Origin: Marinilabilia sp.
GTDB taxonomy: Bacteria; Bacteroidota; Bacteroidia; Bacteroidales; Marinilabiliaceae
Length of the DNA: 39,448 nt
Direction of reading: 5' to 3'
Assembly: GCF_016278715.1 (NCBI RefSeq)
Contig: NZ_JADQBH010000025.1
Span: forward strand, 1 to 39,448
In this document: positions 1 through 39,448 of the stretch, piece after piece
Position numbering within the stretch: the stretch's first letter is position 1
Layout: every line of letters begins with the position of its first letter
Position numbers and translations under genes: made by a program
Notes under the pieces: model-generated
What the model was told of the DNA's origin: nothing
What the model saw: the letters and a program-made list of their open reading frames with translations, nothing else
Database searches by the model: none

Positions 1-679
1 AATTTTTATACCATGTACAATTATAAAAAAGAGCTTGTCGCTCAGCATACACAGCTCCACCATAACGACCGGAATTAAATGAAAAAATTACATTCCCAAA
101 CAACGGTCGGGCATTCAACACGGAATAAACCCCACCCCCATTCGAAGACCCCTGATTCCTTCTAAACCAACAGTTCTTCACAATTGGATCGCCATCATAT
201 ATAAAAAACCCTGTCCCCGAAGATCCTTTTCCATCCTCAATAATAAAACCATCGACCATTGTTCGGTAATTCGGATTCACATCGGCCGCCTCACGTAAGG
301 CAACAATACGATAACTATTATCCGCATTATCTCCCTCAACCCCGATATCACCACTCAGTATGGTTTCATTCAGGCGCCAGTCGCGCTGTGCCAAATCGGT
401 CTCATCACCGGCAAAACCACCATAATAATGAACCCCGTCTTTCAGTTCGAAACTGATATCCCGATTCCCGGCAGTAGTAGGTTTATAAATACCGGCAGCA
501 ACCCAAACTTCATCACCGGGCACAGCAGCAGCCAGGGCAGTTTGTAAATCGGAATAAACATTGGTCTGATTTTGCCAGGCGGTACTCGCAGTACCCGGCT
601 TTACATAAAGGATATCGGCTTTTAATTCGGAGAAAGAAATGGCCAGAATCAACGAGAAAATGAGGTAAAAATGCTTCAT
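1..679 (-). CDS. Secreted beta-helix (polymorphic repeat) protein, 3' part outside window
   Basis: An open frame runs from an ATG at 679 leftward to the window edge without a stop, giving about 226 residues of a longer protein. The first 21 residues form a signal peptide ending in ELKA. The mature part has the short Gly/Asn-rich repeats of right-handed beta-helix proteins, such as YVKPGTAS, VWVAAGIYKPT, HYYGGFAGDE, TILSGDIGVEGDNADN and GGGVYSVLNARP. This pattern is seen in Bacteroidota surface proteins with a pectate-lyase-like fold, often carrying a C-terminal secretion tag, which would lie outside the window. No catalytic residues can be assigned, so adhesin or polysaccharide-related roles are both open. 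It is divergent from the gene at 1100. Confidence 0.75.
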   Translation of the reverse strand, partial: MKHFYLIFSLILAISFSELKADILYVKPGTASTAWQNQTNVYSDLQTALAAAVPGDEVWVAAGIYKPTTAGNRDISFELKDGVHYYGGFAGDETDLAQRDWRLNETILSGDIGVEGDNADNSYRIVALREAADVNPNYRTMVDGFIIEDGKGSSGTGFFIYDGDPIVKNCWFRRNQGSSNGGGVYSVLNARPLFGNVIFSFNSGRYGGAVYAERQALFYNCTWYKN

Positions 680-1099
680 AATTGGGGCTATTACAAATTA
701 TAATTTACCCCTCCTTATGAACAAACAAGTAACCAAGTTCTATATTTTTTTAGCTGACTCGGTTTTGTTAAAGATCAAACCGGGAAGGGTTGTGTTTTTT
801 AACAAAATTGAACAATATTACCAATTATTAAATAATCGACCAACCGCCAACCGTAAATTTTTGATGAACCTCAAAAAACCTTTTAGGGATTTCGCATCGA
901 ATGATTAAATTTGATGCCGGAATATATAATAGTGAATTGTTGATAGTTTATAAAATAGTTGGGAATTTCAGTAACAAAGAAAATTAAATTGTTAATAAAA
1001 TAGCAATGCGATCAAGCTGTTAACAAACAACATACGACCAACATTCAAATAAACAAACACCATTTCGCAAAAGAACCATAACAAAAAAAACAAAAAGGC
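680..1099. other. AT-rich divergent intergenic region
   Basis: This gap separates the divergent genes at 679 and 1100. Apart from the minus-strand promoter (694-725) it holds only AT-rich sequence, with long A-rich stretches just before the ATG at 1100. A 63-codon plus-strand frame at 717-908 overlaps that promoter and has no recognisable features, so I do not call it a gene. Confidence 0.5.
694..725 (-). promoter_or_regulatory. Bacteroidota-type promoter for the beta-helix gene
   Basis: On the minus strand TTTG (725-722) is followed after 19 bases by TATAATTTG (702-694). This fits the -33/-7 pattern of the Bacteroidota housekeeping sigma factor. The ATG at 679 is 15 bases further on, which predicts a very short leader. 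Confidence 0.5.
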
Positions 1100-3616
1100 A
1101 TGAAGCAGTTTTTTACCATATTTTTTCTCAGCATACTCTCCCTCAATGTACCAGCACAAGAACCCAACGCATCTCCAGATCGGGCACTGGAACTGTTCAC
1201 ACAGGGTAACTATGCCGAAGCACTTCCCATGTACGAACAACTCATTGAGCGCTACGATCGGGAAGCCAAATACAATTATTATCTGGGAGTTTGCCTGGTA
1301 GAACAGCGTCAGAACAACAGCGAGGCCATCCGAAGATTAAAATATGCACTCTCCAGACGGGTCAACAGAGATGTTCATTTTTATCTTGGAAAAGCTTATC
1401 AGAAAGCTTACGAATTTGAACTGGCGGAGAAGGAATTCAACAACTTCCTGAAGTATGCCACAAACGGTGATCCCCGACGCGCAAAAGCTCTCAGGTACGT
1501 TCAGGACTGCCAGAGTGCCACTTCACTTATCACCAAACATTTCAGCATTCAGATAGTCAACAAAGATACCGTTCCAAACCAGCAGCTTTTGTCGATGTAC
1601 AAAATCCCAACGGATGCAGGGACACTTGCAAAAAACAAAAGCTTCTTTAAAACAGGGGTTCCGCCGGAGAAAATCATGTACCGCACCGAGAAAGGCGATG
1701 ATGTTTACTTTGTTCTGGAAGAGCCGGACACTACTCTTCACGACATCTACTTTATGGAGCAGTTGCTGGAACGCTGGAGCGGCAGCAAAAACCTGGGCGA
1801 ACCCATCAATTCAGATTTTGACGATCGTCACCCATTTCTGATGGTTGATGGCACCACTTTTTTCTTCGCTTCTGACCGGCCCGGGGGAATGGGCGGATTA
1901 GACATTTACCGATCAATTTTTGACCCGGTGAGTGACACCTTCTCTACTCCTGAGAATCTGGGACCACCATTTAACTCACCCGACGATGATTTTCTGTTTG
2001 CTGCCGATCCATTTGGCGAAAGAGCCTGGTTTACTACCAACAGAGGGGTTGCTCCCGGGCAGGTGGTTGTGGTAAAAATTGTATGGGATAACGGAGTTTT
2101 CAAGAACCTGACAGAAGACATTAATCAGATTAAAGAAATTGCTGCGCTTCCATTGAGTGAAGGCAACTTCTGGGAAGATCGGATTCAAAAAGAGAAAGAA
2201 AAGAAATCTGTCTCCCGGGGCGGAAACATTCAACAGTTTCAGTTTTATATCAACGACACACTGGTTTATACCAACTTCGACCAATTCCTGAGTGATGTTG
2301 CACGCGCTGAATTTAAAAGAGGCCAAAGCGTGGATATGCAAAAGGACAGTCTGGAACAGGTCATGCGCAACAAAAGAGAGCAATATTCCAAAAGCTACAA
2401 TCAGGAGGAGTTGAGCCGACTCATGGATGAAATTCTGGAACTGGAAAAAACAGTTTACGGTCACGACGATCAGGTAAAAAGACATTACATAAGAGCCCGG
2501 CAACTGGAAATGGACAAGATTTCGGAACTAAAGAACCGCGGAGCGTATGACGGGGTAAAGAAAACCACCCCGGGCAAAACTCCTAATTCCGGAGCTATTT
2601 CAAGACCACTGAAATCAGGTGATTTTTCGTTTTATTCCGACGATGAATTCCAGTCAAGGCAAAAACGCCTGAATCCAATGTATGATAAATACTTTTCGCC
2701 GGCACAAATACAGGTGCTTCAGCAAACCGACAGCATGTACACATGGGCAAACATCATGCAACTGGAAGCTTCAAAGTTACTGGAGAGTTCAGTGACTTTC
2801 AACGAAGAAGAAGAACAACAGAGCCTTCTGGAAAAAGTCAGAAATCTGGACTCTTTATCGAAGAATGCGAATGCCCAGGCGGAAAATACCGAATCGCTTT
2901 CGAAACAGGCCAGATATATGAAGCAACAGGCTTTATCGATGTACCATGAAGCATTGGACAAAAAATTTAACATCTACAAACCGGTTCTAAAACGAATGGC
3001 TGAAAACTCAGGAACCGGCAAATGGGACAATCTTCTTGGGGAAGCACAGAGTCGATTTGAACAAGCCAACAACGGGATTGACAAAATGGCTGTGTGGAAT
3101 CCAGGACAATACGAAGATCTGGGCGGATTAAAAAGACAAGCTATTGAAATGATTGAGACCAGTTTACTCAGTCACAACCCGGCAGACAATGCAACCATCG
3201 CATCAACACCGTCTAATACCAATAGAAACACATCTTCAATAAAAACGCAGGAAACCCCAGCCCAAATAGAAGAAAATGCAGCCCAAAGCAGCAACAGTAA
3301 GGATATCGTACAAACCGCTTTTGAACAAAAAACAAAAAGTGCAGCTATTCAGAACCCGGTTTACAAAATTCAAATAGGGGTTTTCCGAAACACCCCTGAT
3401 TCCGATGCGTTGGCACAAATACCGGAGATAACATCACAACCCGTTCCCGGGAAAGACCTGACCCGGTATTACACCGGAAATTGGAACAAATACAGTGAAG
3501 CCGTACAAAGCATCAGTAGAGTTCGAAACAATGGATTCCCCGGAGCATTTATCGTTGCATTCGTAGACGAACAGAAGATTTCGCTGGAGGAAGCAAAAAG
3601 TATGAGTGGAGAATAA
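1100..3616 (+). CDS. Secreted TPR / PD40 beta-propeller / SPOR-domain protein
   Basis: The 838-residue product starts with a signal peptide ending near residue 20 (NVPAQ). TPR helices follow at about 26-135 (ALELFTQGNYAEALPMYEQL, KYNYYLGVCLVEQR). A PD40 beta-propeller-like region at about 220-330 contains the hallmark FASDRPGGMGGLDIY near residue 254 and TTNRG. Long charged helical stretches, probably coiled coil, cover roughly 400-700. A SPOR domain closes the protein at about 752-830 (VYKIQIGVFRNTP, YYTGNWNKYSEAV, GFPGAFIVAF). SPOR domains bind denuded peptidoglycan, and TPR-PD40 proteins of Bacteroidota are usually envelope or OmpA-associated components. An envelope-structural or gliding-accessory role is therefore inferred. 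It appears to be transcribed alone. Confidence 0.85.
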   Translation: MKQFFTIFFLSILSLNVPAQEPNASPDRALELFTQGNYAEALPMYEQLIERYDREAKYNYYLGVCLVEQRQNNSEAIRRLKYALSRRVNRDVHFYLGKAYQKAYEFELAEKEFNNFLKYATNGDPRRAKALRYVQDCQSATSLITKHFSIQIVNKDTVPNQQLLSMYKIPTDAGTLAKNKSFFKTGVPPEKIMYRTEKGDDVYFVLEEPDTTLHDIYFMEQLLERWSGSKNLGEPINSDFDDRHPFLMVDGTTFFFASDRPGGMGGLDIYRSIFDPVSDTFSTPENLGPPFNSPDDDFLFAADPFGERAWFTTNRGVAPGQVVVVKIVWDNGVFKNLTEDINQIKEIAALPLSEGNFWEDRIQKEKEKKSVSRGGNIQQFQFYINDTLVYTNFDQFLSDVARAEFKRGQSVDMQKDSLEQVMRNKREQYSKSYNQEELSRLMDEILELEKTVYGHDDQVKRHYIRARQLEMDKISELKNRGAYDGVKKTTPGKTPNSGAISRPLKSGDFSFYSDDEFQSRQKRLNPMYDKYFSPAQIQVLQQTDSMYTWANIMQLEASKLLESSVTFNEEEEQQSLLEKVRNLDSLSKNANAQAENTESLSKQARYMKQQALSMYHEALDKKFNIYKPVLKRMAENSGTGKWDNLLGEAQSRFEQANNGIDKMAVWNPGQYEDLGGLKRQAIEMIETSLLSHNPADNATIASTPSNTNRNTSSIKTQETPAQIEENAAQSSNSKDIVQTAFEQKTKSAAIQNPVYKIQIGVFRNTPDSDALAQIPEITSQPVPGKDLTRYYTGNWNKYSEAVQSISRVRNNGFPGAFIVAFVDEQKISLEEAKSMSGE

Positions 3617-3618
3617 TA

Positions 3619-3928
3619 ACCTCAGAACAATTCTGTCCTAAATAAATATTTTGAACGTTCGGACGGTCTTGTTGGGGACCGACCTTGGCAGGTAAGCCTA
3701 AAAACAAGGTTGTTTTATCGTAAAATCGTCTCTGTCTGAATCTCGTGCGCGTAGAAAGCGAGATGAGTTTTGACGATTACGATGAAAGAACCGTCGTTTT
3801 TAGGGCGAAAGCTGGCTCAGTCTTGATCTTCTTTGCCTACTTTCTTGTATCAAGACAAGAAAGTAGGTCAGGGTTTAAGGGATGAAATCCCTTTTTGGGA
3901 AATGTTTAGGACACTATTGACCTCAGAA
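3619..3928. repeat. MITE- or REP-like hairpin element
   Basis: The gap between the SPOR gene and clpS is highly structured. Inverted 9-mers TGTCCTAAA (3634-3642) and TTTAGGACA (3905-3913) enclose it. Each is flanked, after six unrelated bases, by a direct copy of ACCTCAGAA (3619-3627 and 3920-3928). Inside are a long imperfect stem (ATCGTAAAATCGTC at 3717-3730 against GACGATTACGAT at 3772-3783, with TCTCG/CGAGA inside it) and a near-perfect hairpin around 3836-3868 (CCTACTTTCTTGT paired with ACAAGAAAGTAGG). No ORF is present. The layout fits a non-autonomous mobile or dispersed repeat, although copy number cannot be judged from one window. Confidence 0.55.
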
Positions 3929-3941
3929 TAAATGCAAACAC

Positions 3942-3972
3942 TTGTTTAGATAGAATTATTTTCCTATTTTAC
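3942..3972 (+). promoter_or_regulatory. Promoter for the clpS-nfeD-floA cluster
   Basis: TTGT (3942-3945), a 19-base spacer and TATTTTAC (3965-3972) match the Bacteroidota -33/-7 layout. The ATG of clpS is at 3989, so the leader is short. The site starts just after the right end of the hairpin element. Confidence 0.5.
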
Positions 3973-3988
3973 GTCAAATTTTTGAACT

Positions 3989-4264
3989 ATGGCACCTTAC
4001 GATAAGCGGAAAGAAAATTCGGGTTCCAGCAAAGAAAGTATTGGCAATCACCTGCTGGTATTACACAACGATGACTTCAATTCTTTTGATGACGTCATTG
4101 ATGCTTTGATTGAATATTGCAACCACGACACGTTGCAGGCCGAACAATGTGCCACCCTCACCCACTACCGCGGATACTGTGAAATAAAAAGAGGAGCATT
4201 TCAGGAATTAACCGATTTACAAAAACACTTAACAGGAAAGTCCTTAAAAGTCACTATTGATTAA
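3989..4264 (+). CDS. clpS: ATP-dependent Clp protease adaptor ClpS
   Basis: This 91-residue protein has the ClpS core. HNDDFNSFDDVIDAL at about 26-40 contains the Asn-Asp-Asp (27-29) that binds the alpha-amino group of N-degrons. HYRG at 59-62 corresponds to the family's conserved HYxG. The N-terminal 20 residues are charged and flexible, as expected for the segment that enters the ClpA/ClpC pore. ClpS delivers substrates with destabilising N-terminal residues to ClpAP or ClpCP in the cytoplasm. It is slightly shorter than the E. coli protein, as is common in Bacteroidota. It lies 9 bases upstream of the nfeD-like gene and probably shares its transcript. Confidence 0.85.
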   Translation: MAPYDKRKENSGSSKESIGNHLLVLHNDDFNSFDDVIDALIEYCNHDTLQAEQCATLTHYRGYCEIKRGAFQELTDLQKHLTGKSLKVTID

Positions 4265-4273
4265 CCCTACACA

Positions 4274-4732
4274 ATGACAATTATTGTTTTACTGATTATT
4301 ACCGGACTGTTATTACTTATTTTAGAATTCTTTGTGGTTCCGGGAATTACCATCGCCGGGATTGGCGGTCTGGCAATGATAGTCGGTGGTATTTTCATGG
4401 CCTACGGCATAGATACTTCAACCGGACATATCACACTGGCTATCACCATTTTCTCCACACTAATCATCCTTTTTTATGCACTCAGGACAAAAACCTGGCA
4501 AAAACTGATGCTAAGTTCAAGCATCAACAGTAATGTGGACACAGTGCAGGAAAACTCCATAAATATTGGCGACACAGGCAAAACCATTACACGATTGAAT
4601 CCTATGGGCAAAGCCAGGATTAACGGCCAGGATGTGGAAGCCCGTTGTCCGGGACAATTCCTCGATCCCAAAGTAGAAGTTGAAGTAACAGAAGTTTTTA
4701 AAACATATATTATTGTTAAACCAGTAAAATAA
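4274..4732 (+). CDS. NfeD-like membrane protein
   Basis: The 152-residue protein has two or three N-terminal membrane helices ([54 protein letters not shown]). The small soluble C-terminal domain at about 95-152 ([35 protein letters not shown]) has the OB-fold pattern of the short NfeD family. The large protease domain of long NfeD proteins is absent. Short NfeD proteins are usually encoded beside flotillin-like proteins and are thought to act with them in membrane microdomains. The floA gene starts 5 bases downstream, which supports the call. Confidence 0.8.
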
Positions 4733-4737
4733 TTACT

Positions 4738-5756
4738 ATGGAAGTTTTCGGAACACTCGGGCTCGTTGCAGTCATCATTGTTCTCTTTTTCGTGATTCTG
4801 TATTATGTACCCGTAATATTGTGGTTCTCGGCTCTTGTAACCGGTGTTCGCATCTCACTTCTTCAGTTGGTGCTCATGCGCATCAGGAAAGTGCCGCCAT
4901 CCATTATTGTAGGGCAATGATTGAGGCTCATAAAGCCGGGCTGCAAACCATCAAACGCGATGAACTGGAAGCCCACTTTTTGGCAGGTGGTAACATTGAA
5001 AACGTGGTTCATGCGTTGGTTTCGGCATCAAAAGCCAACATCGACCTGACTTTTCAAATGGGAACCGCCATTGACCTTGCCGGTCGCGATGTTTTTGAAG
5101 CCGTGCAAATGTCAGTAAATCCTAAAGTAATTGACACCCCACCTGTGGCTGCTGTTGCCAAAGATGGTATTCAGCTTATCACCAAAGCCAGAGTTACCGT
5201 CCGTGCCAACATCAAACAGTTGGTAGGTGGTGCCGGAGAAGAAACAGTACTGGCCCGTGTAGGTGAAGGTATCGTTTCATCAATTGGTTCATCCAGTTCG
5301 CACAAGGCGGTACTTGAGAACCCCGATTCTATCTCAAAAGTTGTTTTGAGCAAAGGACTGGATGCCGGTACAGCATTCGAAATTCTTTCCATTGATATTG
5401 CTGATATCGACATAGGTAAAAACATTGGTGCTGAACTTCAGACTGACCAGGCGGAAGCGGATAAAAACATTGCCCAGGCAAAAGCCGAAGAGCGCCGCGC
5501 CATGGCAGTTGCCGAAGAGCAGGAAATGAAAGCCAAAGCTCAGGAGGCCCGTGCACATGTAATCGAAGCAGAAGCCGAGGTTCCAAAAGCCATCGCCGAA
5601 GCCTTCAGATCCGGAAATATCGGAATTATGGATTACATGAAGTACAAAAACATAGATGCTGATACGCAAATGCGTGACTCAATTTCTAAACCCCAGCAGT
5701 CGTCAGGTCGCTCTAAAAACGACAATTCCAACGACAAAGGGAAAAACGATAAATAA
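4738..5756 (+). pseudogene. floA: Flotillin-like protein FloA, split by a one-base frameshift
   Basis: FloA scaffolds membrane microdomains. The first 58 codons (from ATG 4738) encode the membrane anchor and the start of the core, up to RKVPPSIIV, and then hit a stop at 4918. The rest of the protein, [55 protein letters not shown] and the Ala/Glu-rich C-terminal coiled coil, continues in another frame to 5756. The two parts join perfectly at 4911-4912 if one base is restored, giving about 339 residues, close to the normal 330. No slippery heptamer is visible, so a deletion or a sequencing/assembly error is likelier than programmed frameshifting. The well-preserved downstream frame favours an error or a very recent mutation. 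An internal ATG at 4821 would give a protein without the anchor. Confidence 0.85.
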
Positions 5757-5776
5757 TAAACTGTAAATCATCATTT

Positions 5777-5808
5777 AAAGGCCGGCCCAACTCATGGTCG
5801 GCCTTTTT
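5777..5808 (+). terminator. Rho-independent terminator after floA
   Basis: AAAGGCCG (5777-5784) pairs with CGGCCTTT (5799-5806), and a T run follows. It ends the clpS-nfeD-floA transcript. Confidence 0.75.
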
Positions 5809-5835
5809 CAGCAGTAATAAACTAAAGGCAACAAA

Positions 5836-7875
5836 ATGAGAACAACATTCAAAATTGCAATCCTCCTCGTCACCATCTCAGTGTTGATGGGATGTCAGAA
5901 AGAAACAAAACTCTCTTTACCTGCCATCTTTGCTGATGATATGGTATTGCAACAAAATACCAATGCCGTAGTATGGGGAAAAGCTTCCCCGGGAGCTGAA
6001 ATCACTGTTTCAGGTAGCTGGGACCAATCAGCCACAGCCACCGCCGGCGAAGACAGCACATGGCAGGTTGAATTGACCACCATTGAAGCCGGTGGCCCGT
6101 ACGAACTGTCCTTCAATTTGGCAGATACTACCATCACCCTTAAAAATGTAATGTTGGGTGAAGTCTGGCTGGCTTCGGGACAGTCGAACATGGAAATGCC
6201 ACTGAAAGGGTGGCCCCCCAATGACACCATTATGAATTCGGCACAAACCATTGCCAACTCAAACAACCCGGATATTCGGATGTTTACTGTTGCCAGAAAT
6301 ATGTCATCCCAACCGCTTGAAGACGTTTCTGGTTCGTGGGCCCCTGCAAATGCTGATAATTCCGGAAATTTCAGTGCGACAGCCTACTTTTTTGCCCGCA
6401 AACTAAATGCTGATCTGGGTGTTCCCGTAGGAATTATTCACAGCAGTTGGGGAGGAACCCCAATAGAGGCATGGATAAGCAAAGAGGAACTATCCGAAAA
6501 TAAAGATTTCGAAAACGTTGTCAAAGATCTGGAAGAGGTTGCTCCTCAGACAGAAGCCTACGACAAATGGCTGACAGCCAATGAATCTGTGAACATCCTC
6601 CCCTCTGCCGAAAACAAAGAACCTTTCAAAAATCTGGATGCTTTCGACGATTATTGCAGCAATCCTGAAACCAATACCGATAATTGGAAAACGGCAACAC
6701 TCCCGACAACCATTGAACAAACAGAGATTGGAGAAATGGATGGTATTGTTTGGTTCAGGAAAAATATTGAGATCCCGGAAAATTGGGAAGGAAAAGAGGT
6801 TATCATTTCTCTCGGGCCCATTGATGATATGGATGTTACGTACCTCAACGGGGAAAAAATCGGAGGAACCGAAGTGGAAGGTTTTTGGCAGGAAGTGAGA
6901 TATTACACTATTCCTTCCGAACTGGTTCAATCAGGAGAGGCAACCATTGCGGTGAAAGTAATTGACCATCAGGGAGGCGGAGGAATTTACGGAACCCCTG
7001 AACAGATGAAAATTCACCCCAAAGGTGATGAGTCGGATGCCATTGCCCTGAGTGGAGAATGGGAATACAAGGTAGTGGGTCAAATTTCAGGTAGCAAACT
7101 CTATTTATTTGACCCTTCATCCGACACCTACGATTCGCGCCCGGAACTCTCCATTGTATTAAGTTCACACACTCCCACAGTACTCTATAATGCGATGATA
7201 GCTCCTCTTACCCCCTACTCATTGCAGGGAGCCATCTGGTATCAGGGAGAAACCAACGTGGGACGAGCTCCCCAATATATAAAACTCACCTCCAGCCTGG
7301 TTAGTAACTGGCGTCAGGTATTTAACAATCCTGAAATGCCATTTTATTACGTACAACTGGCACCATGGAATTACAATGATGTTGAAGGCATCTCATCGGC
7401 CAATTTGCGTGAAGCACAACGACGATCGCTGGAAATCTCCAATACCGGGATGGCGGTAACGCTGGATATTGGAAATGTTGACAACATCCATCCAACCAAC
7501 AAAACAGATGTTGGAGAACGCCTTGCACTTTGGGCTTTATCTAAAACCTATGACAAAGAGGTTGCATTCAGTGGGCCCATCCCTGAAGATTTCAAATCGG
7601 AAGGAAAAGAAATTGCCATCTCATTCAGAAATGCTTTCGATGGTTTGGAAATCAATACTGATGTTCCCAACCAGTTTGAAGTTGCGGGCGAAGATGGAAA
7701 ATTCTTTCCTGCAAAAGCGGTTGTAAAGAATGGCCAGGTGATAGTATCCTCTCCAAAGGTGGCTAATCCTGAAAATGTCAGATATGCCTATAAAAACGGC
7801 TCTGAGGCCTCTTTATTTAATGGCGCGGGGCTACCGGCACCGTCGTTTACTTCAGAAGAAACGATAAACAATTAG
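5836..7875 (+). CDS. Sialate O-acetylesterase family lipoprotein
   Basis: This 679-residue protein begins with a lipoprotein signal (VLMGC, lipidated Cys20), so it should sit in an envelope membrane. The SGNH-type esterase core is split. Ser117 lies in LASGQSNMEMPL, SSWGGTPIEAW follows at about 203-213, and the Asp/His pair is in NVDNIHPTN (Asp549, His552). Between these lies a jelly-roll insert at about 260-410 (IVWFRKNIEIPENWEG, ISLGPIDDMDVTYLNG) of the galactose-binding type, which is common in Bacteroidota members. The family removes O-acetyl groups from sialic acids or from plant polysaccharides such as xylan. With no sugar-utilisation genes nearby, the substrate stays open. Terminators stand on both sides, so it is monocistronic. 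Confidence 0.85.
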   Translation: MRTTFKIAILLVTISVLMGCQKETKLSLPAIFADDMVLQQNTNAVVWGKASPGAEITVSGSWDQSATATAGEDSTWQVELTTIEAGGPYELSFNLADTTITLKNVMLGEVWLASGQSNMEMPLKGWPPNDTIMNSAQTIANSNNPDIRMFTVARNMSSQPLEDVSGSWAPANADNSGNFSATAYFFARKLNADLGVPVGIIHSSWGGTPIEAWISKEELSENKDFENVVKDLEEVAPQTEAYDKWLTANESVNILPSAENKEPFKNLDAFDDYCSNPETNTDNWKTATLPTTIEQTEIGEMDGIVWFRKNIEIPENWEGKEVIISLGPIDDMDVTYLNGEKIGGTEVEGFWQEVRYYTIPSELVQSGEATIAVKVIDHQGGGGIYGTPEQMKIHPKGDESDAIALSGEWEYKVVGQISGSKLYLFDPSSDTYDSRPELSIVLSSHTPTVLYNAMIAPLTPYSLQGAIWYQGETNVGRAPQYIKLTSSLVSNWRQVFNNPEMPFYYVQLAPWNYNDVEGISSANLREAQRRSLEISNTGMAVTLDIGNVDNIHPTNKTDVGERLALWALSKTYDKEVAFSGPIPEDFKSEGKEIAISFRNAFDGLEINTDVPNQFEVAGEDGKFFPAKAVVKNGQVIVSSPKVANPENVRYAYKNGSEASLFNGAGLPAPSFTSEETINN

Positions 7876-7892
7876 CACCGTATTGATTTATG

Positions 7893-7935
7893 AAAGACCG
7901 CTCAGAAAATATTCTTCTAAGCGGTCTTTTTGTTT
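7893..7935 (+). terminator. Terminator after the acetylesterase gene
   Basis: AAGACCGCT (7894-7902) pairs with AGCGGTCTT (7920-7928), followed by a T-rich tail, 18 bases after the stop codon. Confidence 0.8.
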
Positions 7936-8126
7936 TAACCTGGAAATCTGTAGTTTTTAAATAGATAGCACCGCAGACTGGCGATGTAAAACTAAAGAAG
8001 AACTCTTTTGTGAGCAGCAAATTTCGATTCATGAAAAATAATTCAACATATTTAATATTTTAATCGAATAAGAATCAACACACTCCATTTTCGACGGAGT
8101 TTTTTTTGAGTTTCACAGCAAAAAAA
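7936..8126. other. Intergenic stretch with no gene
   Basis: Between the two terminators and the tRNA promoter I see only AT-rich sequence without a convincing ORF or repeat. A short minus-strand frame here merely overlaps the end of the esterase gene. Confidence 0.5.
8081..8107 (+). terminator. Second terminator upstream of the tRNA genes
   Basis: ACTCC (8082-8086) and GGAGT (8096-8100) form a short stem followed by seven T. It would stop readthrough into the tRNA operon. Confidence 0.55.
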
Positions 8127-8158
8127 TTTGTGAGTTAAGAATCGAATTAATACATTTG
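8127..8158 (+). promoter_or_regulatory. Consensus promoter of the tRNA operon
   Basis: TTTG (8127-8130), 20 bases, then TACATTTG (8151-8158) match the Bacteroidota -33 TTTG / -7 TAnnTTTG consensus exactly. The first tRNA starts at 8215. Confidence 0.7.
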
Positions 8159-8214
8159 CAACCGCGTTTAGGACAAGCGACACGCTCTACAGACAAAGGT
8201 CTGAAGAACATATT

Positions 8215-8304
<90 letters not shown>

Positions 8305-8313
8305 TCAAAATTT

Positions 8314-8388
8314 CGGGGTATAGCACAGTCCGGTTAGTGTACCTGCTTTGGGAGCAGGGGGTCGCAGGTTCGAATCCTGCTACCCCGA
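8314..8388 (+). tRNA. tRNA-Pro(UGG)
   Basis: The acceptor arms CGGGGTA (8314-8320) and TACCCCG (8381-8387) pair, with A8388 as discriminator. The anticodon stem CCTGC/GCAGG holds loop TTTGGGA with anticodon TGG, and the T-loop is GTTCGAATC. It lies 10 bases after tRNA-Ser and 289 bases before an integrase gene, which makes its 3' end a likely integration target. Confidence 0.95.
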
Positions 8389-8411
8389 CTTTTCAGAAAC
8401 CATCTGAAATC

Positions 8412-8453
8412 AAAAGCCTGTAAATCGTATGATTTTCAGGCTTTTTTGTTTTT
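8412..8453 (+). terminator. Terminator of the tRNA operon
   Basis: AAGCCTG-T-AAATC and GATTT-T-CAGGCTT form a long stem around the loop GTAT, followed by a T-rich tail. Confidence 0.85.
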
Positions 8454-8492
8454 TATAAATCAATTCAATTTAGTTTATTTCAATAAAAATGA

Positions 8493-8634
8493 GAACAAAA
8501 CGGTGAGTCAATTATTTTTTTATTTTTGACTCACCAGATAGCTGCAGATCTTATGAACAAAGGCTTTTCAGCGTTTTCAATCTCATTTGTCTTGAATCGA
8601 ATCAGGTGTTTTTGGTGAACAAAACGGTGAGTCA
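8493..8634. repeat. 18-bp direct repeats and an inverted 9-mer before the integrase
   Basis: GAACAAAACGGTGAGTCA occurs at 8493-8510 and again, identically, at 8617-8634. The inverse of its last nine bases, TGACTCACC, lies at 8527-8535, so the first copy can also form a stem around an AT-rich loop. The second copy ends 43 bases before the integrase ATG. By position these are candidate attachment, arm-binding or operator sites for the integrase. Confidence 0.6.
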
Positions 8635-8677
8635 TTACCAGAACCAGGTCAATTCATTTCAAACATCAAAAAATTGA

Positions 8678-9946
8678 ATGGTTATGAAAACATCAAACAC
8701 CTTTGGCGTACAGTTCATTGTAAGGCCAAGCAGAAAGAAGAAAGACAACAACCGCTTGCCGGTTTACGCCCGCATTTCAGTCAATGGAAGACGTTTAGAA
8801 ATCTCCCTTAAAACCACCATCGCTTCCGAAGATTGGATTCCGGCAAAAGAAAAAGCAAAAGGCTCCAGGACGGAAATAAAAGAGTTTAACCAATACCTAT
8901 CCAATGTCAGGGCAAAAATAAACGGGTGCTATCGTGAGTTACTTATGAGTGACAAGACCATTACAGCCGAAGCAATCAAAAACCTCTATTTAGGCAATAA
9001 ACCTCAAGAACACACTCTTCAGAAGCTTATTACTTATCACAACGAAACATTAAAAGACATCCTGGCCCAGGGAACACTTAAAAATTATTACACGACTCAA
9101 AGATATCTGGAAAAGTTTCTAAAAAATAGATCCGGGAGCATAGATATTGGACTCAGTGATTTGGACTATCAGTTTATCACAGACTTTGAGCACTACCTAA
9201 GAACCTACATCCCTGTTGACCATCAAAAACGACTCTCCAATAACGGAGTCATGAAGCATCTGGAGAGATTAAGGAAGATGGTCAACATGGCAGTAAAAAT
9301 GGAATGGATCAGTAAAGACCCGTTCGCAAGGTACAGATTAAGATTTCAAAAAAAGTCCAGGGAGTTTCTTTCCTCCGGGGAACTTCAGGCAATTGAATCA
9401 AAACAGCTGTCAATTGACCGGTTAGACTACGTACGCGACCTTTTTGTTTTCAGCTGCTATTCAGGACTGGCGTATATTGATGTTATAGAATTAAAGCCCG
9501 AAAACATTAATATTGGTATAGACGGTGAATTATGGATTACCACATATCGGGCAAAAACAAGCCAACCCGTGAGAATTCCTCTTTTGCCCAAAGCTTTAAG
9601 CATTTTAAAGAAGTATGAAAACAATCCACGATCCCTTAATTCCCAAAGAGTCTTTCCCAGGATATCAAATCAAAAATTAAACAGTTACCTAAAGGAATTG
9701 GCAGATTTATGTAATATCAGGAAGCCCCTCACATTTCACATTGCCAGGCACACCTTTGCAACCACGGTAACGCTGACCAACGGAGTCCCCATTGAAACAG
9801 TTTCAAAATTACTCGGCCATACAAGCATCAAAACTACTCAGATATATGCTAAAATAGTAGAAGAAAAAATTTGCTTAGATATGCATAAATTAAGAGATAC
9901 TTTAAATCAAAAACACTCAATATCTCTAATGGCTTCCAAGGGATAA
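8678..9946 (+). CDS. Tyrosine-type site-specific integrase
   Basis: This 422-residue recombinase has the layout usual for Bacteroidota mobile elements. An arm-binding domain lies at about 8-75 (FGVQFIVRPSRKKKDNNRLP, VYARISVNGRRLEISLK), a SAM-like core-binding domain at about 100-215, and the catalytic domain from about 230. Catalytic residues visible are His354-x-x-Arg357 (HIARH), His381 (LLGH) and the nucleophile Tyr390 (TQIYAKI). The first arginine box reads SGLAYIDV, with Ala where many integrases have Arg, a variant known in this lineage. It probably inserted the downstream element at tRNA-Pro. A second ATG at 8684 is equally possible. A bidirectional terminator follows. Confidence 0.9.
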   Translation: MVMKTSNTFGVQFIVRPSRKKKDNNRLPVYARISVNGRRLEISLKTTIASEDWIPAKEKAKGSRTEIKEFNQYLSNVRAKINGCYRELLMSDKTITAEAIKNLYLGNKPQEHTLQKLITYHNETLKDILAQGTLKNYYTTQRYLEKFLKNRSGSIDIGLSDLDYQFITDFEHYLRTYIPVDHQKRLSNNGVMKHLERLRKMVNMAVKMEWISKDPFARYRLRFQKKSREFLSSGELQAIESKQLSIDRLDYVRDLFVFSCYSGLAYIDVIELKPENINIGIDGELWITTYRAKTSQPVRIPLLPKALSILKKYENNPRSLNSQRVFPRISNQKLNSYLKELADLCNIRKPLTFHIARHTFATTVTLTNGVPIETVSKLLGHTSIKTTQIYAKIVEEKICLDMHKLRDTLNQKHSISLMASKG

Positions 9947-9997
9947 AAGAATATGGAGGTATAGAAAATTGTGAAATAATTATTATATTTTGGAGGT

Positions 9998-10043
9998 AAA
10001 ATAAAAAATAAACCTGCTTTTTAGCGGGTTTATTTTTTATTTT
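9998..10043. terminator. Bidirectional terminator after the integrase
   Basis: AAAATAAAAAATAAACC-t-GC and GC-g-GGTTTATTTTTTATTTT form a long stem around TTTTTA, with A and T runs that serve both strands. Confidence 0.75.
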
Positions 10044-10102
10044 CAACAAAATGGTTACTTGGGACTTACAAAGGCATTTTTAACCCGCTTTATTAAACAA
10101 CC

Positions 10103-10936
10103 ATGCTAACCCAACTTGTTGAAGTTAAGGATGAACTTTTATCTAAACTGCAATTAATTAGTAGTACAAATAAATTAAGCCAGGCAATCAAATCTGTAGG
10201 TTTGATTCTCTATTATATTGAAAAGATAAAAAGCATCCTAAACAATGATTCTTTCAAATCTCAAAATGAGGAGATTTATTTTTTTAAAGAAATCAATCCG
10301 GAAATATTTCATAGATTGATTTACTTTAACAAAGTGCTGAAAATTGAGTCTAAACATAAGGTAGGTGGCAAGAAAAGACAAAAAAAGATTCTGAAGAAAG
10401 AACATGAAAAAATTTCAAAATTCTTTAGAAACAACAAAGATTTTTGTTCATACATGCGCTTAAAACATACCCACTTCGATGCCATTTATTTTATAAGAAA
10501 TGAGAATGTCTGGATTAATTATTTTGAATCCTTTGATTATTATTCCTTTGCACCTTTGATTTCTACCCCTCATAGTATTAAGGCCAGCTATCTTTTGGGA
10601 TATGATTTACTTCTGGATTATATAAACTCCAAAACCTCAAGGCTTAAGAACGACCAGGATTTTCAAACAGGAACCGAAAAGTTCAATTTAAAATGGACGG
10701 ATTCTAAAACAGACCTAATAGAACTTATATATGCTCTTCATTCAAAAGGATGTTTTAATTACGGTAGTGCTGAAATAAAGGAGATTGCAACCTGTTTCTC
10801 AGAAATTTTTTCAATCGAACTTGGGGATTTTTATAGAAACTTTTTGGAAATAAAGAACCGGCAAAATCCAACAAAATTACTCACTCAATTGCAAGAAAAA
10901 CTTCAAAACAAAATAGAGGAACAAGATTTACTGTAA
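10103..10936 (+). CDS. rteC: RteC-family regulator of element excision
   Basis: The 277-residue protein matches RteC of the CTnDOT type. Its most diagnostic part is the C-terminal stretch at about 195-260 (LKWTDSKTDLIELIYALHSK, FNYGSAEIKEIATCFSEIF, IELGDFYRNFLEIKNR). The middle YFIRNENVWINYFESFDYYS region is also typical. In Bacteroides conjugative transposons RteC activates the excision genes after induction. Here it lies between the integrase and the excisionase-like gene, the usual place. A TTGG of a weak promoter overlaps a TTGGGACTT motif at 10059-10067 that recurs downstream of the gene. The neighbouring rteAB two-component genes and tetQ are absent. Confidence 0.88.
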   Translation: MLTQLVEVKDELLSKLQLISSTNKLSQAIKSVGLILYYIEKIKSILNNDSFKSQNEEIYFFKEINPEIFHRLIYFNKVLKIESKHKVGGKKRQKKILKKEHEKISKFFRNNKDFCSYMRLKHTHFDAIYFIRNENVWINYFESFDYYSFAPLISTPHSIKASYLLGYDLLLDYINSKTSRLKNDQDFQTGTEKFNLKWTDSKTDLIELIYALHSKGCFNYGSAEIKEIATCFSEIFSIELGDFYRNFLEIKNRQNPTKLLTQLQEKLQNKIEEQDLL

Positions 10937-10952
10937 ATCGCAAATCGCAATA

Positions 10953-11053
10953 CACCCAAGTTGGGACTTCACTGGAAATTTCTAACATTCCCCTTTTTGT
11001 ATATCAAAATAATTCATTCTCGGTGAAATTTTATTTTTACCCAACTTGGGGTG
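10953..11053. repeat. Repeated CCCAA-S-TTGGG palindromes between rteC and the HTH gene
   Basis: CACCCAAGTTGGG (10953-10965) and CCCAACTTGGGGTG (11040-11053) are near-inverses. Each contains the odd palindrome CCCAA-G/C-TTGGG, and ACTGG or AACTGG follows at the same distance. Their centres are 85 bp apart. A third partial copy, CTTGGGACTTAC, stands upstream of rteC at 10058-10069. They are likely regulator-binding sites for the excision genes. Confidence 0.5.
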
Positions 11054-11061
11054 AACTGGTG

Positions 11062-11091
11062 TTTGTTTCCGATTGCAACATTCTAATTTTG
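11062..11091 (+). promoter_or_regulatory. Promoter of the excisionase-like gene
   Basis: TTTG (11062-11065), 18 bases, then TAATTTTG (11084-11091). It lies 9 bases after the second palindrome, so a bound regulator would sit next to the -33 box. Confidence 0.45.
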
Positions 11092-11118
11092 AAACACTAA
11101 CCCCTAAAATTTAGAATT

Positions 11119-11394
11119 ATGGCTTCTGAAATTATCACTTTAGATGATTTGCAAGTTTTTAAGCAAGAACTCATTAATGACATCCAACGGATTATCAAGG
11201 AAACTTCAGGGCAACCAACAAAAAAATGGCTAAAATCCTATGAGGTTCGAAAAATCCTTAACATTTCTCCTGGTACTTTGCAGAACCTCAGAATAAACGG
11301 CACTTTGCCATACACAAAGATAGGAGGTGTCTTATATTATGATTACTCAGATATTCAGAGTTTACTTGAGAGAAATAAAACAACTTCACTTTAA
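11119..11394 (+). CDS. Excisionase-like helix-turn-helix protein (HTH_17 type)
   Basis: This 91-residue protein has an N-terminal helix (LDDLQVFKQELINDIQRIIK) and a winged HTH of the MerR/excisionase type at about 36-88. The markers are KKWLKSYEVRKILNISPGTL, LRINGTLPYTKIGGVLYYDY and a final SDIQSLLE. Proteins like this are the Xis-type accessory factors of Bacteroidota integrative elements, helping the integrase excise the element, and may also repress their own promoter. Its place after rteC and before the replication genes matches that role. It cannot be told from sequence whether it acts mainly in recombination or in transcription. Confidence 0.82.
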   Translation: MASEIITLDDLQVFKQELINDIQRIIKETSGQPTKKWLKSYEVRKILNISPGTLQNLRINGTLPYTKIGGVLYYDYSDIQSLLERNKTTSL

Positions 11395-11415
11395 CTTATT
11401 ATTAAGGTTCAATAA

Positions 11416-12108
11416 ATGAACTATATACGGCACCTTTCTGCTGTGTTTGAAAAGATGGATAATGAAGATCGTGTAACTCCTTATCTCATTAGTTTATATA
11501 TGGCATTATTTAGGAGATGGAATGAGAACTTTTTTAATAATCCTATTTCTATTGCCAGGTGTGAAATAATGAGGCTTTCTAAGATTGGTTCTACTAATAC
11601 TTACATACGTTCGTTAAGGGAATTAGACCATCTGGGCTTCATTAAATATAATCCATCCAGAAGCAAGCATCGAGGCAGCTTAATTTACATGTTCACTTTT
11701 GATAAAACTGAAGAACAAGACGTGCGACCTTATAAAAACAGTTATAAAACATCCTCTTCCCAAAGTGGCAAGAAAAATGAAAATCAGAATTTTTTAGAAA
11801 TGAGTAATTCTTATTTATCCGGTTTTGGGCCAGACATTCCTCCTATGCTACAGCATGTTCAAATTTACTTTGAGGAAAAGGGGATGCCCTCAATCGAAGC
11901 GAACAAATTTTTTAATTATTATGAAAGTAATGGCTGGCTTGTGGGGGGTAAATCAGAAATGAAAGATTGGAAGGCCGCTGCTCGAAATTGGATCCTTAAC
12001 CGCGAAAGATTCAATAAACGAATTAAAAACACAAAGAAAAAAAAGCGGTCTTCAAAACCTAGTAGCACTAATTTGAATCAAAACAAAAATTACAACACAC
12101 CTCTCTAA
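11416..12108 (+). CDS. Putative replication initiator / primosomal protein of the element
   Basis: The 230-residue protein has an N-terminal winged-helix region at about 8-95 (ISLYMALFRRWNENFFNNPI, RLSKIGSTNTYIRSLRELDH, GFIKYNPSRSKHRGSLIYMF) like those of replisome-organiser and DnaD/phage-O-type proteins. A linker follows, then a conserved C-terminal segment (VQIYFEEKGMPSIEANKFFN, NGWLVGGKSEMKDWKAAARN) and a very basic tail. Proteins of this shape stand directly before DnaC-like ATPases in Bacteroidota mobile elements, and such an ATPase follows here 115 bases on. A role in starting autonomous replication of the excised circle is inferred; direct proof is not in the sequence. Confidence 0.65.
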   Translation: MNYIRHLSAVFEKMDNEDRVTPYLISLYMALFRRWNENFFNNPISIARCEIMRLSKIGSTNTYIRSLRELDHLGFIKYNPSRSKHRGSLIYMFTFDKTEEQDVRPYKNSYKTSSSQSGKKNENQNFLEMSNSYLSGFGPDIPPMLQHVQIYFEEKGMPSIEANKFFNYYESNGWLVGGKSEMKDWKAAARNWILNRERFNKRIKNTKKKKRSSKPSSTNLNQNKNYNTPL

Positions 12109-12148
12109 TCTCACACCATGAACAACAATACCTCTACCAACACTCAAC

Positions 12149-12214
12149 CCCCATGCTCCAGGCTCTTTGCGCCTTGCTCCCTACTCCATGCCCCATGCCC
12201 ACCCCCCATTAACC
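12149..12214 (+). repeat. C-rich CATGC/GCTCC microrepeat before the dnaC-like gene
   Basis: The 5' side of the helicase-loader gene contains repeated words built from CCATGC, GCTCC and CCCATGCCC, ending in CCCCCC and ATTAACCATTAAC. It is far richer in C than anything nearby. It is translated in a 33-codon ORF (12118-12219) that ends four bases before the loader's likely ATG, but its composition does not look like protein-coding sequence. Confidence 0.5.
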
Positions 12215-12223
12215 ATTAACCTC

Positions 12224-12844
12224 ATGTCCCCCTACTACCAAAAAGCATTCGCATATCTCCAACAAAAAGGAAGAGAAACGTATGGTAATTTCTTCCTCCT
12301 ATACCCTAACGACACCCAGGTGATAGGTAAACTACTGGCGTGGTTTCTTCGAGACAAAGCCACAGCTGACCTCAAAGGCATAAATCTCCAAAAAGGAATT
12401 CTCCTCTCCGGCCCGGTTGGTAGCGGAAAAACTTCACTGATGAACCTAATGCGACATTTTTCACGCGAACAAGCACCCCATTTCATGAAACCATGTCGCG
12501 ACATTGCTTTTGAATTTGAAAAAGATGGGTTTGAAATCCTTCGTCGATACTCTGGTATCACCTACCTGGCAGGTGCAAAACCCAAAATCATCAAAACATT
12601 TTGCTTTGACGACCTCGGAACCGAACAGATTCTCACCCATTACGGAAAGGAATGTAACGTAATGGCAGAAGTCATTCTCTCCCGTTATGAAAATTTCACC
12701 AGGCACCACAGGTTAACACACTTCACTACCAACCTCTCTGCTGACGAAATTGAAGAAATATATGGCCCAAGAGTTCGTTCGCGCCTCCGGGAAATGTGCA
12801 ACCTCATCGCATTCCCCGCCGAAACTCCCGACAAAAGAAAATAA
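12224..12844 (+). CDS. DnaC-like helicase loader ATPase
   Basis: A 206-residue P-loop ATPase. Walker A GPVGSGKTS is at about 63-71 and Walker B FCFDDLG has Asp129-Asp130. Then follow VILSRYENF and a sensor-like HFTTNLS, and the arginine-rich end YGPRVRSRLREMCNLIAFP typical of DnaC/IstB loaders. It would load the replicative helicase at the element's origin together with the protein encoded just upstream. I prefer the ATG at 12224 because the frame upstream, from 12167, is translated C-rich microrepeat. It is somewhat shorter than chromosomal DnaC, as is usual for element-borne copies. It is the last recognisable gene of the integrative element. Confidence 0.82.
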   Translation: MSPYYQKAFAYLQQKGRETYGNFFLLYPNDTQVIGKLLAWFLRDKATADLKGINLQKGILLSGPVGSGKTSLMNLMRHFSREQAPHFMKPCRDIAFEFEKDGFEILRRYSGITYLAGAKPKIIKTFCFDDLGTEQILTHYGKECNVMAEVILSRYENFTRHHRLTHFTTNLSADEIEEIYGPRVRSRLREMCNLIAFPAETPDKRK

Positions 12845-13146
12845 AAGAACATCAAATCTGGTTTTCGGATAATTTGTTTATGGGTATATCTGAGTGATTA
12901 AAAATAACCATCTTTAGCACTCAAACCATCGTTAAACCTAAACTCACAAAAACCATAATTGGGATTTGATCCTTTTTGGGGCAATATCAAAAAGAACAAA
13001 TAAGCGAACGGCCGATCTTTTGCCTCACAATTGAAAAAATACAACGATTACGGAGTTTCCCGAAAACCTCCAACTGATTCCAACAAATTCTATGAGATTC
13101 CAGTAGAATTGGGAAAAATCTAATTCCCACGCATGGGGTAAAATTC
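12845..13146. other. Intergenic stretch after the element's last gene
   Basis: I find no convincing gene, tRNA copy or att-like repeat here. Some weak inverted words are present (for example CCCACGCATGGG near 13127-13138), but no clear terminator. If the right end of the integrative element lies here, it carries no copy of the tRNA-Pro 3' end. Confidence 0.4.
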
Positions 13147-13227
13147 TTATTCAACAATAGCCATCATTATTGTATCCGCAGTTTCCTGCACAATGCCCTT
13201 GAAATATAATACGGTCATTTTGCTCAT
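13147..13227 (-). CDS. Possible 26-residue small protein after the DUF4405 gene
   Basis: An ATG at 13227, nine bases past the stop of the DUF4405 gene, opens 26 codons (MSKMTVLYFKGIVQETADTI, then MMAIVE) ending in TAA. It has a protein-like amino-acid mix and sits in translational-coupling distance. It has no recognisable domain and may be chance or the remnant of a longer gene. Confidence 0.25.
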   Translation of the reverse strand: MSKMTVLYFKGIVQETADTIMMAIVE

Positions 13228-13235
13228 TTCTTCAA

Positions 13236-13715
13236 TTAATAATCCGTGATCAAATCAAATACTTCTTCTGGGGTTGCATCATTGTTAGTCCAGATTTCCT
13301 CCATCGTCGCTGCTCCGTCAATTGATATTCCGTTTGCTTCAAACCTTTTTAGGGCTTCAACAGAATCAACCTGCAGAGCTCTAAAAACATCATCAATCGG
13401 TGCTTTTATTATTCTTTCTAAAACGATGGTATCAACTTTCGGATTGTAATGTTGCTGAACGATAAACAATATGGACATTACTGCTACGGCCAATGCAGCA
13501 GGGAAGAAAACACCCTTTTTGAAATGGATTTTCAAGGCCTTCCAATTGATTATGACATGGAAAACGGCAAAAATAACAAAGAAAAGGCCAAGGAACTCAT
13601 GTACGACTTCTGTATAACCGTCAAATAAATGGAAAAACATAAGCAAACCGGTAATTCCAACAACCAGGAAAACTAAGGTGATGAAAGGGGTAACGTAACT
13701 TCGATTCAGATTCAT
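13236..13715 (-). CDS. DUF4405 membrane protein
   Basis: The 159-residue protein has three predicted membrane helices at about 9-95 (VTPFITLVFLVVGITGLLMF, EFLGLFFVIFAVFHVIINW, FFPAALAVAVMSILFIV). Histidines fall in FFHLFDGYTEVVHEFLG and in VFHVIINWKALKIHF. This is the DUF4405 pattern, related to b-type cytochrome membrane domains, where paired His residues on helices may bind haem. The C-terminal 60 residues are soluble and acidic (VDSVEALKRFEANGISIDGA). The Crp/Fnr-type regulator gene lies upstream on the same strand, and two palindromes stand in its promoter region. Redox or respiratory control is therefore a reasonable but unproven guess. Confidence 0.75.
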   Translation of the reverse strand: MNLNRSYVTPFITLVFLVVGITGLLMFFHLFDGYTEVVHEFLGLFFVIFAVFHVIINWKALKIHFKKGVFFPAALAVAVMSILFIVQQHYNPKVDTIVLERIIKAPIDDVFRALQVDSVEALKRFEANGISIDGAATMEEIWTNNDATPEEVFDLITDY

Positions 13716-13732
13716 AAAACAAGGATTTTTTT

Positions 13733-13766
13733 AGTTGAGTTTTGAGAACCTGTTCTCAAGTCAACT
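13733..13766 (-). promoter_or_regulatory. Palindrome just upstream of the DUF4405 gene
   Basis: TTGAGAAC-CT-GTTCTCAA (13742-13759) is a perfect inverted repeat. It is framed by AGTTGA (13733-13738) and TCAACT (13761-13766), which also pair. It lies about 27 bases before the start codon and can be an operator or an RNA hairpin in the leader. Confidence 0.5.
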
Positions 13767-13867
13767 TCATGATTTACATTATGAAGCCCATTAGTAACAG
13801 ATTGCAATATGGAATTACAATAACTGCCTTCGTTAGGATGATTGAATACAATCACTGTTCTCATTTC

Positions 13868-13885
13868 TACTGTTTAAGTACAGTA
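13868..13885 (-). promoter_or_regulatory. TACTGT-N6-ACAGTA palindrome, possible Crp/Fnr-type site
   Basis: A perfect six-base inverted repeat with a six-base centre lies between the Crp/Fnr-type gene and the DUF4405 gene, 153 bases before the latter's start. Size and symmetry suit a Crp/Fnr-family dimer, whose gene is the upstream neighbour. Confidence 0.4.
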
Positions 13886-13941
13886 CAAAATTGAGAAATC
13901 ATTCAGTCTCGGGACGATAACAATTGTTAATAAATAAACGC

Positions 13942-14481
13942 TTACTGCCGATTTCGTATTCGGCTCAACGACACAGAAGTAATACCTAAATAGGAAGCTA
14001 TATAATGTTGTGGAACACGCTTGACAATATGCGGATAGTTCTCAATTAATTCTTCATAGCGTTGTTGTGGCGTATTTTTAAGGTAGGACAAAAAAAGCTT
14101 TTGTCCCTGAAGAAGCCGCTGAAACAAGTGTTCTTCCAGCTCCTTTCTTAATTCTGGTACGTTTTCAATAGCATCTTGAAATTCTTTTTGTGAGATCGTC
14201 TGCAAAATACAAGGTTCCAGGCTCTGGATACTGTATAAACTCGGTTGATTTGTCCTGAAACTTTCAATAGAAGAAACAATCTGACTTTCAAAGAAAAATT
14301 GAGTTGTTATTTCTTTACCGTCATTGTTTATCCAGGTACGCAAACAACCTTTTTCAATAAAGTACATTTTTCTGGATACTTTTCCTTCCTGCAAGAGCAG
14401 AGTTTTAGCAGGAACCTCAATTTGTTTGAAATAGGGACTGAATATCTCCCAACTGGTCGATTTTACATTTTTCTGTTTCAT
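13942..14481 (-). CDS. Crp/Fnr-family transcriptional regulator
   Basis: This 179-residue protein has a cyclic-nucleotide-binding-type beta-roll at about 18-105 (EVPAKTLLLQEGKVSRKMYF, IEKGCLRTWINNDGKEITTQ, FFFESQIVSSIESF). A dimer helix and a C-terminal HTH follow (VPQHYIASYLGITSVSLSRI, ending RNRQ). The family in Bacteroidota is large and mostly of unknown ligand. The canonical cAMP-contact residues of E. coli Crp are not obvious, and there are no N-terminal cysteines for an Fe-S cluster as in Fnr. It is shorter than classical Crp because it stops right after the recognition helix. The DUF4405 gene downstream, with its palindromes, is the most likely target. Confidence 0.85.
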   Translation of the reverse strand: MKQKNVKSTSWEIFSPYFKQIEVPAKTLLLQEGKVSRKMYFIEKGCLRTWINNDGKEITTQFFFESQIVSSIESFRTNQPSLYSIQSLEPCILQTISQKEFQDAIENVPELRKELEEHLFQRLLQGQKLFLSYLKNTPQQRYEELIENYPHIVKRVPQHYIASYLGITSVSLSRIRNRQ

Positions 14482-14600
14482 TCTGTAATTGCATTTTAGG
14501 ACTGCAGGCTCAATATAGGTGATTTATCCTTTGTTCAACACCCCTATAATTTTGAAACCTTCCCAAACCTTCGACGTAAATACTATAAACAGTCCAATTA

Positions 14601-15113
14601 ATGCACTTTTTGACAATTATCATTCTTTTAGCTTTTGCCGCCACACTGGCTTTCTTCATCCTTCGCAGGGTGTTCCCTGCATTGGTAAGAAGAAAAGCAA
14701 CCATGTTGCTCGATGTTATCCTTTTCCCGGATGGCTCATCGCAGAAACAGGAGGTAATAAATAAATTCCACCAAATCACCAACCACCGGTTTAATACGGA
14801 CGAACTTCTCGACTACTATTACAAAATAAAGGGAATCCGGACTTTGGGTGGAAACTGCAGATGGAGTTTTACCCTTAAGAAATACCTCTTCACCCCTACC
14901 AACATCAAATTAACCTATTTTGAGCAATGCAGATTTTACGATACTTTTCTGCATCAACATAAAAAAAAAAATCGGTTAAATCATATAATGGCAGACCCCG
15001 CCGGCTCATCCAATAGTTCGGCCATCACATCTCACAGATCAACCAACCCCCTCTCCCCGGCATACGATAATACTCACCCCACCCCGCCAATTATCAAAAA
15101 AGACACAGCATAA
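14601..15113 (+). CDS. Unknown protein with one N-terminal membrane helix
   Basis: I do not recognise this 170-residue product. A hydrophobic helix covers about 2-22 (FLTIIILLAFAATLAFFILR). A basic, aromatic soluble region follows (VINKFHQITNHRFNTDELLD, YYYKIKGIRTLGG). The last 50 residues are low-complexity Ser/Pro/Thr/His. An 11-A run at 14961-14971 lies at the transition; one added or lost A would end the protein near 14980, in one case as KKKIG followed by a stop. The low-complexity tail may thus be an artefact of the run length or may arise by slippage. The gene is divergent from the Crp/Fnr gene and is followed by a structured element at 15133-15207. Confidence 0.5.
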   Translation: MHFLTIIILLAFAATLAFFILRRVFPALVRRKATMLLDVILFPDGSSQKQEVINKFHQITNHRFNTDELLDYYYKIKGIRTLGGNCRWSFTLKKYLFTPTNIKLTYFEQCRFYDTFLHQHKKKNRLNHIMADPAGSSNSSAITSHRSTNPLSPAYDNTHPTPPIIKKDTA

Positions 15114-15132
15114 TTTTTTCTTTCCATCCTAC

Positions 15133-15207
15133 AGACACCCGGTTAGGGATAGTAAATTCTATCTTCATGGCCCTTGATACTATTAGCTTATTCCCCCCGG
15201 GTGTCTT
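15133..15207 (+). other. Three-part stem-loop element containing GGTTAGGG
   Basis: AGACACCCGG (15133-15142) pairs with CCGGGTGTCT (15198-15207). Inside are GGTTAGGG at the base and an inner hairpin GATAG/CTATC (15148-15163). It begins 20 bases after the gene at 14601-15113 and could act as its terminator (TCTC follows) or as a small structured RNA. Related GGTTAGGG sequences next to hairpins occur near 17000 and 18101. Confidence 0.45.
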
Positions 15208-15481
15208 CTCTTAGGACGTGCGATTTCCCAGGTGGTGCGATTTCCCAATCGCACAATTTCCCTTATTCCACAATCAGAATCCTCCCTGAGTCCGGCAGAT
15301 TCCAATCCGCCAATTTCCCTCTACATCGACTCCCGAGACGTGCATTTTACTTATCGCACATTGCCCCCTTCGCCAACATCAAGGTATCTCCAAAACTTTA
15401 TGACCAAAGCAACTTGCCAAAATTAATATCTCCCATACGGACAAGAATCCTTTAAAAAAAGAAGTCTCAAAAATCCAGTAC
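15208..15481. repeat. Non-coding stretch with GTGCGATTTCCCA direct and inverted repeats
   Basis: GTGCGATTTCCCA occurs at 15218-15230 and 15235-15247. The second copy pairs with AATCGCAC (15247-15254) to form a hairpin with a TCCC loop. Further AATTTCCCT words (15254 and about 15320 onward) suggest a decayed small-repeat array. Frames crossing it lack protein character. Confidence 0.4.
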
Positions 15482-15513
15482 TTGGTTTTCAAAACAAAAA
15501 AATTTAATTTTAC
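15482..15513 (+). promoter_or_regulatory. Promoter of the first small ORF
   Basis: TTGG (15482-15485), 19 bases, TAATTTTAC (15505-15513). The -7 box starts exactly 31 bases before the ATG, the same as in the second copy near 18224. Confidence 0.5.
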
Positions 15514-15535
15514 AGGTAACCTCAAACCAACCAAC

Positions 15536-15694
15536 ATGTTACAATCACCTGATTCAAACCCGGCTCTTCTCCAGCATTCTTCCAAAAAAACAGTATTTCT
15601 GGAAAACCTCCCATTTTGCATTTCCAAAGCAACAATATCATACTTCCCATTAATAACTCATTTGTGTACCTCTTTCAAAACACAAGATGAATAA
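15536..15694 (+). CDS. 52-residue small ORF, copy 1 of a diverged pair
   Basis: This small protein is of unknown function. It begins MLQSPDSNPALL and contains LPFCISKATI and a final TSFKTQDE. It resembles the 53-residue ORF at 18278 in its start (M-x-Q-x-P-x-S-N-P) and in part of the middle. The 45 bases before both start codons are nearly the same, with identical promoter spacing. DNA similarity continues to the end even where the two reading frames differ (ACAAGA-n-n-AATAACA), so the conserved object might be the DNA or RNA and not the peptide. There is no Shine-Dalgarno; the leader is A/C-rich (AACCAACCAAC). Confidence 0.4.
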   Translation: MLQSPDSNPALLQHSSKKTVFLENLPFCISKATISYFPLITHLCTSFKTQDE

Positions 15695-15754
15695 CAATTC
15701 CTTAGACTTTTATGATTTAGCTTCCGGCCATAAAAAATACAAACCTCAAATACC

Positions 15755-16228
15755 ATGGAAATAAAATTTCACTCACCCGTAATCTTAACAAATGAATTTG
15801 ATAAGATGAAAGCATTTTATCAGGAGATTTTGCAACAAGAAATTGAAATTGATTTAGGTAATTGCATAATTTTTAAGAATGGAATATCACTCTGGAAACT
15901 AACTGAAGATTACCTGATTGCAAAGAAACTTGGAAAAACATATAATCCGGAAGGAAATAAAAATCTTGAACTCTGTTTTGAGACAGACGATTATGAAAGT
16001 GTTGTTGCAAAATTAAAGAATCAAGACTTAAAATATTTGCATGAAACAAAAGAGGAGCGTTGGGGACAAAAAACTATGAGATTTTATGACCCGGAGAATA
16101 ATTTAATCGAGATTGGAGAGACAATCCCATGTTTTGTAAAACGATTTAAAACCCAAGGAATGACAGATAAAGAAGTATCAGAACGAACATCTGTTCCAAT
16201 TGAAATGGTAAGGGAAATATGCCAATAA
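15755..16228 (+). CDS. VOC (glyoxalase/bleomycin-resistance) family protein
   Basis: The 157-residue product has the two beta-alpha-beta-beta-beta modules of the vicinal oxygen chelate fold. Module one (about 1-50) is FHSPVILTNEFDKMKAFYQE followed by IEIDLGNCIIFKNGISLWKL. Module two (about 70-125) is NLELCFETDDYESVVAKLKN, then WGQKTMRFYDPENNLIEIGE. The DPENNLIEI motif is typical of the family. The C-terminal 30 residues (MTDKEVSERTSVPIEMVREI) form an added helical segment resembling a short HTH. VOC members include dioxygenases, lyases and thiol-transfer resistance enzymes; the reaction here cannot be fixed. Its start is preceded by an A-rich leader, and the unknown gene at 16247 follows closely. 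Confidence 0.8.
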   Translation: MEIKFHSPVILTNEFDKMKAFYQEILQQEIEIDLGNCIIFKNGISLWKLTEDYLIAKKLGKTYNPEGNKNLELCFETDDYESVVAKLKNQDLKYLHETKEERWGQKTMRFYDPENNLIEIGETIPCFVKRFKTQGMTDKEVSERTSVPIEMVREICQ

Positions 16229-16246
16229 GTATAAAACTCAAAATAC

Positions 16247-16732
16247 ATGAAATTAAACCCTAAAAAAATGAAAATTAAAGAACTTAAAAAAAGACCGGAA
16301 ATTGACCATAATAAAAACCAAATGAGGGCTCATGCCCAGTTGGACAAACTTTTGACAGAATTGAAGAAAAGAGAACTCCCAGTTGAAACTGTAATGTCTA
16401 TTAATAATGAAATAGATCAATTTAACTCCGTTTCAACACCAGATAAAGGCTTGATAAAACAAATTAAAAAAACTCAATCCGATATTCTTAAATTAATTGA
16501 GACCAACCATCAACTTGTAACTAAAAACCACTATCAAAATACATGGATGACAGTCGGAATGGCTGCATTTGGGCTTCCTCTTGGAGTTGTTTTTGGAACA
16601 AGCCTTGGAAATATGGCTTTACTCGCAATTGGCTTACCAATTGGTATGGTTGTTGGAATGGTGGTAGGTTCAGAAAAGGATAAAAAAGCTTTTAAAGAAG
16701 GAAGACAGATTGACCTGGAAATTAAAGACTAA
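16247..16732 (+). CDS. Unknown protein with a Gly-rich transmembrane hairpin
   Basis: The product has 161 residues, or 154 if translation starts at the ATG at 16268. I do not recognise a named family. Residues 1-95 are highly charged and helical (IKELKKRPEIDHNKNQMRAH, INNEIDQFNSVSTP). Residues about 100-150 form two short Gly-rich membrane helices (WMTVGMAAFGLPLGVVFGTS, LALGLP-like LLAIGLPIGMVVGMVVG) with a tight turn. The end is charged. Such Gly-zipper hairpins are found in small membrane proteins of phage, toxin and stress systems. It lies 18 bases after the VOC gene, so the two may be cotranscribed; no functional link is evident. Confidence 0.5.
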   Translation: MKLNPKKMKIKELKKRPEIDHNKNQMRAHAQLDKLLTELKKRELPVETVMSINNEIDQFNSVSTPDKGLIKQIKKTQSDILKLIETNHQLVTKNHYQNTWMTVGMAAFGLPLGVVFGTSLGNMALLAIGLPIGMVVGMVVGSEKDKKAFKEGRQIDLEIKD

Positions 16733-16961
16733 GTTCAACAAAGACATCATAAAACTGCCCTGCCTTTCAAGGCATTTTGAAAATATTTTTTTGCCCAAAA
16801 ACAACCGAACAATACCAACGAAAACCACTGGAATAACTGAAGGACTTTGGCTGATCTTTACATCAAAGTTTTTAATAGTAACCCGATGATGCCTGAAAGA
16901 AATCTATTCGGAAATTGGCCAGATAAATTAACCGGTAAGTCTGCACGTCAAATTAGCACCC
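16733..16961. other. Intergenic stretch with no gene
   Basis: AT-rich sequence between the membrane-hairpin gene and the promoter/terminator unit at 16962-17042. No ORF, repeat or clear hairpin stands out apart from short words such as TGCCTTTCAAGGCA near 16760. Confidence 0.4.
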
Positions 16962-16993
16962 TTGACATCTTTAAATCAATTTCTTAATTTTAC
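16962..16993 (+). promoter_or_regulatory. Promoter-like site upstream of a short terminated transcript
   Basis: TTGA (16962-16965), 19 bases, TAATTTTAC (16985-16993). The -7 box is identical to those of the two small ORFs, but only a terminator hairpin follows. Confidence 0.4.
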
Positions 16994-16999
16994 AAATGG

Positions 17000-17042
17000 G
17001 TTAGGGTTAAAAGGCTCATCGGAATTTCGGTGGGCCTTTCTT
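17000..17042 (+). ncRNA. Candidate short RNA: GGGTTAGGGTTA leader plus terminator hairpin
   Basis: A promoter-like site ends at 16993. From about 17000 the sequence reads GGTTAGGGTTA and then the hairpin AAGGCtCAtCG-gaattt-CGgTGgGCCTT (about 17011-17038) with a T-rich tail. This predicts a transcript of about 45 bases with no ORF. It might equally be an attenuator or a plain terminator. Confidence 0.35.
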
Positions 17043-17211
17043 AAACAAAATTGACAATTTAAAGAGAACCTAATAGAAACTTTCTACACAAAACTGAAAC
17101 CCCAAATATCAAAACCATATTAGAAAATTTTGCACTTAATTATTTAACAATCATTCAACTTTTAAGTTTCTCAACACCTCAATATCATTAGGAGAAAATT
17201 TGACCTGGTAA

Positions 17212-17237
17212 TTATTTGAAATTTATATTTCAAATAA
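17212..17237. promoter_or_regulatory. 11-bp palindrome upstream of the Trypco2 gene
   Basis: TTATTTGAAAT and ATTTCAAATAA are perfect inverted arms around TTAT. It lies 38 bases before the ATG at 17276, so it may be an operator or leader hairpin. Confidence 0.45.
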
Positions 17238-17275
17238 ATCCTACACTTTAAAACCTTCACAAAAAAGATAATACC

Positions 17276-17671
17276 ATGGAAACATTAAATCTTAAAGAGT
17301 TAATTCATAAAGTTCGTCAGGAATAAATTGACTCTGAAAATGAAAGGATTAAAAAGAGACTCCATCCTTTGTTTAGGGTTGAAAGTTTAAAAATTGAGGT
17401 AAATTTCGTCGTTGAAAAAACCAAACAAAAAGGCGGTAAAATAGATTTGAAGATTGTTGATATAGGGCAAAATGTTACTTATTCAAACCAACAGGTTCAT
17501 AAAATTTTTCTAGAACTTAAGACTTGCCATGACACACATAAAACAACTAGTGTCAGAAAATTAGAAAATGAGGATCAAACACCTTTTATAACAGGGGGGG
17601 TACAGCAAAAAAATGAAGGTTCAGACAATTCAATAACCGGTGTCTTTCCTATAGTACCCCACAAAGACTAA
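17276..17671 (+). pseudogene. Trypco2 (trypsin-co-occurring domain 2) family protein with an internal stop
   Basis: The ATG at 17276 opens METLNLKELIHKVRQE, then an in-frame TAA stands at 17324-17326. The same frame continues without further stops as IDSENERIKKRLHPLFRVES, LKIEVNFVVEKTKQKGGKID, LKIVDIGQNVTYSNQQVHKI and FLELKT to 17671, for 131 codons in all. The split halves together match the Trypco2 pattern: an N-terminal LxELIxxVRxE helix, PLFxVExLxxExNFVV, and a final KIxLxL strand. Trypco2 proteins are small effector-associated domains found next to trypsin-like proteases and NTPases in bacterial conflict systems. No such partner is visible here. Either the gene died by one substitution or the stop is a sequence error. 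The last 40 residues are low-complexity. Confidence 0.7.
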
Positions 17672-17754
17672 GCTCTTAGTTCATTGCTCTTTGCTGTTTG
17701 GTCAAACAACCGGGGTTTATGAGATGAGCACAATGCTTTCAATGAAGGATTAGC

Positions 17755-17880
17755 CCCAGCGGAGCGGCAGTATGGTAGAAGGAATGTTTAGGATAAAAAA
17801 GATTAAGCCCCGGCAGGGGTGACAGATTCGTTTTTTGAAGAGGGTTAACCACAGAGAATACTGAGAAACACAGAGAACCC
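17755..17880. repeat. Fossil dispersed repeats
   Basis: This non-coding block carries two word families: AGCCCC(A/G)GC(G/A)G(A/G)G(C/T)GG-type phrases (about 17752-17770 and 17806-17823), and AACCACAGAGAA followed by GAGAAACACAGAGAA (about 17849-17875). Similar strings occur between genes in many Bacteroidota genomes as far as I recall. Nothing in the block looks expressed. Confidence 0.4.
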
Positions 17881-17896
17881 TTCTACCCTGATATGC

Positions 17897-17915
17897 CTAG
17901 TTAGCTCTTAACTAG
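17897..17915. repeat. Small perfect hairpin
   Basis: CTAGTTA and TAACTAG pair around GCTCT. It follows the fossil repeats and precedes no gene directly, so its role is unclear. Confidence 0.35.
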
Positions 17916-18062
17916 TAATTAGTAATGGGAATAGAATCTATTTTAACTACTTAAATCCCCGAACCTGAAGACAATTGTTTCAAATTTAGGGTTCACAAGT
18001 AACTTTCAAATTAAAAAATCAACAACAACTCCCCCAAATTTTCCTAAAACCCCAAAAGCCAC

Positions 18063-18147
18063 TAAATTGTAAAATCCAACCAAAGTCATCTTTTGATTTT
18101 GGTTAGGGTTAATAAAAATGGGAGCCGGTCATAAGACCGGGTTTTTT
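18063..18147 (+). ncRNA. Candidate small RNA with two hairpins
   Basis: A weak promoter (TTTC at 18040-18043, 19 bases, TAAATTGT at 18063-18070) precedes a stem AACCAAAGTCA (18078-18088) / TGATTTTGGTT (18094-18104) with one mismatch. A single-stranded linker AGGGTTAATAAAAATGGGAG follows, then the terminator CCGGTC-ATAA-GACCGG with a T run (18125-18147). No ORF lies inside. It shares the GGTTAGGGTTA word with the unit at 17000. Confidence 0.4.
18124..18147 (+). terminator. Rho-independent terminator
   Basis: CCGGTC (18125-18130) pairs with GACCGG (18135-18140) and six T follow. No protein gene ends nearby, which supports a short RNA upstream. Confidence 0.7.
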
Positions 18148-18223
18148 AATCCAAAAAATTTAGGACCCCAAATTCTTTTTAGTTATTGGATAGTTGGTAA
18201 CTCTTACCTTTAATTCTCTTCTT

Positions 18224-18255
18224 TTGGAAAATAAAACTAAAAAAGTTAATTTTAC
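18224..18255 (+). promoter_or_regulatory. Promoter of the second small ORF
   Basis: TTGG (18224-18227), 19 bases, TAATTTTAC (18247-18255), with the ATG 31 bases after the start of the -7 box, as in copy 1. Confidence 0.5.
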
Positions 18256-18277
18256 CAGTAACATCAAACGAACCACC

Positions 18278-18439
18278 ATGTCACAAATACCTTTTTCAAA
18301 CCCTACTTACCATCACTATTTCTTCATAAGCAAATATTTTGTGAACAAACTTCCCATTTCCAAAACCATTCTCCATACTTCCCACTTAGAAACCAATGTA
18401 TTACTTTTATCAACATACAAGACAAATAACAGCACCTAG
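18278..18439 (+). CDS. 53-residue small ORF, copy 2 of a diverged pair
   Basis: It begins MSQIPFSNPTYHHYFFISKY and continues with NKLPISKTILHTSHLETNVL to a TAG. It parallels the ORF at 15536 in its start motif, upstream 45 bases and promoter spacing. Shared DNA words (CATACTTCCCA, ACAAGAnnAATAACA) extend to the 3' end even though the frames there differ. Function is unknown. The peptide is rich in His, Ser, Thr and aromatics and has no signal peptide or membrane helix. Whether it is translated or is just a diverged repeat cannot be settled here. Confidence 0.4.
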   Translation: MSQIPFSNPTYHHYFFISKYFVNKLPISKTILHTSHLETNVLLLSTYKTNNST

Positions 18440-18744
18440 GTGCATTTATAATAAAGTTAGCAACAAGGCGAAAAAAGAGAACCTTCAAGACTGATAGGTG
18501 CAGTTTAAAACAAGCAGATTAAAATATTTAGCTCTTTGACAAGTCGGTGCAAATTTGATGGAATTTATTTTGTTTTTTTTCTCCCCCCGCAAAAAAAGGA
18601 AAGAAACCCCACCCCACATTGCAGCACATTTCCAAGCCCCCACAAGCCAACGCCCAAACCAAAGGCTTGTAAAAGAGCTGCAATTTTGCCTACACACTCG
18701 TGCTGAATTGTTACTTTTGAGCTATTAAGAAATGAACCGACAAA
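18440..18744. other. C-rich intergenic stretch before fur1, possible boundary of transferred DNA
   Basis: After the small ORF the sequence changes character: an 8-T run, then CTCCCCCCGC, a 7-A run, CCCCACCCCAC and the CCAAGCCCCC/GCCAACGCCC/AGGCTTG words (about 18550-18670), followed by AT-rich DNA up to fur1. Minus-strand frames across it look like noise. The metal island starts directly after, so this may be an old insertion boundary. No IS ends or target duplications are visible. Confidence 0.35.
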
Positions 18745-19158
18745 ATGAAAAAGGAAATAGACAACAAACTCAACTTAAAAAACATCAAACCAACTGCAAT
18801 GCGACAATTGGTTTTGCAAGTTCTAACCGAACAAAAAACGGCTATCAGTTTGCCTGAATTAGAACAAATTTTTGAAAAAGCCGACAAAGCAACTTTATAT
18901 AGAACGTTAAAAACATTTCAGGAAAACAAACTGATTCATTCTATTGAAGATGGTTCGGGCTCTGTAAAATATGCCCTGTGCCAGGAATTCTGCGAGTGCC
19001 AGCCCGATGACCTGCATGTTCATTTTCTTTGCACAAATTGCAATCAAACTTTTTGTTTAAACGATATTCCTGTTCCGACAATAAACCTCCCCAATAACTT
19101 TTCACTCGAAAGCGTGAATATGGTGGTGAAAGGCATTTGTTCAAATTGCAAGAGATAA
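18745..19158 (+). CDS. Fur-family metalloregulator 1
   Basis: The 137-residue protein has a winged-helix domain at about 10-82 (NLKNIKPTAMRQLVLQVLTE, SLPELEQIFEKADKATLYRT, LKTFQENKLIHSIEDGSGSV). A C-terminal dimer/metal domain follows with DDLHVHFLC, CTNC and CSNC. The two CxxC pairs fit the structural zinc site of Fur/Zur/PerR proteins, and the His/Asp/Cys residues around DLHVHF fit a sensing site. The protein is a close paralogue of the one at 25810. A palindrome TGCAA-N5-TTGCA begins three bases after its stop, ahead of the DUF6660-czcA genes. This suggests it represses the efflux operon until the metal is in excess. The metal is not predictable. Confidence 0.88.
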   Translation: MKKEIDNKLNLKNIKPTAMRQLVLQVLTEQKTAISLPELEQIFEKADKATLYRTLKTFQENKLIHSIEDGSGSVKYALCQEFCECQPDDLHVHFLCTNCNQTFCLNDIPVPTINLPNNFSLESVNMVVKGICSNCKR

Positions 19159-19161
19159 CTT

Positions 19162-19176
19162 TGCAACCCGGTTGCA
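19162..19176 (+). promoter_or_regulatory. Candidate Fur-family operator 1, TGCAA-N5-TTGCA
   Basis: TGCAACC-C-GGTTGCA is a perfect 15-bp palindrome, three bases after the fur1 stop and 52 bases before the DUF6660 start. The same TGCAA-N5-TTGCA layout recurs at 26228-26242, right after fur2. Confidence 0.6.
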
Positions 19177-19228
19177 TGAACTTTGGGGTATCTTTGCCGT
19201 TGTAATTCAAAAAATACCGGAATTTTAA

Positions 19229-19534
19229 ATGAAATATTTAGCAGTAATATTATCAATGTACGTAATGGTTTTAACAGCCATACCATGCAATGATGTACAT
19301 GCTGCCAATACAAATTCTGTTTCTCTTGAATTATCAGAACAAAGTCCAAATCAATCAAACGATGTTGATTTATGTTCTCCGTTTTGTTTTTGTCATTGTT
19401 GCCAAACACTTTCATTCCCTTTGTTTTTTAGTATTTCCTCTGTCAACTTAGTAGAAATTACTTTAGATTTTAAATTGAAAGAACCTGCGTTTTCAAGTCC
19501 TGTCGCATCTATCTGGCAACCACCCAAAATTTAA
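19229..19534 (+). CDS. DUF6660 small secreted Cys-rich protein
   Basis: The 101-residue protein starts with a hydrophobic signal segment (KYLAVILSMYVMVLTAIPCN) and then has a Ser/Asn-rich stretch. The compact motif DLCSPFCFCHCCQT at about 47-60 holds five cysteines and a histidine. It ends in IWQPPKI, typical of the DUF6660 family. Members lie directly before CzcA-type pumps in Bacteroidota, as here (the pump starts 144 bases downstream). A periplasmic metal-binding or sensing role is inferred from the Cys/His cluster and the position; no experiment is known to me. Confidence 0.75.
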   Translation: MKYLAVILSMYVMVLTAIPCNDVHAANTNSVSLELSEQSPNQSNDVDLCSPFCFCHCCQTLSFPLFFSISSVNLVEITLDFKLKEPAFSSPVASIWQPPKI

Positions 19535-19678
19535 TTCATTTTTCTTTCTTAAATATTGAGCAGTTAGCTTAGGCGTCCTTGTATTGCAATAATGCTGCGT
19601 ACGCATTAAGTTTTCTATGTTTAAACTCATAGAGAAAACACACTTGATGGTATTCATATTAAAAATTAAGGAAATCAA

Positions 19679-22600
19679 ATGATAAATAGTATAATATCTT
19701 TTTCAATCAAAAACAAAGCCCTCATTGGTTTGATGACAATTGGGCTTATTATCGGTGGTATTTGGTCGATGACCAAAGTGCCATTGGATGCCGTGCCCGA
19801 CATTACCAACAACCAGGTGCAGGTGATTACCACCGCGCCCAACCTGGGCACCGAAGACATTGAGCAGTTTGTAACCTATCAGGTGGAACTTTCGGTAGCC
19901 AACCTGCCGGGGGTTATCGAAATACGTTCGGTTTCCCGGTTTGGATTATCGGTGGTTACCATCGTTTTCGAGGACAACATGGGAACCTACCTTCCACGAC
20001 AGTTGGTAAGCGAAGCCCTGTCCGAAATTAAGGAAAAAATCCCGGAGGGTTTTGCCGACCCGTTTATGGCGCCAATCAGTACCGGATTGGGTGAAATTTA
20101 CCAGTACACCCTTGAAGTTCAGCCCGGTTACGACACTGTGTATAACGACATGGAACTGCGCACCATGCAGGAATGGATTGTAAAACGCCAGATGGCAATG
20201 GTGCCGGGGGTAGTTGAAGTAAATTCCTTTGGAGGGCGCGGAAAACAATACGAAATTTCCATTAACCCCGATAAGCTTCGAAGCATGAACCTGACCATGT
20301 CTGACGTTTTTGAGGCTTTAGAAGAGAACAACCAAAACACAGGTGGGGCATACATCGAAAAAAATTTTCAGGCCAACTTTATCCGTGGCGAAGGTTTAAT
20401 GCGTTCGATTGATGATATACGCAACACGCCGGTAGCCAATGTAAACGGGCAACCTGTTTTTATAAGGGATGTAGCCAAAGTAAAGTACGGAAGTTTTGTG
20501 CGTTACGGGGCTTTTACTAAAGACGGTAAAGGCGAAGCCGTAGGCGGTATCGTGATGATGCTGAAGGGTGAAAACTCCAACGATGTAATCAAGGATGTAA
20601 AAGAACGCATGGCGTTAATCCAAAAATCCTTACCCGAAGGGGTGGAAATAAAACCATTCCTCGACCGCAGCAAACTGATAAAAAGCACCACATCCACAGT
20701 TGCCGAAAACCTGTCGATTGGGGCGCTGATTGTAATTTTTGTCCTGGTTATTTTCCTTGGCAATCTTCGGGGCGGTTTACTGGTGGCATCGACCATACCA
20801 CTGGCTTTGCTGTTTGCTTTCATCATGATGAAAGTATTTGGTGTGTGGGCTAACCTGATGAGCCTTGGGGCCATCGACTTCGGGATTCTGGTTGACGGAG
20901 CGGTAATCATTGTGGAGAGCATGATTTTTTACCTACACCGGAACGAATTTATCGGGAAAAAACTGGGATTGCCCCGGCGAAACGAAATAGCTTATAATTC
21001 AGCCAGTAAAATGATGAACTCTGCATTTTTCGGGCAGCTGATTATCCTTATTGTCTTTATCCCGGTACTGGCATTGCAGGGTGTGGAAGGCAAGATGTTT
21101 ATACCCATGGCCATGACCTTTGGATTTGCCGTATTGGGTGTTATGGTACTGTGTCTTACTTACATACCCATGATGGCTGCACTTTTCCTGAGACCACCAA
21201 AAACAGATAAAAAAACCTGGGGTGAGCGTTTTATAGAGAAACTCGAAAACCTGTACGAACCCGTAATTGGCTGGGCTTTGCGCAAAGGAAGACTTGTATT
21301 GGGAATTGCACTTATACTTTTAGTTTCGGGTGGTTTTCTTTTCTCACGCATGGGAGCCGAATTTATTCCTCAACTGGACGAAGGCGATTTTGCATTTCAG
21401 GCTTTCCTGAAACCTGGAACATCCTTATCGGAAGTGCAGGATGCATCTACCCGTCTTGAACAAATAGTACTGGAGAATTTTCCAGATGAAGTGGAGTCTG
21501 TTCAAAGCCGTATCGGAGTTGCTGATATTCCAATGGACCCAATGCCCATGGATATTGCCGATATATTTGTCATCCTTACACCCCAGGGTGAATGGACAAA
21601 GGCCGAATCAAAACAGGAATTGATTGATAAGGTAAAAGAAAAAGTAAGTGTCCTTCCGGGAATAAACTATGAATTTACGCAACCCATCGAGATGCGGTTT
21701 AATGAACTTTTAACCGGTGTCAGGCAGGATGTTGCAATAAAACTATATGGCGATGACCTGGATATGCTGGCCGACAAAGCCGAAGAAATTTCAGGCTTAA
21801 TTGCAGGAATTCAAGGCATTGCAGGTATAAGTGCTGAAAGAACCAGTGGTTTACCTCAAATAACAGTCAGATACAACCGCACCAAACTGGGACAATACGG
21901 GCTCGATATTAAGGACCTCAATACCGTGGTTGAAACGGCATTTAGCGGAGGCGTTGCCGGGGTAATTTACGAAGGCGAACGGATGTTCGACCTCGTGGTT
22001 CGACTTGATGAAGAACACCGCCAAAGCATTGACGACCTTAGGAACCTGTTTGTAAACACCCCCTCCGGCAACCAGGTTCCGTTGAAAGAGGTAGCGGAAA
22101 TCAGCTATCAGCCCGGGCCGATGCAAATAAGCCGCGACAATACCAACAGGCGTACCTATGTAGGTATCAATGTGGAAGGCAGGGACGTTAAATCGCTGGT
22201 GGAAGAAATACAGCAAACCCTTGATGAAGAACTGGAATTGCCTTCGGGTTACTACATCCGCTACGGTGGTGCTTTCGAGAATCTTGAAAGAGCATCAAAA
22301 CGATTGGCTTTAGTTGTGCCACTTGCCCTGGCATTGATATTTATGTTGGTTTTCTTTGCTGTCAAGTCCTTTAAACAAACTCTCATGATTTATGTGGCCA
22401 TTCCCCTGGCTGCTGTGGGCGGAATATTTTCGCTATACCTGCGGGATATGCCTTTCAGTATTTCGGCAGGGGTTGGTTTTATCGTGCTTTTTGGCGTTGC
22501 TGTGTTAAACGGTCTGGTATTGATTAGCGGTTTTAACGAGTTAAAAGAAGAGGGGAAACTTAGCCTTGGAGATATTATCAAAAAAGGTTCCATTCGCCGG

Positions 22601-24022
22601 GTACGCCCTATTTTCCTCACCGCTTCAACTGATATACTCGGTTTCCTGCCTATGGCCATTTCCACATCAGCAGGGGCGGAAGTGCAACGTCCGCTTGCAA
22701 CGGTGGTCATTGGCGGAATGTTAACGTCCACGCTTCTAACACTGGTCGTGTTGCCTGTTTTATATAAAATGGTAGAGTCGGGCAAAACAAAACTGAAAGC
22801 GCCCAAACTCAATACCACGGTAATAATCCTGTTGTTTATTATCGGCGGGCTTGGAATTTCGGGCAGCCTGAAAGCACAGGAAAACAACCTTACCCTTGAA
22901 CAGGCTATCGAACGGGCTAAGGAAAACTATCCTTCCTTAAAAGCCGCTTCGCTCAATGTCGAGAAACAAAAGGCCCTGAAAGCTACAGCTTATGATTTGG
23001 GCAACACCTCTATCTACACCGGAAAGGAGGAGACCGGCAATGGTGAGGTGGGTATTCAAAACCAAATTGGGGTAGCGCAATCGGAAATTGACCTGTTTGG
23101 CATACCTGCCAAAAACAAGCTGAATGAATCGCGTATCAACCTTGCCGAATCAAGGCTTGAATTAACTGAACAGGAGCTGGTCAGAAACGTGAGTTTAGCA
23201 TGGTACCGGGCATTGGTAGCCAAAAAGCAAACCCAATTGTATAACCGGCTCGACAGTGTTTATGCCGATTTCCTCAGGGCTGCCAGATTGCGTTTCGAAA
23301 CCCAGCAAACATCCAAAGTAGCTTATCTGGCGGCTTCTGCCAAATACCAGGAATTAATGGTAAACATGAAACAGGCAGAGAGCGAATACATGGCTTCGTT
23401 GCAAGTGCTGAACCAGTACCTGATGTACCCCGGTGGCGTTGAAATTGCCGATGCCGGCCAGGAATGGGATGAAACCATTCAAACTTCCTACCCGCTTGAT
23501 TCGTTAAACGCCGTCCCTTTGCTTAATCTTTACAGGCAACAGTTGGATGTTTCCGAAGCAGAGTGGAAAGCCGAAAAAGCAAATTTTTTGCCTAAGCTCG
23601 ATTTGGGGTATTCCCGGCAATCAGTCGATGGAACATCCGGTTATTATGGATGGGAGGCCGGTTTCTCCATTCCTTTGCTGTTCTTTTCCCAGTCGGGCAA
23701 AACAAAAGCCGCCCGTATTAATTACGAGATGAACGGGCAGCAATACAAGCAGCGGGCGCTCGAACTGAACGCTTCGTACAAAGAACTCTTAAGCCGGTAC
23801 AGGGTGATGGGCGATGTGCTGGAATATTATAGAAACGAAGCGCTGCCGCTTGCCGACGAACAAATTGAAGCCGCCAACCTGGGTTACCGTTTGGGCAGCC
23901 TCGGTTATATAGAGTTTATCCAGAATACCGAATCAGCCATTAAAACAAGGCAGGAATATTTGTCCCGGCTGGCGGAATATTTCGAAATTAAAGAACAATT
24001 GGAATTCATTACAGGTCAATAA
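19679..24022 (+). CDS. czcA: CzcA/CusA-family heavy-metal RND pump fused to a TolC-type outer-membrane channel
   Basis: The 1447-residue protein is two proteins in one. Residues 1 to about 1045 are an HME-RND inner-membrane antiporter with 12 membrane helices. The helix-4 proton-relay motif DFGILVDGAVIIVES gives Asp400, Asp406 and Glu413, the arrangement of CzcA-type divalent-metal pumps. From about residue 1065, after a helix (TTVIILLFIIGGLGISGSLK) and AQ that look like a former signal peptide, comes a CzcC/TolC-like channel (NLTLEQAIERAKENYPSLKA, later YRLGSLGYIEFIQN). Such fusions are known in Bacteroidota CzcA proteins. They tie pump and exit duct in equal numbers, although it is unknown whether the chain is cleaved. 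The adaptor gene follows 18 bases on. Substrates are probably Zn, Co, Cd or Ni. Confidence 0.92.
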   Translation: MINSIISFSIKNKALIGLMTIGLIIGGIWSMTKVPLDAVPDITNNQVQVITTAPNLGTEDIEQFVTYQVELSVANLPGVIEIRSVSRFGLSVVTIVFEDNMGTYLPRQLVSEALSEIKEKIPEGFADPFMAPISTGLGEIYQYTLEVQPGYDTVYNDMELRTMQEWIVKRQMAMVPGVVEVNSFGGRGKQYEISINPDKLRSMNLTMSDVFEALEENNQNTGGAYIEKNFQANFIRGEGLMRSIDDIRNTPVANVNGQPVFIRDVAKVKYGSFVRYGAFTKDGKGEAVGGIVMMLKGENSNDVIKDVKERMALIQKSLPEGVEIKPFLDRSKLIKSTTSTVAENLSIGALIVIFVLVIFLGNLRGGLLVASTIPLALLFAFIMMKVFGVWANLMSLGAIDFGILVDGAVIIVESMIFYLHRNEFIGKKLGLPRRNEIAYNSASKMMNSAFFGQLIILIVFIPVLALQGVEGKMFIPMAMTFGFAVLGVMVLCLTYIPMMAALFLRPPKTDKKTWGERFIEKLENLYEPVIGWALRKGRLVLGIALILLVSGGFLFSRMGAEFIPQLDEGDFAFQAFLKPGTSLSEVQDASTRLEQIVLENFPDEVESVQSRIGVADIPMDPMPMDIADIFVILTPQGEWTKAESKQELIDKVKEKVSVLPGINYEFTQPIEMRFNELLTGVRQDVAIKLYGDDLDMLADKAEEISGLIAGIQGIAGISAERTSGLPQITVRYNRTKLGQYGLDIKDLNTVVETAFSGGVAGVIYEGERMFDLVVRLDEEHRQSIDDLRNLFVNTPSGNQVPLKEVAEISYQPGPMQISRDNTNRRTYVGINVEGRDVKSLVEEIQQTLDEELELPSGYYIRYGGAFENLERASKRLALVVPLALALIFMLVFFAVKSFKQTLMIYVAIPLAAVGGIFSLYLRDMPFSISAGVGFIVLFGVAVLNGLVLISGFNELKEEGKLSLGDIIKKGSIRRVRPIFLTASTDILGFLPMAISTSAGAEVQRPLATVVIGGMLTSTLLTLVVLPVLYKMVESGKTKLKAPKLNTTVIILLFIIGGLGISGSLKAQENNLTLEQAIERAKENYPSLKAASLNVEKQKALKATAYDLGNTSIYTGKEETGNGEVGIQNQIGVAQSEIDLFGIPAKNKLNESRINLAESRLELTEQELVRNVSLAWYRALVAKKQTQLYNRLDSVYADFLRAARLRFETQQTSKVAYLAASAKYQELMVNMKQAESEYMASLQVLNQYLMYPGGVEIADAGQEWDETIQTSYPLDSLNAVPLLNLYRQQLDVSEAEWKAEKANFLPKLDLGYSRQSVDGTSGYYGWEAGFSIPLLFFSQSGKTKAARINYEMNGQQYKQRALELNASYKELLSRYRVMGDVLEYYRNEALPLADEQIEAANLGYRLGSLGYIEFIQNTESAIKTRQEYLSRLAEYFEIKEQLEFITGQ

Positions 24023-24040
24023 TTTTAAAAACAGATAACA

Positions 24041-25342
24041 ATGAAATCAAAAATAATTATAGCGCTTCTTGCAGTAGTTACACTCATGTCGTGCAACAAC
24101 AACAAAAGCAAAAACAGTGAACCCGGGGAACACACGGAAAAAGAGGGCCCCGAAGGCGTGGTATTGCTTAATCCACAGCAACGCGAAGCCCTGGATTTAG
24201 AACTGGGGACTTTCCAAATGCGAAACCTCACCACCATGGTAAAAACAAACGGTGAGATGCAGGTGCCGCCCGCAAGCTCGGCAGAAGTTACGGCAGTAAT
24301 CGGGGGAAATGTGCGGGATATCAGAGTTTTCCATGGCGACAAGGTGCGTAGGGGGCAAACCCTCGCCATTCTCGAACACCCTGATTATATCAAACTACAG
24401 GAAGATTTTGCCGAATTAGCCAGCCGGCTCGAATTCCTGGAAATGGAGTATGAACGCCAGAAAGAACTCTTCGAGAACAACGTAGGTGCAGGCAGGGAGT
24501 TCCAACAGGTAAAGTCGGAATATAATTCGGCCAAGGCAAAGTACCAGGGATTGAAAGCCCGCTTGCAACTCCTGCACCTCTCGCCCGAAAAAGTTAAAGA
24601 GGGAGAGATTTCCAACAGCGTACCCATTGTTTCGCCCATCAATGGGTACGTGAATGAAATAGACGTGAAAGTGGGCACGTATGCCGGGGCACAGGACATG
24701 CTTTTTGAAATTACCGACAACAGTGAAATCCACGCCGATTTCCTGGTGTACGAAAATGATGTGCATTTACTGGAAAAAGGACAAAAGGTACATTTTACCG
24801 CAGCCAATATTCCCGATAAGGAGCTCACGGCAACGATTTTTGCCATCGGACAGGAATTTGAAGCCAATGCCAGGGCCGTACACGTGCATGCCAGTCTGGA
24901 TGAAACCGTACCGGGCCTTATTCCGGGCATGTACATTTCAGGCCACATTCTTACCGATGAAAATTATACCCGCACATTACCCAACGACGCCATTGTTTCC
25001 GAAGGAACCAAATCTTATATTTTCGTGCTGGATGAAGAAGCCACCGAAGCGGAACACGGGCATGAGGTTAACCATGCTGACGAAGACGAACACGCGCATG
25101 ATGAAACACACGCAGAAGAAAGCGATGAGGAGCATGCCCGACATGAAGAAGGCACACATGAAGGTGAGGGCGATGAAGTGATGGCTTTCCGCATGGTAGA
25201 AGTAGTTGCAGGCTTGCAGGATGAAGGTTATACAGAGGTAAAATTGCTCAATCCCCTGCCCGATGATACACAGATTGTAATGAACACAGCTTACTACCTT
25301 TTATCTGATTTGAAAAAAGACGAAGCTGGTGATGATGATTAA
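24041..25342 (+). CDS. czcB: RND periplasmic adaptor (CzcB/CusB type) with His/Glu-rich insert
   Basis: This 433-residue membrane-fusion protein begins with a lipoprotein signal (VVTLMSCNNN). Its beta-barrel/lipoyl parts frame a coiled hairpin: AVIGGNVRDIRVFHGDKVRR GQ-type lipoyl half at about 87-115, the alpha hairpin at 120-185, and the second half at about 195-225 (VSPINGYVNEIDVKVGTYAG). After the barrel, at about 335-385, an insert is built of His, Glu and Asp (EHGHEVNHADEDEHAHDETH and further EEHARHEEGTHEGEG). It likely binds metal ions, either as a buffer or to hand metal to the pump. The adaptor joins the pump to the fused TolC channel. It is 21 bases upstream of the PII gene. Confidence 0.9.
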   Translation: MKSKIIIALLAVVTLMSCNNNKSKNSEPGEHTEKEGPEGVVLLNPQQREALDLELGTFQMRNLTTMVKTNGEMQVPPASSAEVTAVIGGNVRDIRVFHGDKVRRGQTLAILEHPDYIKLQEDFAELASRLEFLEMEYERQKELFENNVGAGREFQQVKSEYNSAKAKYQGLKARLQLLHLSPEKVKEGEISNSVPIVSPINGYVNEIDVKVGTYAGAQDMLFEITDNSEIHADFLVYENDVHLLEKGQKVHFTAANIPDKELTATIFAIGQEFEANARAVHVHASLDETVPGLIPGMYISGHILTDENYTRTLPNDAIVSEGTKSYIFVLDEEATEAEHGHEVNHADEDEHAHDETHAEESDEEHARHEEGTHEGEGDEVMAFRMVEVVAGLQDEGYTEVKLLNPLPDDTQIVMNTAYYLLSDLKKDEAGDDD

Positions 25343-25363
25343 TTAATTCTAAAATGATTAGAT

Positions 25364-25696
25364 ATGAAAGAAGTAAAAGCATTTATACGTCCCAATAAAG
25401 TAGATGACATCGTGCATCATTTAAAAGATGCAGGTTTTGAAAACATGACCATTTCATCGGCTGAAGGCACCGGAAAATTACAGGATGAGGATGCATTTGT
25501 CTCACAAAAATTTTCCATTACCGAAAGCGAAGTGGCCAAACTGGAACTTGTAGTCGATAAAAATGATGTGGACAAAGTGGTACAAATTATTTCAGAACAG
25601 GGCAAAACATTAAACCCCGGCGATGGGTTGATTTATGTTTCTGATGTTGAAAAAGTGTACCGGGTAAAAAAAGGATTGGAAAACGGGATGAAATAA
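25364..25696 (+). CDS. PII-like (GlnB/K-fold) protein of the metal operon
   Basis: The 110-residue protein has the PII ferredoxin-like fold: MKEVKAFIRPNKVDDIVHHL at the start, the hallmark end PGDGLIYVSDVEKVYRVKKG, and between them a variable loop (ISSAEGTGKLQDEDAFVSQK). The uridylylated Tyr of classic GlnB T-loops is not seen. Classic PII proteins sense ATP/ADP and 2-oxoglutarate for nitrogen control. PII-like members beside metal-efflux genes are a separate group whose ligand may be a metal or nucleotide. Its place after czcB and before a terminator makes it part of the pump operon. An interaction with the pump complex is speculative. Confidence 0.85.
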   Translation: MKEVKAFIRPNKVDDIVHHLKDAGFENMTISSAEGTGKLQDEDAFVSQKFSITESEVAKLELVVDKNDVDKVVQIISEQGKTLNPGDGLIYVSDVEKVYRVKKGLENGMK

Positions 25697-25703
25697 TTTA
25701 TTA

Positions 25704-25746
25704 CCCCTGCCTTCTACTTTGAAATAAAGGTCGGGGCAATTGTTTT
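25704..25746 (+). terminator. Probable terminator of the czc operon
   Basis: CCCC-tG-CCTT (25704-25713) pairs with AAGG-tC-GGGG (25727-25736) with two imperfect positions, and a T-rich tail follows. Confidence 0.5.
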
Positions 25747-25783
25747 CAATTTTAGTAAATTTGGAATTGAAAAACATAAAATG

Positions 25784-25801
25784 TTGTTTATTGTCAAACA
25801 A
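25784..25801 (+). promoter_or_regulatory. TTGTTT-N6-AAACAA palindrome before fur2
   Basis: A perfect six-base inverted repeat with six bases between lies 8 bases before the ATG of fur2, over the expected ribosome-binding region. It could be an autoregulatory operator or a leader hairpin. It differs from the TGCAA-N5-TTGCA sites. Confidence 0.4.
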
Positions 25802-25809
25802 TTACCGTT

Positions 25810-26223
25810 ATGGAAAATAATGAAATTGAAAAGAAACTCGAATCGAAAAACGTCAAACCAACAGCCATGCGCACCCTGGTTTATAAAACACTTGCGGAAT
25901 CCGGGAAAGCGCTGAGCCTGGCGGAATTGGAGCAACGATTTGAAAAAGTGGAGCGTTCAACCATTTTCAGGGCGCTTAAATCATTTGAGGACAATTTCAT
26001 TGTACATACCGTTGATGATGGTTCAGGTTCGGTGAAGTATGCCGTTTGCGATGATGAATGTACCTGTAATATACATGACCTGCACGTTCATTTTTATTGT
26101 ACCCGTTGCGGCAGAACACGTTGCATGAAAGAACTTCCAATTCCCAACATTAAACTGCCTGAAGGCTACACCTACGATAATGCGCAATTCATCATTAACG
26201 GGGTGTGCCCGCGCTGCGATTAA
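25810..26223 (+). CDS. Fur-family metalloregulator 2
   Basis: The 137-residue protein is clearly a paralogue of fur1, with the same length and the same blocks: KPTAMRTLVYKTLAE, LAELEQRFEKVERSTIFRAL, VDDGSGSVKYAVC, DLHVHFYC, CTRCGRTRC and a final CPRC. Differences are clustered in the recognition helix (KVERSTIFRALKSFEDN versus KADKATLYRTLKTFQEN) and around the metal site (DDECTCNIHD versus QEFCECQPDD). The two may read related operators but sense different metals or concentrations. A palindrome TGCAA-N5-TTGCA begins four bases after its stop and precedes the Spy-like gene. Confidence 0.88.
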   Translation: MENNEIEKKLESKNVKPTAMRTLVYKTLAESGKALSLAELEQRFEKVERSTIFRALKSFEDNFIVHTVDDGSGSVKYAVCDDECTCNIHDLHVHFYCTRCGRTRCMKELPIPNIKLPEGYTYDNAQFIINGVCPRCD

Positions 26224-26227
26224 ACTT

Positions 26228-26242
26228 TGCAATAGTGTTGCA
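26228..26242 (+). promoter_or_regulatory. Candidate Fur-family operator 2, TGCAA-N5-TTGCA
   Basis: TGCAA-TAGTG-TTGCA lies four bases after the fur2 stop and 64 bases before the Spy-like gene. Half-sites and spacing equal those of the site at 19162-19176; only the centre differs. Confidence 0.6.
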
Positions 26243-26305
26243 CTAACTTATTGGTAATTTTGATGTTGAAATTATTAGAATGTCTAACATTAAAAATTAT
26301 TAATT

Positions 26306-26830
26306 ATGAAAACTGGAAAATTTAAAATGGCTTTTTTACTTGCAGGATTGATTGTTTTTTCTGCATCGCAGGCAATGGCACAACCTCATTGTTGTAACTC
26401 AAACTGGTCGGTAAACGCTAATGCCCAATGGTGGAACAACAATACCCCGGCGGAATATGCCTTATCAGCCGAACAAATTACGGAAATCAATGAGCTACGT
26501 AAAAACAGTTACGAGAAAAAGCTTCCAATCGAAAATGAGCTTCGCAGTTTGAGAATGGAATACCGGGCTGCTAATTCAAATCCTGAGCTGGATGTAAAAA
26601 AGGTGAAATCACTGAGAAGCACTATTCGCGATAAGGAAGAAAAGATTGAGGATATCAACCTGGAGACAAAAGTTCAGGTAAAAAAACTTCTCTCTGAAAA
26701 GCAGCTTACCTACTTTAACAACAACAATTACAATTGGTGGGATGTGTCGGAAAATTGCTGGCACGCAGGTAATATGGGAATGAATTCTCGTAAACAGATG
26801 ATGATGTCGCGTCGCAGCAATTGTTGGTAA
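26306..26830 (+). CDS. Spy/CpxP/ZraP-like periplasmic metal-stress protein
   Basis: A 174-residue exported protein; the signal peptide ends AMAQ at about residue 26. The mature protein is mostly helical, with LTxxQ-type motifs (LSAEQITEINELRKNSYEKK and LLSEKQLTYF), the pattern of Spy, CpxP and ZraP. The N-terminus (QPHCCNSNW) and the C-terminus (NCWHAGNMGMNSRKQMMMSR and SNCW) hold Cys, His and Met residues that could bind zinc or copper. ZraP-like proteins act as zinc-stimulated periplasmic chaperones, so a buffering role beside the pump is likely. It is first in a run with the SHOCT and DUF302 genes, behind the second palindrome. Confidence 0.8.
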   Translation: MKTGKFKMAFLLAGLIVFSASQAMAQPHCCNSNWSVNANAQWWNNNTPAEYALSAEQITEINELRKNSYEKKLPIENELRSLRMEYRAANSNPELDVKKVKSLRSTIRDKEEKIEDINLETKVQVKKLLSEKQLTYFNNNNYNWWDVSENCWHAGNMGMNSRKQMMMSRRSNCW

Positions 26831-26881
26831 ACACCAGTTCGGTTTTTAAAAAAACAAGCGATAAAAAGAAAGGAGAATGTT

Positions 26882-27115
26882 ATGATGGATGGATTTGGGT
26901 GTCACGGATGGGGAATGGGAATGGGCTGGTGGTGGGTTATAGGGCTCATTATCGTAATTGCCGTTGTTTGGATGGTTGTTAAAGGAATGAGTCAAAATAA
27001 CCGCCCCGGCAACCCACCCGAAAGTAAGTCGGCGCTCGATTATTTAAAAGAGCGCTACGCCCGTGGCGAAATAAACAAACAGGAGTTTGAAGAACGAAAA
27101 AAAGATTTAATGTAA
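26882..27115 (+). CDS. Small SHOCT-domain membrane protein
   Basis: The 77-residue product has a Gly/Met/Trp-rich start (DGFGCHGWGMGMGWWW), one membrane helix (WVIGLIIVIAVVWMVVKGM) and a C-terminal SHOCT motif (ALDYLKERYARGEINKQEFE followed by ERKKDL). SHOCT is a short oligomerisation/anchoring motif of unclear detailed role. Proteins like this are common in copper- and heavy-metal-resistance clusters. A purine-rich AAAGGAG stands about 6-12 bases before the start, a stronger Shine-Dalgarno than usual for this phylum. A second ATG at 26885 is possible. Confidence 0.78.
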   Translation: MMDGFGCHGWGMGMGWWWVIGLIIVIAVVWMVVKGMSQNNRPGNPPESKSALDYLKERYARGEINKQEFEERKKDLM

Positions 27116-27127
27116 AATAAAAATATC

Positions 27128-27514
27128 ATGAAGTATTACATTGAAAAAACAACAGAGTACGGTTTCGACAAAGCCATTAAAATTGTAACCGAAGAACTAA
27201 AAAAAGAAGGTTTCGGGGTGTTGACCGAAATTGATGTACAGGCTACATTAAAAAAGAAGCTGGACGTAGATTTCAAAAAATACCAAATTTTAGGGGCTTG
27301 CAATCCACCCTTTGCTCATGAAGCATTGAAAGCGGAAAACAAAATAGGCGCCATGCTCCCCTGCAATGTAATTGTGCAGGAACTGGATAATGGCAAAACA
27401 GAAGTAGCTGCCGTTGACCCGGTGGCTTCCATGCAGGCGGTTGAAAATGACGAATTAAGTGATATCGCCAATGAAATCAGGGCGAAACTTGAAAAGGTCA
27501 TTGAGAATCTATAA
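27128..27514 (+). CDS. DUF302 family protein
   Basis: This 128-residue cytoplasmic protein matches DUF302: TTEYGFDKAIKIVTEELKKE with GFGVLTEIDVQATLKKKLD, the central YQILGACNPPFAHEALKAEN, the GAMLPCNVIVQEL strand and VAAVDPVASM. The fold is a swapped alpha/beta dimer with a conserved Cys (GACNPP and LPCNV carry one each). The biochemical role is unknown, but the family is strongly associated with sulfur, redox and metal-stress genes. It lies 12 bases after the SHOCT gene, so they are probably cotranscribed. Confidence 0.85.
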   Translation: MKYYIEKTTEYGFDKAIKIVTEELKKEGFGVLTEIDVQATLKKKLDVDFKKYQILGACNPPFAHEALKAENKIGAMLPCNVIVQELDNGKTEVAAVDPVASMQAVENDELSDIANEIRAKLEKVIENL

Positions 27515-27559
27515 TGCTGCATGGAGTTTATATGGGGTACATATTCAAAACTTTTTAAA

Positions 27560-28027
27560 ATGAGAAAACAACTTTTGTTATTAACCTTCGCACTTTTCTG
27601 GGCATTCACCACGAATGCTCAGGAGGGCGAACGGTTAAAAGTTACTGCCGGGGTGCGTGTTAACCCCTTTGTAATGTACGATTTTGAGGGTAACAAAACA
27701 GAAATGACACGTATCCATGCCGAGCTGGGCGCCATGTTTAACAAAAAAACATACCTGTCGGTGGGTTACACGCCCTATGTTAATTCTATATATAATTTCA
27801 ACGAATACTGGTTGAGCGGGTTTGAGAACAAAATTCCGGTATCGTGGGTTGTGGCGGAAGAGTATATGTTTGATGAAAATAAATTTATCCTACAATCAGG
27901 GCCTAATTTTAAATTAGGTAATGTGGGAAATGCTTTTGTGTTCCTGTTTACCCCCGTCGATAATATTGATTGGGGCTTGAAAGTGGGCGCATTTATTCCG
28001 TTAAACGTGGTTTTATTTAAGAAATAA
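27560..28027 (+). CDS. Exported beta-strand-rich protein, possible outer-membrane barrel
   Basis: Starting at the ATG 27560 the 155-residue product has a clean signal peptide (MRKQLLLLTFALFWAFTTNA, then Q). The ATG at 27521 would add 13 residues that spoil it. The mature part alternates hydrophobic and polar residues in strands (LKVTAGVRVNPFVMYDF, THMRIHAELG-like RIHAELGAMFNKKTYLSVGY, ILQSGPNFKLG, WGLKVGAFIPLNVVLF) and ends in F-K-K, close to the aromatic end favoured by barrel proteins. No family is recognised with confidence. It overlaps no neighbour and follows DUF302 by 45 bases, so it may belong to the metal-stress transcript. Confidence 0.55.
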   Translation: MRKQLLLLTFALFWAFTTNAQEGERLKVTAGVRVNPFVMYDFEGNKTEMTRIHAELGAMFNKKTYLSVGYTPYVNSIYNFNEYWLSGFENKIPVSWVVAEEYMFDENKFILQSGPNFKLGNVGNAFVFLFTPVDNIDWGLKVGAFIPLNVVLFKK

Positions 28028-28218
28028 AAAACTTTTGGATTGGCCCGGGTATTGCTTCCCTCATAATCACTTCATATTCAGTTCCCGGTCTATTTTGGGG
28101 CGGGATTTTATGCTGATGGTTTCATGCAGCATCTACATTGATTCTATATGGCGGTCGTAAATGCTTTAAGGTTTGTAGCAAAAAGACTTTAATACAGTAA
28201 CAATTTAAACTTTATGAT

Positions 28219-29874
28219 ATGAGTGCTGAGAAAATGGATAGAAGGAACTTTATAAAGCTTGGGGGGATGGGAGCAACCGTTTTTATAGCCTGGCCGTTTT
28301 TGACACCCTTGAATGGTGTTTCAGAAGATAATAATAAAAAACCAAACCCTGATTTTAAACCGGATTTGGATATAGAGTTGACTGCAAAGGAACATGAGAT
28401 TTCTTTATATCAAGGACGTAATACGCGGGTATGGATGTTTGAAGGCAACTTACTAAGCGGGGATACTGAATCGCTTGAAGCGTTGGACGACAGTTATTTG
28501 GGCCCGGTCATACGCGTTCGCAAAGGTCAAAAAACAAGGATACGATTTCAAAATCAGTTACCTGAAGAAAGCATCGTGCATTGGCACGGTATGCACGTTC
28601 CGGAGGAAGATGACGGTCATCCCAAAGATGTCATAAGGAATGGGGAAACTTACATATATGAATTCGAAATAATGAACCGTGCCGGCACCTATTGGTTCCA
28701 CCCGCACCCCCACGGACGTACCGGCCCACAGGTTTACAATGGGCTTGCAGGTCTTTTTATAGTAACTGATGAAGAAGAAGAAAAATTAAATCTGCCAGGT
28801 GGCGAATTTGATCTTCCTGTGGTTATCCAAGATCGCACAATCGATAACAGGAACCAATTGGTATATCTTACCAGAGGCCGCATGGAGAGAATGAATGGCT
28901 TCCTTGGCAACCGGATTTTTATCAATGGAAAGCCAGATAGGAAGCTTTCCCTTAAAAGCGGATGCAAGTATCGCCTCCGAATTCTCAATGGGTCTAATTC
29001 ACGCTTTTATAAGCTCGCGTGGGAAGACGGCACGCCACTTGTTATTATTGGTAAGGATGGTAGCTTACTGGATAGCCCTAAATCTAAAGCCTATGTAATG
29101 TTGGGCGTTGCCGAAAGAGTCGATGTATGGCTCGATTTAACGAACAGGTCCGAAGGTTCACAAATGACCCTAAAGAGTTTGTCATTCTCTCCCGGAATGA
29201 TGGGGATGATGGGCGGAATGAGAGGCCGGGACCGGAATAACCTTCCTCTGGGCAGTACTTATGAAATATTAAATATTAATATTGATAAAACAGGGAACAA
29301 CAACTTTGAGCTTCCACAAAGACTTGCAGAATTCAACAAAATTGATCCGGCCATTGCTGTCAATAGGGACAATCCAAGAACGTTCCGTTTTTTCATGAGG
29401 CGGATGCAATGGACAATAAATGGCAGGACCTGGGAAATGACAGGAGTGACGGAAGAAGAAACCGTAAAGCTGAACACCACCGAAATTTGGGAAATCGCAA
29501 ACACCGGGAGCTGGGGAATGGAAAATGACAGAAAATGGATGAACGGCAGATGGAGACGGAGGGGGCGCGGAGAACAAGATCGCAATCGTGAAAATATGAT
29601 GGGTGGTGGAATGCAAATGCCACACCCCTTTCATATTCATCATCTGCAATTCAATATTCTTGAAAGAGATATTTCAGGTATGGACAGTAGGATTTGGAAC
29701 TCTGTAAAAGATGGATTCATTGACGAAGGATGGCAAGATACAGTATTACTGATGCCGGGTATGAAGGTTAAATTAATAATGCGGTTTGAGGATTTCAAAG
29801 GCCTCTTTCTTTATCATTGCCATAATCTGGAGCATGAGGATATGGGTATGATGCGAAATTTCAAAATCGAATAA
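28219..29874 (+). CDS. Multicopper oxidase, Tat-exported
   Basis: The 551-residue enzyme starts with a Tat signal (MDRRNFIKLGGMGATVFIAW). All four copper motifs are present: HWHGMH (about 134), WFHPHPHG (about 159), HPFHIHHLQF (about 469) and HCHNLEHEDMGMM (about 534). The last contains the type-1 copper Cys and an axial Met. Met-rich stretches (PGMMGMMGGMRGRDR near 320 and MMGGGMQMPH before the third motif) resemble the substrate Cu(I) loops of CueO/CopA. It probably oxidises Cu(I) to the less toxic Cu(II) outside the cytoplasmic membrane. It leads a transcript with the CDF and Cys-rich genes. Confidence 0.92.
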   Translation: MSAEKMDRRNFIKLGGMGATVFIAWPFLTPLNGVSEDNNKKPNPDFKPDLDIELTAKEHEISLYQGRNTRVWMFEGNLLSGDTESLEALDDSYLGPVIRVRKGQKTRIRFQNQLPEESIVHWHGMHVPEEDDGHPKDVIRNGETYIYEFEIMNRAGTYWFHPHPHGRTGPQVYNGLAGLFIVTDEEEEKLNLPGGEFDLPVVIQDRTIDNRNQLVYLTRGRMERMNGFLGNRIFINGKPDRKLSLKSGCKYRLRILNGSNSRFYKLAWEDGTPLVIIGKDGSLLDSPKSKAYVMLGVAERVDVWLDLTNRSEGSQMTLKSLSFSPGMMGMMGGMRGRDRNNLPLGSTYEILNINIDKTGNNNFELPQRLAEFNKIDPAIAVNRDNPRTFRFFMRRMQWTINGRTWEMTGVTEEETVKLNTTEIWEIANTGSWGMENDRKWMNGRWRRRGRGEQDRNRENMMGGGMQMPHPFHIHHLQFNILERDISGMDSRIWNSVKDGFIDEGWQDTVLLMPGMKVKLIMRFEDFKGLFLYHCHNLEHEDMGMMRNFKIE

Positions 29875-29897
29875 ACAACTTAAATAAAGATAACATT

Positions 29898-30692
29898 TTG
29901 ATAAAGAGCACTTTCAACATCAGCAAAATGGACTGCCCTTCTGAGGAATCTCTCATCCGGATGAAACTGGAAGGGCTTCCCATGATTAAACGTCTGGTAT
30001 TTGATATTGAAAACCGGAAACTTACTGTTTTTCATTCCGAAGAAAACCCGGAAATCGAAAAAAGCCTGAAAGAACTCAATTTAGGCGCTGAACACAAAGA
30101 AACTATCATTGTCCATCAGGATGAATTTATTGACAATACATCGGTACAATCGAAACTCCTTTGGACGGTACTGATTATCAATTTTGCTTTTTTTATATTA
30201 GAGATTACAACGGGTTTTATTTCAAAATCCATGGGTTTGGTTGCCGATTCACTGGATATGCTGGCAGATGCTTTCGTTTATGGTCTAAGCCTTTGGGCAG
30301 TAGGTTCAACGGTAATCCGCAAGAAAAAAGTAGCCAAACTAAGTGGCTATTTTCAACTGGCATTGGCCCTGCTTGGTCTTACCGAGGTAATACGCAGGTT
30401 TATCAGTTTTGAAGAAGTGCCGGATTTTCAAACCATGATAATTGTATCGGTACTGGCATTGATTGCCAATTCTGTTTGCCTCTATCTTTTGCAAAAATCA
30501 AAAAGCGAAGAAGCTCACATGAAAGCCACCATGATTTTCACGTCAAACGATATAATTATCAATACCGGTGTTATCGTGGCAGGTATATTGGTATTATTGA
30601 CCCAGTCAAAATACCCTGACTTAATCATTGGGGCAATTGTATTCTTAATCGTGGTGAGGGGGGCTTTCAGGATATTAAAACTTGGGAAATGA
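29898..30692 (+). CDS. CDF-like cation transporter with N-terminal HMA-like domain
   Basis: The 264-residue protein begins at TTG 29898; the first ATG (29928) would cut into the domain. Residues 1-70 look like a heavy-metal-associated fold (STFNISKMDCPSEESLIRMK, then FDIENRKLTVFHSEE), but the usual CxxC is reduced to CPSEES. Residues about 85-260 hold six membrane helices with the CDF zinc-site region (VADSLDMLADAFVYGLSLWA) and TSNDIIINTGVIVAG. The C-terminal cytosolic domain of CDF exporters is missing, as if the N-terminal domain replaced it. Zn(II), Cd(II) or similar export is likely. It overlaps the next gene by 4 bases. Confidence 0.83.
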   Translation: MIKSTFNISKMDCPSEESLIRMKLEGLPMIKRLVFDIENRKLTVFHSEENPEIEKSLKELNLGAEHKETIIVHQDEFIDNTSVQSKLLWTVLIINFAFFILEITTGFISKSMGLVADSLDMLADAFVYGLSLWAVGSTVIRKKKVAKLSGYFQLALALLGLTEVIRRFISFEEVPDFQTMIIVSVLALIANSVCLYLLQKSKSEEAHMKATMIFTSNDIIINTGVIVAGILVLLTQSKYPDLIIGAIVFLIVVRGAFRILKLGK

Positions 30693-30889
30693 GTATACAA
30701 GTCATATTAAAATCAATCATAACCTGTCCTCAATGCGGTTTCCAAAAGGAAGAAACCATGCCGGAGGATTCATGTCAGTTCTTTTATGAATGTAAAAATT
30801 GCCATACCGTTTTAAAACCAAAACAGGGCGATTGTTGCGTGTTTTGTTCTTTTGGTACTGTTAAGTGTCTTACTTTTAAAAAGATGTAG
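30689..30889 (+). CDS. Small Cys-rich zinc-ribbon protein (GDCCVFCS type)
   Basis: The 66-residue protein has a CPQC pair, a second pair (CKNC) and the terminal motif GDCCVFCSFGTVKC, a recurrent signature of small proteins near CDF/Mer-type metal genes. The first two pairs form a likely zinc ribbon; the Cys cluster at the end could hand over a soft metal. The ATG overlaps the stop region of the CDF gene by four bases, so the two are translationally coupled. The exact function is unknown. Confidence 0.75.
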   Translation: MSIQVILKSIITCPQCGFQKEETMPEDSCQFFYECKNCHTVLKPKQGDCCVFCSFGTVKCLTFKKM

Positions 30890-31552
30890 AATATTATTTC
30901 CTTGGCACAATTTTAATTTCTAATTTTCCTATCTTAGCTCTGCTATCCATCAAGGGTATAATTAAATAATTATGCCCGATATACTTAAATTCTATCAACC
31001 AATAAGCCTAAGCAACGGGCTTATTGCTGTTTATACCCTACAATGTAACCGAACATTCTCGGTTTTTCGTGCCATTTCCGGCAAAGCACTCCGATACGGT
31101 ATATTTTTTCCAAAAAGCGGTCATTATAAGGCAAGATATACTCTTCAAAATCGGGTATGTCCTCAAAAGCATTCGCAATATACTCCCGAAGTACTCAAAA
31201 GCAATTCAATTATACCCAAAAGCCCTGAAAAGGAAGAAAAAGCAGTAGCAAAGCACTCGCTGAACCTGCAATTTCAGACATTTTCGGGACTTGTTGCATT
31301 GTATTTACGGCTAAATTTGTTCTCTCTTTTGACATTTCGAAGAACTGGCTTGAATCAGGATTTGGTTTAAAGGCTCTATTCGGATAGCATTATAGCCAAA
31401 GTTGTGCAATGAAATTGACATGGCTGGATAATTATGTCCACTAAACCCATACCAGGCTGGAACTCCCTGGTTTTTATCCAGATTGACATAGCAGTTCTCC
31501 ATTTTCTTCTTGATGAAAAAGATATTCAGTGATATTTTGCTAATTTACGCTC
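30890..31552. other. Gap with a possible degraded minus-strand gene
   Basis: No clear gene is seen in this 0.66 kb. On the minus strand an open segment 31194-31021 of 57 codons without a start reads like real protein (ANAFEDIPDFEEYILPYNDR, then FLEKIYRIGVLCRKWHEKPR) and ends inside a hairpin AATAAGCC/GGCTTATT (31001-31025). Another minus-strand frame, 31502-31311, begins MENCYVNLDKNQGVPAWYGF. They lie in different frames and could be remnants of one gene. The overlapping plus-strand frame 30972-31370 has a less natural composition. Confidence 0.35.
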
Positions 31553-31595
31553 TACAGTTAAACGAGGAGGATTGATCTGAACCATTATGAAAAAA

Positions 31596-31627
31596 TTGGT
31601 ATTACAGTCATTTTACTGTATATTTAC
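31596..31627 (+). promoter_or_regulatory. Promoter with embedded palindrome upstream of the antitoxin gene
   Basis: TTGG (31596-31599), 19 bases, TATATTTAC (31619-31627). The spacer contains the perfect palindrome TACAGT-CATTTT-ACTGTA (31603-31620), and further TACAG words stand at 31553 and 31625. A protein bound there would block the promoter. The antitoxin ATG is at 31643. Confidence 0.6.
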
Positions 31628-31642
31628 AGCAAATAGGTAACC

Positions 31643-32155
31643 ATGACTACACGAGAACATAAACGAACATCCAATATCAAAACTTTTGATCCCCGGCATA
31701 GCATAAAACGTGCTGTTAAGACGAGGGCTGCCGGTTCCAGGTGGGTTATTGTCACTTCAAAAGGAAAAGTTACATGGAGCAATAAGATAGAGAGGGTTGC
31801 TGCAATTCGTAACGGTGTGCCTTACGAATCGGTGGAAGTTATTGGCAAAAAAGCAAACCTGCCGGTTAAGCATTTATTACATTATCTGGGCGTTCCCCAA
31901 ACCACATACAACAAGAAGAAAAAAGAGAACGACCTACTAAGTGGCAGAAACAGTGAGGTAATACTTATATTATCAGAAGTACTTGATTTTGGACTTGAAG
32001 TATTCAATAATGAAGAAGAAAAGTTTCACCGTTGGTTGAGAAAAACAAACGTCTCATTAGGAAATGTACCGCCGGAAAGCTTGTTTGATTCAGTAACGGG
32101 GATACAGGAGGTTCGTAACACCCTAAGTAGATTGGAGTACGGAAACCTGGCTTAA
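31643..32155 (+). CDS. Xre/MbcA/ParS-type antitoxin of a RES toxin-antitoxin pair
   Basis: The 170-residue protein has a basic N-terminus and a region at about 50-105 with an HTH-like Xre part (VEVIGKKANLPVKHLLHYLG, then PQTTYNKKKKENDL). The C-terminal toxin-binding domain of the MbcA/ParS (DUF2384) kind follows (EVLDFGLEVFNNEEEKFHRW, LGNVPPESLFDSVTGIQEVR and a final LSRLEYG). LGNxxPxxLxxxxxGxxxVxxxLxxxxxG is the family hallmark. It should neutralise the RES protein encoded 95 bases downstream and repress its own promoter through the palindrome at 31603-31620. Confidence 0.88.
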   Translation: MTTREHKRTSNIKTFDPRHSIKRAVKTRAAGSRWVIVTSKGKVTWSNKIERVAAIRNGVPYESVEVIGKKANLPVKHLLHYLGVPQTTYNKKKKENDLLSGRNSEVILILSEVLDFGLEVFNNEEEKFHRWLRKTNVSLGNVPPESLFDSVTGIQEVRNTLSRLEYGNLA

Positions 32156-32250
32156 TAAGACGATCATGGAGCTTTGATTTCTTAAATCTGCCTCCATGTA
32201 TAAAAGAATCGCAAATTCCATTCGACCTTAAATAATCATTTTTTATACGG

Positions 32251-32736
32251 ATGAAAGTTTTCAGAATTGAAAGGGAGAAATACCTCGAAACCACATTGGA
32301 AGGAATTGGCGCAGCCTTAACCGAAGGCTATCGCTGGAATAGTTTAAGCACCTATTTGGTTTATACTGCCGAATCGAGGGCATTGGCAACATTAGAGGTA
32401 TCGGTACACCTTGATCTAACTGAAGACCTTCCCACGGACAGACATTTTGTAGAAATCGATATTCCGGATGATATTATGATGCTTGAATTAGAAACGGAGG
32501 ATCTACCCGACCGCTGGGACTCAAAACCCCCAATATTGGAGACTCAGTTTATAGGTGATGATTTCGTGAAAGAAAAAAATGCTGCTGTTTTAAAAGTCCC
32601 AAGTAGTATCGTACCACAAGAATTCAATTACCTAATAAATCCCAAACACTCCGATTCTGAGCGGATTTCTGTCGTATCTGCTACGCCTTTCAATTTTGAC
32701 AGCAGATTTCAACAACCGGGGATAAAAGAGACGTAA
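32251..32736 (+). CDS. RES-domain toxin (NAD+ phosphorylase family)
   Basis: The 161-residue protein carries the RES core: GYRWNSLSTYLVYTAESRAL followed by ATLEVSVHL. Arg28, Tyr38 and Glu49 have the spacing (10 and 11) of the active-site Arg, Tyr and Glu in characterised Res toxins. Later, SSIVPQEFNYLINPKHSD and the closing TPFNFDSRF are also typical. RES toxins degrade NAD+ by phosphorolysis and stall growth until the antitoxin returns. The 95-base gap to the antitoxin is longer than in most such operons, but no terminator is seen, so one transcript is likely. Confidence 0.88.
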   Translation: MKVFRIEREKYLETTLEGIGAALTEGYRWNSLSTYLVYTAESRALATLEVSVHLDLTEDLPTDRHFVEIDIPDDIMMLELETEDLPDRWDSKPPILETQFIGDDFVKEKNAAVLKVPSSIVPQEFNYLINPKHSDSERISVVSATPFNFDSRFQQPGIKET

Positions 32737-32760
32737 TTTGAAAAGCTGTAATAAACCACC

Positions 32761-33900
32761 ATGGAATACATTTTTTTAATAGCTGCATTCAACGCTCTGT
32801 TTTTTGCGTTTTTGATTTTGCAGAAAAAAAAAGCATCACATGATTACATACTCATTTTCTGGCTAATATATTTGAGTTTATATACAGGCATATACGCCTT
32901 GTTTTCAAATAAATTATTTACAGATTTCCACCTCCTTTCAGCAAGTTTTATTTCTTTACTGTTACTCCATGGCCCATTCCTGTTTTTATATATTTCGGCA
33001 TTGATTGACCAGACGTTTCAATTCAACAGGAGAAAACTCTTACACTTTATTCCGTTTATCCTGTTCAATCTATTCATAGTTATCGCTTCCTTTTTCCCGG
33101 AAATGTCGGAAAGAATAAGGTTAGACCATGTTGAAATTGAACATGGGGCTCCTTTACTGTTTAATTTTTTCCTGATTCTAACAGTTTTATCCGGACCATT
33201 CTATTTCATTTTATCAATCCGGCGATTTAAAAAACTGGATATTAACATCTTTAATAATTTTTCATCGTATGAAAATGTTAACCTCGACTGGTTAAGAAAA
33301 CTGGTTTATTCTTTTGGGGGTATTTGGACGGTATTAATGATTTTTGCCACTGTTCATCATATTTTTCAAATGTTCTCATGGATTTTCTGCACTCACGGGT
33401 TAACTCTTTCTTTATCTCTTTTTATTATCCTGATTGGTTATTATGGCCTGAAGCAAAAGGAAATTTTCATTCAATATCCTGATCGAAACACCGAATATGT
33501 AACCGAACCAAAAGCAAAATATGTCGGTATATCATTAAAAGAGACAGACATTAACCATTATACAGAAAAATTAAAACATTATATGGCTAGCGAAAAACCT
33601 TATTTGGAAGCCAGCCTCTCACTACCAGAATTGGCAAATAAACTTGACATACCTTCACATCATCTCTCACGGATTATTAATGAAGAATTTGGTGTCAATT
33701 TCTTTGATTTTGTCAATCAATATAGAATAGAAGAAGTGAAGGCAAGAATTGGTAATCCTGAGTTTAAAAATTTATCCCTTTTAGGAATTGCCTACGATTG
33801 TGGTTTTAATACGAAATCGGCTTTTAACAGAGTATTTAAAAAAATGACCGGATTTACTCCAAGTGAATACAGAAATAAAATGAAACAGCCCACGCCTTAA
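32761..33900 (+). CDS. AraC-type regulator with N-terminal membrane domain
   Basis: The 379-residue protein has about seven to eight membrane helices in residues 1-235 (FLIAAFNALFFAFLILQKKK, LHFIPFILFNLFIVIASFFP, LTLSLSLFIILIGYYGLKQK). An AraC double HTH follows at about 275-372 (LPELANKLDIPSHHLSRIIN, EEFGVNFFDFVNQYRIEEVK, IAYDCGFNTKSAFNRVFKKM, then TGFTPSEYR). Membrane-bound AraC proteins of this build are common in Bacteroidota and should read an envelope or membrane signal while holding DNA near the membrane. Two tandem palindromes lie in the gap after its stop, ahead of the DUF6448 gene, and are its most obvious candidate target. Confidence 0.88.
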   Translation: MEYIFLIAAFNALFFAFLILQKKKASHDYILIFWLIYLSLYTGIYALFSNKLFTDFHLLSASFISLLLLHGPFLFLYISALIDQTFQFNRRKLLHFIPFILFNLFIVIASFFPEMSERIRLDHVEIEHGAPLLFNFFLILTVLSGPFYFILSIRRFKKLDINIFNNFSSYENVNLDWLRKLVYSFGGIWTVLMIFATVHHIFQMFSWIFCTHGLTLSLSLFIILIGYYGLKQKEIFIQYPDRNTEYVTEPKAKYVGISLKETDINHYTEKLKHYMASEKPYLEASLSLPELANKLDIPSHHLSRIINEEFGVNFFDFVNQYRIEEVKARIGNPEFKNLSLLGIAYDCGFNTKSAFNRVFKKMTGFTPSEYRNKMKQPTP

Positions 33901-33920
33901 CAAAATGGACTTCTCTTTAA

Positions 33921-33983
33921 AGTCCTATATCGCAATAGGTCTTCAAAGGATTATTTGATGAGTCCTACATTGCAAAGTAGGTC
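33921..33983 (+). promoter_or_regulatory. Two tandem palindromes upstream of the DUF6448 gene
   Basis: AGTCCTAT-ATCGCA-ATAGGTCT (33921-33942) and AGTCCTAC-ATTGCAAA-GTAGGTC (33961-33983) are two copies of the same inverted-repeat design. Both have the core rCnnrCAA, AGTCCTA on the left and TAGGTC on the right. Their starts are exactly 40 bases apart, about four helical turns. They are 71 bases or more before the ATG at 34054. Confidence 0.6.
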
Positions 33984-34053
33984 GCACAAACAAACCTCCA
34001 AAAGTACTTTTGTCTCAGGATAATTTTAATAATAACCACTAAAAAAATTTATC

Positions 34054-34701
34054 ATGAGACCAACAGAAATGAATTTGGAAAAAAATGCTCCAAAGAGTCT
34101 TCTTAAAACCCGTAAAACAAGTTTGAAAACGATCCTGTCCATTGTTTTCGTTTCATTAATGATAGCCGGCTCACTTCCCGCTTCAGCACATTGCGACTCT
34201 CTGGATGGACCTACAATTAAAGATGCAACTAAAGCCCTTGAAACAAACAATGTTAATTTAGTCCTGAAATGGATTTCCGAAGAACAGGAAAAAGAAATTA
34301 TTCCGTTATTCAAAAAAACCTATGCTTTAAAATCTGGTGACAAAGAGGTTTATACCATTGTTAAAAAACATTTCTTTGAAACACTCGTGCGTCTGCACCG
34401 GCAAACAGAAGGCGCCCCCTTCACAGGGTTAAAACCTGCGGGTACGACTAAGAAAATTATTCAACTCAGCGATCAGGCAATTAAGAATAACGATATTGAT
34501 GAATTACTTGGAAAACTAAACAACCACATTGGAAGAGTGATAAAGAAGAAATACGAAAAAGTTCAGACTCTTGACAAAGTCAAAAATGATTCTCCCGATA
34601 AAGGCCGTGAATACGTGGAGGCCTATGTAGATTATACTCATACTATAGAATCCGTTCATGACATCATTGAGCATGGAGGTGGACACTCCGCACACAAATA
34701 A
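34054..34701 (+). CDS. DUF6448 family exported protein
   Basis: The 215-residue protein has a basic N-terminus and a hydrophobic export segment at about 29-46 (ILSIVFVSLMIAGSLPASAH). The mature protein starts HCDSLDGPTIKDA, the recognisable start of DUF6448. It is then almost all helical and charged (IKDATKALETNNVNLVLKWI, KKHFFETLVRLHRQTEGAPF, AYVDYTHTIESVHDIIEHGG, then GHSAHK). Histidines are frequent in the last 20 residues. The function is not known. In position it sits in the metal island between the AraC regulator and the HYC_CC_PP/CusA genes, so a stress or metal role is possible. It has its own terminator. Confidence 0.78.
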   Translation: MRPTEMNLEKNAPKSLLKTRKTSLKTILSIVFVSLMIAGSLPASAHCDSLDGPTIKDATKALETNNVNLVLKWISEEQEKEIIPLFKKTYALKSGDKEVYTIVKKHFFETLVRLHRQTEGAPFTGLKPAGTTKKIIQLSDQAIKNNDIDELLGKLNNHIGRVIKKKYEKVQTLDKVKNDSPDKGREYVEAYVDYTHTIESVHDIIEHGGGHSAHK

Positions 34702-34727
34702 TGAAATCATAATGACGAAATTATTTT

Positions 34728-34767
34728 AGAATCTTCTTCGTTGATTTTCGGGGAAGATTCTTTTTTT
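34728..34767 (+). terminator. Terminator after the DUF6448 gene
   Basis: AGAATCTTC (34728-34736) pairs with GAAGATTCT (34753-34761), and the stem runs into a tract of seven T. Confidence 0.8.
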
Positions 34768-34941
34768 AAAATGAAACAATTGGTTGTCTCAACATTCAGG
34801 TCTGAATAACCTCCCTCACAAGAAAAACTGCTCAAAATTATTTTGTAGGTAACAGTCTTGTGTATGGGAATTGAACCCTTTTCTAGAAAATATTACAAGT
34901 TTTTCTGCAAATTGTGTAAGTTAGTTTCAAAAGTTTGTTGT

Positions 34942-34949
34942 TATATTTG
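34942..34949 (+). promoter_or_regulatory. -7 promoter element of the HYC_CC_PP gene
   Basis: TATATTTG fits the TAnnTTTG consensus exactly and lies 20 bases before the ATG. A matching -33 TTTG at the right distance is not clear, so an activator may be needed. Confidence 0.35.
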
Positions 34950-34968
34950 TAATTCCATAAATTAAAAT

Positions 34969-35340
34969 ATGCTTAGAACTATCACTAATATAATCATATC
35001 CTCTCTGTTGTTGGTTTCAACAACGGGACTGGCTATGTCTAAGCATTACTGTGAAGGGGAGCTTATTTCGGTTGAACTAAAAACCGAGTCAGACCCTTGC
35101 TGCGACGATAGCACCTGCTGTCACACAGAAACACAGTTTCTTCAGGTGGAAAACGACTTTCTGACTTCTTTCACAAATTTCAGTCTGGAGGCGCCGTTTG
35201 CTCCACAGGTTATCCTGACTTCATCTGAAGTAGAGATGAAACCTGTAAGAATAAATTACAACACTTCTTTCGTCCATTCCGGACTACATCCCCGTTGCAC
35301 GGGGATACGCCTTGCTTTGCAACAGGTGTATCGTTTGTGA
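34969..35340 (+). CDS. HYC_CC_PP family small secreted protein
   Basis: This 123-residue protein has a signal peptide (IIISSLLLVSTTGLAMS) and then KHYCEGELISVEL, the HYC box that names the family. DPCCDDSTCCHTET follows with two CC pairs and a His, and then a hydrophobic C-terminal half. These proteins occur in Bacteroidota just before RND metal pumps, as here: the CusA-type gene begins 202 bases downstream. The Cys/His pattern suggests capture of Cu, Ag or Zn in the periplasm. In the last 20 residues the PP end expected from the family name is not obvious (LHPRCTGIRLALQQVYRL). Confidence 0.78.
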   Translation: MLRTITNIIISSLLLVSTTGLAMSKHYCEGELISVELKTESDPCCDDSTCCHTETQFLQVENDFLTSFTNFSLEAPFAPQVILTSSEVEMKPVRINYNTSFVHSGLHPRCTGIRLALQQVYRL

Positions 35341-35542
35341 TACTTTTGAACGCGAGGTCGCTGAGGCACAATAATCAAAAAGAGTATAATTACACATTTT
35401 TGTATCGTCTGCAATCTGAAAGTCTGAATTAAAAAGGCACATATTAATAAATACGTATGCCTACTGGACTTAAAAACCACTAATTTACCTGACAATCGGG
35501 CAATTAGTGTCTTTACGTATTGCAAATTCTAAAAACATATAC

Positions 35543-38500
35543 ATGCTAAACAGAATTATAAAATACTTTCTGGAGAACAAGCTGGTAACGATGCTTTTGC
35601 TCGTTTCTCTTGTAGCCTGGGGTATTTCCACTTCTCCCTTTGGGTGGAAACTGGGCGGATTCCCTTCCGACCCGGTAGCCGTGGATGCTATCCCCGATAT
35701 TGGCGAAAACCAGCAAATTGTCTTTACCGAATGGAAAGGCCGTTCTCCGCAGGATATCGAAGACCAGATTTCATATCCCCTTACCACCTATTTATTAGGT
35801 ATTCCGGGGGTTAAAAGTATTCGAAGCTCCTCCATTTTCGGGTTTTCAAGTATTTACATCATTTTCGAAGAAGACATCGAATTTTACTGGTCACGCTCAC
35901 GGATACTGGAAAAACTCAGTTCCATTCCTTCAAGTCTGCTTCCGGAAAATGTTCAACCCACTCTGGGGCCCGATGCTACGGCTCTTGGGCAGGTATATTG
36001 GTACACCATTGAGGGGCGCGACAAGGAGGGAAATCCTACCGGTGGCTGGGATTTGCACGAAATACGTACTGTGCAGGACTACTATGTAAAATACGGGCTC
36101 AATTCAGCAGCAGGAGTATCTGAAGTAGCGTCAATCGGAGGCTTTGTCAAAGAGTATCAGATTGATGTTGACCCTGATGCCCTCAAAGCCTACGATATTC
36201 CGCTGCACCAGGTCATGACTGCCGTAAAAAAATCGAACCGCGATGTAGGCGCCAAAACCGTTGAAATTAACCAGGCCGAATACCTGGTGCGCGGCATTGG
36301 CTACATCAAAAAAGTAGAGGATATCGAGAAAGCCGTGGTGGCGGTTCAGGACAATGTTCCGGTTCGCATACAAGACGTAGCCCGGGTTTCACTGGGGCCA
36401 GCCTCGCGAAGGGGCGCGCTCGACAAGGACGGCGCCGAAGTGGTAGGTGGTGTGGTAGTTGCGCGTTATGGTGCCAATCCACTGGAAATTATCAATAATG
36501 TAAAAGATAAGATCGAAGATATAGGCCCCGGACTTCCAACAAAAACACTGGCCGACGGAACCGAAAGCCAGCTTACCATAGTGCCATTTTACGACCGCTC
36601 AGAGCTGATTTATGAAACGCTTGGAACACTGGAAGAGGCACTGTCACTGCAGATTCTTATTACCATTCTGGTCATCATTGTGATGATTTACAATTTACGG
36701 GCATCCTTAATGATCTCAAGTCTGTTACCCATTGCAGTGCTGATGGTTTTCATTGCCATGCGCTATTTTGGGGTGGATGCCAATATCGTTGCTCTTTCGG
36801 GAATTGCCATTGCCATTGGGACCATGGTCGATCTGGGAATTATCCTATCAGAGAATGTCATCAAACATGTGGATGATGCACCTCCCGGACAAAAACTCAT
36901 CACCTCGGTATATAATGGTGCAGCAGAGGTGTCTTCGGCTATTCTGACGGCGGTTTCAACTACCATTGTCAGTTTTATTCCGGTATTTACCATGCAGGCA
37001 GCAGAGGGAAAGCTTTTTGGACCGCTGGCATTTACCAAAACATTTGCGCTTGTAGCTGCCCTTATCGTAGCCTTGCTATTTCTGCCCACGCTGGCTCACT
37101 GGTTTTTCGGATTGAAAATCAAAAACAGAAAAACATCCCTTTGGGGAAATGTGGTTTTAGCGGTCATTGGTGTAATTGCGTTGATTTTCGGAGCTGTATG
37201 GGGCGGAACGGTTCTCCTCCTCTTTGGCGCAGTTGGAGTCACGAAACATTATTATGCCATTCCAGACAGAGAGGATCGTAAGTGGTATCACCACTTGCTG
37301 CAAAACGCCGAACTGATAGTGGCACTGCTGGCCGTGACATGGATTCTGGCCACCTACTGGCTCCCGCTGGGCCCGGCGAAAAGCATAGCGCTAAACATCC
37401 TTTTTGTTGCTTTGCTCGTTGCTGTAATACTGGGATTCTTCACAGTTCTGCAACGTTATTACAAGCCCATTCTGCACTGGACACTCGAAAACAAAAAGAC
37501 TTTCCTGATGATTCCGGGCATTCTGATATTATTCGGAATCACGATATGGCTTGGTTTCAACTCAGTTTTTGGGTTTGTGGCCAATGGTTTCGAAAAGGTT
37601 GGTGTAAACATTCGAACCACATCTGTATGGTCAGGACTTACACATACATTCCCGGGAATCGGCAAAGAATTCATGCCGGCCCTTGATGAAGGAAGCTTTT
37701 TGCTGATGCCTACATCCATGCCCCACTCGGGCGTTGAATACAACCGGAAAGTATTGGGACAACTGGATATGCTGATTTCTGATATTCCCGAGGTGAAGCT
37801 CACTGTCGGCAAACTGGGAAGGGTGGAATCGGCTCTCGATCCAGCGCCAATTTCCATGTACGAAAATGTCATCAACTACAAACCGGAATATGCCCTGGGC
37901 GAACGGGGGCATCGGGTGCGTTTCAAAACCGATGATGAAGATCGTTTCATTACTATAGATAAAGACACCCTTACAAACGAGGAAGCTCTGGAGCAAGGAA
38001 TTACCAAAGAAGATCTTATCCACGATGAAGACGGGCTTTATTTCCGCAACTGGCGGTCACGCATTCAAAGTCCGGACGACATCTGGAATGAGATCGTCAA
38101 AGTAGCTAAGATTCCGGGAGTTACCTCGGCACCTAAACTGCAGCCCATCGAAACACGGCTGGTAATGCTCCAGACAGGCATGAGAGCCCCCATGGGAATA
38201 AAAGTATATGGGCCGGATCTGGAAACCATTGAGGCCTTTGGGATGGAACTGGAAGGAATACTCAAAGAGGTACCATCGGTAAAAGCAGAGGCTGCCTTTG
38301 CCGACCGCGTTATCGGAAAACCATATATCCACCTTAATATTAAGCGAGACGAAATATCCCGCTACGGACTAAATGTTGAGGACGTGCAGCAAACCATCGA
38401 GACTGCCATCGGAGGAATGAACATTACCACAACAGTGGAGGGGCGCGAACGATTCCCTGTCCGTGTGCGATATCCCAGAGAACTGCGTGATGATCCCGAA

Positions 38501-39412
38501 GCTTTGGGAAATATTCTGATAAATACTCCCACAGGAACCCAGATTCCGCTGAAACAGGTTCTGGATATTGAATATGTACGGGGCCCTCAGATGATTAAAA
38601 GTGAGGAGACTTTCCTTACCAGTTACGTCCTGTTCGACAAACGCGACGGATATGCTGAGGTAGATGTGGTAAACGATGCACAGCAAACCATCCAGGATCG
38701 GATAGACAGCGGGGAACTAACCGTTCCGGCGGGCGTGAGCTACAAATTCTCCGGTAATTACGAGAACCAGGTAAGGGCAGAGAAAAGGCTATCCATCATC
38801 GTACCACTGGTGCTGATAATTGTGTTTCTGATTCTGTATTTTCAGTTTAAATCACTTACTACCTCAATGATGATATTTACCGGTATCGCCATGGCTTTCA
38901 GTGGAGGTTTCATCATGCTGTGGCTTTACGGACAAGGATGGTTTGCCGATTTTTCCATATTCGGCACGCATATGCGAGACCTGTTTCAGGTAAAGACCGT
39001 CAACCTCAGTGTGGCCGTATGGGTAGGCTTTATAGCCCTGTTCGGACTTGCAACCGACGATGGTGTGGTAATGGGAACCTATCTCGACCAGAGTTTCCGG
39101 CGTAATAAGCCCGGTAGTCTGCATGCTATTCGCCAGGCCGTTACCGAAGCCGGACAAAAACGCATCCGGCCCGCGGTAATGACATCAGCAACCACCATCA
39201 TCGCGTTGTTGCCCATCCTAACCTCCACCGGCCGGGGAGCAGATATCATGATCCCCATGGCCATTCCCGCATTTGGTGGTATGATGGCCGCGGCAATCAC
39301 ATACTTTGTGGTTCCTGTGTTGTATAGTTTACGCGAAGAGAGAGCGATGGAAAAAACCACCACCGAAGAAAATAAATTAGAAACACCCCACGGCCCCAAA
39401 GGGCACGAATAG
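35543..39412 (+). CDS. CusA-type heavy-metal RND efflux pump with enlarged central region
   Basis: From the ATG at 35543 the pump has 1289 residues; an upstream GTG at 35507 would add 12. It is an HME-RND antiporter starting MLNRIIKYFLENKLVTMLLL, with DAIPDIGENQQIVFTEWKGR and SYPLTTYLLGIPGVKSIRS in the first periplasmic loop. The helix-4 relay SGIAIAIGTMVDLGIILSEN has Asp430 and Glu437, the CusA (Cu/Ag) form. It is about 240 residues longer than E. coli CusA. Residues about 520-700, between helices 6 and 7, carry roughly four additional hydrophobic segments (NVVLAVIGVIALIFGAVWGG, IVALLAVTWILATYWLPLG). Another inserted, acidic piece lies near 790-850. An adaptor and channel gene would be expected beyond the right edge. 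Confidence 0.9.
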   Translation: MLNRIIKYFLENKLVTMLLLVSLVAWGISTSPFGWKLGGFPSDPVAVDAIPDIGENQQIVFTEWKGRSPQDIEDQISYPLTTYLLGIPGVKSIRSSSIFGFSSIYIIFEEDIEFYWSRSRILEKLSSIPSSLLPENVQPTLGPDATALGQVYWYTIEGRDKEGNPTGGWDLHEIRTVQDYYVKYGLNSAAGVSEVASIGGFVKEYQIDVDPDALKAYDIPLHQVMTAVKKSNRDVGAKTVEINQAEYLVRGIGYIKKVEDIEKAVVAVQDNVPVRIQDVARVSLGPASRRGALDKDGAEVVGGVVVARYGANPLEIINNVKDKIEDIGPGLPTKTLADGTESQLTIVPFYDRSELIYETLGTLEEALSLQILITILVIIVMIYNLRASLMISSLLPIAVLMVFIAMRYFGVDANIVALSGIAIAIGTMVDLGIILSENVIKHVDDAPPGQKLITSVYNGAAEVSSAILTAVSTTIVSFIPVFTMQAAEGKLFGPLAFTKTFALVAALIVALLFLPTLAHWFFGLKIKNRKTSLWGNVVLAVIGVIALIFGAVWGGTVLLLFGAVGVTKHYYAIPDREDRKWYHHLLQNAELIVALLAVTWILATYWLPLGPAKSIALNILFVALLVAVILGFFTVLQRYYKPILHWTLENKKTFLMIPGILILFGITIWLGFNSVFGFVANGFEKVGVNIRTTSVWSGLTHTFPGIGKEFMPALDEGSFLLMPTSMPHSGVEYNRKVLGQLDMLISDIPEVKLTVGKLGRVESALDPAPISMYENVINYKPEYALGERGHRVRFKTDDEDRFITIDKDTLTNEEALEQGITKEDLIHDEDGLYFRNWRSRIQSPDDIWNEIVKVAKIPGVTSAPKLQPIETRLVMLQTGMRAPMGIKVYGPDLETIEAFGMELEGILKEVPSVKAEAAFADRVIGKPYIHLNIKRDEISRYGLNVEDVQQTIETAIGGMNITTTVEGRERFPVRVRYPRELRDDPEALGNILINTPTGTQIPLKQVLDIEYVRGPQMIKSEETFLTSYVLFDKRDGYAEVDVVNDAQQTIQDRIDSGELTVPAGVSYKFSGNYENQVRAEKRLSIIVPLVLIIVFLILYFQFKSLTTSMMIFTGIAMAFSGGFIMLWLYGQGWFADFSIFGTHMRDLFQVKTVNLSVAVWVGFIALFGLATDDGVVMGTYLDQSFRRNKPGSLHAIRQAVTEAGQKRIRPAVMTSATTIIALLPILTSTGRGADIMIPMAIPAFGGMMAAAITYFVVPVLYSLREERAMEKTTTEENKLETPHGPKGHE

Positions 39413-39445
39413 CGAAAACCCCGGGTGTAAGCCCGGGGGGGGGGG
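39411..39445 (+). other. G/C hairpin at the window end
   Basis: CCCCGGG and CCCGGGG pair around TGTAAG just after the pump's stop, then an 11-G run reaches the edge. It could terminate transcription without T's or be an artefact of low-quality sequence end. Confidence 0.3.
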
Positions 39446-39448
39446 ATA

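Follow-up and report, generated by a model that had tools for sequence, protein, structure and literature searches.

What do two identical repeats do in the short region between a tRNA-Pro gene and a tyrosine integrase gene of Marinilabilia? The window, that is, the whole 39,448-nucleotide stretch analysed, is contig C210 of a draft genome (G000; 4.95 Mb, 326 contigs, 94% complete). It carries a tRNA-Ser/tRNA-Pro(TGG) pair followed by genes for the integrase, an RteC protein and an HTH_17 protein. We conclude that the two 18-bp repeats, together with an inverted half-copy, very probably serve the element's own tyrosine integrase as arm-type binding sites in the left arm (P arm). The features concerned are:

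8314–8389, + strand: tRNA-Pro(TGG), intact, the integration target at the element's left end (ARAGORN, Rfam)
8375–8396, + strand: 22-bp att core copy on the attL side, TCCTGCTACCCCGACTTTTCAG; second exact copy at C306:2032–2053 (attR side)
8412–8445, + strand: terminator-like hairpin 3' of the tRNA, 15-bp arms, 93% complementary
8493–8510, + strand: candidate arm-type site pair 1, GAACAAAAC and GGTGAGTCA about 12 bp apart, the pairing being deduced from relatives
8526–8535, − strand: inverted half of the arm word, TTGACTCACC
8617–8634, + strand: candidate arm-type site pair 2
8678–9946, + strand: tyrosine integrase, 422 aa (Arm-DNA-bind_5, Phage_int_SAM_5, Phage_integrase)
10103–10936, + strand: RteC-family protein (PF09357, E 1.8e-64)
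11119–11394, + strand: HTH_17 protein (PF12728, E 6.8e-10), putative excisionase or directionality factor

Repeats between the tRNA and the integrase

The original prediction described two identical 18-bp repeats 124 bp apart between tRNA-Pro and the integrase, accompanied by an inverted 9-mer, and all of these were found. GAACAAAACGGTGAGTCA occurs exactly twice in the window (8493–8510 and 8617–8634, 124 bp from start to start), with no further match there at up to three mismatches. Shuffling gave 0.04 expected matches per shuffle, and two matches in none of 100 shuffles. The inverted piece measures 9 bp against copy 2 and 10 bp against copy 1, where GGTGAGTCAA at 8502–8511 pairs with TTGACTCACC at 8526–8535; it lies 14 bp downstream of copy 1. 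The integrase start codon follows 43 bp after the end of copy 2. The window's own tandem partner at 12 bp is weak (4/9 matches). Comparison with the relative L073 (GAGAACTAAAAGGTGAACCAAATTA) suggests that the window 18-mer combines two sites offset by 12 bp, of which the first has diverged.

Two further genomes of the genus, G003 and G004, retain the two copies and the inverted partner beside the same tRNA, the copies being spaced by 124 and 123 bp, respectively, and copy 2 of G004 carrying one base change. The G004 integrase is disrupted by stops and a frame change, and so looks like a decayed copy. That the repeats arose by chance, or lack a function, is scarcely credible: the window does hold two full copies only, but the shuffle result, the conservation in G003 and G004 and the layout survey described below all speak against it.

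Core and probable far end of the element

A BLAST search of the tRNA-to-integrase region against its own genome returned a match on contig C306. This contig carries, in order, GAACAAAACGGTGAG (1956–1970), 61 bp of other sequence, TCCTGCTACCCCGACTTTTCAG (2032–2053) and then a terminator resembling that of the tRNA. The exact 22-bp core TCCTGCTACCCCGACTTTTCAG has two copies in the 4.95-Mb draft, one each on C210 and C306. The exact 15-mer GAACAAAACGGTGAG has three, two on C210 and one on C306, and a control with the reversed pattern had none. As first proposed, the tRNA 3' end is unrepeated within the window (the 22-bp core occurs once on the + strand and not on the − strand), and a search for a further copy of the repeat at another end recovered 15 of its 18 bases on C306. 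The same pair of ends is present in G003, on contigs C11 and C9, with an arm-to-core gap of 61 bp as in G000. On the element side, C306 and G003:C9 share 95% identity over 1.75 kb. The DNA beyond attR is unlike between G000 and G003, so the chromosomal flank is without synteny confirmation.

The predicted recombination core is the 3' end of tRNA-Pro(TGG), 8375–8396, and not the repeats; the arm word GAACAAAACGGTGAG differs from the core sequence TCCTGCTACCCCGACTTTTCAG. The simplest reading places attL on C210 and attR on C306, with arm words inside each end, an assignment that we infer across two separate contigs. The matching copy on C306 probably marks the far end of the island. Because the third copy of the word lies near the second core copy, the sites are not confined to the promoter side of the integrase gene. 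Since the word stands beside both core copies, each arm of the deduced attP would contain it, as is expected of arm-type sites.

Of the two readings in the original prediction, attL arm sites and an integrase operator, the far-end copy, on a contig other than that of the integrase, speaks for the first rather than for an operator alone. An operator bound by the integrase or another repressor, with no role in recombination, would suit the 43-bp distance between copy 2 and the start codon and the inverted pair, a typical operator feature. We nevertheless consider it improbable, as in G000 and G003 alike the word accompanies the second core copy, away from the integrase contig, and as 11 of 17 right ends among relatives carry their own word (see below).

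Within the genus no empty site turned up: 3' of tRNA-Pro(TGG), G001 carries a different sequence, and the G002 contig stops at the tRNA. In G004, exact 15-mers lie beside the integrase (C61) and in a relic module on C23; there was no exact 15-mer at the right end of this element, and one match with one mismatch was found on C30. Several other candidates were rejected. A probe for a second tRNA end, GAATCCTGCTACCCCGAC at up to two mismatches, found only C210 and the tRNA-Pro(CGG) on C105, missing C306 because the copy there is shorter. The arm-like match GAATAAAACGGTGAG at C105:34070 sits in a recurring stretch 3.4 kb past tRNA-Pro, with no copy of a tRNA end seen beside it. The G001 match GAACAAAGCGGTGAG falls within an apparent threonyl-tRNA synthetase coding stretch (read by eye). 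Matches with three mismatches on C207 and C286 had no BLAST match to window 8000–10100 and no tRNA.

Left-end modules also occur apart from an integrase. In G003, C29 (L050, 4076–4353, − strand) has an intact tRNA-Pro(CGG), the terminator and both arm repeats, extending as far as the base that corresponds to window position 8661, and includes a fourth exact 15-mer and a one-mismatch copy. Lacking an adjacent integrase, L050 is a putative relic left arm of an earlier element. In G004, an apparent foreign right end abuts the same relic arm module on C23 (L048, 1680–2060) and has its own tandem word, GTGTGATACA, 11 bp apart; this arrangement is likely a tandem insertion at tRNA-Pro. Following tRNA-Pro at 1600–1674 of another locus (L022, G024:C25) is an apparent degenerate start of a similar integrase (read by eye), another sign that tRNA-Pro is repeatedly targeted. 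The modules at G003:C29 and G004:C23 indicate that old elements were once inserted here, and the left module, with both copies, standing beside tRNA-Pro(CGG) without an integrase or after a foreign right end is what might be expected had the repeats been recombination cores or scars of nested insertions at the tRNA. That explanation is very unlikely, however, as it is the tRNA 3' end that was found duplicated at the boundaries, and arm words differ among elements that share a tRNA-Pro target.

Arm-type sites remain our preferred reading of the repeats. The integrase has arm-binding, core-binding and catalytic domains (Pfam), the N-terminal arm-binding domain being PF17293 Arm-DNA-bind_5 at residues 19–101 (E 7.7e-12). 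This domain would hold the arm sites, with a single right-arm copy (15 of 18 bases) separated by 61 bp from the second core, while the catalytic domain would cut at the core in the tRNA-Pro 3' end. The integrase would bridge arm and core in the fashion of lambda Int. We infer that C210 and C306 hold the two ends of one element, and likewise the binding, bridging and excision. As the left-arm sites lie between the tRNA and the integrase gene, the bound integrase may repress that gene as well, for which KplE1 intS would be a precedent.

Comparison with known systems places these features in context. Arm-type sites are a textbook feature. An account of lambda Int (PMC4880445) assigns the N-terminal domain to arm-type sites and the C-terminal domains to core sites, and describes, as in the window element, a further set of DNA words that do not resemble the core and lie in both flanking arms (P and P'). 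In contrast to lambda, the left-arm copies of the window lie directly upstream of the integrase gene in a tandem and inverted layout. The KplE1 prophage likewise combines a tRNA 3' end, arm sites and an integrase gene transcribed away from attL, and its attL overlaps the intS promoter, a point that also counts for an operator; autorepression is documented there (PMC2951348), whereas for the window it is a prediction, and KplE1 is an E. coli prophage with its own words.

The IntCTnDOT subgroup (CTnDOT, NBU1) is similar in its Bacteroidota host and its arm-binding, core-binding and catalytic domains. An RteC-family gene follows the integrase gene in the window, and RteC is linked with CTnDOT. 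Residue 263 of the window integrase lies in a GLAYIDV stretch, which we take to be the place of the first catalytic arginine, and that arginine appears to be absent. NBU1 is reported to insert into a tRNA 3' end, going by the title of Shoemaker 1996. The window element differs from CTnDOT and NBU1 in targeting tRNA-Pro(TGG). The likeness is read from domains, the gene neighbour and the arginine position. The CTnDOT integrase also lacks the first catalytic arginine, and the subgroup has an arm domain, with IntDOT contacting subterminal arm sites, according to PMC8138268.

Deeper in the window the cargo is of the metal-resistance type (Pfam, NCBIfam): ACR_tran/OEP and CusA/CzcA-type RND pumps, HlyD, a multicopper oxidase and cation efflux. 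A single 1447-aa ORF at 19679–24022 fuses an RND pump (ACR_tran) to an outer-membrane efflux protein (OEP), and an Xre/RES-type toxin-antitoxin pair lies within the island at 31643–32736. No tra family was found among the window ORFs run on Pfam/NCBIfam, the middle of the element being outside the window. Inside the right end on G003:C9 (L058–L060) are defence-type genes: type I restriction, Schlafen/AlbA and SIR2. Among the related loci, a cassette-like repeat of about 120–200 bp recurs between small genes (L052:3381–3525, L048:8763–8899, and L053:9067–9219 and 13218–13411; 74–86% pairwise identity), and L048:3383–3549 and 5491–5549 are group II intron pieces (Rfam).

Arm words and their layout among integrase relatives

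Relatives of the window integrase at E≤1e-60 turned up in at least 94 of the 393 genomes searched within the order, with up to four first-look candidates scored per genome. The own genome has at least one such relative (four of 12 first-look candidates scored). Loci came from this search (30), from stretches chosen among its listed matches (60) and from an earlier set of 18, of which 16 were used and L046 and L047 left out. Dropping two partial entries took the 106 loci to 104, representing 77 distinct proteins; one of these was dropped for its short upstream region, and the remaining 76 were clustered at 80% identity into 55 groups. ARAGORN called a tRNA within 700 bp upstream of the integrase gene for 54 of the 77, with isotypes that include Pro, Ser, Phe, Lys, Asp, Asn, Val, Arg, Leu, Glu, Gln, Met and Cys.

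We scored the region from the tRNA terminator to the integrase gene for a 9-nt word with a copy 11–13 bp before it, counting also a copy in inverted orientation no more than about 45 bp away and a further one closer to the integrase. This layout score superseded two word finders, the first of which frequently caught tRNA terminators and the second of which singled out 38 of 76 regions at ≤1/20 shuffles. The score, into which terminators may enter in regions without a recognised tRNA, averaged 12.31 over the 55 clusters, against 9.46 for dinucleotide shuffles (30 replicate means, largest 9.78). As controls, regions just downstream of the integrase gene averaged 9.69 (n=54), and random windows from 55 loci averaged 9.46. 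A score of 13 or more was reached by 27/55 upstream regions and 0/54 downstream ones. In 31/55 clusters the score was matched by at most one of 30 shuffles; the other 24 were less clear. About half of the sampled relatives clearly keep the layout with different words.

The words include GGTGAGTCA in the window, GTGAACCAA in L073 and L123, GGTGCCCTA in L074, TGAACACCT in L032 and ATTGGACTT in L096 and L148. Forms of GTGAGT occur with tRNA-Pro (window), tRNA-Gln (L076), tRNA-Ser (L099) and tRNA-Arg (L130, no better than shuffles), and elements at tRNA-Pro have at least four different words. In titles and abstract openings, with subscription papers mostly outside, we found no published description of these words or of the shared layout; we make no claim of priority.

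Right ends were compared for 17 elements, the window's included, that have a second core copy downstream, or on C306 for the window. The region 30–110 bp inside the core was ranked against all 17 left arms. The element's own left arm came first for eight (in G322C9 owing to a stretch other than the arm word), second for four, fourth for one and 14th–16th for four. With left arms read by eye, 11 of the 17 right ends share 10–23 nt with their own arm word, starting 48–84 bp before the core; the other six have no long piece of it. Tandems of 11–12 bp at right ends averaged 6.56, against 5.80 in 200 shuffle sets (largest 6.33; n=18, the 18th right end having been located via its own arm word), and at several right ends the best tandem differs from the arm word.

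The clearest example is G005:C3, an element of the same family that occupies tRNA-Pro(CGG) and has both ends on one contig, bounding a 45.4-kb stretch. Its 19-bp core CGGTCACCCCGACCAAGTG is at 128834 and 174178, and its 20-bp arm sequence ATGAGAACCAAAAGGTGAAC at 128947 and 174096. Defence-type genes in this element (L170) include MmeI, Schlafen/AlbA and CHAT/TPR.

Arm word and arm-binding domain

Word similarity was compared with domain identity by a Mantel test on 32 clusters whose layout score reached at least 12 and whose protein was no shorter than 370 aa; L097 was excluded because its start was miscalled, giving length 0. The correlation was highest for the arm domain (r 0.374), followed by the catalytic (0.328) and core-binding (0.245) domains. 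When the catalytic domain was controlled for, the arm domain kept a partial r of 0.271 (p 0.001); with the arm domain controlled for, the partial r was 0.197 (p 0.002) for the catalytic and 0.071 (p 0.115) for the core-binding domain. Repeating the test at a score of at least 13 (n=26) gave 0.428 for the arm domain, 0.379 for the catalytic domain and 0.298 for the arm given the catalytic domain. In these sequence comparisons the arm domain is the best predictor of the word, somewhat ahead of the catalytic domain, and ancestry partly remains: as the word also correlates with the catalytic domain, shared ancestry accounts for part of the link. The word of L074 is unlike those of L071, L073 and L123 (similarity 5–6) at 60–65% arm-domain identity. 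A shared tRNA target adds little to word similarity, which for pairs below 50% arm identity was 4.73 with the same tRNA (n=30) and 4.45 with different ones (n=262).

The correlation with the arm domain also bears on whether the sites belong to the excisionase-like HTH_17 protein (11119–11394) or another accessory protein instead. Excisionases bind repeated sites in att arms and the HTH_17 gene is near the integrase gene, but the word follows a domain of the integrase itself, and we regard an accessory protein as unlikely.

With the repeats read as integrase arm-type sites, a broader proposal is that the tRNA-inserting integrases of Bacteroidota share one arm-site grammar, in which exchange of the word goes with exchange of the arm-binding domain, regardless of the tRNA target. 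The grammar would consist of a pair of words spaced by about 12 bp, an inverted word some 25 bp further on and one near the integrase gene, with the word again at the right end. We hold this tentatively, our doubt being about equal to our belief. If true, it would give a readable code from arm domain to DNA and allow both island ends to be called from sequence alone.

The sites themselves would be a further example of an already known arm-type feature, and the word-swapping survey is the interesting part. For the Marinilabilia element, the arm word and the duplicated tRNA end would locate both boundaries of a metal-resistance island despite a broken assembly. If the survey holds, arm words would be readable for many Bacteroidota elements, making right ends easier to locate, and the DNA specificity of the arm-binding domain would become directly testable.
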